Virus record (IMG/VR): IMGVR_UViG_3300046028_000173
Location: 1 to 34,472 of that record
Length of the DNA stretch: 34,472 nt
Reading direction: 5' to 3' (one strand)
DNA from: a virus
In this document: positions 1 to 34,472 of the stretch, in pieces
How the letters are laid out: the number at the start of each line of letters is the position of its first letter
Numbering within the stretch: the first letter of the stretch is position 1
Made by a program: the position numbers and the translations under genes
The notes under the pieces: model-generated
Seen by the model: only the letters and a program-made list of their open reading frames with translations
Databases searched by the model: none
Told to the model about the DNA's origin: nothing

Positions 1-127
1 AAGTGGCGGCACTGGCATCATTCCACTGAACAGTAATATGCTTAGTCGATCCACCAGTATTGTGAATGTACATCACAGTAAACTTGGCGTAGTAACCCGT
101 AGGAACTGTGTAAACAGTTGTCAGCGT
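1..127. repeat. Left copy of 127-bp terminal direct repeat
   Basis: These bases are identical to 34346-34472. A gene reads in frame through the join, so the repeat marks a circular or circularly permuted genome whose ends overlap in the assembly. A length of 127 equals a common largest assembler k-mer, so this is more likely an assembly overlap than a physical packaged end (inference). Confidence 0.93.
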
Positions 128-166
128 ATTAGCTGTTGGGTTAACTCCGACTGATATTGGTCTCAT
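1..166 (-). CDS. Small virion-associated protein, 5' part (continues at 34345 on the circle)
   Basis: An ATG at 164-166 opens a leftward frame (MRPISVGVNPTANTL...) that runs off the left end of the window. Joined through the 127-bp repeat it continues in frame to the stop at 34176-34178, giving one protein of 111 aa (112 codons with stop). Its start overlaps the stop of the upstream gene (163-453) in an ATGA, which supports this start. The protein is rich in Thr, Ser, Val and Tyr, with a predicted mainly beta character and no membrane segment. It sits just before the tail adaptor gene, so a minor virion or neck protein is likely by position. I do not recognise the family. Confidence 0.85.
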   Translation of the reverse strand, partial: MRPISVGVNPTANTLTTVYTVPTGYYAKFTVMYIHNTGGSTKHITVQWNDASAAT

Positions 167-453
167 TTGTTCCTCTTAGAGATCGCTTTAGCCTTTGCTT
201 TAGCGTCTTCCTTGGACGTTGCGCCCCAAGCTCTAAGAGAAAGTAAAAGTCTAGTAGGCTTTCCATCTTTCATCTCAGCGCCAGGCATATTGCCCATACG
301 TGCTAAAAAGGAGGCCCTACGAGGGTTGTCGCCTGACTTTACTGGAGGCTTTAAATTACCACCAGTTTCTTGATTATACGATGCTCTCCCCTTGGCATTC
401 AACCCCCCAGAAGCAGATTTTCCTTCTTTTCGTTGCCAAGCGGGAGTTTTCAT
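163..453 (-). CDS. Small basic conserved phage protein, unknown function
   Basis: This 96-aa protein is rich in Lys, Arg and Gly. It has the segments KTPAWQRKEGKSASGGLNAKG and, further on, YNQETGGNLKPPV, then a basic C-terminal tail. From memory, a small phage family of unknown function shares the GGLN-KGR-YN-TGGNLK-PV pattern (DUF6321-like; label not verified). The start overlaps the stop of the 450-596 gene (ATGA), and its own stop overlaps the next start at 166 (ATGA), so it lies in a translationally coupled chain between the virion genes. Nucleic-acid or virion-interior binding is possible given the charge, but that is inference. Confidence 0.8.
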   Translation of the reverse strand: MKTPAWQRKEGKSASGGLNAKGRASYNQETGGNLKPPVKSGDNPRRASFLARMGNMPGAEMKDGKPTRLLLSLRAWGATSKEDAKAKAKAISKRNK

Positions 454-596
454 TTCTTTTTAGCAGTCTTAGCTGCTTGCTTGAAGTCCTTTGCAGTAGG
501 AGCGCCTTTAGAACCAACCTTACGCATCTTTTCGCCTGAACCAGATTTGATACGTTCCCTCTTTGCGGCAATGTTACTGTAGAGTCCTTGTTTCAT
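450..596 (-). CDS. Very small basic protein (48 aa), unknown function
   Basis: A leftward frame from the ATG at 594-596 to the TGA at 450-452 encodes 48 residues, beginning MKQGLYSNIAAKRERIKSG and ending in AKKK. The core GSGEKMRKVGSKGAPTAKDF resembles a short basic protein seen in many phage genomes (recollection, not searched). It is coupled on both sides by ATGA overlaps, to the DUF6496-like gene upstream and to 163-453 downstream. It forms, with these neighbours, a trio of tiny Lys-rich proteins. The function is unknown. Confidence 0.78.
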   Translation of the reverse strand: MKQGLYSNIAAKRERIKSGSGEKMRKVGSKGAPTAKDFKQAAKTAKKK

Positions 597-742
597 TTCT
601 TCTTCCTAGCTTGTGATAAAGCAATGGCAATGGCCTGATCTTTAGACTTAACAACAGGGCCTTTCTTGCCAGAATGCAGAGTACCTTCTTTGTACTCACG
701 CATAACCTTGGAAATCTTAGCTTCTGCTTTAGTCTTTTTCAT
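593..742 (-). CDS. DUF6496-like small basic protein (49 aa)
   Basis: A leftward frame from the ATG at 740-742 to the TGA at 593-595 encodes 49 aa. The pattern KVMREYKEGTLHSGKKGPVV followed by KSKDQAIAIALSQARKKK matches what I remember of DUF6496, a short conserved phage and bacterial protein of unknown function. An AAAGG lies upstream inside the preceding gene. The stop overlaps the next start (ATGA). There is no membrane segment or metal motif. Confidence 0.8.
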   Translation of the reverse strand: MKKTKAEAKISKVMREYKEGTLHSGKKGPVVKSKDQAIAIALSQARKKK

Positions 743-743
743 A

Positions 744-1028
744 TCAGTACAAAACCTTTGCTGTAATTGTTCCAGATGTATATGCTGTGCAATTGGCTCT
801 TAAATACTTAGGCGCATTAGCAATAGTAACAATGCCATCAGCAGTTAAAGCAGTGCCAATGGTTGCGTATGTTGTGCCATCAAGACTGCCCTGTAAAGCA
901 ACAGTAGCCGTTGTAATGCCTGTAACTTGTAGAAATGCAGGTTGACCCGCATCAGCTTGAACTGCCTTAGAAGCGCCAGTTGCAACAACTGCACTAAGAA
1001 GGGTAACGGGAGTAGTTAAAGATGACAT
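744..1028 (-). CDS. Small beta-rich virion protein candidate (94 aa)
   Basis: This 94-aa protein is rich in Ala, Thr and Val, with few charged residues (LTTPVTLLSAVVATGASKAV near the N-terminus). Such low-charge beta-rich composition is typical of small capsid-decoration or fibre-like domains. It lies a few genes downstream of the major capsid gene in the same direction. The start at 1026-1028 overlaps the upstream stop by one base (TAATG). A structural role is inferred from composition and place only. Confidence 0.7.
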   Translation of the reverse strand: MSSLTTPVTLLSAVVATGASKAVQADAGQPAFLQVTGITTATVALQGSLDGTTYATIGTALTADGIVTIANAPKYLRANCTAYTSGTITAKVLY

Positions 1029-1207
1029 TATTTACCTCGTCCAGATTTCTTCATCATGTTCGTAGCAGTACGACCACCACGGGTAGGCATACCTCTACCA
1101 ACCGCAACCATAATGGTTACAGGCATACCCTTTTTCTTGCCGTACTCTTTGGCTTCTTTCTTGCCCTCTGAAGAGTAGGGAAACTTCTTTTTTCCAACCA
1201 TAGGCAT
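1028..1207 (-). CDS. Small basic Gly/Lys-rich protein (59 aa), unknown
   Basis: The start chosen is the ATG at 1205-1207, because an AAGGAG sits 7 bases upstream (1215-1220 on the complement). A longer frame back to 1261 would put this ribosome site inside the gene. The 59-aa product begins MPMVGKKKFPYSSEGKKEAK and ends in NMMKKSGRGK, strongly basic with many Gly. It resembles the 'GKKKFPY' type of tiny phage proteins I remember near capsid genes; the function is unknown. The stop is shared with the next start (TAATG). Confidence 0.75.
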   Translation of the reverse strand: MPMVGKKKFPYSSEGKKEAKEYGKKKGMPVTIMVAVGRGMPTRGGRTATNMMKKSGRGK

Positions 1208-1217
1208 AATATGCTCC

Positions 1218-1421
1218 TTATTTCCAAAGTCGATCAGCAACAAAAGTGATGATGCCACCAATAAAGGAGGCTATCGCCATTCCTACAAACATACCGCCTT
1301 TAGACTTGTTAGCCATCTCTAAAAGCAGTTTAATATCTTGTCGAAGTCCATGAACTTCTAGCTGTAAAGCCTCAACTTGGGCTTCTAACTTGCCGAATTC
1401 TCTTGGGTCAATTTCAGACAT
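1218..1421 (-). CDS. Coiled-coil plus C-terminal membrane segment protein (67 aa), XhlA-like
   Basis: The start chosen is the ATG at 1419-1421, which overlaps the upstream stop by 8 bases; a longer frame to 1472 would overlap more. The product begins MSEIDPREFGKLEAQVEALQ. Residues ~8-37 form a likely coiled coil, and residues ~43-62 (GGMFVGMAIASFIGGIITFV) a single membrane span with a short basic tail. This layout is like the XhlA/haemolysin-type small phage membrane proteins that help holins. It lies far from the lysis cassette, so a holin-accessory or a virion role are both open. Confidence 0.72.
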   Translation of the reverse strand: MSEIDPREFGKLEAQVEALQLEVHGLRQDIKLLLEMANKSKGGMFVGMAIASFIGGIITFVADRLWK

Positions 1422-1599
1422 TTTCGACTTTCTTAGGTCGCCCAGCCTTTTTAATAGGAGGGGCTTGAACAACAGGTTTAGTTTCGACCTCTTCTTGGTC
1501 TACTCTAACATAGCCCTGATGACCTTTCATTGTGTCAATATCATGCTGATATGTGAAGGTAACTGTGTTACCGCTTTGTAAGCATCGAAAGGTTGCCAT
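1414..1599 (-). CDS. Small protein (61 aa) with AT-hook-like tail, unknown
   Basis: This 61-aa protein begins MATFRCLQSGNTVTFTYQHD. The first ~40 residues look like a small beta domain; the end carries KKAGRPKK, an AT-hook-like GRP core flanked by Lys. A GGAG precedes the ATG (CACGGAGTTCTTATG on the complement). It lies between the 1639-1965 gene and the coiled-coil membrane gene, and overlaps the latter by 8 bases. The function is unknown; nucleic-acid contact through the tail is conjecture. Confidence 0.75.
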   Translation of the reverse strand: MATFRCLQSGNTVTFTYQHDIDTMKGHQGYVRVDQEEVETKPVVQAPPIKKAGRPKKVENV

Positions 1600-1638
1600 A
1601 AGAACTCCGTGAAAAAGGGGGTTATTAGCCCCCTTGGA

Positions 1639-1965
1639 TTAGACTACTGCACGAGCAACAATAAGTTGCAATGTAGTAGATGCTAAGTCTACAGAACTGC
1701 CTGTAGGGTTGTACGTCACGATAGTAACTGTATTAGCGGCTGAAACATAGGCTCTACGAACCAAACCTGCCTCAGAAACGCCAATTGCCATACCAAGAAC
1801 CATATCACCCAAAGCAACACCTGGCACTGTCACTGTATCTGTAGCGGTAGAAACAGTAGATACTGAAGCGCTATCAAGAGTACAAGTAACATCCCAAGTG
1901 TCTGTAAATAGACCACGGAACTGGTCATTGCCCCTACGGGAAACGACTGCGGTTGCTGCTGCCAT
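1639..1965 (-). CDS. Small structural protein candidate downstream of capsid (108 aa)
   Basis: This 108-aa protein is rich in Ala, Val, Thr and Ser. It begins MAAATAVVSRRGNDQFRGLF, followed by a long beta-prone region. A strong AAGGAG precedes the ATG. It is the first gene after the major capsid gene and sits just beyond the intrinsic terminator that follows the capsid gene. Head-decoration or head-fibre proteins often occupy this place, but I see no diagnostic motif. Confidence 0.75.
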   Translation of the reverse strand: MAAATAVVSRRGNDQFRGLFTDTWDVTCTLDSASVSTVSTATDTVTVPGVALGDMVLGMAIGVSEAGLVRRAYVSAANTVTIVTYNPTGSSVDLASTTLQLIVARAVV

Positions 1966-1984
1966 AATAAATTCTCCTTAATGT

Positions 1985-2013
1985 AAAAAACCCCCCCACC
2001 CGAAGGCGAGGGG
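1985..2013 (-). terminator. Intrinsic terminator after the capsid gene
   Basis: Read on the minus strand, a 9-bp stem (arms 2005-2013 and 1992-2000, two G-T wobbles) closes on a TTCG tetraloop and is followed by six T (1985-1990). It lies 12 bases after the capsid stop. It would end or thin out transcripts after the capsid gene, raising capsid mRNA relative to the downstream genes. Confidence 0.85.
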
Positions 2014-2024
2014 AAAGGTTGTAA

Positions 2025-3014
2025 TCAAGAAGGAACAACCAAGGCAAACATGGAAGAAGAAGTAGCCGCACCAGTAGTGGCAGCTTTCCTCAAGGCGGCA
2101 ACACCATACAAAGTGTCAGAAGTAAACAAAGTAGCTAAATACTCTTGCTTGTACTGAACTTGTGAACGGATACCAACTTGCTCAACCAGAACCATAGAGT
2201 CCTTGTGACCCATCAAGCAGACACGAGCAATAGCAGAACCACTTGCTGGGAAAGCGGCTGTTGCAGATGCAGAGTCAGCGTTGCTAGATGTGAACACGGG
2301 GATACCATAAAGGTTGCCGATCTCACCATTGCGGATAGCGTTGCCATCACCCACAAAAGCCTGCTCAGTGTAACGGGCAAGACCCATCAACGTGTTACGG
2401 CTTGAAGGAGGAATGATGAAGAAGCGACCATCCATAGGAGTGTCGTTATCGTCCAAACGCTGAATAGTACGACGAATAGCCGCATCAGTCAGAGCAGAGG
2501 CGTTACCAGTGTTGGTGTTAGCAGTGTAGTCGAAGGTTGTTGTACCATCACCACCAACAAAACCAGCATCATAACGAGCGCTACCAGCAGTACCACCATT
2601 GGCAGAACGACCCAACTGAATCAAGTCTGTATCGACTTGTTTAGCCAAGGCATAACCCGCATCAGAGGTGTAGAAGTTACGCATAGAGTTCAAGGCTTGA
2701 ACTTCTGCAATATCCTCAATCAAGCGGCTATATTCATAGTGCTTGTTGATAGATACCTGAACTTCAGATGCTGTGTCAACAATTAAGGTAACTGCATCAG
2801 TTGCTGTTTTAGCAGAAGCTGAACCACGACCAGGGGCGGGAATGTGAACTACGTCACCCTTCTTGCCCTTGAAGTTCATCTTCATAACCAAGTTTGCTAG
2901 AACAAGGTTCTTTTTGTAACTGGCAACAATTTCATCACTCCAAATTTCAGGAATGAACGTTGCTGCGGTTGTTACTGTGGTTGCATTGTTAGGTGCGAAT
3001 GCTGTATTAGCCAT
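2025..3014 (-). CDS. Major capsid protein
   Basis: This 329-aa protein has the build of a podovirus HK97-fold coat protein. An N-terminal segment FIPEIWSDEIVASYKKNLVL (from about residue 20) resembles the start of many P22/N4-gp56-like coat proteins. A Gly/Ala-rich stretch with GKKGDVVHIPAPG follows, then an alpha/beta body containing TDLIQLGR and a C-terminal half with GNLYGIPVFTSSNAD. A GGAG precedes the ATG by about 9 bases. It lies directly after a scaffold-like gene and is followed by a strong terminator, the usual setting of the most abundant virion gene. The exact subfamily is not settled from sequence alone. Confidence 0.92.
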   Translation of the reverse strand: MANTAFAPNNATTVTTAATFIPEIWSDEIVASYKKNLVLANLVMKMNFKGKKGDVVHIPAPGRGSASAKTATDAVTLIVDTASEVQVSINKHYEYSRLIEDIAEVQALNSMRNFYTSDAGYALAKQVDTDLIQLGRSANGGTAGSARYDAGFVGGDGTTTFDYTANTNTGNASALTDAAIRRTIQRLDDNDTPMDGRFFIIPPSSRNTLMGLARYTEQAFVGDGNAIRNGEIGNLYGIPVFTSSNADSASATAAFPASGSAIARVCLMGHKDSMVLVEQVGIRSQVQYKQEYLATLFTSDTLYGVAALRKAATTGAATSSSMFALVVPS

Positions 3015-3038
3015 GTTTAAATCTCCAATAAATTAAGT

Positions 3039-3794
3039 TTACTTAACTCTACCCTCTTGGTACGCTAACATGATTTCATCAGAAAGCGCCTCATAGCGGT
3101 TAGGGTCTTGCATTTTCAGCCGAATAAGGTCAGCCCTACGATAAACTCGTTTTGATGACTCTCCAGAACCACCTACATCTACTCCAACTGCTTTCAAATT
3201 CTGCTTGCGAGTGGCTTCTCCAGCATCACTCGTTTGCTTCTGTTTGACAGATCGAAGTTCTTTGTAAGTCGATAACAGTTCATTGGCAGAATCATAATCG
3301 AAATCAGCATCAGCTTTCTTGAACAAATCAATGCGAACAGGGCTAGATTTGACCCAATTCGCAAAGTCCTCATTTTTAGCAATATCGCCAAAATCAGGGT
3401 GTTCTTGCGCTAACTTCTGCTGAATTTGCGCCCTTTTCATCTCCAAAGTGGCTTGTCTAGCCGCAATGATGTCAGGGTGACTATCAACTGTCCTTTGAAC
3501 TGCCTTCTGTGGATTCTCAAAGAAGTCTACTTCAGGCTCTTCTACTCTAGTCTGTTGTTGTCTAGAACTAAGGTTCTGTTTAATGAGTTCATCAGCTAAC
3601 TTTCTGACTTCGCCTACTTCTTGTGCTTGCTTACCAATGAGCTTTTCAGCCTCTTGGTGCATTTTCACAATTTCATCTAAACTTTTGTGCCTGTATTTAT
3701 CAGGAAGTTCAGACTGATCTTCAGCTTTTTGTGAAGTCTTCTGCTCGACAATGTCAAACTCACTTAACTCTTCTTTTTCGTTGTCAATCAACAT
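3039..3794 (-). CDS. Scaffolding protein (candidate)
   Basis: This 251-aa protein is highly charged and helical, with no hydrophobic core segments. It has Glu-rich N-terminal residues, a likely coiled coil around residues 30-75 (YRHKSLDEIVKMHQEAEKLI), and a basic C-terminal end (SKRVYRRADLIRLKMQDPNR). Such composition, size and position immediately upstream of the capsid gene are those of phage scaffolding proteins, whose basic C-terminal helices bind the coat protein inside the procapsid. An AAAAAGGAAACG ribosome site precedes the ATG. No protease motif was seen. Confidence 0.82.
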   Translation of the reverse strand: MLIDNEKEELSEFDIVEQKTSQKAEDQSELPDKYRHKSLDEIVKMHQEAEKLIGKQAQEVGEVRKLADELIKQNLSSRQQQTRVEEPEVDFFENPQKAVQRTVDSHPDIIAARQATLEMKRAQIQQKLAQEHPDFGDIAKNEDFANWVKSSPVRIDLFKKADADFDYDSANELLSTYKELRSVKQKQTSDAGEATRKQNLKAVGVDVGGSGESSKRVYRRADLIRLKMQDPNRYEALSDEIMLAYQEGRVK

Positions 3795-3832
3795 ACGTTT
3801 CCTTTTTCCTGCCGTTATCGGTTATAGGAGAT

Positions 3833-3861
3833 TCAACTCGGCATAATTGCTTATGAGTTGA
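3833..3861. repeat. Short inverted repeat between scaffold and zinc-ribbon genes
   Basis: TCAACTC (3833-3839) and GAGTTGA (3855-3861) form a 7-bp dyad separated by 15 bases; the second arm lies in the last codons of the 3851-4078 gene. There is no T-run after it on the minus strand, so it is not a clear terminator. It may be a chance dyad. Confidence 0.3.
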
Positions 3862-4078
3862 GTTTCTGCTCAGATTTCAACTTGTCGGTATGACTCTTTC
3901 CAAATTTGGCATAAGCCGATGGAAAAGAACCAGACCATCCCTCAAGTCTAAAAGCTGGCGCAGAGAGTGAACGTGTAGCCAAAGCCCCACACTCACACTT
4001 CAAGTTCGTTGCCTCATAAACAACAAACTTTTCTGTCTTGTGTCCGTTTTCACAGACGTAATCATAAAATCTCTTCAT
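3851..4078 (-). CDS. FmdB-like zinc-ribbon protein (75 aa)
   Basis: This 75-aa protein begins MKRFYDYVCENGHKTEKFVV. C9 and H13 pair with C28 and C30 (LKCECG) as a compact zinc ribbon, similar to the FmdB regulatory-type ribbon (Y-Y-C-x3-H ... CxCG). The C-terminal half is polar and ends basic. Small FmdB-like ribbons are common next to phage head genes, with unknown role. It overlaps the upstream gene by 17 bases. The cysteine set is visible; the binding of zinc is inferred. Confidence 0.78.
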   Translation of the reverse strand: MKRFYDYVCENGHKTEKFVVYEATNLKCECGALATRSLSAPAFRLEGWSGSFPSAYAKFGKSHTDKLKSEQKLNS

Positions 4079-4289
4079 AAGCCCTCTCGCTGATCTCTTT
4101 AAGATTTTTCAGCCAAGTTAGGATAGAAAGTTCACCTTTTTTGAATTGTAGGTCTTTCTCATCAGAAACTACAGAGATATTATTCAAAGATACTATTATT
4201 TTGTCAATATCTTCTACTAAATCTTTCCACCCTTGGGTAGACATCATCTCGAATCTATCTGTATAGTATTTTTCAAGGTCTGGTGTCAT
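4062..4289 (-). CDS. Small acidic helical protein (75 aa), unknown
   Basis: This 75-aa protein begins MTPDLEKYYTDRFEMMSTQG; it is acidic, rich in Leu, Glu and Lys, and probably all alpha. No domain is recognised with certainty. Similar short helical proteins lie between scaffold and portal genes in related podoviruses (recollection). The start overlaps the stop of the 4286-4555 gene (ATGA), so it is translationally coupled. Confidence 0.75.
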   Translation of the reverse strand: MTPDLEKYYTDRFEMMSTQGWKDLVEDIDKIIVSLNNISVVSDEKDLQFKKGELSILTWLKNLKEISERAYEEIL

Positions 4290-4555
4290 GCGTCAGTCGC
4301 ACCTTCAAACTCAGGCTTTTGCTTGATAATTGCGTATAGGGCTGCTCGGTCTGCACCCGCTACATAGTCATCACCAGAAATCTGAACCTTACCTGCGGAT
4401 AATGGTTGTTTACCAGAATCACGGGCTTCTTTGGATGCGTAGCCGTAAAAGGTTATCTCTGTTCCACGACCTTTGAAGTCTTCTTGAACAGCACCAATGT
4501 TCCAATAATCTGCGGTGCATCCGTAGTCAGTCATAATTGATTTAATTAGGGCCAT
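4286..4555 (-). CDS. Small phage protein (89 aa), unknown
   Basis: The start chosen is the ATG at 4553-4555 (MALIKSIMTDYGCTADYWNI), because the sequence from there looks like a folded conserved domain; an 18-residue upstream extension to 4609 would lie inside the preceding gene. The product is 89 aa with a beta-prone middle (EITFYGYASKEARDSGKQPL). No strong ribosome site precedes either start, so coupling to the preceding gene, with a 14-base overlap, is likely. I do not know its function; a small virion or connector-associated protein is possible by position. Confidence 0.72.
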   Translation of the reverse strand: MALIKSIMTDYGCTADYWNIGAVQEDFKGRGTEITFYGYASKEARDSGKQPLSAGKVQISGDDYVAGADRAALYAIIKQKPEFEGATDA

Positions 4556-4712
4556 GATGTTCAGTCCAGTTGTTGATAAAGAAATATTTTTTGCTACCTT
4601 CAGGTGCAAAGTTAAAAGGAATGCTTGTGTCTTGTTTAGTGGCTAAAGCAGTTGGTTTATTATTGTTGTCATCATCAATGTCTTCGTACTCATTCAAGTC
4701 AAAATCGTTCAT
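4542..4712 (-). CDS. Very small acidic protein (56 aa), unknown
   Basis: A leftward frame from the ATG at 4710-4712 to the TAA at 4542-4544 gives 56 aa, beginning MNDFDLNEYEDIDDDNNNKP, very acidic, then a more aromatic end (KKYFFINNWTEHHGPN). An AGGAG sits 5-6 bases before the ATG, which is good support for a real gene. It follows the large fibre gene and overlaps the next by 14 bases. There is no recognisable family. Confidence 0.72.
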   Translation of the reverse strand: MNDFDLNEYEDIDDDNNNKPTALATKQDTSIPFNFAPEGSKKYFFINNWTEHHGPN

Positions 4713-4723
4713 GTTTTCTCCTG

Positions 4724-7261
4724 TTAACCAACTAAAAGTCTGCGAACTGTACCACCACTATCTTTGATTTCTACATAGCCTGTAGGTGTCAGAATAGTTC
4801 CTGTGTAAGTACCAAACCTGACGTTACCTGTTCCCTTTGGTGTTAAGGTTAGGTCTATGTTGGTGTCTGTACCTGTGGCGGAAACAATTGGAGAAACACC
4901 AGTAATTGAGCCAGTTACGGAAACATAATTAACACCAGAGGCAGGTGACAATACATCAAATGCGGTAACCGAGTTGGTCAGAAACGAGATAGAACGATTG
5001 CCTTTACTGGCAAAGTTCAAACCAATGTTGGCATCAGAACCTTGTGATGAAACGACAGGACGAGAGCCTGTTGCGTTACCAGTTAAATTAACAAAGTTAA
5101 CAGCAGAGGCTGTGTGGGATACTTGAGCCTGTGTATTTGAAACGCTGTTGTTGGTTGCAAACTTATGAACCCCAGTACCTTTTGTCAAAAAGATGTTTGG
5201 AATGTTAGTTCCGCTTCCAGCATTGCCGTAGATTACGTCGCCAAAATTGTTGGTGTTTATTTGAGCATAATTACCTGCAAGTGTGGGCGTTAATACACGC
5301 AAAGATTCACTACCTGCCACACCACCTAAAGAAGTCTGTCCAGTAGCAGTAAACGCTCCATTGGCTACAATAGAACCTAAAGAGCCTGATACGGAAGAAC
5401 CAAGGTTGATGTCTGTTGTAGAACCAGACAGGCCACCAGTACCAATGTTAATTGTCTTGGTGCTTCCAGATGCTGTTGCACCCGCTTGAATGTTGGTTGT
5501 CTGGGATACTGTTGATTGGCCTAAAGTAATTATGCCTGTTTGAGCAGTACCACCAAGAGAAAGTGTTCCTGTCGTAGCGGCAGTTCCAAGTGATGTTGTG
5601 CTTGTTGTAGCACCTGTCAAATTGATTGTAGAATTATTACTAAGTGCTCCAACAGTAAGTGAGCCAAGACTACCAGCACCTTGAACAGTTATTGCACCAT
5701 CTACATAAGCATTTTGACCTGCAACAAAGTTTCCATTTACTGATAACTGACCATCAACGTATAACTTTTCTGTGTCAAGTTTTAAAGAATTAGCGGCTGT
5801 GTAGTATTGAAAAACAGAATCTGATGTACCACCCACAAGATACACACGATTTGAAGTTGTACTATCAATAAATAAACCTTGGGGGGATGTTTCTTGAAAG
5901 CCAATATAAAAGTTATTGACTGGCGTTGCTGTGCTTACATTCCACGCAGTACCAAGTGTGTATTCCCAAATGTCATCGCCAGCAACACCAAGAATCCACA
6001 TTTTTAAGCCGTCAGCACTTAAATTTACTTGGATTGCCTGTGCTTCTTGCGTTGCAAAATTGTAAGAAACACCCAAATAAGAAGCGGTAGAGACATCCCA
6101 CGCAGTTCCAAGTGTGTATTGAAATACAGTATCAGAACTAGTACCAACAACATACATCACTAAACCATCTGGTTTAAACCAAAGACCAAGTGGTGTTGCT
6201 TCTTGTGATGCAACACTAAATGATTTGCTTGCGTATGAAGCCGTTGAAACATCCCAAGCCGTACTAAGCGTGTATTGATAAACTGTGTCGTTTGTATTTC
6301 CCATCACAAACATTGACAAACCATCGGGTTTAAAAAATACGTCATTTGGGGCACTATCTTGTGCAGATGTAGAAAATGTTGTTACAAACGTGGCTGTTGT
6401 AATGTCCCATGCAGTTGAAAGTGAATATTCATTGACATCATCTCCAGTTGAGCCGTTGACGTACATCTTTGTGCCATTAGAGCCAATAAACAAACCATTT
6501 GGCGATGTTTCTTGACTCGCAACAGAAAAACTATTACCTGAGTAAATCCAACCAGTAATGGTATTGTTTTCGTTAAACGCTGATTGCCCTGAAGCAGTAG
6601 TTACAGACGCATCTGTAAACACACCTGTAGAGGGTGTTGTTGCTCCAATGACTGTGTTGTCAATCGTGCCGCCTTCAATATCTACAGAGGTTTTATTCTG
6701 TGTTGCCATCGTGCCATAAGTGGCAATCGTGGCTTGTAGGGCAGCAATGGCGTTTAAAGTAGTCTGTGAGTCACCACCTGATCCGCTTTGAATCTTATGG
6801 ATTGTCTGTGCAACATCAACAGGAACTACCTCGCCTACATTGATTTCTCTGCCATCAGATAAAGTAATAACCAGACTGCCATCAAAGTCAATCTTGGCAT
6901 CTTGGACGCTAATTCCATCTTTTCCGTCTAATCCGTCTTTACCATCTAAACCAGACTTCCCATCTCTTCCTTGAGCGCCATCTAGTCCTCGATCGCCTTG
7001 CTCACCCTTTTGACCCTGTATTCCTTGTTGTCCGTCTTTCAGGTTAGCAACTTTGGTCTGAATGTCGTAGTTCAGAGAGTCAAACTTGGCTTCAAAGTCG
7101 GCTTTAATCTTCTTTAAACCAAGAATCACCATCTCAGCACTCTTACCGATAGAGACTTGTTTTTGCTCTTCTAGCGTCTTCATGGCGGCTTTTTGAAGCT
7201 CCACAACGGCACTCATCTGCTCATCAGCAGACATTCCTTCAAGGTTTTTCAACAGTTCCAT
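4724..7261 (-). CDS. Large fibre-like protein with collagen triplets and propeller-type repeats
   Basis: This 845-aa protein is built of clear modules. Residues 1-75 are helical/coiled coil. Residues 77-116 carry 13 unbroken Gly-x-y triplets, a collagen-like trimer stem. Residues ~245-490 hold five repeats of about 50 aa with the pattern FSxASQE-xxP-GLF-DG-MYV-G-D-QYTLxTAWDVSTA, as in beta-propeller blades. Residues ~495-845 are Gly/Ser/Thr-rich beta repeats (GSLTVGALSN, TTGTLSLGGTAQTG), as in trimeric fibre shafts, ending VRRLLVG. I see no C-terminal S74 chaperone motif. A tail fibre or head fibre used for adhesion is likely. The place directly after portal, away from the main tail genes, is unusual. 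The start shares TAATG with the portal stop. Confidence 0.85.
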   Translation of the reverse strand: MELLKNLEGMSADEQMSAVVELQKAAMKTLEEQKQVSIGKSAEMVILGLKKIKADFEAKFDSLNYDIQTKVANLKDGQQGIQGQKGEQGDRGLDGAQGRDGKSGLDGKDGLDGKDGISVQDAKIDFDGSLVITLSDGREINVGEVVPVDVAQTIHKIQSGSGGDSQTTLNAIAALQATIATYGTMATQNKTSVDIEGGTIDNTVIGATTPSTGVFTDASVTTASGQSAFNENNTITGWIYSGNSFSVASQETSPNGLFIGSNGTKMYVNGSTGDDVNEYSLSTAWDITTATFVTTFSTSAQDSAPNDVFFKPDGLSMFVMGNTNDTVYQYTLSTAWDVSTASYASKSFSVASQEATPLGLWFKPDGLVMYVVGTSSDTVFQYTLGTAWDVSTASYLGVSYNFATQEAQAIQVNLSADGLKMWILGVAGDDIWEYTLGTAWNVSTATPVNNFYIGFQETSPQGLFIDSTTSNRVYLVGGTSDSVFQYYTAANSLKLDTEKLYVDGQLSVNGNFVAGQNAYVDGAITVQGAGSLGSLTVGALSNNSTINLTGATTSTTSLGTAATTGTLSLGGTAQTGIITLGQSTVSQTTNIQAGATASGSTKTINIGTGGLSGSTTDINLGSSVSGSLGSIVANGAFTATGQTSLGGVAGSESLRVLTPTLAGNYAQINTNNFGDVIYGNAGSGTNIPNIFLTKGTGVHKFATNNSVSNTQAQVSHTASAVNFVNLTGNATGSRPVVSSQGSDANIGLNFASKGNRSISFLTNSVTAFDVLSPASGVNYVSVTGSITGVSPIVSATGTDTNIDLTLTPKGTGNVRFGTYTGTILTPTGYVEIKDSGGTVRRLLVG

Positions 7262-9288
7262 TATTTCAATTCCGAAGTGATGCGATCAAGAAACGCTTTC
7301 TCCATCTTATCCGACATCTGCATCTCAACAATCTTAGATTTGTTCTTAATGTCAGCCTCTTTGAGCATCAACTCAGCAATCTTTACCCGCTTGTCAAACT
7401 CAGCAGGCTCTCCACCCGTAGGAAGGTTCTTGGTTGTACTAGAAAGCACCTTAGCCTGTAGTTCTTGAGGCATCAATTGCGCTTCAGTCATCAATTTTTG
7501 CGCTTCAGCACGATTTTGCTCTGCTTGGGTAGTCTGAACAGCGATCTGAGCTTGAGCAGACTGCATAGCCAACTGAGCCTGTGCTTGTTGCATCTGTTGT
7601 GCTTGTGGATCAGGCTTAGACATCTCATCCAACATCTGAATCAACTCATATCTGTTAGACAAAGATGAGTTAGCCATGATTCCTTTAAGAATAACAGGCA
7701 AAACAGGTGTATTTGGGCCAAGAGTCTGAAGTAAGGAGATGAACTGTTGTTGTTCATGCTCACGAGCGATGATCCCTAAAGCAGCAGTCGGGATAAACTT
7801 CATGTCAACAGTAGGATACCTTTCAGGGTCGAACTGCATATACCGAAAGGCAGCCTTGTTGATGAAAGGAATCAAGAAATCCTCTTGAAAGTTCACCAAT
7901 GTACGCTTGTACTTCTTGATAATAGAAGCCACAGCCATCGAGATGCCACCTTGATTGGAGTCCCTAGACACAGCAGACACCATTCCCTGTGAATCAAGAG
8001 TACCAGTAGCCTGTAAAAGCATTCTCTCGAACTCTTTAGCAGTTGTTATGTTCCCAGAATCGGTATTTCCGAACTTGAAGGGGAACAAAATCTCTGCGGG
8101 ATTGCCGTTTGTCAGGATTGCCTTGCCTGGTTTTACTTCAAACTTAGCACCTCGTGGAAGTCTTGTGGCATCCATTGCAATCATAGGACTTGTAGTCAAC
8201 GCCAGAGAGTCCAAATGTGAACGAATCTGAGCGTCAATAGCCTTTTGAGAGTTGTAAGCCTTCTCTACAGTACCTCTACCTAATAGTCGATTAGGAACTG
8301 TATCGTCTTGATAAGCCAGAATTGGCCTATCTTTCATCATGTACGGGTTCTTTTCTGCTTTCAAAAGAACACCATCGTTAGCGATAACGATAATAGCCTC
8401 TACCAAGTCAGAATAGTCATCTTGGATAGAGTCTTCAGGGAACAAGTCTTCTACTTCTTCCTCATTCTCTAGTTGCTCGATGTACTCTCTAGGGACTAAG
8501 CCGTAGTAAGTTAAAAGTTTAACTTTATCGTCTTGGAATTGGCTAACCTCTTGGGTAGGCTCTAAGTCTGTGTCTTCTGAGTCAGTACCGATAGCTACCT
8601 TACGATAGATACCTTCTTCCTGACCTTTAACGATCTTGTGGATAGAGACATACTTCTCAACAGCCACACCCATACAGTCATCAATAGAAGTCCCATTAGG
8701 GTCGAACAAGAAGTTCTTAGGGTTAACAGGAACAATCTTGACTGCAATCCTGTCTTTTTCCATCACACCAATGGCGGCTTGACCGACTTGACCAGGTATT
8801 GGTTGGGTAGAAGGAACGTAAATCTTCTCTGTTTTGACAACAATCTCACCAATGCCAGTACCATAGATTTCTGCCATCAGCTCAATCTGGTCAATCGACT
8901 TCCTGATCTTGTCTACTTTGAAGTCTTCCATCAGTTGAGCCTTGATAGCGGCTACATCCAATGGATTATTATTAACATCACGAATATCGTCAGCAATGTC
9001 AAAGAACTCGCCCTGACCAAAGATAGCCTCAATGATCTCAGCGTGACGAGTTTCTACGGCTTGTTGTGTAGCGGGGGTAACGATTCGGCTTCTCTCGGAG
9101 TCACGGGTCTTGTCTTGGATGTCCCACTCACCCGTAAAGATGCGCTCGTACTCTTGCCACTCGGAAAGAAAATTGACATTCCTATAATCACGCCACCTGT
9201 CACAGTGATTGACGACAAAGGCTACAAGCTCTTTATCAGACTCAGTCGGCTCTTGAAATTTATTTCGGGTGATGTCATCCATCTTCAA
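7261..9288 (-). CDS. Portal protein
   Basis: This 675-aa protein has the size and order expected for a podovirus portal (head-tail connector). The N-terminal region has FLSEWQEYERIFTGEWD and the body RDSERSRIVTPATQQAVETR, typical of P22/T7-type portals. The C-terminal ~100 residues are Gln/Ala-rich and helical (QQMQQAQAQLAMQSAQAQIA), as in long-barrel portals. It lies next to TerL and upstream of scaffold and capsid. The portal forms the dodecameric ring through which DNA is packaged and ejected. Start and stop overlap both neighbours (ATGA and TAATG). Confidence 0.9.
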   Translation of the reverse strand: MKMDDITRNKFQEPTESDKELVAFVVNHCDRWRDYRNVNFLSEWQEYERIFTGEWDIQDKTRDSERSRIVTPATQQAVETRHAEIIEAIFGQGEFFDIADDIRDVNNNPLDVAAIKAQLMEDFKVDKIRKSIDQIELMAEIYGTGIGEIVVKTEKIYVPSTQPIPGQVGQAAIGVMEKDRIAVKIVPVNPKNFLFDPNGTSIDDCMGVAVEKYVSIHKIVKGQEEGIYRKVAIGTDSEDTDLEPTQEVSQFQDDKVKLLTYYGLVPREYIEQLENEEEVEDLFPEDSIQDDYSDLVEAIIVIANDGVLLKAEKNPYMMKDRPILAYQDDTVPNRLLGRGTVEKAYNSQKAIDAQIRSHLDSLALTTSPMIAMDATRLPRGAKFEVKPGKAILTNGNPAEILFPFKFGNTDSGNITTAKEFERMLLQATGTLDSQGMVSAVSRDSNQGGISMAVASIIKKYKRTLVNFQEDFLIPFINKAAFRYMQFDPERYPTVDMKFIPTAALGIIAREHEQQQFISLLQTLGPNTPVLPVILKGIMANSSLSNRYELIQMLDEMSKPDPQAQQMQQAQAQLAMQSAQAQIAVQTTQAEQNRAEAQKLMTEAQLMPQELQAKVLSSTTKNLPTGGEPAEFDKRVKIAELMLKEADIKNKSKIVEMQMSDKMEKAFLDRITSELK

Positions 9289-9806
9289 ACCTCGTAGTAG
9301 TTTGTCTTTCGCTCGTTCTCAAAAGCGGTAATTACTCTTAGGTTGCTAGGAACATGCAGGCCACTAACAATTTTCCCATGTAATGGAATTATATGGTCAA
9401 CGTGCCATTTTTCGCCACTTTCTTTAGTTCGCATGGCGGCAAGTTGATAGTAACAGTTTATTTTCAATAAATCAAAATCTGTCAACCACTTGGGAGTTCT
9501 GTTCTTTTTGCCCAATTGCCGTCTAATTTGATTGGCAGTATATGTTGGTCTGTTCTTCAGTTTGTATTCTGATGCGTATGACCTAGTAATATTTCTATTC
9601 TTTGCCCGCCACAGTTGAGTATTTGCCTTACGTTCTTCCTTTTTTTCAACAGGAATACTTTGGAAATACTTGGCGCAACCTTCAATACGGCAGGTTTTGC
9701 ATTGATATTGCAGGCCATCTTTATTTGACTTATTCTTTTGAAAGTCAGATAAAAGTTTATCAACCTTGCATTTTGAGCATTTTTTCAAATCAAACACCTG
9801 AGACAA
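9285..9806 (-). CDS. HNH endonuclease between TerL and portal
   Basis: This 173-aa protein has two N-terminal CxxC pairs (C10/C13 and C36/C39), probably a zinc finger, and a C-terminal HNH nuclease motif: WHVDHIIPL (H135, D137, H138), then N155 and N164 in VPSNLRVITAFENERKTN. The middle is basic and helical. It overlaps TerL by 17 bases and the portal gene by an ATGA, so it is woven into the packaging operon. Two readings are possible: a free-standing homing endonuclease, or an HNH protein that aids the terminase, as known for several phages with HNH genes beside terminase. Sequence alone does not decide. Confidence 0.88.
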   Translation of the reverse strand: MSQVFDLKKCSKCKVDKLLSDFQKNKSNKDGLQYQCKTCRIEGCAKYFQSIPVEKKEERKANTQLWRAKNRNITRSYASEYKLKNRPTYTANQIRRQLGKKNRTPKWLTDFDLLKINCYYQLAAMRTKESGEKWHVDHIIPLHGKIVSGLHVPSNLRVITAFENERKTNYYEV

Positions 9807-11049
9807 TATCTATGGGCTGCCACTCATCATCCTCATCTTCCTGAAAATAAGATGTAACAGCTAGTTGATCGACATAGGAAAGAGCGTCCGGCAAATCATC
9901 GTGAACTCCCTGTGCGGGAAACATTAGAAGTTGGTCAACAAAATCATCCCAATTTTCTTCCGAATTAAGCGTGATTCTGCCATGTTCAAACCTTCCTTGC
10001 AATGCCCAGATTATTCTATCTGCTTTTTTCCTATTCCCATGCGTTAAATCAATAATATGGGCATAGATGTTACTTTTTCTCATTAAGTCGCTTAAATAGG
10101 GCAAAACAGCGTTCTTCAGTGCTCCCCTCTCAATCCCGATACTCAAAGGCTTGTAGTCCCGAATAGCCATCAAGATGTTCACAGCAGTCGTCCGAATATC
10201 CCATCTTCCGTGGATGATCTTCTCAACAAACCACTTCCCATCCTCTGTTACATACACTACGCAGATAGCGGACTCATCCAATCTCTTCTTAGCGTTGCCC
10301 GCCTGTTTAGCAACTTCCTCGAACCCCGCTAGGTCAACAGAGATATAGAACGACCCCTTATTAGGTCTTTCACCAAACTTAATCCATTCTTCTTTAAAAA
10401 CGTCCGATCCCGCATTGGAGAAGGAAGCCATAAACTCTTGTTTAAAAGCAAAGGTACTCAGGGTCTTCTTAGCACTTTCTATCTCAGATGGGTCGATCAA
10501 AGGGTTATCAGCAGTGGTAAAGTGCCAACTCTTCCAATCAGAGTCCTCTCCACTCTCACCTAGCTTAAAGGTGTCGTGAAACCAGTTCCTTCCCTTTGGA
10601 GTGCCAATAAACAAGGCTCTACCCTTCTTGTCTGACAGAGAAGCCCGTATAACCTGTTCCCAAGCCTCTGGTTTAATGTCGGCTACCTCGTCTAGTACAG
10701 CGTAAGTTAAAGAGACTCCACGTAGCGTATCAGGTCTATCCGCACCACGGACGTAGATACGGGCGCCATTGATTAGGGTTATATCCAAATTGTTAACGTG
10801 ACTGTTTTGGATCACATCACGGCCAAGGTCTAAAAGCAAATCCCAAATAATTTGCCGGCTTTGCCCCATGGTTGGGGAAACATACAGTACAGCAGAGCCA
10901 GGGGGGCAACGCAGTCCTTCAATCAACAACGTGATGGCAGCCATCCTCGACTTGCCACAGCGCCGGCCAGCTGCGACAACCTTGAACCTTGCCGTATCCT
11001 TGAACACTTGTTGTTGCCAAGGGAGAAGGGAAAAGTTAAGGTCAGCCAT
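9790..11049 (-). CDS. terL: Terminase large subunit
   Basis: This 419-aa protein has both terminase domains. ATPase: Walker A-like VAAGRRCGKS (K33), Walker B YAVLDEVADI (D120, E121) and the coupling motif FIGTPKG (147-153). RNase H-like nuclease: D239 in SVDLAG, E308 in IGIERG and D384/D385 in HDDLPDAL. The protein drives DNA into the prohead and cuts the concatemer. It starts inside the last codons of the small-subunit gene (8-base overlap). The length is usual for podovirus and headful-type large subunits. All key residues are present. Confidence 0.95.
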   Translation of the reverse strand: MADLNFSLLPWQQQVFKDTARFKVVAAGRRCGKSRMAAITLLIEGLRCPPGSAVLYVSPTMGQSRQIIWDLLLDLGRDVIQNSHVNNLDITLINGARIYVRGADRPDTLRGVSLTYAVLDEVADIKPEAWEQVIRASLSDKKGRALFIGTPKGRNWFHDTFKLGESGEDSDWKSWHFTTADNPLIDPSEIESAKKTLSTFAFKQEFMASFSNAGSDVFKEEWIKFGERPNKGSFYISVDLAGFEEVAKQAGNAKKRLDESAICVVYVTEDGKWFVEKIIHGRWDIRTTAVNILMAIRDYKPLSIGIERGALKNAVLPYLSDLMRKSNIYAHIIDLTHGNRKKADRIIWALQGRFEHGRITLNSEENWDDFVDQLLMFPAQGVHDDLPDALSYVDQLAVTSYFQEDEDDEWQPIDIVSGV

Positions 11050-11437
11050 ACTTTGCCTCTACATCTTCTGGGTCGTTGGGGTCGATTGTGTCAATAATGG
11101 TTGGACTTTCTCCCAAGCCAGTGATATTGATCGTAACTGCTGACCTCTGGCTCTTGTCTTTCTCGAACATACTTATGGGCAGTGTGCGGTCAATACACAT
11201 CTTGAGCGCTGCCATCTGGCCTGGGTGGTCATCGTTGAGCGCGATGTCAATCACCTTCTGCGCCACATCCTTGCCGCCAGACCGGATCATCAGCTCTTTA
11301 AGTTCCTTTAGGCGCTGTTGATCCGTCTTGGGCAATACCTTCGGTGGGTTGTTTGCATAACGCTGAATGGTCATCTTCACCGAACCCTTGGGGCGGCCAG
11401 GCTTCTTCTTCTCTTCAGTTGCAGGGGTGAATTCCAC
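11042..11437 (-). CDS. terS: Terminase small subunit (candidate)
   Basis: The product is 131 aa from the GTG at 11435-11437, preferred because AAAGGA lies about 6-7 bases upstream. A TTG at 11512 would add 25 residues but has no visible ribosome site. The N-terminus carries EEKKKPGRPKGSVKM, a basic DNA-binding-type stretch. The body has a helical segment RLKELKELMIRSGGKDVAQK and DDHPGQMAALKMCIDRTLPI, and the tail is acidic. This layout (GRPKG leader, helical oligomer, C-terminal tail) and the 8-base overlap with TerL fit a small terminase subunit that recognises phage DNA. No pac site was identified. Confidence 0.8.
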   Translation of the reverse strand: MEFTPATEEKKKPGRPKGSVKMTIQRYANNPPKVLPKTDQQRLKELKELMIRSGGKDVAQKVIDIALNDDHPGQMAALKMCIDRTLPISMFEKDKSQRSAVTINITGLGESPTIIDTIDPNDPEDVEAKYG

Positions 11438-11861
11438 TTTTTTCCTTTCGGGAAGATGGGTTTGGCCGATTGTAGTCCATTTCGCTTTTTCGGTGGGTGG
11501 GGGGTACCACAAATTTCACAGGCGACCGCTCACCCCCTCCCCCCCATGCAAACCGACCAAAACCAAGGGTTTTCCCGATTCTACTTTATACAACGACCAT
11601 TATGTTAAGTTGACTTAGGGTTATCCACAGATATTTTAATACTTTGTTGGTACTCGCCAAGTTATCAACAGGAAACTGTGGACAAGTTTAACAACACCCT
11701 TGTGGATAACTGGGTTCGGGTCGGGGAAGCTGGTCGGGAGAAAAAAGGGAAAGAGGCGGATGGTGCATTCCACGCATACCTGACCACCAAACTGCATACA
11801 AAACTGTATACACTTTTGTGTACCAAAAATTTGTGAGGAATAATCAAACCATCCAACCAGT
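11438..11861. other. Main non-coding region upstream of terminase genes
   Basis: These ~420 bases hold no convincing gene. They contain a C-run (11533-11547), the DnaA-box cluster (11621-11709), and a small perfect hairpin TACAC-TTTT-GTGTA (11809-11822). The leftward packaging and head operon must be transcribed through or from here. A TATAAA on the minus strand (11585-11590) is a possible -10, but no good -35 is at the right spacing. Confidence 0.6.
11621..11709. other. Cluster of four DnaA boxes: putative replication origin
   Basis: TTATCCACA at 11621-11629 is a perfect DnaA box, and TGTGGATAA at 11701-11709 is the same in reverse. Between them lie TTATCAACA (11662-11670, one mismatch) and TGTGGACAA (11677-11685, reverse, one mismatch). 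The order is two forward then two reverse within 89 bp. An AT-rich stretch (11630-11645) lies beside the first box. The boxes are seen; origin function or DnaA-controlled transcription is inferred. Confidence 0.7.
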
Positions 11862-12122
11862 TTAGGAATGCCCTTCAGACGCATCAAAACCCTCTGTATC
11901 GCTCTCAAACGCTTGGTCTGTACCATTGCCTACCTTTATGCAATCAAGGCTCTTATGCGGTCTAAAACCTTGAATCCATAAAAATGAATAAACTTCAAGC
12001 AAATGATGAAAGCCAGCCGACATATCGCCACGGCCTGCGTGAACCAAAATCTTTTTCTCTGCGGGTTTTAGAATGCGCTGAAAGTATTTTGAGTTTGGAT
12101 TAGCTGGTCTACCTACGGGCAT
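11862..12122 (-). CDS. Small DNA-binding-type protein (86 aa), unknown
   Basis: The start chosen is the ATG at 12120-12122 (MPVGRPANPNSKYFQRILKP), 5 bases after a GGGGG; a TTG four codons upstream is less likely. The product is 86 aa: a basic N-terminal half with a GRP core, then the aromatic segment LLEVYSFLWIQGF and an acidic C-terminal tail. It resembles no family I can name. It lies directly between the RusA-like gene and the DnaA-box region, so a regulator or replication accessory protein acting on the nearby origin would fit, but that is conjecture. Confidence 0.65.
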   Translation of the reverse strand: MPVGRPANPNSKYFQRILKPAEKKILVHAGRGDMSAGFHHLLEVYSFLWIQGFRPHKSLDCIKVGNGTDQAFESDTEGFDASEGHS

Positions 12123-12210
12123 AACAACCCCCAAAAAAAAGGGTACTCACGCCAAACGGCGCTTTCCCCGAATGTGCAGCAATAAATGGCAACTGCAAGC
12201 ACGCCATCAT
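12109..12210 (-). CDS. Possible 33-aa peptide gene
   Basis: An ATG at 12208-12210 overlaps the RusA-like gene stop as ATGA, the coupling used throughout this genome, and the frame runs 33 codons to the TAG at 12109-12111. The peptide MMACLQLPFIAAHSGKAPFG... has no recognisable feature. It overlaps the next start by 14 bases. An alternative is that this is simply an 84-base spacer with a small GCC/GGC hairpin and a T8 run. Confidence 0.25.
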   Translation of the reverse strand: MMACLQLPFIAAHSGKAPFGVSTLFFGGCYARR

Positions 12211-12554
12211 GTTATCACCTCAATCTCAACGGCGTACTCGCCGGCCTTGCCTGACCTCTGAAAATACTGCCAGTCCACCAGACTACTGCCATCATCCACG
12301 CCAAGCCAATCAGCCACACCATCCCTGACCGCCTTAAACCCAGACTGCAAGTTATCGCCATCAAGCCTTCTTGGTGCAATCCTCGTCAACACCACAGTGA
12401 CCGGCAAAACCTCCACACCAAAAGACTGAGCCACAGCTGCCAAACTCAACCGAGTCCTCGTTCTCTGATCCCTCGTCAACTTCGCTTTAGCCGCCCAATG
12501 CAATCTCATGTTCGCCACACTCACAATTTTCATGTTCATCCTGACCTCAATCAT
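12207..12554 (-). CDS. rusA: RusA-like Holliday junction resolvase
   Basis: This 115-aa protein matches the RusA family pattern: LDGDNLQSGFKAVRDGVADW gives D67, N68, K74 and D78, followed by the acidic pair D87/D88 in GVDDG. RusA enzymes act as dimers and cut four-way DNA junctions, here probably to clear recombination intermediates and branched concatemers before packaging. The length is close to the family norm of about 120 aa. The ATG at 12552-12554 has GGAG about 8 bases upstream. It lies between the repeat array and the terminase region, within the replication part of the leftward block. Confidence 0.85.
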   Translation of the reverse strand: MIEVRMNMKIVSVANMRLHWAAKAKLTRDQRTRTRLSLAAVAQSFGVEVLPVTVVLTRIAPRRLDGDNLQSGFKAVRDGVADWLGVDDGSSLVDWQYFQRSGKAGEYAVEIEVIT

Positions 12555-12598
12555 CAGTCAACTCCAATCTATCAAAACCACCTACCCAAAGTTCGGAT

Positions 12599-12887
12599 GT
12601 ACCGAACCCCTTTATGTACCGAACCTGGGTGTCCTATAAGGACACCCGGTACGTTTCGGTACACCGAAGGTGGGGTCACCCGGTACATTTCGGTACGTTT
12701 CGGTACATATCGGTACACGGTTCGGTACATTTGCCATGTACCGATGTACCGAACTCGGTACATTTCGGTACACTTCGGTACATTTGGCTTGTAACAAAGT
12801 TACCATTTCGGTACGTTTCGGTACAATTCCATTGTAACTTTGTTTCATACTGGCTCATTTGGCTCTACTTTCGGTACAGTTCGGTAC
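12599..12887. repeat. Array of 18 CGGTAC/GTACCG repeats with 10-bp phasing (iteron-like)
   Basis: CGGTAC starts at 12647, 12657, 12681, 12691, 12701, 12711, 12723, 12756, 12766, 12776, 12809, 12819, 12872 and 12882; GTACCG starts at 12599, 12616, 12738 and 12746. Nine successive pairs are exactly 10 bp apart, one helical turn, with consensus TTTCGGTAC(A/G). The array covers the last codons of the primase-helicase gene and the 290-base gap before the RusA-like gene. It looks like a cooperative protein-binding array such as plasmid iterons. It is not a CRISPR: there are no spacers and the unit is too short. Confidence 0.9.
12627..12647. repeat. Perfect 9-bp hairpin inside the repeat array
   Basis: GGGTGTCCT (12627-12635), loop ATA, then AGGACACCC (12639-12647). 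It is flanked by GTACCG at 12616 and CGGTAC at 12647, so the whole block is nearly two-fold symmetric. Neither strand has a T-run after it, so it is not an ordinary terminator. Cruciform, primase recognition or strand-initiation roles are possible (inference). Confidence 0.8.
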
Positions 12888-14893
12888 ATACCAGCATTCT
12901 CAAAAACCATGGATTTCTTGGTCAAAGCATCCAAACACTCCTTGAATCTGCGTGAATTCAGACCATGGCTCTTGGCGCTTTCACGCCATTCATCGTAATC
13001 CACCATGGCAGCAAACCCTTCAATTCCATCACTGGTTCGCTTGGCTTCGATAGACACCAAAGAGTTAAGTGCAATGCGTTGATTACCCGATAAAAGCGCC
13101 CGTTTTTGGATATTACCCATCAGGCCGGAGATGTCCACCGCCGTAAGGTATGCACCCCGAACTGGCGCTCCATTCTTATCTTGGATCGGCAAATCAACCT
13201 GAGTGATCTGAAAGTTCTTTGGTGCAGGCATCTCTGCATCTTTCATCTTCTTGGACTCAAAGGCTATGGTCTTTGTGCCCGCATCCAACTGGCAACGATA
13301 TTCCGCATCCAGTGCGCCCTTCAATGCCGTTGATCCCCGACTGCGATCCTTATCTGCCACGCCTGAGTGGTGCACCACCAGAACACAGCACTTCCATGGT
13401 TGCCGAAGATAAACATCCAGATGCTGAATAAACGCATTCATGTCCTGAGTGGAGTTCTCATCACCACCATGGTTACGCGCTAGAGTGTCAATGATGATCA
13501 TGCTTGGCACAGTCCCAGCTTGCGCTGACAGCTCCTTGATGCTCTCTGCCACCACTGCCGCCTCGGTTGCATCGTACAACTGCGCCGCACGATGGCTTTT
13601 GTACAATGGCGCACCATCAAGGCTTTGCCCATTGCCCAACTGCCACGCCTTGAACCGCCGAGCCAAGCCATTATGCCCTTCGCCGGCAATATAGAACACC
13701 GAGCCTTGCTTGACCTCATGGCCATGCCATGGACGGCCAGTGGCTACACAGCAAGCTATGTCGATGCTGACAAATGATTTACCACCGCCTGGATCACCGA
13801 ACACTTGTGCCAAGCTGTCGCTCTCAATGTAGTCATCCACAATCCAGTTAATCTGGCTAAGTTGCAAGTTATCTGCCCGAGTAAACTCAAACGCCAGTTT
13901 GTCTTTCATTGGCCCAGCTACGCGCTCAATCTGCTCTTTGACCGCATCTAGTCCTTGCAGGCAGTGCAGGTCATTGAAGTCTGTTGGTTTGTTGTCCACC
14001 ATGTCAGACTCCCCAAATGATGGGTACACAATCTCCCCAAAGACCAGAGCTGCCGCAGCCCTGCCCTTGGCAACACCAGGGTTGCCCTCGGTGAACTGGT
14101 CATTATCTGCGCCAATGATGATCTTGGAGCCTGGGAACATCTCCTTCGCGCTCTTGGCTACCTTGGCTAAGTTCCCACAATCAAACGCCACCAAGACTGT
14201 GTAGTCCGTTGCCTCATGGATCGATGCACATGTGGCAAAACCCTCACCAATGAACACAATCTTCCTATTGCCACGCAACTCATAAAAACCACCCTCAATC
14301 TTGCCGCCCTTCAAGAACCGCTTGTTGCCATCTGCATCAATGGTCTGATAACTCAGGATTTCGCCCGCTTGGTTGATCACAGGCACAACCAGTCTGCCTG
14401 CACGATCAATCTTGATCCCATGCGCTTGAATGTGCTTCCTGACAAGGTATGGATGGTCATCACTGGCATCTGCATACGTCCCAACCTCATCCTCTGCACG
14501 TTCGGCAGCCACCGCCTGCGAAGCCAGCCTGTCAGCTTCCTTCTTGGCCTTGACATCTGCTATCCACTTATCATGCTCAAAGCGCTCAGTAAACGACATT
14601 TGCCTGCCAGTATCTGCCACCCACTTGGCCTCAAACACTGGCTCTTTCCAACAGCCTGCAATGCCAACCGGCACTTTGCCACTGGTGTGCAAGATGTACC
14701 AACCATCCAATGCACCCTTCTTAGAAGAGATATGAGCCACCCTGTGTATCTCACCATCTGCCACAATCTGGTCTTTGATCACAAGTCCCGCAGCCTCGCA
14801 ATGACGGCGAAACCCCTCTTCTGGGTTGATCAGGTCTTGGCTCTCTGTGGCGGCCGCGAAGCCGTTGGGGAATATTGTTGTTAGGTTAGTCAT
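12845..14893 (-). CDS. Primase-helicase (TOPRIM plus RepA-like ATPase)
   Basis: This 682-aa protein joins two modules. Residues ~140-325 form a TOPRIM primase-type domain, with E217 in VFIGEGFATC and D263/D265 in IIGADND. Residues ~345-600 form a RecA-like ATPase of the RepA/AAA_25 kind, with Walker A GDPGGGKS (366-373), Walker B MIIIDT (D469) and VVHHSG (507-511). This is the phage's main replication protein, priming and unwinding DNA. I see no N-terminal zinc finger. The last ~14 codons run into the CGGTAC array (MYRTVPK), so coding and repeat sequence overlap. The start overlaps the methyltransferase stop by 4 bases. Confidence 0.9.
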   Translation of the reverse strand: MTNLTTIFPNGFAAATESQDLINPEEGFRRHCEAAGLVIKDQIVADGEIHRVAHISSKKGALDGWYILHTSGKVPVGIAGCWKEPVFEAKWVADTGRQMSFTERFEHDKWIADVKAKKEADRLASQAVAAERAEDEVGTYADASDDHPYLVRKHIQAHGIKIDRAGRLVVPVINQAGEILSYQTIDADGNKRFLKGGKIEGGFYELRGNRKIVFIGEGFATCASIHEATDYTVLVAFDCGNLAKVAKSAKEMFPGSKIIIGADNDQFTEGNPGVAKGRAAAALVFGEIVYPSFGESDMVDNKPTDFNDLHCLQGLDAVKEQIERVAGPMKDKLAFEFTRADNLQLSQINWIVDDYIESDSLAQVFGDPGGGKSFVSIDIACCVATGRPWHGHEVKQGSVFYIAGEGHNGLARRFKAWQLGNGQSLDGAPLYKSHRAAQLYDATEAAVVAESIKELSAQAGTVPSMIIIDTLARNHGGDENSTQDMNAFIQHLDVYLRQPWKCCVLVVHHSGVADKDRSRGSTALKGALDAEYRCQLDAGTKTIAFESKKMKDAEMPAPKNFQITQVDLPIQDKNGAPVRGAYLTAVDISGLMGNIQKRALLSGNQRIALNSLVSIEAKRTSDGIEGFAAMVDYDEWRESAKSHGLNSRRFKECLDALTKKSMVFENAGMYRTVPKVEPNEPV

Positions 14894-15993
14894 GCAAAAT
14901 CCAATGAATACTGCGCTATACGCTTGTTTTGAAGTGTCTTGTAATTTTCGTTCAATTCACAACCAAGATATTGACGGCCAAGGGTCTGTGCTACTTGCGC
15001 TGTTGTACCACTACCCATGAACGGGTCAAGCACTACACCGCCCACTGGTGCGCCAGCAAGTATGCAAGGCTCAATAAGTTCACTTGGAAAAACAGCAAAG
15101 TGTGCGCCTGTGTATGGTTTTACAGGAACACTCCAAACACTTCTTTTGTTTGCCATGCCATCAGCACCAAACACTCTCTCACCTTTACTAAACCTATCTC
15201 CTTTTGAGTAATCAGCTTGATAACCTTCAGCATTTTTATCTCGTGTCTCTGGCTCACCCTTCAAAGGCTCTTTAATTGCCTCATGGTCATAGTAATACTT
15301 CTGAGACTTGCTCATCAAAAAAATGTACTCATGCGCCTTGGTACATCTGTCTTGCACCGATTCTGGCATTGGGTTTGGTTTATGCCAAACAATGTCTTGA
15401 CGCAAATACCAACCATCTGCCCTCAAAGCAAATGCAAGCATCCAAGGAATCCCAATGAGGTCTTTTGTTTTTAAACCAGTAGCGTGTAGCTTGTCCAACT
15501 TCCTGTCATTGGCTGGCATATTGTTTCTGCCCTCACGCTGATACTCAGGACTGGCTCTGGCGAAACCATTACTGTTGCAATAGCTGTCGCCAATGTTGAC
15601 CCACAAAGTGCCATCGTCTTCCAGCACATCCCAAACACATCGGAACACCTCAACCATTGCTTTGATGTATTCCTCTGGGGTTTCCTCAAGACCAATCTGT
15701 GAATCAATTCTTATAGCATTGCAATCTGGGCATTTGTGTTTATAGGAAAGATACTTTTCATTCTCTTTACCATTTTCTTTTCTTAATCTTTCACCAGTAA
15801 AACCGCCAACTTTTAAAGGATTTACCTTAGCCCCACTATGATGACAATCAGCATTACCACCCTCCCACTTAGCAGTCCCATAGTCACGCAAACCATAGTA
15901 AGGAGGGCTGGTCACACAAGTTTGAGCTTTAACGCCTTGTGATGCCCATTTACGCATTGTTTCACGGCAATCGCCAAATTCAATCTTGTTCAT
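14890..15993 (-). CDS. DNA methyltransferase (N4-cytosine/N6-adenine, beta-type order)
   Basis: This 367-aa protein has the catalytic motif IV near the N-terminus, TSPPYYGLRDYG (28-39), and the AdoMet-binding motif I near the C-terminus, DPFMGSGTT (323-331), with GRQYLGCELN after it. This permuted order is that of the beta class. The SPPY form is common in N4-cytosine enzymes but does not exclude N6-adenine. A Cys-rich insert (DCHH ... KCPDC) may bind zinc. There is no partner nuclease nearby, so it is an orphan enzyme, likely protecting phage DNA or marking regulatory sites. It is joined by ATGA overlaps to the regulator upstream and the primase downstream. Confidence 0.92.
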   Translation of the reverse strand: MNKIEFGDCRETMRKWASQGVKAQTCVTSPPYYGLRDYGTAKWEGGNADCHHSGAKVNPLKVGGFTGERLRKENGKENEKYLSYKHKCPDCNAIRIDSQIGLEETPEEYIKAMVEVFRCVWDVLEDDGTLWVNIGDSYCNSNGFARASPEYQREGRNNMPANDRKLDKLHATGLKTKDLIGIPWMLAFALRADGWYLRQDIVWHKPNPMPESVQDRCTKAHEYIFLMSKSQKYYYDHEAIKEPLKGEPETRDKNAEGYQADYSKGDRFSKGERVFGADGMANKRSVWSVPVKPYTGAHFAVFPSELIEPCILAGAPVGGVVLDPFMGSGTTAQVAQTLGRQYLGCELNENYKTLQNKRIAQYSLDFA

Positions 15994-16172
15994 ACTTCCA
16001 CCCTGTCTTTACCCTCAAGGTAATCACTTAGCGCCTTGACAGTCTCATACATTGGCTCAGTCTCACCAGACATCAGTCGGTACACCCTCGCCTCATGGAT
16101 GCCTGCCTTTTCGGCAACTTTCTTTAGGTTGGCATCCACCAATCTGGCTTTGATTTCTTCCAAGTTCATCAT
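15990..16172 (-). CDS. Small Cro/XRE-like regulator (60 aa)
   Basis: The start chosen is the ATG at 16170-16172, with AGGTGG 5 bases upstream; the GTG at 16181 lies within that ribosome site. The 60-aa product has a helix-turn-helix region: LKKVAEKAGIHEARVYRLMS followed by ETVKALSDYLEG, typical of minimal Cro/XRE proteins that bind operators as dimers. It is the first gene of the leftward block and faces the rightward block across a 125-base control region. It most likely sets the balance between the two. No long repressor with a cleavage domain is present. Confidence 0.83.
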   Translation of the reverse strand: MMNLEEIKARLVDANLKKVAEKAGIHEARVYRLMSGETEPMYETVKALSDYLEGKDRVEV

Positions 16173-16297
16173 AAAAACCACCTTTTCGTAAAAATATTTT
16201 CAAACTGATGGGAATATTAACACAAACCATGCTAAAGTCACACACATGCCAACGAAATAGTTTGTTGGCATCACGCCGAAAGGCCAAAGGAAACAAA
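16173..16297. promoter_or_regulatory. Divergent control region
   Basis: This gap separates the leftward regulator gene from the rightward block, so two outward promoters are expected. A rightward extended -10 candidate, TGCTAAAGT (16230-16238), is visible with no good -35. The region is AT-rich at 16186-16222. A perfect dyad (16246-16271) and a GCC-GAAA-GGC mini-hairpin (16275-16284) lie in the rightward leader, before AAAGGA and the ATG at 16298. The leftward promoter could not be resolved. Confidence 0.6.
16246..16271. promoter_or_regulatory. 8-bp dyad, candidate operator or leader hairpin
   Basis: ATGCCAAC (16246-16253) and GTTGGCAT (16264-16271) are perfect inverted copies 10 bases apart. 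The 18-bp centre-to-centre symmetry suits a dimeric helix-turn-helix protein, such as the neighbouring regulator. There is no T-run, so a terminator is unlikely. Confidence 0.55.
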
Positions 16298-16507
16298 ATG
16301 ACAAAAATCTACAAAGCCTACGTTTATGAAGAACCTTGCGGTCGCTTCATGGGCGAAATTGATGGCATTTATATCAACACCAACATTGGTGAGATTAAAA
16401 ACACTCCTATTGAGTTTTACGCTGATTCTAAGCAGGCTTTGCTTGCTGAAATGGTCAAGTTTTTAAAAGGCACTAGTCACACTGGCATCTTGCGTGTTGC
16501 CAATTAA
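16298..16507 (+). CDS. First gene of rightward block (69 aa), unknown
   Basis: The ATG at 16298-16300 follows AAAGGA by 6 bases; a longer frame to 16208 would cross the operator-like dyad and is rejected. The 69-aa product begins MTKIYKAYVYEEPCGRFMGE. It reads as a small soluble alpha/beta protein with one Cys and no motif I can name. As the first gene after the divergent promoter it is probably expressed immediately after infection, where host-takeover or regulatory proteins are common. That role is inference from position. Confidence 0.75.
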   Translation: MTKIYKAYVYEEPCGRFMGEIDGIYINTNIGEIKNTPIEFYADSKQALLAEMVKFLKGTSHTGILRVAN

Positions 16508-16556
16508 GAATTGAGCGCAATCGTTTAATTCTGGATGACGCTTAACTAAACCAAAC

Positions 16557-16570
16557 GGGGCCACGGCCCC
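16557..16570 (+). other. GC-rich leader hairpin
   Basis: GGGGC (16557-16561) and GCCCC (16566-16570) close on CACG in the 75-base gap before the 16583 gene. No T-run follows. It shares a CCGAAAG sequence just after or within the hairpin with the one at 16275-16284, so both leaders may be structured in the same way. It could stabilise mRNA or tune translation. Confidence 0.45.
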
Positions 16571-16582
16571 CGAAAGCACAAC

Positions 16583-16726
16583 ATGAAACACCACAAACAC
16601 TACTACTACCCCGAAGTCAAGAACGCAAGGCTAACTGCCCGCGCAGAAGCAGCCCTTGACCTTCTCACAGCCCTTGCCATTGGCATCAGCTTGGCCGCCT
16701 TACTAATTGCATGGTGGTCAGCATGA
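16583..16726 (+). CDS. Single-span membrane peptide (47 aa)
   Basis: A frame from the ATG at 16583 to the TGA at 16724-16726 gives 47 aa. The N-terminus is His/Tyr-rich (MKHHKHYYYPEVKNARLTAR), then residues ~24-45 form one membrane span (ALDLLTALAIGISLAALLIA) ending WWSA. The stop overlaps the next start (ATGA), which supports it as real although the ribosome site is weak. A small early inner-membrane protein might act in superinfection exclusion or host takeover (conjecture). Confidence 0.65.
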   Translation: MKHHKHYYYPEVKNARLTARAEAALDLLTALAIGISLAALLIAWWSA

Positions 16727-16998
16727 ACCCCACACCCGCCTGTCCTCAAGGAATCATTGAGTTTGCCTGCGAACTCGAAGGTGTTGATCTGGTTTGCCAT
16801 CTTGAGTACATCCCTGAAGAACTTGGCTCACTGGACGGCGATGGCTTACCTAGTGAGCCTGACTATGCCGAAACTATGGAACTTGTCAGCGCCTACATCA
16901 AAGGCACAGACATAGACATTGGCCACTTGCTCTTGCAGGGGCTTGTTGACCACATCACAACCACCGCACTTGAGGACTATAAAAATGACGATCTCTGA
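16723..16998 (+). CDS. Small acidic protein (91 aa), unknown
   Basis: The start chosen is the ATG at 16723, coupled to the preceding stop by ATGA; an ATG-less extension to 16711 (GTG) is possible. The 91-aa product begins MNPTPACPQGIIEFACELEG, is strongly acidic (many Asp and Glu) and has two early Cys. Low charge balance and size would suit a DNA mimic or inhibitor, but nothing specific shows this. It overlaps the next gene by 14 bases. Confidence 0.7.
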   Translation: MNPTPACPQGIIEFACELEGVDLVCHLEYIPEELGSLDGDGLPSEPDYAETMELVSAYIKGTDIDIGHLLLQGLVDHITTTALEDYKNDDL

Positions 16999-17353
16999 AC
17001 TGGCAGCACAGCTGCGCATGGCCAAGCAGGCCGAGAACGAAGCCAAGGCCGAGCGCTTGCGCATTGAGGGTCTGATCACCGAGCAGTTTGCCAAGCCTGA
17101 GAGCAATGAAGGCACACACAACGATGAAGAGTTCACCATCACTTGGAAACTTAACCGCACAGTCAACACCGACCAGTTGGCCACTGACTACGATGATCTG
17201 CCAACAAATGCCCAGAAAGCATTTCGTTGGAAAGCAGAGGTCAACTTAGCTTACCTTCGTTCCCTCGCAGAAATTGACCCTGCCGCCTACAACAAGGCAG
17301 CAGTGTTCGTAACTAGCAAACCCGCAAAACCATCCATTGAACTGAAAGACTAA
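16985..17353 (+). CDS. Coiled-coil protein before the Sak4-like ATPase (122 aa)
   Basis: The start chosen is the ATG at 16985 (MTISELAAQLRMAKQAENEA); an upstream frame to 16919 lies inside the preceding gene in another frame. Residues 1-40 form a strong amphipathic/coiled-coil helix rich in Ala, Glu and Lys. The rest contains an aromatic alpha/beta segment (FRWKAEVNLAYLRSLAEIDP). The position in the recombination cluster, one base before the Sak4-like gene, recalls host-nuclease-inhibitor or recombination accessory proteins, but I cannot assign a family. Confidence 0.75.
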   Translation: MTISELAAQLRMAKQAENEAKAERLRIEGLITEQFAKPESNEGTHNDEEFTITWKLNRTVNTDQLATDYDDLPTNAQKAFRWKAEVNLAYLRSLAEIDPAAYNKAAVFVTSKPAKPSIELKD

Positions 17354-17354
17354 C

Positions 17355-18101
17355 ATGGCCTTCGATCTCTCATCCATCTCCAAAACCAAACGTGTTCGCG
17401 CCCCCAAGATTGTTGTGGTTGGCCAAGGCAAGATTGGCAAGACAACCTTTGCTGCCATGGCGCCTAACGCCATTGGCATCCTGACCGAAGACGGCGCTGA
17501 CGCTGTTGACGCAAACGCATTCCCTTTGGCGGCAAGTCTGCCCGAGGTGTACGCCGCCATTGACACATTGATCAACCAAACGCATGACTTTCAGACACTT
17601 TTCATTGACAGTCTGGATTGGCTTGAACCCATGATCCAAGAGTATGTGTGCAAGCAGAACAATTGGAAGAACATTGAAGCACCAGGCTTCGGTAAGGGCT
17701 ACGTGGCCGCCGCTGAAGAGTGGCGTAACCTTTTGTCTGGCTTAGAAGTCCTGCGCTCTGCCAAGGGCATGGGCATCATCCTGATTGCTCACGACAAGAT
17801 CAAGCGCATTGAAGACCCACTGACCGAAGGCTATGACAGCCATGTCCTCAAACTGCACGACAAGGCCGCCGGTCTAGTGCAAGAGTGGGCTGATGTCATT
17901 GGCTACGCAGGCTACCGCATCTTCACAAGCAAAACCGATGCAGGGTTCTCTAAGAAAGAAACCAAGGCCACGACAACTGGTGAGCGCATCTTGCACGTTG
18001 AACCCCATCCGGCTCACTGCGGTGGTAACCGCTTTGGCCTTCAGAATATGCCGCTTGACTGGACGGCATTCCAAGCAGCGCTCACAGTAGCGCAGTCTTG
18101 A
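17355..18101 (+). CDS. Sak4-like RecA-fold ATPase (AAA_24 type)
   Basis: This 248-aa protein has Walker A GQGKIGKT (23-30), Walker B TLFIDSLDW (81-89) and a following GIILIAHDKIKR segment, typical of phage Sak4/AAA_24 nucleotide-binding proteins. These are short RecA/Rad51-like enzymes that promote single-strand annealing or exchange, working with a phage SSB. The next genes are a DUF669 protein and a RecB/Cas4-like nuclease, which together make a full phage recombination set. The ATPase motifs are intact. Confidence 0.87.
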   Translation: MAFDLSSISKTKRVRAPKIVVVGQGKIGKTTFAAMAPNAIGILTEDGADAVDANAFPLAASLPEVYAAIDTLINQTHDFQTLFIDSLDWLEPMIQEYVCKQNNWKNIEAPGFGKGYVAAAEEWRNLLSGLEVLRSAKGMGIILIAHDKIKRIEDPLTEGYDSHVLKLHDKAAGLVQEWADVIGYAGYRIFTSKTDAGFSKKETKATTTGERILHVEPHPAHCGGNRFGLQNMPLDWTAFQAALTVAQS

Positions 18102-18140
18102 TCACACCAGTTCGTAACTTAACTTTTTAGGAAATTTATC

Positions 18141-18656
18141 ATGGCTCAGTTTAATTTTGACGCATCTCAAGTCGTCCCCCAACAGTCTTCAGGCCCACTG
18201 CCTGCGGGCGTTTATCTGGCTCACATTGTTGAGTCTGATGTTCAGCCATTGAAGTCCGGCAACGGCGAAGGCTTGAAACTCACCTTTGAGGTCATTGATG
18301 GTCAGTTCAAAGGCCGCAAGGTTTATGAGAACCTGAACATTCGCCACACCAGTGAAGACACTCAGCGCATTGCACAAAGCCAGTTGTCTGCGCTTTGCCA
18401 CGCCGTGAACGTGATCAAGTTGATGGATACCGCTGCCCTGCACTTCAAGCCAGTTCGCATCAATGTGACTGTGCGCGAGGCAGTTGGTCAGTACAAGGCC
18501 AGTAACAACATCAAGGGCTATGAGGCCGCAGGCGGTGGGATTAGCGCACCAGCTGCTGCACCAACCCCTGCGCCTGTGGCTGAAGCCCCTGCATGGCCTA
18601 CCGCCGAGCAAGAAGCCGCCAAGTCTAAAACACCCGCATGGGCTAAGAAAGGCTGA
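18141..18656 (+). CDS. DUF669 single-stranded DNA-binding protein
   Basis: This 171-aa protein starts MAQFNFDASQVVPQQSSGPL and contains PAGVYLAHIVESDVQPLKSG and LKLTFEVIDGQFKGRKVYEN, the hallmark of DUF669 proteins, which function as phage SSBs. The N-terminal ~130 residues form the beta-rich DNA-binding part. Then comes an Ala/Pro linker (APAAAPTPAPVAEAPAWP) and a short basic end rather than the acidic tip of bacterial SSB. AGGAA precedes the ATG. The place between the Sak4-like ATPase and the nuclease is the standard partner arrangement. Confidence 0.87.
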   Translation: MAQFNFDASQVVPQQSSGPLPAGVYLAHIVESDVQPLKSGNGEGLKLTFEVIDGQFKGRKVYENLNIRHTSEDTQRIAQSQLSALCHAVNVIKLMDTAALHFKPVRINVTVREAVGQYKASNNIKGYEAAGGGISAPAAAPTPAPVAEAPAWPTAEQEAAKSKTPAWAKKG

Positions 18657-18657
18657 C

Positions 18658-19746
18658 ATGGCCTTACTTCCACAATCAGTTACTGATCCTGTGGCCGATG
18701 CCATCTTTGCCCACTACAAGGCAAAGTTTGGCGCGGAAACCCAGCGCCCTTACCTTGGCGCCTCTGCCATTGGCAAGCCTTGCCTGCGCCAGCACTGGTA
18801 TTCATTTCGGTGGTCTAAGCCTGCGCAGTTCTCTGGCCGCCTGTACCGAGTGTTTCAGTCTGGCCACCTTCAGGAGCCAAGGGTCTATGCTGACTTGTCT
18901 AGCATTGGTTGCACTGTCTACCAACTTAACCCTGCCACGGGCAAACAGTGGTCATTCACCGAACCCGCAACTGGCCACCATTTTCAAGGCAATGCAGACG
19001 GCATCATCACTGGCCTACCGCAGGCGCCCAAGTCTCCGCACTTGTTGGAGATCAAGACCGCATCTGACAAGATGTTTAAAGAAATGCAGAAATCTGGCGT
19101 AAAGAAGGCCAAGCCCGAACACTACGCGCAGATGCAAATATACATGAAGTGGAGCATTGATCAGTTTGGGGAAGATGGCTGTCAACGTGCGCTGTACTTT
19201 GTGGTCAACAAAGACAATGACGACATCTACACCGAGCGCTTAGAGTACGACAAGTGCGAAGCGCAGGCCATCATCAACAAGGCCATGGCGGTGATCACTG
19301 CGCCCGAGCCACCAGTTGGAGTTTCTACCGACCCTACTTGGTTTGAGTGCAAGTTCTGTGATTACCAGGCGATCTGTCACGGCACAGACGTTCCTGCGCC
19401 AACGTGCCGTTCATGCGTTCATGCCACGCCTGAACTGGATGGCAATGCAGTTTGGTCATGCGCTTCCCATACCACAGTTTTGTCAGAAAAAATGCAGCGC
19501 AAGGGTTGTAATGATCACCGCTTTATCCCTATTTTGCTTTCCAAAACAGGCCATCCAGTTGATCTTGATCAAAATGATAATGTGGTTTACAAGACGCCAG
19601 AAGGCAAACAGTTTGTCAATGGCGACCCAGACAAGAATCCCGATCACATCAGCAGTGCTGAAATTCACGCCTGTGCAGACAAGACCGCCTTGGTGGACGA
19701 GTTTGCCCTTGATCTGAGAAAACAACATAATGCAAGGTTTGTATGA
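18658..19746 (+). CDS. PD-(D/E)XK exonuclease, Cas4/RecB-like with Fe-S type cysteines
   Basis: The start is the ATG at 18658, one base after the SSB stop. The product is 362 aa. The nuclease core is D114 (NADGIITG) and E131-x-K133 (LLEIKTAS), with H70 and E73 upstream. One early Cys (C42 in KPCLRQHW) and three later ones (C231, C234, C240 in ECKFCDYQAIC) match the 1+3 pattern of iron-sulphur nucleases such as Cas4 and AddB. A further CRSC follows at 250-253, and the ~110-residue tail may be a separate domain. It likely resects DNA ends for Sak4-mediated annealing. Confidence 0.88.
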   Translation: MALLPQSVTDPVADAIFAHYKAKFGAETQRPYLGASAIGKPCLRQHWYSFRWSKPAQFSGRLYRVFQSGHLQEPRVYADLSSIGCTVYQLNPATGKQWSFTEPATGHHFQGNADGIITGLPQAPKSPHLLEIKTASDKMFKEMQKSGVKKAKPEHYAQMQIYMKWSIDQFGEDGCQRALYFVVNKDNDDIYTERLEYDKCEAQAIINKAMAVITAPEPPVGVSTDPTWFECKFCDYQAICHGTDVPAPTCRSCVHATPELDGNAVWSCASHTTVLSEKMQRKGCNDHRFIPILLSKTGHPVDLDQNDNVVYKTPEGKQFVNGDPDKNPDHISSAEIHACADKTALVDEFALDLRKQHNARFV

Positions 19747-19901
19747 CCACTCCACCAATTGACCAAATTACCTTGCGTGACTTCTTTGCCGCAGCTGCCT
19801 TAACTGGTTTGCTTGCAAGTTGTGACCGCAATACTGCTGTAGAAAACGCTTACGTCATGGCTGACAAGATGCTTGAGGAGCGCCAACGTGATCCTGCGTG
19901 A
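19743..19901 (+). CDS. Small protein (52 aa) between nuclease and helicase
   Basis: A frame from the ATG at 19743 (ATGA overlap with the nuclease stop) to the TGA at 19899-19901 gives 52 aa: MTTPPIDQITLRDFFAAAAL ... MADKMLEERQRDPA. It has an Ala-rich helix and one Cys and is not clearly a membrane protein. The RDFFAAAALTGLLA segment resembles short host and phage proteins of unknown role. It overlaps the helicase start by 14 bases and carries its ribosome site (GAGGAG). Confidence 0.72.
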   Translation: MTTPPIDQITLRDFFAAAALTGLLASCDRNTAVENAYVMADKMLEERQRDPA

Positions 19902-21504
19902 GTATCAGTCTCGCGCAGTCACAGACCTGTTTGCTTGGTGGACAAAGCATCAAGAGGATCACGACATTCCTCTTTTGGTGCTACCCACCGCCGCAGGCAA
20001 GTCGGTGATCTGCGCTGAGATTGTGCGCCAGATGTGGGAGCAGTGGCCACTTTTCCAACCTAGAACTGTGGTGTTAGTTCCATCCAAGGAACTGGCCGAG
20101 CAGAATGCGGCCAAATTGAGGGCGCTGTTACCTCACACTATCAGCGTGGGTTATGTCAGCGCAAGCCTAGGCGCCAAAAAGTACAACGCTGATGTGATTG
20201 TGGCCACCATTGGCAGCATTCACAAGGCCGCGCACTTGCTTGGCAACATCAAGGCCGTGGTGATTGATGAGGCTCATCTGGTGAGCCAGAAGGCAGGGGA
20301 TGCAGGGATGTACCGCACCTTCTTGTCTAATCTTGGTGAAATATGCAAATTTAGGACGGTTGGCATGACGGCCACGCCTTTTAGGGGTAATGGCGTTTGG
20401 CTGACCGATGGTGATGAGCCACTCTTTACTGGCATTGCCAGCAGAGTCTCTATGCGTGAACTACTTAGTGCCAAGTTCATTGCGCCACTTGTCCCGCCTA
20501 CCAAACATATTGAAACCCGCATTGACGCAAGCCATGTTGGCATCTCTAACGGCGACTACAAGGTTGGCGAACTATCCCGAGAGGTTGAGAAATACCTAGC
20601 CAAAGTGGCTGTAGAAGCCACCAGAATCGCCTCAGAGCGCAAGAAATGGATTGCCTTTACACCGAGTGTCGCCAACGCTGAAAGCCTGTCTGACAAGCTA
20701 AATAGGCGCGGCATTGTGAGTGCCGTTGTGTGTGGCGAAACCCCCAAGCAAGAGCGCGAAGACCTGATTCGTCAGTTTAAGGAACATCAGATTCACTGCT
20801 TGGTAACTGTCTTGGCGCTCTCAGTTGGCTTTGATGTGCCAGACGTAGACTGCATTGTTTGGTGCAGGCCTACCAAGTCGCCAGTGCTTTATGTGCAGGG
20901 CATGGGCCGAGGCACTCGCATTGCAGACGGCAAGACAGATTGCCTGGTGCTTGACTTTACTGACACAGTTGAGCGCTTGGGGCCAGTGGATACCATCCAA
21001 GGCAGGACTAAAAAGAGGTCAGGCCCTCAAGAGGCGCCCTACAGCATCTGCCCAGATTGCGGAGAGCGCAACGCACCAGCTGCTCTTATCTGCATTCATT
21101 GCCATGGCCAAATACGTGAGGAAGAAGAGAAGCCATTGGATGCCAAGGTTTCATTGGCAGCGCTTTTGTCTAGTGCAAGTGAAATTGGCGAACTAATTTG
21201 GCATGATGTGACCAGAGTTGACTACGCTATTCACAGAAAAGAAGGCAAACCAGACTCTTTAAGGGTTGATTACTACTCTGGCCTGCTTCGCTGTGCCAGT
21301 GAGTGGGTTTGCTTTGATCACCATGGCTATGCCAAAGAAAAGGCTTACCAGTGGTGGTCTAGAAGAAACCCTAATGGCATCCAACCAAATAACACGTTTG
21401 TGGCATTTGGGTTGAACAAACAACTGTCATCACCAAGACGCATTGCAACCCGTAGAAACGGAAAATACACAGAGGTAAAACATTATGAATTTGATAGAAC
21501 TTAA
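19888..21504 (+). CDS. SF2 DEAH-box helicase with C-terminal zinc ribbon
   Basis: The start chosen is the GTG at 19888, 7 bases after GAGGAG; a TTG at 19873 would lie within that ribosome site. The product is 538 aa. It shows motif I LPTAAGKS (K38), DEAH (127-130), motif III TAT (161-163) and motif VI QGMGRGTR (337-344). A C4 zinc ribbon (CPDC ... CIHC, residues 388-405) follows, with a C-terminal domain of ~130 residues that I cannot name. Such phage enzymes unwind or remodel forks and D-loops. Its location after the nuclease fits replication/recombination. Confidence 0.9.
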   Translation: MILREYQSRAVTDLFAWWTKHQEDHDIPLLVLPTAAGKSVICAEIVRQMWEQWPLFQPRTVVLVPSKELAEQNAAKLRALLPHTISVGYVSASLGAKKYNADVIVATIGSIHKAAHLLGNIKAVVIDEAHLVSQKAGDAGMYRTFLSNLGEICKFRTVGMTATPFRGNGVWLTDGDEPLFTGIASRVSMRELLSAKFIAPLVPPTKHIETRIDASHVGISNGDYKVGELSREVEKYLAKVAVEATRIASERKKWIAFTPSVANAESLSDKLNRRGIVSAVVCGETPKQEREDLIRQFKEHQIHCLVTVLALSVGFDVPDVDCIVWCRPTKSPVLYVQGMGRGTRIADGKTDCLVLDFTDTVERLGPVDTIQGRTKKRSGPQEAPYSICPDCGERNAPAALICIHCHGQIREEEEKPLDAKVSLAALLSSASEIGELIWHDVTRVDYAIHRKEGKPDSLRVDYYSGLLRCASEWVCFDHHGYAKEKAYQWWSRRNPNGIQPNNTFVAFGLNKQLSSPRRIATRRNGKYTEVKHYEFDRT

Positions 21505-21685
21505 CGCCATCAAAGGCCATTTGGACAGCCAAGTTAAACAGATCAACACAATCCAAGTAAATTGCAGACAATGCAATAACTTTGAAACAGGCATTTGTAA
21601 GCAGTTTGGAGCAAAACCACCGCTAGAGTGGATCACTGGCACAGTTGAGTGCGAACATTGGGAATGGGATCACATCCCTTTTTAA
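21485..21685 (+). CDS. Small Cys-rich protein (66 aa), unknown
   Basis: This 66-aa protein begins MNLIELNAIKGHLDSQVKQI. Four Cys (C27, C30, C38, C56) could hold one metal ion. The end is acidic and aromatic (CEHWEWDHIPF). The start lies 20 bases inside the helicase 3' end, with GAGGT upstream. It opens a run of very small genes that closes the rightward block. The function is unknown. Confidence 0.72.
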   Translation: MNLIELNAIKGHLDSQVKQINTIQVNCRQCNNFETGICKQFGAKPPLEWITGTVECEHWEWDHIPF

Positions 21686-21694
21686 GGAGACATC

Positions 21695-21889
21695 ATGTTA
21701 GAAAAACCACCATATTCAAAGATTAGTTACCCGTCTACGCCTGCCAAAGACTTCAAATGGGAGTCTGGGTCAGATGTGCAATCGCTATGGCGCAAGCATG
21801 GTTGGACGCCTCCTAGTGAAGGTATGACGCCGCCACCTCCGCCACCCCCAGAGCGCATCATAGATATGCCACTGAGGAGAGTGCGCTGA
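21695..21889 (+). CDS. Small proline-rich protein (64 aa), unknown
   Basis: This 64-aa protein has a strong AAGGAG ribosome site. It begins MLEKPPYSKISYPSTPAKDF, has a middle WRKHGWTPPSEG, and carries seven consecutive Pro (PPPPPPP) before a basic end. It is probably disordered in part. The stop overlaps the next start (TGATG). No family is recognised. Confidence 0.72.
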   Translation: MLEKPPYSKISYPSTPAKDFKWESGSDVQSLWRKHGWTPPSEGMTPPPPPPPERIIDMPLRRVR

Positions 21890-22077
21890 TGATGCCTGCA
21901 ATTCAAATGGGTCAACCTACGCCAGTGCATCGCCTAAAGTTTTGCACCAAGTGCCAGGCTGACAAGCCGCCAGAAGGCGGCGTTGAAATGGGCGCAAAGT
22001 GGCACTGCCAACTTTGCTGGGTTAGACGAATAACTGGTAAACATCTGAGACAAAATGCCAAGACCAAAACCACCTGA
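21889..22077 (+). CDS. C4 zinc-ribbon protein (62 aa)
   Basis: This 62-aa protein has a clear CxxC...CxxC zinc ribbon (C19, C22, C40, C43: KFCTKCQADKPPEGG and KWHCQLCWVRR). The C-terminal tail is basic (GKHLRQNAKTKTT), suggesting nucleic-acid contact. Tiny zinc ribbons of this kind are frequent in phage early regions and may touch transcription or replication proteins. A second ATG codon directly follows the first, so the true start may be one codon later. Confidence 0.75.
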   Translation: MMPAIQMGQPTPVHRLKFCTKCQADKPPEGGVEMGAKWHCQLCWVRRITGKHLRQNAKTKTT

Positions 22078-22246
22078 ACCCCTACTAGGCCGACAAGTCC
22101 GGATGTCAGATAGACACTGGATGATCTTACAAGAGCTTGGCGGCGCTGAGTGGCTGCGCAATATATTGGACAAGAAAGCCAAGATGCCAGCTAAGTATTA
22201 CCGCCGTGAACTGGACGCGCCGTCAAAGAAGGAAGTCAATGACTAA
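22055..22246 (+). CDS. Small basic helical protein (63 aa), unknown
   Basis: This 63-aa protein begins MPRPKPPEPLLGRQVRMSDR, followed by HWMILQELGGAEWLRNILDK, a helix-turn-helix-like pair, and a basic tail. The MSDRHWMILQELGG segment recalls short ribbon-helix-helix or host-like DNA-binding proteins, without proof. It overlaps the zinc-ribbon gene by 23 bases and the next gene by 8. Confidence 0.7.
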   Translation: MPRPKPPEPLLGRQVRMSDRHWMILQELGGAEWLRNILDKKAKMPAKYYRRELDAPSKKEVND

Positions 22247-22397
22247 CCGCCCAAACTTCGCAACTTGGAGCCAAGCCAACTTGGCCAAGTTTGCCGAGGA
22301 AGCCTACGCCAAGTTGTGCGAACAGGATGACATTATTCAACAGTTGCAATGCGACCTGAAGACGGCCATTGAGGCTTATCGGGAGGCCAACAAATGA
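22239..22397 (+). CDS. Small helical protein (52 aa), unknown
   Basis: The start chosen is the ATG at 22239 (MTNRPNFATWSQANLAKFAE), with GGAAG 4 bases upstream; a longer frame back to 22137 lies inside the preceding gene. The 52-aa product is amphipathic and helical throughout (EEAYAKLCEQDDIIQQLQCD), with two Cys and a likely coiled coil. The stop overlaps the next start (ATGA). The function is unknown. Confidence 0.72.
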   Translation: MTNRPNFATWSQANLAKFAEEAYAKLCEQDDIIQQLQCDLKTAIEAYREANK

Positions 22398-22483
22398 TTT
22401 ACGTTTGCAGTTGGTTGTTGCTTAACCTACTATTTTTACTTTGGTTCATATTCAAGTATTTAACACTTGAAGAGCGTGAGTAA
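22394..22483 (+). CDS. 29-aa membrane microprotein, last gene of rightward block
   Basis: The ATG at 22394 overlaps the preceding stop as ATGA, and the frame ends at the TAA at 22481-22483. The peptide is one membrane span (CSWLLLNLLFLLWFIF) with a charged tail (KYLTLEERE). Its last 32 bases overlap the 3' end of the endolysin gene on the other strand. The coupling, a clean hydrophobic span and a charged end make a real gene plausible. Its size is near the lower limit, so some doubt remains. Confidence 0.6.
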   Translation: MIYVCSWLLLNLLFLLWFIFKYLTLEERE

Positions 22484-23048
22484 TGTGTTTAATGCGATCC
22501 TCAAGACCAATAAAACCACCATTGATCTTTTTGGTCATGGTTTTATAGTCTTGGGTATCTGCATACTGGTTTAACTTGTGGGTATCCCAAAACCATCCCG
22601 CAGTAAGGGCAGCGTACATCGGAGTAGCAACAAGGTCAGGCTCCATAATGAAATCCACCCCTAGAGCCTTACCCGCATGGTGGTAGTTAGCTGATCCTGT
22701 AAGTTGGATACATCCTCTGCCTCTGAAGCGATAACCATCACCAGAAGCCTCATCCCTGTTGCCCATACGACTTGAGTAAACAGTATTGGCAATCAACTTA
22801 GGATTACGAGCGCAAGCCTGTGCTTTGGCTGAGTCAAACCTTTTAGGCCAGAGTTTCTGTAAAGCCTCCGCACGATAATTTAAGTTCTCCTCAAGAACCT
22901 TAAAGTTTCCGCACTCATGCCCACATTGACCAATAAAAGCGGCTTTTCTCAGGTTGCTAGAGATGTCAAACCTTTCAAAAGTAGCATTCAAAGCATCTAC
23001 CCAAACAGGACTTATGTGAAGGCTATCAAGTTGATTAGCGTTTATCAT
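22452..23048 (-). CDS. Endolysin, GH19 chitinase/lysozyme-like
   Basis: This 198-aa protein has the GH19 lysozyme pattern: AAFIGQCGHECGNFKVLEEN with the general-acid Glu E45 (GHE) and a second Glu at 54, then YRFRGRGCIQLTGSANYHHA and the C-terminal NGGFIGLEDRIKH. GH19 endolysins cut peptidoglycan glycan strands at the end of infection. There is no signal peptide or SAR span, so it depends on a holin for export. It is the last gene of the leftward block and overlaps the spanin gene by 14 bases. Confidence 0.93.
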   Translation of the reverse strand: MINANQLDSLHISPVWVDALNATFERFDISSNLRKAAFIGQCGHECGNFKVLEENLNYRAEALQKLWPKRFDSAKAQACARNPKLIANTVYSSRMGNRDEASGDGYRFRGRGCIQLTGSANYHHAGKALGVDFIMEPDLVATPMYAALTAGWFWDTHKLNQYADTQDYKTMTKKINGGFIGLEDRIKHITHALQVLNT

Positions 23049-23532
23049 TTAATAGATTCCTGACATCGTTATAAGCGTCTACACACGCATTGAGAGCAGC
23101 AGTATTTCTATCACCTTGAGCGACTATTTCTGCGATGGCTTGGAGGGTTGCTCGTTCGGCATCAGGAGCTGGGTCAGGCGCTCTGTCAGGTTCACTGGTT
23201 GCTTTTGTATCTGTGGTGGCAACGGGGGTATTTGTGGGGGTTTGTACACAACTGGGGGCGGAGATGCGCACCCTACCAGCGCTGATAGCACGATTAAGAG
23301 CAGACTGTTTTTGATTGACAACATTTGTGGTCTCCATGAGTTTGGTTGCGGTAGTGTTTAACTGTTCGTTAAGTTTCTGCTCAGTAGTCCTAGATTCCTC
23401 ATTCTTCTTGGCTATCTCAATCTGCATTTCCTTATCCCTGTCTGACCACCCAAAATGGTAGCCACCACGATAAGTCCCAAACAGACTAATTGCCAGACCA
23501 ACAAGTAACCAAGGTAAAGGTATGCCAAACAT
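23035..23532 (-). CDS. Rz: Inner-membrane spanin (Rz-like)
   Basis: This 165-aa protein has an N-terminal membrane span (residues ~5-22, PLPWLLVGLAISLFGTYRGG), then a long charged coiled coil (KEMQIEIAKKNEESRTTEQK onward), a Pro/Thr-rich linker and a helical end. This is the i-spanin layout: it is anchored in the inner membrane and joins the outer-membrane lipoprotein encoded inside it (23124-23324) to fuse the two membranes. The start shares TAATG with the stop of the holin candidate. Confidence 0.88.
   Translation of the reverse strand: MFGIPLPWLLVGLAISLFGTYRGGYHFGWSDRDKEMQIEIAKKNEESRTTEQKLNEQLNTTATKLMETTNVVNQKQSALNRAISAGRVRISAPSCVQTPTNTPVATTDTKATSEPDRAPDPAPDAERATLQAIAEIVAQGDRNTAALNACVDAYNDVRNLLNDKR
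23124..23324 (-). CDS. Rz1: Outer-membrane spanin (Rz1-like), embedded in Rz
   Basis: This 66-aa frame lies wholly inside the Rz gene, in the +1 frame. It begins MLSIKNSLLLIVLSALVGCA: a lipoprotein signal with lipobox SALVGC and Ala-Ser after the Cys, so C19 would be lipidated. The mature part is Pro-rich (SPPPVVYKPPQIPPLPPQIQ), as in Rz1. The nested arrangement is the classic one of phage lambda. It marks the host as Gram-negative. Confidence 0.9.
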   Translation of the reverse strand: MLSIKNSLLLIVLSALVGCASPPPVVYKPPQIPPLPPQIQKQPVNLTERLTQLLMPNEQPSKPSQK

Positions 23533-24011
23533 TACTCAGCCTCTTTTCTTGCTTCTGCCAACTGGATGCGCTCATAGTCGCTTTCCAAGTGGTCAGGGGG
23601 AGTTGTAGGAGGTGGGCCTGGTGTCCAACTCTCATCCAACTCAGGGTTCACCCAAGCGGGTAAAGCTCCTGATGGTGAAGTCCATGTCTGCGTACCATAG
23701 GACTGATTAAAACCGCCCTGAGAGCCTCCCATTGGCTGGCACATTGCCTGTTGGGGTGGCTGTTGCTTAGAAGTCATTGCCCGTTTACCGATAACACCAC
23801 CAATACCGCCCACAATCAGCAAGACAATGTCGTTCATCATCTTAACGTAGGCCTGATCTACTGGCGCCATGCTTTTGATTGGCTGTGTTATGAACGTGAC
23901 AGAATAAAGCAAAGCAATCACGATAAAGAAAAGAATAAAAGTGACAGCAAGCACAACAATGCCCCAGACCCTGACCTCAATCTCTTCAGTTGTTAGGTTT
24001 AACTTCGTCAA
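23532..24011 (-). CDS. Holin candidate with two membrane spans and Pro-rich tail
   Basis: This 159-aa protein has one membrane span at ~16-42 (VVLAVTFILFFIVIALLYSV) and a second at ~60-77 (DIVLLIVGGIGGVIGKRA), with a short loop between. After the second span comes a long soluble tail rich in Gly, Pro, Ser and Gln (GGSQGGFNQSYGTQTW) ending acidic. Two spans and a place directly before the spanins and endolysin fit a holin; the ~80-residue tail is longer than usual. Alternatively it is a membrane protein of other use, with the true holin among the nearby microproteins. Confidence 0.72.
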   Translation of the reverse strand: MTKLNLTTEEIEVRVWGIVVLAVTFILFFIVIALLYSVTFITQPIKSMAPVDQAYVKMMNDIVLLIVGGIGGVIGKRAMTSKQQPPQQAMCQPMGGSQGGFNQSYGTQTWTSPSGALPAWVNPELDESWTPGPPPTTPPDHLESDYERIQLAEARKEAE

Positions 24012-24177
24012 TTTTTTTCTCCAAGATGGGTGCTACCAAGTATTCTGGACAAGTCTGTGTAAACAGACATCTAGGCTTTTGGCACTCTGGTGCATGAAAT
24101 TGATCAGGATTCTGGCACTTGTAACGATACTTTTCTTCGCAGCCAGTAAGCAACAATAGAAGCAATAGATATCTCAT
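23986..24177 (-). CDS. Small Cys-rich lipoprotein (63 aa)
   Basis: This 63-aa protein begins MRYLLLLLLLTGCEEKYRYK, a short signal with lipobox LLTGC (C13). Four further Cys follow (C21, C32, C37, C43), likely two disulphides in the periplasm. Glu at +2 and +3 after the lipid Cys does not give inner-membrane retention by the Asp+2 rule, so outer-membrane placement is possible. A lipoprotein in a lysis cassette might serve superinfection exclusion or lysis timing (inference). It overlaps the holin candidate by 26 bases. Confidence 0.78.
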   Translation of the reverse strand: MRYLLLLLLLTGCEEKYRYKCQNPDQFHAPECQKPRCLFTQTCPEYLVAPILEKKIDEVKPNN

Positions 24178-24323
24178 ATTGGCAGCCTGTCAATGATGGC
24201 ATTCATTATTCTGTCTGACAGAAAATTGGGTAATATTTTCATAATATCGAAAAACAATATTGCCGCCCATCCACCACCAAGGATTTTGAAAAACATATCA
24301 GCAGTCTTTTGATATTCGTTCAT
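24174..24323 (-). CDS. Small membrane protein (49 aa)
   Basis: A frame from the ATG at 24321-24323 to the TGA at 24174-24176 encodes 49 aa beginning MNEYQKTADMFFKILGGGWA, with one span (GGGWAAILFFDIMKIL) and a soluble end (DRIMNAIIDRLPI). The stop overlaps the next start (ATGA). It lies in the lysis cassette. It could be a holin, antiholin or accessory; nothing decides. Confidence 0.68.
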   Translation of the reverse strand: MNEYQKTADMFFKILGGGWAAILFFDIMKILPNFLSDRIMNAIIDRLPI

Positions 24324-24390
24324 AAATCACTATCCAAAAAAAGTAATTTAAAGGAACAGCAGACCAAAGCAATACATCAAAAATTGTCAT
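24298..24390 (-). CDS. 30-aa membrane microprotein
   Basis: A frame from the ATG at 24388-24390 to the TGA at 24298-24300 encodes 30 aa, MTIFDVLLWSAVPLNYFFWI then VIYERISKDC. One hydrophobic span is followed by a basic/polar end. Its start overlaps the stop of the 24387-24875 gene (ATGA), and it overlaps the next gene by 26 bases in another frame. The coupling supports it; the length leaves doubt. Confidence 0.55.
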   Translation of the reverse strand: MTIFDVLLWSAVPLNYFFWIVIYERISKDC

Positions 24391-24875
24391 CTTCCACACC
24401 TATTGGTAGCGCAATGGTCTAGCACCTCATAGATGCCATAAGCGCAAAGAACAATAGCAAGCACCAGTCCACCAAGCATTAGGCCAAGTTCCAAGTCTTC
24501 TTGGTCTTCCTTTTTCTTTCTCTCAGCTGCTTCTTTTTCTTTACGCGCATTGTGTGCGTCTTCAATGTCCATAGCAGAGGCTCTGGCTTTAATCTTCTGC
24601 CAAACATCCATCTTGTTGGCTTGAAAGAAAAGCATCTGAAGCTCTTTCTCAAACTCCCTCGTGGACTCCAAAGCCATCTCGATCTCGATGGCCATACCCA
24701 TAGAAGAACCACCCTTTTTGGCGGCTGCTACGGCCTTGGTGGCTTCGGACTTTGCGTTGAAATACTTGCCTAAAAGTGGGCCGAGCGAGGCTACATCATC
24801 TACAGTCTTGGATGCTTGCTTGATGAGCTTGACCGCTGACTGTATGCCAGCTAGGGCTGTTACTGGATCAATCAT
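24387..24875 (-). CDS. Coiled-coil protein with C-terminal membrane span (162 aa)
   Basis: This 162-aa protein begins MIDPVTALAGIQSAVKLIKQ. It has a helical N-terminal half with a Gly/Ala stretch, then a highly charged helix (RKEKEAAERKKKEDQEDLEL), and a membrane span at ~129-149 (LGLMLGGLVLAIVLCAYGIY). Similar proteins lie among the internal/lysis genes of related podoviruses (recollection). It may be a membrane-linked virion or lysis-timing protein. It is coupled on both sides by ATGA. Confidence 0.75.
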   Translation of the reverse strand: MIDPVTALAGIQSAVKLIKQASKTVDDVASLGPLLGKYFNAKSEATKAVAAAKKGGSSMGMAIEIEMALESTREFEKELQMLFFQANKMDVWQKIKARASAMDIEDAHNARKEKEAAERKKKEDQEDLELGLMLGGLVLAIVLCAYGIYEVLDHCATNRCGR

Positions 24876-25024
24876 TTTCGTTCAACTTTTTTCCATTCAA
24901 GACACCAAACCTTGCGGCTGTAAACATCACCTGTCCATGCCCATCTAACACATCTGTATTCAGTTTTCTCTTTACTAGATGCCACCAATGTAAACAACAT
25001 TGAAAGCATCAGTAGCCATTTCAC
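24872..25024 (-). CDS. Small secreted or membrane-anchored protein (50 aa), GTG start
   Basis: The GTG at 25022-25024 overlaps the preceding stop as GTGA, and the frame ends with the TGA at 24872-24874. The 50-aa product begins MKWLLMLSMLFTLVASSKEK, a signal-like hydrophobic stretch, then a compact Trp/Cys-rich part (YRCVRWAWTGDVYSRKVWCL) with two Cys that could form a disulphide. An in-frame ATG at 25007-25009 would give a shorter product lacking the basic start. The function is unknown. Confidence 0.68.
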   Translation of the reverse strand: MKWLLMLSMLFTLVASSKEKTEYRCVRWAWTGDVYSRKVWCLEWKKVERK

Positions 25025-25113
25025 GGGTACGCCCAAACAATAATATAACTACAAAAGATGACAAAGCAAGCAACACAGGCCGAGGCAATGATTGCTTCTA
25101 TCCAATCTTTCAT
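25021..25113 (-). CDS. 30-aa membrane microprotein
   Basis: A frame from the ATG at 25111-25113 (ATGA with the stop of the 25110-27074 gene) to the TGA at 25021-25023 encodes 30 aa: MKDWIEAIIASACVACFVIF then CSYIIVWAYP. One span carries three Cys. Its stop overlaps the next start as GTGA. It opens the lysis cassette. The two-sided coupling is good evidence for so short a gene. Confidence 0.6.
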   Translation of the reverse strand: MKDWIEAIIASACVACFVIFCSYIIVWAYP

Positions 25114-27074
25114 GGCTTTTTCGAAGCCTCTGCCTTATTCAAAGCCTGATTGATTCGAGCCTTAGTTTTATTGTTCTTAATTTGCTGTGTTGCCGCCTTA
25201 ATTCCAGTCAAAACAGGTATTGGTAAGCCTACAAAAGATGCCAGTAAGCCCGCCTCAGTAGTAGCACCAACAATGTTCATAAGTGTCATCGCAGTTCCAG
25301 AGGTGTTGACTAATGTGCCAGGCGGAACAGTATTCACATACTTGATAACTTCGTTCAAATCTCTAACTGTTTGAGCTTGTTGTTTTCCAAGGATAGTGTC
25401 TAAACGACCATCAGCATCTAAAGATGCTACTGCTGAATTCAATTTGGCTGGTGAAATTACATCACGACCCATTGAATCAGTTTGCAATCCTTTTTTGGCT
25501 TCGTTTTCAAGATATTTAAGTGTTGCGCCTTGCAATTCTTTCATGGCGTTTTGGCCATCTTTTCCGCTTGTCAATAAAACACGACGCAAGAATGTCACTT
25601 CTTCTGGTGTTGCATTCAGAATAGACTTTTGAAAAGCCTCACTGGCCGCCACTTTTGGGTCATCTTTTCCTTTAACAGTTGTGAGCAAATTTGCAACAAC
25701 TGCACGACCTTCATACTTACGAGCTTGCTTTTCACGCAAAGAACGAGCTTCTGCATACAGTGGGCCAGCTACATCTTTTGTTGTTTCATCAATCAAAGAT
25801 TTAATTATGGCTGATTCACGTTTGTTCACAATGTCGTAATCAGTTGATGCGCTGACTTCTTTACGCAATTGCTCCAACTGTTTGACATTTGTATCCAATG
25901 GAGTCAAGTTTCCATCTGCATCTTGTTTGGCAATGCCAAGTTTGACTGCATATTGCTTTGCAGTATCAGGAATGGCAGAGGATGGGACGCCAGTTGGCTT
26001 GCTGTTCAAATAATCAAATAAGGTTGTAATTGTTTCTTGCTCACCATACTTAATAGTTCTTGGCAAAGTGAAATCAACAGGAGCTAATGCCTCCGGTGAA
26101 TTGTCAGCTTTTGTGTAGGCAGCAGAAGTCTTTGCTTTAGCACCTTGCCAACCTTTTGACAACGCATCAATCACCACATTGCCAGTAGCAGCAGGGCCAA
26201 TGGCGGCTGTTTGTGCGCCAGTCATGTCAATCAAAGCATCAAAGTTCTGAAGTGCTTGTAAATTGTTTAATTCTGCACGTTCACGCAAAGGCGCACCTAA
26301 TGGGCCTTTAATCTGTTCTTTCTCAAATGAAAGCTGACCTGCTTCACGAGTTGCAGCACCCTTGGTTAAGTCGATAGGCACTGGCAAGCCTTGAGCAGTT
26401 GTGACTCGTTGTAATTCCATTGGAGTGGCGGCAGCACCTACGCTTGTTCTTGCACCAACGCCACCTTGTACTTCTTCACCAGTAAATAAACCACGAATTG
26501 CTGATTTACCACGTTGTGCGGCTTGTGCGGTCTGCTCTGCGCCTCTTTCAACAGCTTGCAAGCCTCGTAAAGCAGTAGCCTCAACCATAGGAGTAGCTTG
26601 TCTAACTGTCTGACCAAGCATATTGGTTGGCAATGCACCAGGCAGCACTGGGGGCAACATTCCAGCAACCTTACCAATTGCTTGAACTTGCTCCATGCCT
26701 GCCTCAGTTCTTGGCATATATGTATAACGCTCTGCACCAGTAGCGGCACGTTGCTCAATGGCTCTAGCGGCTTCTCTAGTCCCAAATTTTCCCGCCATTG
26801 CTTGCTGGAGTAATTCAGACAAACCACCGCCAATAGTGCCAACCAAACCACCAGTAGCAGCAGTCCCCAAGGTTAAAGCAGTCTCACCAGCACCAATTAG
26901 TTGGTCAACAATGCCAGACTTTGGAGGTTCTGGCGATATCTTTTCAGCCATCTGAGCTTGATTCTGTAAACCCTTGGCTACTTCATAAGCCTGTGCAACA
27001 GTCTCAAACTCAGGTGTTCCTTGCTTGGCTTTGTTCTGAACAATCCAAGCCGCATATTGCTCTGCTGTTGCCAT
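25110..27074 (-). CDS. Large internal virion / ejection protein candidate (654 aa)
   Basis: This 654-aa protein begins MATAEQYAAWIVQNKAKQGT. Residues ~10-40 form a motif (IVQNKAKQGTPEFETVAQAY) that recurs near the N-terminus of phage internal proteins. Residues ~55-95 are Gly/Ala-rich and could insert in membranes (ALTLGTAATGGLVGTIGGGL). The rest is helical and Ala/Gln/Lys-rich. I see no lytic transglycosylase catalytic motif. With the next two genes it makes a trio of large helical proteins, as expected of the three ejection proteins of P22- and T7-like phages. The assignment rests on position and composition. Confidence 0.72.
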   Translation of the reverse strand: MATAEQYAAWIVQNKAKQGTPEFETVAQAYEVAKGLQNQAQMAEKISPEPPKSGIVDQLIGAGETALTLGTAATGGLVGTIGGGLSELLQQAMAGKFGTREAARAIEQRAATGAERYTYMPRTEAGMEQVQAIGKVAGMLPPVLPGALPTNMLGQTVRQATPMVEATALRGLQAVERGAEQTAQAAQRGKSAIRGLFTGEEVQGGVGARTSVGAAATPMELQRVTTAQGLPVPIDLTKGAATREAGQLSFEKEQIKGPLGAPLRERAELNNLQALQNFDALIDMTGAQTAAIGPAATGNVVIDALSKGWQGAKAKTSAAYTKADNSPEALAPVDFTLPRTIKYGEQETITTLFDYLNSKPTGVPSSAIPDTAKQYAVKLGIAKQDADGNLTPLDTNVKQLEQLRKEVSASTDYDIVNKRESAIIKSLIDETTKDVAGPLYAEARSLREKQARKYEGRAVVANLLTTVKGKDDPKVAASEAFQKSILNATPEEVTFLRRVLLTSGKDGQNAMKELQGATLKYLENEAKKGLQTDSMGRDVISPAKLNSAVASLDADGRLDTILGKQQAQTVRDLNEVIKYVNTVPPGTLVNTSGTAMTLMNIVGATTEAGLLASFVGLPIPVLTGIKAATQQIKNNKTKARINQALNKAEASKKP

Positions 27075-28612
27075 TATCGACCTCTCTGCAAAATTGCATC
27101 TGCTTGGTTCAAAATACTATTAGCTTGGGCATTAGGATTTGGATTGCTGGGGGTTGGAATCTGGTTCATCAAAGATGTTTGACCACCAGAAGCATATCGT
27201 TTGTTAACATCTGTTGCTACACGAGCAGAGAAGTCGTTAAAAGTCTCGCCTGGTCGAACTGTAAAGTCGCCAGCAACAAACGTTCTGCCCGATCTAGTCA
27301 AAGTCCCATTGTTTTGAGTCAGCCAATCAGTCTTGGCATTTGCAACCGATGCGTCAATGTCTTGAAGTTTAGCCATGCCACGCAAGAACTGAGCAATTTG
27401 AGCAGAGTTTGATGTGTCTTTAGGAAATCCAGACAAAGCCATTTGAATATCTTTGTCTGTTGCAGGGCCTGGCGGCAATGATTTGATTGCGGCTGTGTTA
27501 CGTAAACGAGTGTACTCTTGACGCAAAGAAGTTTCATAACCTTCTGCACCAATTGTAGATTTTGCAAATTCACTAAGGCTTGATAACTTGCCGTAGCCAC
27601 CCAAACCTTCAATACGTTTGGCAAGATCGTTAAATTGATTTGCCGACTGTTTTGAGGTTGCCGCAACAATAGCACTTTCGTTAATCAATTTGCGAGTGTC
27701 AGACGGGATGTCGTTGTTTGCTTTGTTGATTTGAGCAAGTTTCTCAAGAACAGTGGCATTGGTCATCTGTGCGTCTAAGTTCAACTTAGCACCACGAGTT
27801 TTAATTTCACTTTGCACATTCTGAATGTTCCAAGTTTTTTCTTGCAAACCAAGTTCTTGTGCTCGTTGAGTAAACTGTGACTCAATAATTGCTTTCTCTG
27901 CATCTGCTGCTTTTTTGAGCAATTCAGCACGTTTAGTAGGAGTGGCGAATTGTGCCTCAGTTTGAGCAGATTGTGCTTCTGCTGCAAGTTTATTAGTTTT
28001 AGCGGCTGCTTCTTGGGCTTTATAAATGCTCTCCAACTCAGCACGACCAGCAGGGGTTCTCAACAATTGAGCCTCAACTTGATTGATGTTGTAAGTTGGA
28101 GCTGTACCAGCAAAATTCTCAGGCATTGGTGTGCCTTGATCTGCCATTTGTTCACGCTCTTGAACATCCAATGTTTGCGCTCTTCCAGGAGTGCCTGGTT
28201 GAAAAGCCTGTTGTGAAATCTGACGAGCTTGTAATGCTTCTTGTGCAACTTGTTGTCTAGCAACACGTTGTTGCATCTGGTCTGCTGTTGCCAATAACTT
28301 TAAAGCCAAATCTGGATTGCCAAGTTGACTTGCTTTTTGAGCCGCATTAGCCAAAGCAATTGGGTCTGTAATATCAAGACCACGCAACAACTGATCTTGC
28401 TGTGTAATTCTCTGAAGTTGTGGGTCTACAGCACCCAATAAACCACCGCCAGCACGGCCTAAACCAGCCGCACCAGAGTAAATCATTGCTTGCGCTCTGT
28501 CTTCAGGGGCTAACCTAGCCATCGCTATGCCTTCATTCAACGCAGATTGGCGTTGTTGACGCTCATACATATCAGGTGTTACACCAAATAAACTTCCTAC
28601 TATTTCAGCCAT
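27074..28612 (-). CDS. Internal virion / ejection protein candidate (512 aa)
   Basis: This 512-aa protein starts MAEIVGSLFGVTPDMYERQQ. A Gly-rich segment (YSGAAGLGRAGGGLLGAVDP) at residues 45-64 is followed by a long helical Gln/Ala-rich region (QQRVARQQVAQEALQARQIS) and further coiled coil. The C-terminal end is Asn/Gln/Pro-rich. No enzyme motif was seen. It lies between two other large low-complexity virion genes, so it is likely part of the ejectosome. The stop/start join with its neighbour is TAATG. Confidence 0.72.
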   Translation of the reverse strand: MAEIVGSLFGVTPDMYERQQRQSALNEGIAMARLAPEDRAQAMIYSGAAGLGRAGGGLLGAVDPQLQRITQQDQLLRGLDITDPIALANAAQKASQLGNPDLALKLLATADQMQQRVARQQVAQEALQARQISQQAFQPGTPGRAQTLDVQEREQMADQGTPMPENFAGTAPTYNINQVEAQLLRTPAGRAELESIYKAQEAAAKTNKLAAEAQSAQTEAQFATPTKRAELLKKAADAEKAIIESQFTQRAQELGLQEKTWNIQNVQSEIKTRGAKLNLDAQMTNATVLEKLAQINKANNDIPSDTRKLINESAIVAATSKQSANQFNDLAKRIEGLGGYGKLSSLSEFAKSTIGAEGYETSLRQEYTRLRNTAAIKSLPPGPATDKDIQMALSGFPKDTSNSAQIAQFLRGMAKLQDIDASVANAKTDWLTQNNGTLTRSGRTFVAGDFTVRPGETFNDFSARVATDVNKRYASGGQTSLMNQIPTPSNPNPNAQANSILNQADAILQRGR

Positions 28613-28624
28613 GATCTTTGTTCC

Positions 28625-30529
28625 TTACAAAAATGACCCTAAGTCTTGGTTGCCAAATACATTGCCAGTACCAAAACCACCAGTTCCTAATGCGCTAAAT
28701 GTGCTAGGAGGAACATATCCACCACCAGTAAAGTAGTTAGCCAATCCCCGACCCAATGTAGATGTTGGAGAACCCAAGCCACCTAAGAAAGCCGCATAAG
28801 GGTTGTTTGTCACAGCAGGGCTTGTCATCAAGTTACCTGAGATTTGTGCGCCTGTAAGACCGATACGACCCGCATTAGCACCCGCTGTAGCCGATTGTTG
28901 ACCCAAGGAAGCACCCATCTGAAGTGGTTGTTGTCCAAGAGACTCAAGGTTCTGTACTTGACCCATAGCGGCTTGGTAAGGCTGATAAGCCTGTACTTGA
29001 CCACCAAAGTATTGACCCAATGCTTGAGAGCCTTGACCGAGCAAACCAGCGCCAAACAAGGTGTTCTGTTGACCTTCTCGTTGAGCATTAGCCGCCAGTT
29101 GTAGTTCTTGTTGCGCTCTTGCGTTATAGAGAGCCTGTAGTTCAGGAGTAGTTGCACCCAAAGTACCACCTTGTGCAACAGAAAGACCCGCACGACCTTG
29201 TTGTTGTAGTCTGTTTTGCAGATTAGCTAATTCCATCTCACGAGAAGGTTGAAGCAACTGCATCTGCTGATTGATGTACCTTTGAGCAACATCTTGCGGA
29301 GATTGAGAAATATATTGATTACCCAAACCAAACAAGTTAGCCGCACCCGTTTGAAGTGGTGCAAATTGACTTTGAGCGTTCTCTGCTTGCGTAAGGCTAT
29401 AGTTAGCCATTGTTGCAAAGCGGTCTTGCTGTGCTTTGGCTTCAGGAGTTAATTGATAACCCGCAGAAATCATCTGACCCGTAACAGGATCATATTTATA
29501 CTGAGATGTACCAAAGCGAGTGGTCATCCCTACTGGTCGGAATTGAGAACCAGCAACAGCCGCTTGTGTAGCAGTGTTGACATTCTGTGCGGCAGTAGTA
29601 GCGGCATCTCTTGACTCTTGGCTTTGCAGTACACCACCTGCTAAACCTAGACCACCAGTAACTGCATCGCCAAGTAACTTAGTACCCGCATTAGTCAACA
29701 GATTAGTGCCAATTCCAGTTCCAACTTTGGTAATCAAGTCAGTTCCTGCGCCACCAATTGTTGTAGCTATGTTGCCTAAAGTAGAGCCAATATTTCCACC
29801 AACATTACCGAGTGTTGTGCCAATTGAACCAGCAACATTACCTAACGTAGAACCTATTGTTCCTGCGGCATTAGAAAGAGTAGAGCCTGCACCTGAGAGC
29901 AAGCCAGCACCAGAACCACCAGTCAAGTTAGTTAAAGTTCCAACATTTGCACCAGTAGCCAAGGCGTTAGCAAGAGAAGTAGCCCCCGCAGAACCACCTG
30001 CACCACCAAGTGCAAGATCAAGTTGAGCAAGTTCAGCCGCAGACATCCCTGCAGTTCCTGCCGCACCAGCAACTCCACCTCCAGCATTTAATAAACCTGG
30101 CAAACCAAAAAGCAATCCAGCGCCTGCCAAGAACTCACCAAAACCACTTTCTGTTTTTTGAGTCTTAAATGTGTTTAGATACTCACCTGAAGGTGAAAAG
30201 TTTTGTACATCTGTGCCAATAGCAACTTGATCATTTTTGCCACCAGTGGTTTTGTACACTTGTACATTTTCTAGTGGCCCGATGACTTCACTTTCTCCAG
30301 AGCCATAGGTTTGATATTGAGGCTGAATCCAAGTGTCGCCAAGAAGAACTGCTTGATTAGGAGGGATAGTTGCACCAATCTGTGCAGAAATCTGTCCTAC
30401 AGGCGCACCAGAAGCCTCTGCTAGTTGAGCAGGACTAATCTGGTTTTGTGCCATGTATGCTACTAATTCAGCATCGCTAAGGTTAGGATTGGCTGTTAAG
30501 TAGTCAATAATTTGTTGTTTAGTCGCCAT
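28625..30529 (-). CDS. Large Gly/Gln-rich ejection-type virion protein (634 aa)
   Basis: This 634-aa protein starts MATKQQIIDYLTANPNLSDA; the N-terminal ~45 residues look like a small helical domain. Residues ~130-260 are Gly/Ala-rich, including four 11-residue repeats of the form GSTLGNVAGSI (215-258). After this come a Gln-rich helical half and an aromatic/Gly end (YFTGGGYVPP). The Gly-zipper-like repeats suggest a segment that inserts in or crosses membranes during DNA ejection. The family is not certain; DNA-transfer or internal virion protein is the best reading. Confidence 0.72.
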   Translation of the reverse strand: MATKQQIIDYLTANPNLSDAELVAYMAQNQISPAQLAEASGAPVGQISAQIGATIPPNQAVLLGDTWIQPQYQTYGSGESEVIGPLENVQVYKTTGGKNDQVAIGTDVQNFSPSGEYLNTFKTQKTESGFGEFLAGAGLLFGLPGLLNAGGGVAGAAGTAGMSAAELAQLDLALGGAGGSAGATSLANALATGANVGTLTNLTGGSGAGLLSGAGSTLSNAAGTIGSTLGNVAGSIGTTLGNVGGNIGSTLGNIATTIGGAGTDLITKVGTGIGTNLLTNAGTKLLGDAVTGGLGLAGGVLQSQESRDAATTAAQNVNTATQAAVAGSQFRPVGMTTRFGTSQYKYDPVTGQMISAGYQLTPEAKAQQDRFATMANYSLTQAENAQSQFAPLQTGAANLFGLGNQYISQSPQDVAQRYINQQMQLLQPSREMELANLQNRLQQQGRAGLSVAQGGTLGATTPELQALYNARAQQELQLAANAQREGQQNTLFGAGLLGQGSQALGQYFGGQVQAYQPYQAAMGQVQNLESLGQQPLQMGASLGQQSATAGANAGRIGLTGAQISGNLMTSPAVTNNPYAAFLGGLGSPTSTLGRGLANYFTGGGYVPPSTFSALGTGGFGTGNVFGNQDLGSFL

Positions 30530-30538
30530 GATTTTTCC

Positions 30539-31375
30539 TTACAAGTCACCTGTATTCGTTGAGGGGAATGAACGTCCAGTGCCCCAGATAATTCTTACTC
30601 CGCCACTACCGCCATTGCCACCCCATGCTCCACCATTATTAGAGCCACCACCACCACCACCACCAAATGAGCCAGCCGCAGAGCCTCCGCTATAACTATT
30701 AGAGGCATCATTGCCACCAGAGCCTCCTAATCCTAATCGAGATGTTGCTGTTCCAAATGTTCCTCCAGCACCACTAGAGCCTTGGCCTAATAATCCTACG
30801 CCACCACCGCCTCCGCCCCCTTCAGAACCAGCACCACCTGCGCCACCACCACCGCCTCCGCCAGAGCCTGCTGAAGCATTTAACCCTCCAGCACTACCAG
30901 CTCCTCCATTTCCAGAGTAACCACCAGCGCCACCACCGCCTCCGCCTTGATTCCCATTTGCAACACCAGCACCTCCATTGCCGCCTCCGTCTCCAACATA
31001 AGAACCACCAGTTGAATTTATTGCGCCACCATAGCCAGCAACAACGGCTGTGCTTACGAAATAGCTATCACCACCTGGTTGAGCTGTTTGGGTGAGGGGC
31101 GGATAATTAGCGCCACCTGCGCCAACAACTACTGTATAAGTGTTGCCAGGTATTACAGAGTAGTTGTTTTTATAACCAAGTCCACCACCTGAACCGCCAG
31201 TAGAACTATTTTCACTTGATGTATTTCCACCTGCACCGCCACCAACACAAACAACACAAACAGATTTAACACCATAAGGTGCAGTCCATGTATATGTTCC
31301 TGCTGATGTATATGCGTCTTGTCCAGTAGGGGGGATTGAACCGCCAACAATAAATGAGTTAATAGCGGCAAACAT
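30539..31375 (-). CDS. Glycine-rich tail fibre/adhesin-like protein (278 aa)
   Basis: The start chosen is the ATG at 31373-31375, which shares TAATG with the stop of the previous fibre gene; an upstream frame to 31411 lies inside that gene. The 278-aa product has an N-terminal beta part (GTYTWTAPYGVKSVCVVCVG) typical of the glycine-rich domain of fibre tips. Then come many poly-Gly runs (up to eight) spaced by short Ser/Ala/Asn stretches, ending GGVRIIWGTGRSF. Poly-Gly helices are known from T-even gp38-type adhesins, so host-receptor binding at a fibre tip is likely (inference). Confidence 0.8.
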   Translation of the reverse strand: MFAAINSFIVGGSIPPTGQDAYTSAGTYTWTAPYGVKSVCVVCVGGGAGGNTSSENSSTGGSGGGLGYKNNYSVIPGNTYTVVVGAGGANYPPLTQTAQPGGDSYFVSTAVVAGYGGAINSTGGSYVGDGGGNGGAGVANGNQGGGGGGAGGYSGNGGAGSAGGLNASAGSGGGGGGGAGGAGSEGGGGGGGVGLLGQGSSGAGGTFGTATSRLGLGGSGGNDASNSYSGGSAAGSFGGGGGGGSNNGGAWGGNGGSGGVRIIWGTGRSFPSTNTGDL

Positions 31376-31953
31376 TATGGTGTGTATCCTTGCGAAACAG
31401 AACCATACCAATTTGTACCATCAGATACAAAGCTAAAAATATCCATTTTCCCTGCGGTAGATGTCATCGTTGGCGTACCAAATGAATTGTACTTAACGCC
31501 AGTAAAAGTAGCAGTACCGCCTCCAGTAGATGCCGCTTGCTTTAACAACAAGATAAACGACTTACCCGCAGTAGCTGTGGGCATCGTGAATGTGCAAGCA
31601 GTAGAAGCAGTTAGTGTTGCCGTTTGAACAGTTCCACTTGTCAAAACTAATGTGTGTGAACTTGTTACAGTACCAATTGCAACAACACTCTCAACATAGT
31701 TCGTAACAGTTGGGTTTGTCAGGGTCTTGTTTGTCAGACCTTGAGTATCTGTCGTACCAACAACATCACCGCTAGGCGCAGTCTTTAGTGCAAAAGCAGC
31801 TAAATCAGCGTCATAGTCTTGCTTCGTAGCAATAGCCGTTGCAATGTTGTTAAACTCAGTATCAATCTCTGTACCCTTGACAATCTTTGCAGGATTACCA
31901 GAGGTAAGGTTATCTTTGGTTGCGAAGTTAGTGCTTTTTGTATAATCAGCCAT
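31375..31953 (-). CDS. Short tail fibre protein (192 aa)
   Basis: This 192-aa protein begins MADYTKSTNFATKDNLTSGN, then IVKGTEIDTEFNNIATAIAT, a segment very common at the virion end of phage tail fibres. LTNKTLTNPTV marks the start of the shaft. The C-terminal ~100 residues are a Thr/Ser-rich beta domain ending in GTNWYGSVSQG, as in fibre tips. It likely attaches to the tail and carries or pairs with the Gly-rich protein encoded next. Confidence 0.85.
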   Translation of the reverse strand: MADYTKSTNFATKDNLTSGNPAKIVKGTEIDTEFNNIATAIATKQDYDADLAAFALKTAPSGDVVGTTDTQGLTNKTLTNPTVTNYVESVVAIGTVTSSHTLVLTSGTVQTATLTASTACTFTMPTATAGKSFILLLKQAASTGGGTATFTGVKYNSFGTPTMTSTAGKMDIFSFVSDGTNWYGSVSQGYTP

Positions 31954-31969
31954 ATCTATTCCTTATCTT

Positions 31970-33529
31970 TTAAGATAATTTCCCATTTTTTGCTTGAATC
32001 TCTATTTTTTGAATAGAAAGTTGTGACCCGTTAATATCAGACTCATAGCCTGTCTGAACAACCTTACCCGTACCACTAGCAGATACTTTTAAAGTATTTA
32101 AAGCAACACCATCAGAATATTCTGCGACTACAGTAGCGTTAGCCCCGTATTCAGCAATGCCATATTGAGCAACACCTTGAACAGGGATGGTTGTTGTCGC
32201 ACTTAGATAGTTTGTCTTGAAGTCGAATCCCCACTTAAAGATGACTGGTTGATTAGTCCCGCCAATTACAACAGTGGAAATCTTCTTTAAAACAGATGTC
32301 TGATTCACATTACCAAGGTCTGCATGGTTGGTGTAATACTGCATTCGATAAGTACTTGTGTGGTCGTTATATCCAGTATATTGACCAATGTAGCCATTCT
32401 TGCCAATATAAACAGCACCACTTCTTAAAGCAACTAAAGCCGTAGGAGTGATAGAGTCCCAAGTAGTTACTCTGCGTGATCCGTCTTGTAATGCTAATTT
32501 AGTATCAAAACAGTAAACAGACTGAGTAACAGGCATCGTCAACAGATAAAAGCCTTCTCGCTCAGAATAAACAGACTTAATGTTTGCCAAATTCTGTGAA
32601 GCAACATCACTCATCAAGTCATTGCGTACATTCTTAGACAAATCGCCTTCAGGAGCAGACTTCTCTTGAATCGTTCTCATCAATGAACGAACACCTGAGT
32701 TTGACAAGAAGATCACATCAGAACTGGTTGTCTGAACACTATCTCTTGCTAAACAACCAATACCTCCAACTGTGTCGGATATGGACATCGTAGAAGGAGT
32801 AGTTGCACCCTGATAAACAAGAATCTGACGCTTACCAAAGATAAATAAGAAACCATTGTGAGCAGCCAAGGCTTGAACTTCATCAGCACCATTAGGCCAA
32901 ACTCTACTTGTGTCTAAAGTACCAGTAGTACCACCAGACCATACATGACCCGCAATTAGATCAGAGAAGCTAACAGTGACTTTATCTCCACTGGTAGAAG
33001 CCACCCACAAGCGACCATAAGCCGATATAGCAATGTTTGCACTAGGAACAGTCCCTACATAGCCAGTCTTCTCAGAAACCCGTCTATAGGTAGTTGTACT
33101 TACAGTAGGATCATAAATCAGAGGATCGTGACCTGTTTGAAAGAAGTAAGTAATCCCATACAAAGAAGCACACTGCCAGTTACTCGCAGTAATAGTAGGA
33201 GCAGAACCACCCCCCCCATAGGTCAACTCAGTCACCGCATTAGATGTACCTAGTTTAAAGAGTTTGTTGTTGCCAGCAAAGAGGACTGTTAAAGTGCCAT
33301 CAGGCTGAACTAGCTCATGGATGACACCAACATCGTTAGCACCAAGGTTTCCAGAAGAGGAGTTAACCCTTGTCCAACCTTTACGTGAACCAATACGACC
33401 ATACTGGTCAATCACACAATTAGTGGCAACCAAAGCAAAGCCTTGCGCTAAATCCAATGGCGAGTCTTGGGTGTTGAGTCCGAAAAACCCTGGTGCGCTA
33501 ATGCTGAATGTTTGGATTGGTTGAGCCAT
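31970..33529 (-). CDS. Tail hub / stabilisation protein, P22 gp10-like (519 aa)
   Basis: This 519-aa protein begins MAQPIQTFSISAPGFFGLNT, then ALVATNCVIDQYGRIGSRKG, a start shared by large beta-rich podovirus tail proteins. The body consists of many beta strands with repeated G-x-x-Y/W motifs, compatible with a propeller fold. By order (adaptor, this gene, fibre) it matches the P22 gp10-type stabilisation protein or T7 gp12-type nozzle that sits below the adaptor ring. The family is inferred, not confirmed. The start overlaps the adaptor stop in TAATG. Confidence 0.78.
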   Translation of the reverse strand: MAQPIQTFSISAPGFFGLNTQDSPLDLAQGFALVATNCVIDQYGRIGSRKGWTRVNSSSGNLGANDVGVIHELVQPDGTLTVLFAGNNKLFKLGTSNAVTELTYGGGGSAPTITASNWQCASLYGITYFFQTGHDPLIYDPTVSTTTYRRVSEKTGYVGTVPSANIAISAYGRLWVASTSGDKVTVSFSDLIAGHVWSGGTTGTLDTSRVWPNGADEVQALAAHNGFLFIFGKRQILVYQGATTPSTMSISDTVGGIGCLARDSVQTTSSDVIFLSNSGVRSLMRTIQEKSAPEGDLSKNVRNDLMSDVASQNLANIKSVYSEREGFYLLTMPVTQSVYCFDTKLALQDGSRRVTTWDSITPTALVALRSGAVYIGKNGYIGQYTGYNDHTSTYRMQYYTNHADLGNVNQTSVLKKISTVVIGGTNQPVIFKWGFDFKTNYLSATTTIPVQGVAQYGIAEYGANATVVAEYSDGVALNTLKVSASGTGKVVQTGYESDINGSQLSIQKIEIQAKNGKLS

Positions 33530-34179
33530 TAAACTGCCTCAAAAGAGCCAAATTCTGGATAGCGAGTAGCTTCCGTAGAAATGTAATCAGAGAGCATAGA
33601 CCTGTACAACTGATAAGCCTCTGAAGAAGATAGACCACCATCCTCACCACGCTCAACCAAAGCACGAGCATAAGCACTCTGAACCACCAACTCAGATGGC
33701 ATCAGAATTACAGTAGCATCAGAAGTCAATGGTGCTTGTGGCACGACCAAGCTAAATCTTAGACTAACTACGCCATCAGGAATGGGAAATACAGTTACTT
33801 TAGTGTCATAACTAGCATCTACACCATCAAAAGCATAATACAAAGGTACACCACTAGAGACAGTCCCAAAGTTCAAATAACGATTCATGTTAACAAACGG
33901 GATGTTTGTCATGGCTGTGTTATTCGTATCATTGATAACGTCTTGAACACGGAACTTCTGTCCTGCCCCTGTTAAGGAGTAAGAAGATGTCCCTGCAACA
34001 GTAGAAACTACTACTGTAGTACCCAATATGTTCCACTCATAAGAGTCTTCTATTTGACGCTTGGCATCATTGACAAACTTGCCAATCAAAGAGGAATAGC
34101 TTGTTTCGGTAACAGTAGAGACTTCTTCTTCTCTGAGTCGGACAAGAACGTCATTAACAGCTTGAAGGTATGTGGTCAT
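33529..34179 (-). CDS. Tail adaptor (T7 gp11 / P22 gp4-like)
   Basis: This 216-aa protein begins MTTYLQAVNDVLVRLREEEV; the pattern NDVL-RL-E-x-VST, followed by KFVNDAKRQIEDSYEWNILG, is that of the head-tail adaptor or tail tube A family (helical bundle with a Trp near residue 49). The middle is beta-rich and the end helical and acidic. Twelve copies normally sit under the portal. It lies directly before the tail hub gene. The start overlaps the stop of the wrap-around gene (ATGA). Confidence 0.85.
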   Translation of the reverse strand: MTTYLQAVNDVLVRLREEEVSTVTETSYSSLIGKFVNDAKRQIEDSYEWNILGTTVVVSTVAGTSSYSLTGAGQKFRVQDVINDTNNTAMTNIPFVNMNRYLNFGTVSSGVPLYYAFDGVDASYDTKVTVFPIPDGVVSLRFSLVVPQAPLTSDATVILMPSELVVQSAYARALVERGEDGGLSSSEAYQLYRSMLSDYISTEATRYPEFGSFEAV

Positions 34180-34472
34180 GCTCTTGTTAATCCTATTTGT
34201 TCAAAAGTAGCAATAAAACTGAATGAACTAGATGATTGCGTAGTAATTTGAATCTTATCGCCCTCTTCTAAAACGATATAAGCATTGCCATCAAATTGAA
34301 GGTATTGCTTTGAAGTAAAGTCGTAAGCAGTAAGAATATCGTAGGAAGTGGCGGCACTGGCATCATTCCACTGAACAGTAATATGCTTAGTCGATCCACC
34401 AGTATTGTGAATGTACATCACAGTAAACTTGGCGTAGTAACCCGTAGGAACTGTGTAAACAGTTGTCAGCGT
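34176..34472 (-). CDS. Small virion-associated protein, 3' part (start lies at 166 on the circle)
   Basis: This frame is open from the right edge of the window to the TGA at 34176-34178. Only the first 13 codons are missing here; they lie at 128-166 in the left copy. The GTG at 34419-34421 followed by an ATG could be mistaken for the start, but the full gene begins at the ATG at 164-166 and gives 111 aa. The C-terminal part reads YIVLEEGDKIQITTQSSSSF, beta-rich like other small virion proteins. It is followed at once by the tail adaptor gene. Confidence 0.85.
   Translation of the reverse strand, partial: TLTTVYTVPTGYYAKFTVMYIHNTGGSTKHITVQWNDASAATSYDILTAYDFTSKQYLQFDGNAYIVLEEGDKIQITTQSSSSFSFIATFEQIGLTRA
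34346..34472. repeat. Right copy of 127-bp terminal direct repeat
   Basis: Identical to 1-127 over its full length. Removing one copy closes the genome into a circle of 34,345 bp with an intact 111-aa gene across the junction. Confidence 0.93.

Follow-up and report, generated by a model that had tools for sequence, protein, structure and literature searches.

A DnaA-box cluster at fixed spacing from a putative Xer site, conserved with the replication module of a group of tailed phages

Why would a tailed phage carry a tight cluster of DnaA boxes next to its terminase genes? The window that we analysed is the whole of a 34,472-nucleotide viral record (IMGVR_UViG_3300046028_000173). It is a circular map of about 34,345 bp whose ends overlap by 127 bp, which we take to be a size typical of an assembler k-mer. 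Four DnaA boxes lie within 89 bp, between genes and upstream of both the putative terS and terL. An earlier note described two perfect boxes that enclose two boxes with one mismatch each, upstream of the terminase genes, and a check of the letters found their coordinates, strands, and order to be exact. As the note also said, no DNA polymerase is visible: we identified none among the window proteins that we scanned. The note suggested that host DnaA is recruited to a phage origin or, alternatively, that DnaA controls the packaging genes.

When we scanned the whole record, boxes 1 and 4 were the only perfect matches to TTATNCACA, and boxes with one mismatch were not enriched across the window (29 observed versus 37.6 expected), so what stands out is their clustering. 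Among 2,000 simulated circles (order-1 Markov), none had at least four boxes within 89 bp with at least two of them perfect, and six had at least four boxes of any quality in that span. The GC skew does not switch at the boxes; it tracks the strand of the genes, and so it neither supports nor refutes an origin at this location.

The boxes have a neighbor. A 28-bp sequence, separated by exactly 10 bp from the outermost box (which starts at 11621), has the layout of a recombination site for XerC and XerD (an xrs), with two 11-bp arms around a 6-bp centre (XerC arm ACTTTATACAA, centre CGACCA, and XerD arm TTATGTTAAGT). Using a PSSM that we built from 12 Burkholderiales dif sites, this is the best dif-like site on either strand of the window (score of 20.9; the next best, elsewhere, scores 13.6). 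It is identical to Burkholderiales dif at 20 of 28 positions, and to E. coli dif and to psi at 16 positions each; an unbroken CCATTATGTTAA is common to the window's site and psi. (The psi sequence was located inside a DNA minicircle that is printed in PMC8340030, and the cer sequence was verified in plasmids.) The XerC arm was not part of our search pattern, and it begins with ACTT like Burkholderiales dif (ACTTC in some relatives), instead of GGTG as in E. coli. Table 1 lists these features and the nearby genes.

Table 1. Features of the window around the DnaA boxes
Feature	Position	Strand	Comment
Large terminase subunit TerL	9790-11049	-	
Putative small terminase TerS	11042-11512	-	Assignment rests on position; uncertain start codon; first gene past the element
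Partial palindrome GGGTTTTCCC / GGGAAAACCC, XerC side	11567-11576	.	In many relatives, not all
Putative XerCD-type recombination site (xrs), 28 bp, 11-6-11	11583-11610	+	Best dif-PSSM match; conserved in relatives
DnaA box 1, TTATCCACA, perfect	11621-11629	+	10 bp from the XerD arm; 10-bp spacing fixed among relatives
DnaA box 2, TTATCAACA, one mismatch	11662-11670	+	TTATCCACA or TTATGCACA in relatives
DnaA box 3, TTGTCCACA, one mismatch	11677-11685	-	TTRTCCACA in relatives
DnaA box 4, TTATCCACA, perfect	11701-11709	-	From sequence match and alignment of relatives
Protein of 115 aa, RusA-like only in its motif (LDGDNL...D...DD), without an HMM match	12207-12554	-	Assignment inferred; position near the element kept in relatives
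Iteron array, about 12 copies of (A)TGTACCGAA(A), 10-bp units on both strands	12597-12891	.	Overlaps the 3' end of the primase gene
Primase-helicase (Toprim and RepA-like AAA_25)	12845-14893	-	Hallmark of the module to which the element belongs
Other genes of the replication/recombination module: Sak4-like annealing protein, SSB-like protein, Cas4-type exonuclease, helicase	17355-21504	+	

The boxes and the Xer-like site are conserved together. A search for the first three boxes at the window's spacing matched 26 viral contigs. All of the distinct matches that we aligned also had box 4 and a further motif, and neither of these was in the pattern. Read from the side of the boxes, the further motif is ACTTWACATAA-TGGWCR-TTGTATRAAGT; reversed, it is ACTTYATACAA-YGWCCA-TTATGTTAAGT, which is dif-like with an 11-6-11 arrangement. 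A second scan for the element matched at least 120 contigs, and we gathered 126 distinct sequences. The element, including the positions of the boxes, is thus conserved at fixed spacing in more than 100 viral contigs, and the boxes and the Xer site stay together in lineages that are merely 52-65% alike. Because of this conservation, and given the simulations, the probability that the cluster arose by chance is close to nil.

To quantify the conservation, we used 29 non-redundant elements from loci that were identified by their primase and hence were not selected for having the element. The alignment was anchored on the best dif-like match in each locus, which favours the arms and not the boxes. 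The information content was 1.96 bits for the XerD arm, 1.70 bits for the XerC arm, 1.42 bits for the centre, 1.49-1.84 bits for the boxes, 0.91-1.06 bits for the gaps, and 0.46-0.65 bits for the flanks. Known xrs likewise have two 11-bp arms around a centre of 6-8 bp, with the XerD arm conserved above the XerC arm and with the centre least conserved, and a site with a 6-bp centre (28 bp in total) could also recombine in an FtsK-dependent manner (PMC11724359). The window's site and its relatives have both this layout and this ranking of arms and centre.

The spacing between the boxes and the XerD arm is also constrained. If we let it vary from 2 to 32 bp, then 50 of about 99 distinct matches had the same 10-bp gap, and each of the other spacings accounted for 1-6 matches. 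From the centre of the box to the centre of the arm is about 20 bp, or two helical turns, so both proteins would be expected to sit on the same face of the DNA. The best reading of the boxes and the Xer-like site is that they form one composite nucleoprotein site of about 130 bp (11583-11709). DnaA boxes, xrs, and iterons are each known singly. We did not find the phased combination of DnaA boxes with an Xer site in the literature that we searched, and BLAST of the element against annotated phage and plasmid records gave no match. In three cultured phages whose primases are distant (PB15, 1N2-2, and CRP-406), there is neither a box cluster nor a dif-like site.

Which genes does the element travel with? 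In the window, it is flanked by TerL and the putative TerS on one side and by a 90-aa protein, the 115-aa RusA-like protein, and the primase-helicase on the other. Starting from relatives of the primase with at least 1.8 kb of sequence downstream, we found the element in 68 of 70 loci, and the remaining two have degraded variants: in L309 the box cluster has diverged, and in L308 the Xer core is degraded. (L286 at first seemed to have lost the element, but this contig ends before the site.) Starting instead from relatives of TerL (86-100% identical) with at least 3 kb upstream, the element was present in both of the loci that have the primase and in none of the 35 that do not. Three primase-less relatives that we sampled have genes for initiators that are O-like, DnaD-like, or primosomal. 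The earlier note had reasoned that its model would be refuted if close relatives had lost the boxes. Relatives that are close in TerL did lose them, but only where the replication module had been swapped.

These comparisons also bear on whether the element is a promoter, operator, or pac/cos signal for the terminase genes, with DnaA as a regulator. The element is always close to terS, and in loci of the window's type it is directly upstream of it. However, among the 70 primase-seeded loci, 14 have a TerL of the window's type and 55 have an unrelated one (the two sets of TerL align at 24.7% identity over 73 amino acids, E = 0.019). An operator or pac site should be conserved with the terminase and should have a fixed side and orientation; instead, relatives have the element in one orientation or the other, and either before or after terS. 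Also, 46 of 51 TerL relatives with at least 1 kb upstream lack the element, yet nearly all of them retain a run of G upstream of terS. Because the element adjoins unrelated terminases in both orientations and is tied to the primase, it is a member of the replication module and not a terminase operator. This disfavours the note's suggestion that DnaA controls the packaging genes: a role as a terminase promoter is unlikely, and a terminase signal of any of these kinds seems quite improbable.

The G-run (11533-11545 in the window; complement GGGGGGGAGGGGG) is retained by nearly all of the TerL relatives, whether or not they have the element, and it could be a pac/cos or promoter element in its own right. 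Primase-less TerL relatives (L008-L081) have arrays of palindromes that resemble the sites of host regulators, in shuffled combinations, about 280 bp upstream of the G-run. In 13.5 kb of these arrays, as compared to 405 kb elsewhere, there were 32 versus 1 LexA-type sites (CTGT-N8-ACAG), 16 versus 0 Fur-like sites (GAGAATCATTC), 47 versus 1 of GGGTWAACCC, 8 versus 0 of GTTAT-N4..6-ATAAC, and 13 versus 0 of CTTAACATAAC. The arrays possibly sense the state of the host or act as decoys. A contig from a betaproteobacterial bin (L108), with a TerL that is 80% identical and without the DnaA-Xer element, has LexA-like palindromes (TACTGTATATCCGTACA) upstream of the gene that precedes terS. Many elements have a GGGWWAACCC-type palindrome on their XerC side (11567-11576 in the window), and it recurs in relatives that lack the element.

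The chief rival to the composite site is that the boxes are a DnaA-dependent origin proper: DnaA would oligomerise on the boxes, melt the 32-bp AT-rich gap, and load the helicase, and the Xer-like site would be a separate device. The tight four-box cluster exceeds chance and occurs nowhere else in the genome, its linkage to the replication module is strict, sampled relatives without it have initiators of the O or DnaD type, and the gap is 66% AT. Nevertheless, 66% is not strikingly AT-rich, the gap is poorly conserved (0.91 bits), there is no skew switch, and the boxes are phased with the Xer site. Clusters of TTATCCACA in both orientations are typical of bacterial oriC as well, but here there is no oriC gene context, the AT content is moderate, and there is a phased Xer-like site.

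Furthermore, there is a likelier origin about 1 kb away (in the window's lineage). The iteron array adjoins the primase-helicase gene and has the form expected of an iteron replicon, with tandem repeats beside a replication gene that are candidate sites for binding an initiator. An array of this kind lies downstream of the primase in every one of the 28 sequences that we examined, although the unit has sometimes diverged. (Within the window's array there is also a central GTGTCCTTATAGGACAC hairpin.) Distant lineages (L242-L245) have other iteron units (CTAATGCGGAA, GTAAACCGGTA, and GTAAAGCGGTA) with DnaA boxes interspersed, and the DnaA-Xer element is still present about 1.2 kb from this iteron region and its second group of boxes. 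This is what we would expect if a phage protein recognises the variable iterons and host proteins recognise the constant DnaA-Xer site. So, the earlier note's idea of an origin is partly supported: recruitment of host DnaA is plausible, as the element belongs to the replication module, but the boxes by themselves are probably not the origin. We consider an origin at the boxes to be a real possibility, if an unlikely one.

Could the composite site instead be the attachment site of an IMEX-like phage, which would use XerCD to integrate into the host's dif, with the DnaA boxes as modulators of integration or excision? Known IMEX phages have no integrase of their own, and their attP sites resemble dif (PMC5357621; PMC4246890). 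Similarly, we found no integrase among the proteins that we scanned, and the match to Burkholderiales dif at 20 of 28 positions fits with this idea. The only bin that contains a relative is represented by one betaproteobacterial contig, whose order we take to be Burkholderiales, and the dif of that order is ACTTCGYATAA-TGTATA-TTATGTTAAAT. As the host is inferred from this one contig and from the type of dif, the specificities of the host's DnaA and XerCD are assumed. The phage sites share the arms of this dif and the length of its centre, but their centre is YGWCCA instead of TGTATA, the XerC arm ends in TACAA instead of TATAA, and they are phage-borne and beside DnaA boxes. A lone TTATGTTAA in the host bin is not a dif.

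An integrated form was not found, whether by the hybrid pattern in viral contigs or among 399 genomes of the order. Hybrids of the phage XerD arm with the host XerC arm beside DnaA boxes were absent from all of the viral contigs (exact pattern), and a generic scan for hybrid junctions gave unrelated contigs, with no DnaA boxes nearby in any of the at least 120 matches listed. None of the 399 genomes contains the element and one contains the primase, in a distant form (45%), although the true hosts may be unsampled. Also, in contrast to the attP of CTXphi and VGJphi, which likewise are dif-like sites in integrase-less phages, this site is carried by a tailed dsDNA phage and has a conserved non-dif centre and phased DnaA boxes. 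Overall, an attP site is improbable. Two viral contigs (L510 and L514) contain dif-like sites with centres of the TGTCCA/TGGACA type and a host-type XerC arm, with no DnaA boxes nearby; these are perhaps other phage Xer sites.

The boxes might also be a decoy (similar to datA or DBC) that titrates host DnaA and blocks initiation by the host, in which case the 28-bp site would be something else. A cluster of consensus boxes in phage DNA would reach a high copy number. On the other hand, titration does not need fixed phasing, so the strictly fixed spacing over large divergence, in phase with the 28-bp site, counts against a decoy. With so few boxes per genome, we dropped titration by sheer number of boxes, and we consider any decoy to be very improbable.

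If the boxes and the Xer-like site do act as one, then the closest known systems are psi from pSC101 and cer from ColE1, and the element may work like these sites. They have a similar core of 28-30 bp (XerC arm, centre, XerD arm) with host DNA-binding proteins at a fixed distance, as we predict here; the run of bases shared with psi was described above, and the ACAA end of the XerC arm is shared with cer. However, the accessory sites of psi and cer bind ArgR or ArcA and adjoin the XerC arm. In the phage, which is itself a difference, the conserved partners are DnaA boxes on the side of the XerD arm. The element is not a member of the cer/psi family because its partner sites are next to the opposite arm and probably bind a different protein. 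The P1 oriR with loxP/Cre and the pSC101 origin show that iterons, DnaA boxes, and a site for site-specific resolution can occur together in one replicon. The phage differs from P1 in that a host-Xer-type site replaces loxP/Cre, and the boxes are with the resolution site, apart from the iterons.

We propose that these phages have a plasmid-like replicon, made up of the iteron origin, the primase-helicase, the RusA-like protein, the recombination genes, and the DnaA-Xer site. The genome would circularise inside the host and be replicated by the host's polymerase from the iterons next to the primase, and homologous recombination would then produce multimers. Host DnaA on the boxes and host XerC and XerD on the 28-bp site would assemble jointly, and XerC/XerD would recombine duplicate copies to return the multimers to unit circles. 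DnaA would thereby stand in for the ArgR or ArcA (with PepA) of cer and psi, and it may additionally aid helicase loading. The resolution reaction would be tied to replication or to the status of DnaA. Both the binding of these proteins and the reactions are predicted from sequence, and we hold the proposal of DnaA-organised, replication-coupled multimer reduction with about equal parts confidence and doubt. Two points argue against the composite site: the boxes adjoin the XerD arm, whereas the accessory sequences of cer and psi adjoin the XerC arm, and dimer resolution may be unnecessary for a lytic phage (lysogeny or a plasmid state is a supposition, and we identified no repressor or partition gene among the proteins that we scanned).

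We know of no case of DnaA as an accessory protein for Xer recombination, nor did we find one in the literature that we searched. More tentatively, host DnaA may be an architectural or directionality partner of XerCD in a large group of tailed phages, so that resolution (or another Xer reaction) would be coupled to the status of initiation, by a mode of control distinct from both FtsK and ArgR/ArcA-PepA. This broader idea is speculative and rather unlikely to hold in full. If XerCD do act on the site, then an abundant group of uncultured phages relies, at a single phased site, on two host systems for chromosome maintenance (DnaA and XerCD), and there would be a third mode of control for Xer recombination. 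Nature has already performed the swap: near-identical packaging genes are found with the element and the primase-helicase/iteron replicon, or without both, which makes the phage's dependence on host DnaA directly testable. Our results suggest that these phages may manage their circular genomes in the style of plasmids.

Follow-up and report, generated by a model that had tools for sequence, protein, structure and literature searches.

A segment of under 300 bp in the virus record IMGVR_UViG_3300046028_000173, where one six-base word recurs at short and often identical intervals across the 3' end of a primase-helicase gene (rep), raises the question of what such an array does and which protein reads it. 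The window analyzed here is the whole of that stretch, 34,472 nucleotides in length, and features of the locus are collected in Table 1.

The array and the adjoining primase-helicase

Between positions 12599 and 12887 (289 bp) there are 18 exact CGGTAC/GTACCG sites, 14 on the + strand and 4 on the - strand, where chance would give about 0.05; our recount returned the same number as a preliminary description of this DNA. The whole 34.5-kb window contains 23 CGGTAC sites against 5.3 expected (maximum of 12 in 100 shuffles), so that chance accounts for the five sites that lie elsewhere. Start-to-start spacing is exactly 10 bp in nine successive pairs, as had been described, eight of these being same-strand and one opposite-strand (12746/12756), and the remaining spacings are 8, 12, 15, 17, 24, 31, 33 and 53 bp. 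The array is therefore a set of 10-bp runs with gaps and no single uniform tandem. Since rep is encoded on the - strand, the unit on its sense strand reads GTACCGAAAN. The array begins in the last codons of rep and runs past the stop, again as first described, with 2/18 sites inside the coding sequence and 16/18 located 3' of the stop. The decapeptide repeats that had been pointed out in all frames are a by-product, most frames across the array being interrupted by stops in relatives. Coding repeats as an explanation of the array were likewise rejected, the reading frames not being preserved in relatives.

The AAA_25 match in Rep has an E-value of 7.9e-38, and the family alignment profile retrieved the RSF1010 RepA helicase (1g8y) from the PDB (E 6.6e-9, positions 321-500), a relationship found only by the profile, as a single-sequence search of Rep against the PDB gave no match. 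AlphaFold, run with an alignment of the loci only as input, predicts a winged helix within the last 98 residues of Rep, with pLDDT > 90 in the domain core, and a winged helix is also predicted for the other large C-terminal type among Rep homologs. Comparison of the domain with VIA-align gave Z scores of 8-9.5 for the winged helices of MCM, Cdc6 and ORC, together with many unrelated winged helices; because the latter score alike, the fold is supported and no closer kinship is claimed. A Foldseek search with the domain returned generic winged helices only, none with E < 0.001. Pfam searches with the winged helix and with the product of the 115-aa downstream gene gave nothing above the cut-off, and 'RusA-like' for the latter is our own reading of its sequence rather than a tool assignment.

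Table 1. Positions of features at the rep-array locus, in coordinates of the window.
Feature	Position	Strand	Remark
Extent of putative winged-helix and array cassette	12552..13124		From comparison with L042
Iteron array	12599..12887		18 CGGTAC/GTACCG sites, 10-bp-phased groups
Two inverted iterons	12599..12621	+	Far side of dyad
Dyad GGGTGTC-CTATAAG-GACACCC	12627..12647		Between convergent iterons; arms vary, complementary in relatives
Iteron pair	12647..12662	-	Adjoining dyad
Five iterons	12681..12728	-	Spacings 10, 10, 10, 12
Three direct and two opposite-orientation iterons	12738..12781		Direct, 12756-12781; opposite, 12738-12751
A+T-richer stretch	12780..12859		35-40% GC, between iteron groups
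Iteron pair	12809..12824	-	10-bp spacing, 3' of rep stop
rep, primase-helicase	12845..14893	-	682 aa; Toprim_3 + AAA_25 (RSF1010 RepA-type hexameric helicase)
Two iterons within rep coding tail	12872..12887	-	Encoding ...MYRTVPK...
Winged-helix C-terminal domain of Rep	12878..13087	-	Residues ~603-672; proposed iteron reader
Predicted recognition helix SRRFKECLDALTK	12917..12955	-	Residues 647-659; RRFK/NRFR/NRFW varies with iteron type

Conservation of the array beside rep

A scan of IMG/VR provided 80 close relatives, and distant homologs were gathered through further scans and from GenBank phages. The array was scored as the copy number of the top 7-mer per 300-bp window in 181 non-redundant viral homologs with distinct C-termini. 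From -50 to +250 of the rep stop the mean was 6.7 copies and 70% of the 181 homologs had at least 4, compared with means of 2.2-2.4 and 0-2% with at least 4 copies in the other windows from -2050 to +550, and 0% in shuffles. Arrays occur in 27 of the 31 clusters formed at 70% protein identity, and 64% of the homologs in bacterial genomes (n=74, prophage) are positive in the -50 to +250 window, the repeats extending into the rep coding tail in some of them. An array beside the primase-helicase gene is thus present in related phages, the first comparison that the preliminary description had called for, and in many of these relatives the site number and layout are identical to the base. The 10-bp unit is typical for arrays of this TOPRIM-RepA-type family, being the mode of the same-strand spacing histogram over 59 loci (66 cases at 10 bp, with further spacings of 9, 11, 12 and 33-34 bp).

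The repeat word itself differs between lineages. We counted 35 distinct words among 134 loci, each lineage having its own, among them TGGTTCA in Alteromonas phage XX1924, CGGTACA in Idiomarinaceae phage 1N2-2, GGGGACA in CGphi29 and GGCTGGA in CRP-406. GTAC, around which the repeats had been described as centered, is not a constant core, as TTACCGAA, CATCCGA, CGTCCGG and others occupy the same place in the family. This replacement by unrelated cores in sister phages bears on whether the repeats could act as a decoy for GTAC-related restriction or methylation; an N6/N4 methyltransferase gene does adjoin rep, but it is found in only 3/43 informative relatives, and we give a decoy next to no credence. 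We also assign very little probability to a centromere-like role in partition, of the kind known from ParR/parC. parC-type sites consist of ~11-bp repeats, which short helically phased repeats resemble; against this, no partition gene was found among the window proteins searched (part of the ORFs), and the array keeps to the 3' side of rep across phages, prophages, islands and one plasmid. The segregation or anti-defence roles offered in the preliminary description found nothing in support.

The array test was negative for 47/181 homologs, most of which share a single C-terminal type in which a small ORF takes the place of the array, and some of these 47 were missed through displacement or low complexity. 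The array-less homologs (L178, L123, L111 and ~40 similar loci) have a Rep C-terminus ending in ...ENGWIVIDPGTASGMMLKK, and the small ORF (MN..LTQLKAKLRAAQAELAIRTRTHNSASRAYNKV) follows rep. In several other relatives rep and the array are separated by an inserted PAPS-reductase-like gene (L008, 5062-5907; also L022, L024, L045, L048 and L067), and the array is kept intact at 0.85-1.2 kb from rep.

Covariation of repeat type with the winged helix

Covariation was assessed within the clade of the window phage (66 loci, cores 81-100% identical). Iteron similarity correlated with winged-helix identity (r 0.88; partial 0.85 given the core; permutation P 0.0005, n=66) and weakly with the enzyme core (r 0.48, n=66), while the downstream gene, used as a linkage control, had a negative coefficient with the other predictors in the model (beta -0.21). 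Judged from these sequence comparisons, the repeat type follows the winged-helix domain of Rep, and neither the enzyme core nor the next gene. The change is most direct between L005 and L042, which are 98% identical in the core and 89% in the downstream gene but only 46% in the winged helix, and whose arrays switch from GTACCGAA to TTACCGAA/AACCGAA between conserved flanks; relative to the rep stop, nucleotide identity declines near -280 and is regained near +293, an interval that spans just the winged helix and the array. Residues of the predicted recognition helix pair with repeat words as RRFKE/GTACCGA, NRFRE/WWACCGAA, NRFWE/CATCCGA and NRFWD/CGTCCGG, and in the window's clade the succession RRFK, NRFR, NRFW accompanies GTACCG, TTACCG, and ATCCG or GTCCG. 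One seemingly array-less locus (L253) has a winged helix of the NRFWD type, the one that goes with CGTCCGG, and its array, of GTCCGGA repeats, subsequently turned up at a distance of 0.5-0.9 kb downstream.

Because the winged helix and the array are neighbors on the DNA, their co-exchange could in part be a matter of linkage. In its full form, this explanation holds that linkage alone makes the two travel together and that the array is a hot spot of recombination, or satellite DNA in expansion, to which Rep does not bind; repeats could indeed favor recombination. We regard it as highly improbable, given that layout and site number are base-exact in many relatives, that arrays moved 0.5-1.2 kb by an inserted gene are still matched to their winged helix, that the downstream gene, next on the DNA, is independent of iteron type, and that the domain has a predicted DNA-binding fold.

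The covariation also bears on whether the array could be an operator through which another phage regulator controls rep or the next gene, for instance the XRE-like protein (15990-16181) that had been named as a possible reader. This gene lies in the same region, and repeats are common in phage operators. However, a close XRE homolog is present in only 7/43 informative relatives, where, at 93-95% identity, it stands beside both GTACCGAA and TTACCGAA arrays, and promoters are not in excess (2 found, 1.0 expected) at the array, which is located 3' of rep. As the XRE-like protein is mostly absent from relatives and does not track the iteron type, whereas the rep winged helix does, we consider an operator very unlikely.

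The dyad and a model of a probable origin

Between convergent iterons lies a dyad whose arms vary among relatives. When segments in the window's clade were picked by the flanking inverted iterons alone, all were dyads, with arms GTGT/ACAC, GTAT/ATAC and GGGT/ACCC. With a criterion of a CT(W)nAG core and at least 7/10 flanking positions paired, a dyad was found at the equivalent place in 27.5% of loci (69/251) and in 0-1.8% elsewhere. The 41 distinct dyads include all four pair types; they were chosen for pairing, so the test is the comparison with other windows. Arms that are variable yet complementary suggest a structural role, and the dyad is a possible priming or cruciform element. An intrinsic terminator was considered and rejected, since the dyad has no T run and the sole terminator-like match lies elsewhere, near chance level. 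A known RNA was rejected also, with only a sub-threshold match in Rfam (E 0.73).

Our data point, with high probability, to the array being a phage replication origin, in which the adjoining primase-helicase would bind the iterons through its C-terminal winged helix. Adjacent Rep subunits would dock every 10 bp on one face of the helix, and the iterons converging on the dyad would position a Rep ring. This ring would open the DNA either at the dyad or in the neighboring A+T-richer stretch, a possible melting region of modest A+T richness, after which unwinding and priming would fall to the same Rep polypeptide. All of these steps, from iteron binding and the loading of the ring to DNA melting, primer synthesis at the dyad and origin function in vivo, are inferred. 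Cumulative GC skew gave no clear turn at the array. More tentatively, the winged helix and its matched iterons may form an exchangeable cassette, swapped whole so that the origins of co-infecting relatives are not cross-fired, and the dyad, of which only the CT(W)nAG core and the self-complementarity are conserved, may be a structural element, folded as a single-strand hairpin or a cruciform, at which primers for both strands are begun by the TOPRIM primase. The iteron and origin idea in the preliminary description is well supported in this form, with the primase-helicase's own winged helix as the probable initiator; what falls away is a wholly new type of origin, as SaPI and PICI islands share the layout.

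Combined with a different helicase family, this layout has a wide distribution among tailed phages and prophages and occurs on one plasmid, and the arrays suggest an origin in a large group of uncultivated phages that previously had no known start of replication. The pairing of ~35 repeat words with different winged helices also makes a natural data set on DNA choice by this fold. Elsewhere in the window there is a recombination module (17355-19746) consisting of a Sak4-like ATPase, an SSB-like protein (DUF669) and a Cas4-domain exonuclease, followed by a DEAD helicase (19873-21504).

Comparison with known replication systems

In SaPIs, the C-terminal domain of Rep binds iterons immediately downstream of rep (PMC7581432). 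PICI origins have the same layout, and the rep-ori of EcCICFT073 maintains a plasmid, the ori being functional (PMC6092414). These systems share with the locus described here short repeats directly 3' of rep, element-specific iterons and an initiator helicase with a C-terminal DNA-binding domain, which here is predicted. The tested SaPI and PICI Reps are of the D5/SF3 or DUF927 type, whereas here a RepA-type helicase is fused to a TOPRIM primase, and the 10-bp iteron pitch and the CT(W)nAG dyad are also unlike SaPI/PICI. Their two iteron sets flank an A+T-rich region; here a stretch of 35-40% GC lies between iteron groups, and the convergent iterons flank the dyad instead. SaPIs and PICIs are satellites without a full structural gene set, in contrast to the window phage, which has tailed-phage structural genes of its own, namely a large terminase and portal-like and capsid-like proteins (the latter by eye from the ORFs).

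The EcCICFT073 island has a D5_N-type pri-rep followed by a GTCTACC repeat array, and in two other E. coli islands, L402 (AAGTGAG) and L406 (GTGGGGA), a RepA-type Rep is followed by its own 3' array. The E. coli islands L402, L406 and L405 have one slot in common, DUF4222-rep-SSB-PerC, in which Rep is either RepA-type or D5-type and is followed by its own 3' array; the RepA-type islands occupy the slot that pri-rep-ori takes in EcCICFT073. Since the neighbors are the same and the Reps differ, one rep type has taken the place of another at this position, in each case together with an array. The 37-kb Methylomagnum plasmid pRS11DPr4 (L403, 4441-4900) carries a TOPRIM-RepA gene and then 11 ACCTCGC repeats, with a second repeat set ~0.6 kb beyond the first.

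RSF1010 has iterons as well as inverted repeats at the priming start (PMC4234260). Its RepA/RepC/RepB' system shares the helicase family (1g8y) and the combination of iterons with inverted repeats, but divides iteron binding, helicase and primase among three proteins, where here there is one polypeptide with the array 3' of its gene. The candidate iteron reader, a winged helix by predicted fold, is fused to the helicase in Rep, and no separate RepC-like protein was found among the window proteins searched (part of the ORFs). The alpha protein of satellite phage P4 is likewise a single multi-domain protein, although its helicase is SF3 and that of Rep is of the AAA_25/RepA type. Primase, helicase and a C-terminal origin-binding domain are combined in P4 alpha (PMC4234260). 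The origins of plasmid pRN1 and phage BIP-1 are also 3' of a primase-helicase-winged-helix gene, and their stem-loop is conserved in structure and not in sequence, as is the dyad here; unlike the present locus, they have no iterons, a stem-loop of ~100 nt, an AEP primase and an SF3 helicase (PMC4234260). We found no report of such an origin for TOPRIM-RepA phages in the literature, which for open papers only is weak evidence of absence. In tailed phages, and with a helicase of another family, the proposed array origin would share its working principle with those of SaPIs and PICIs.
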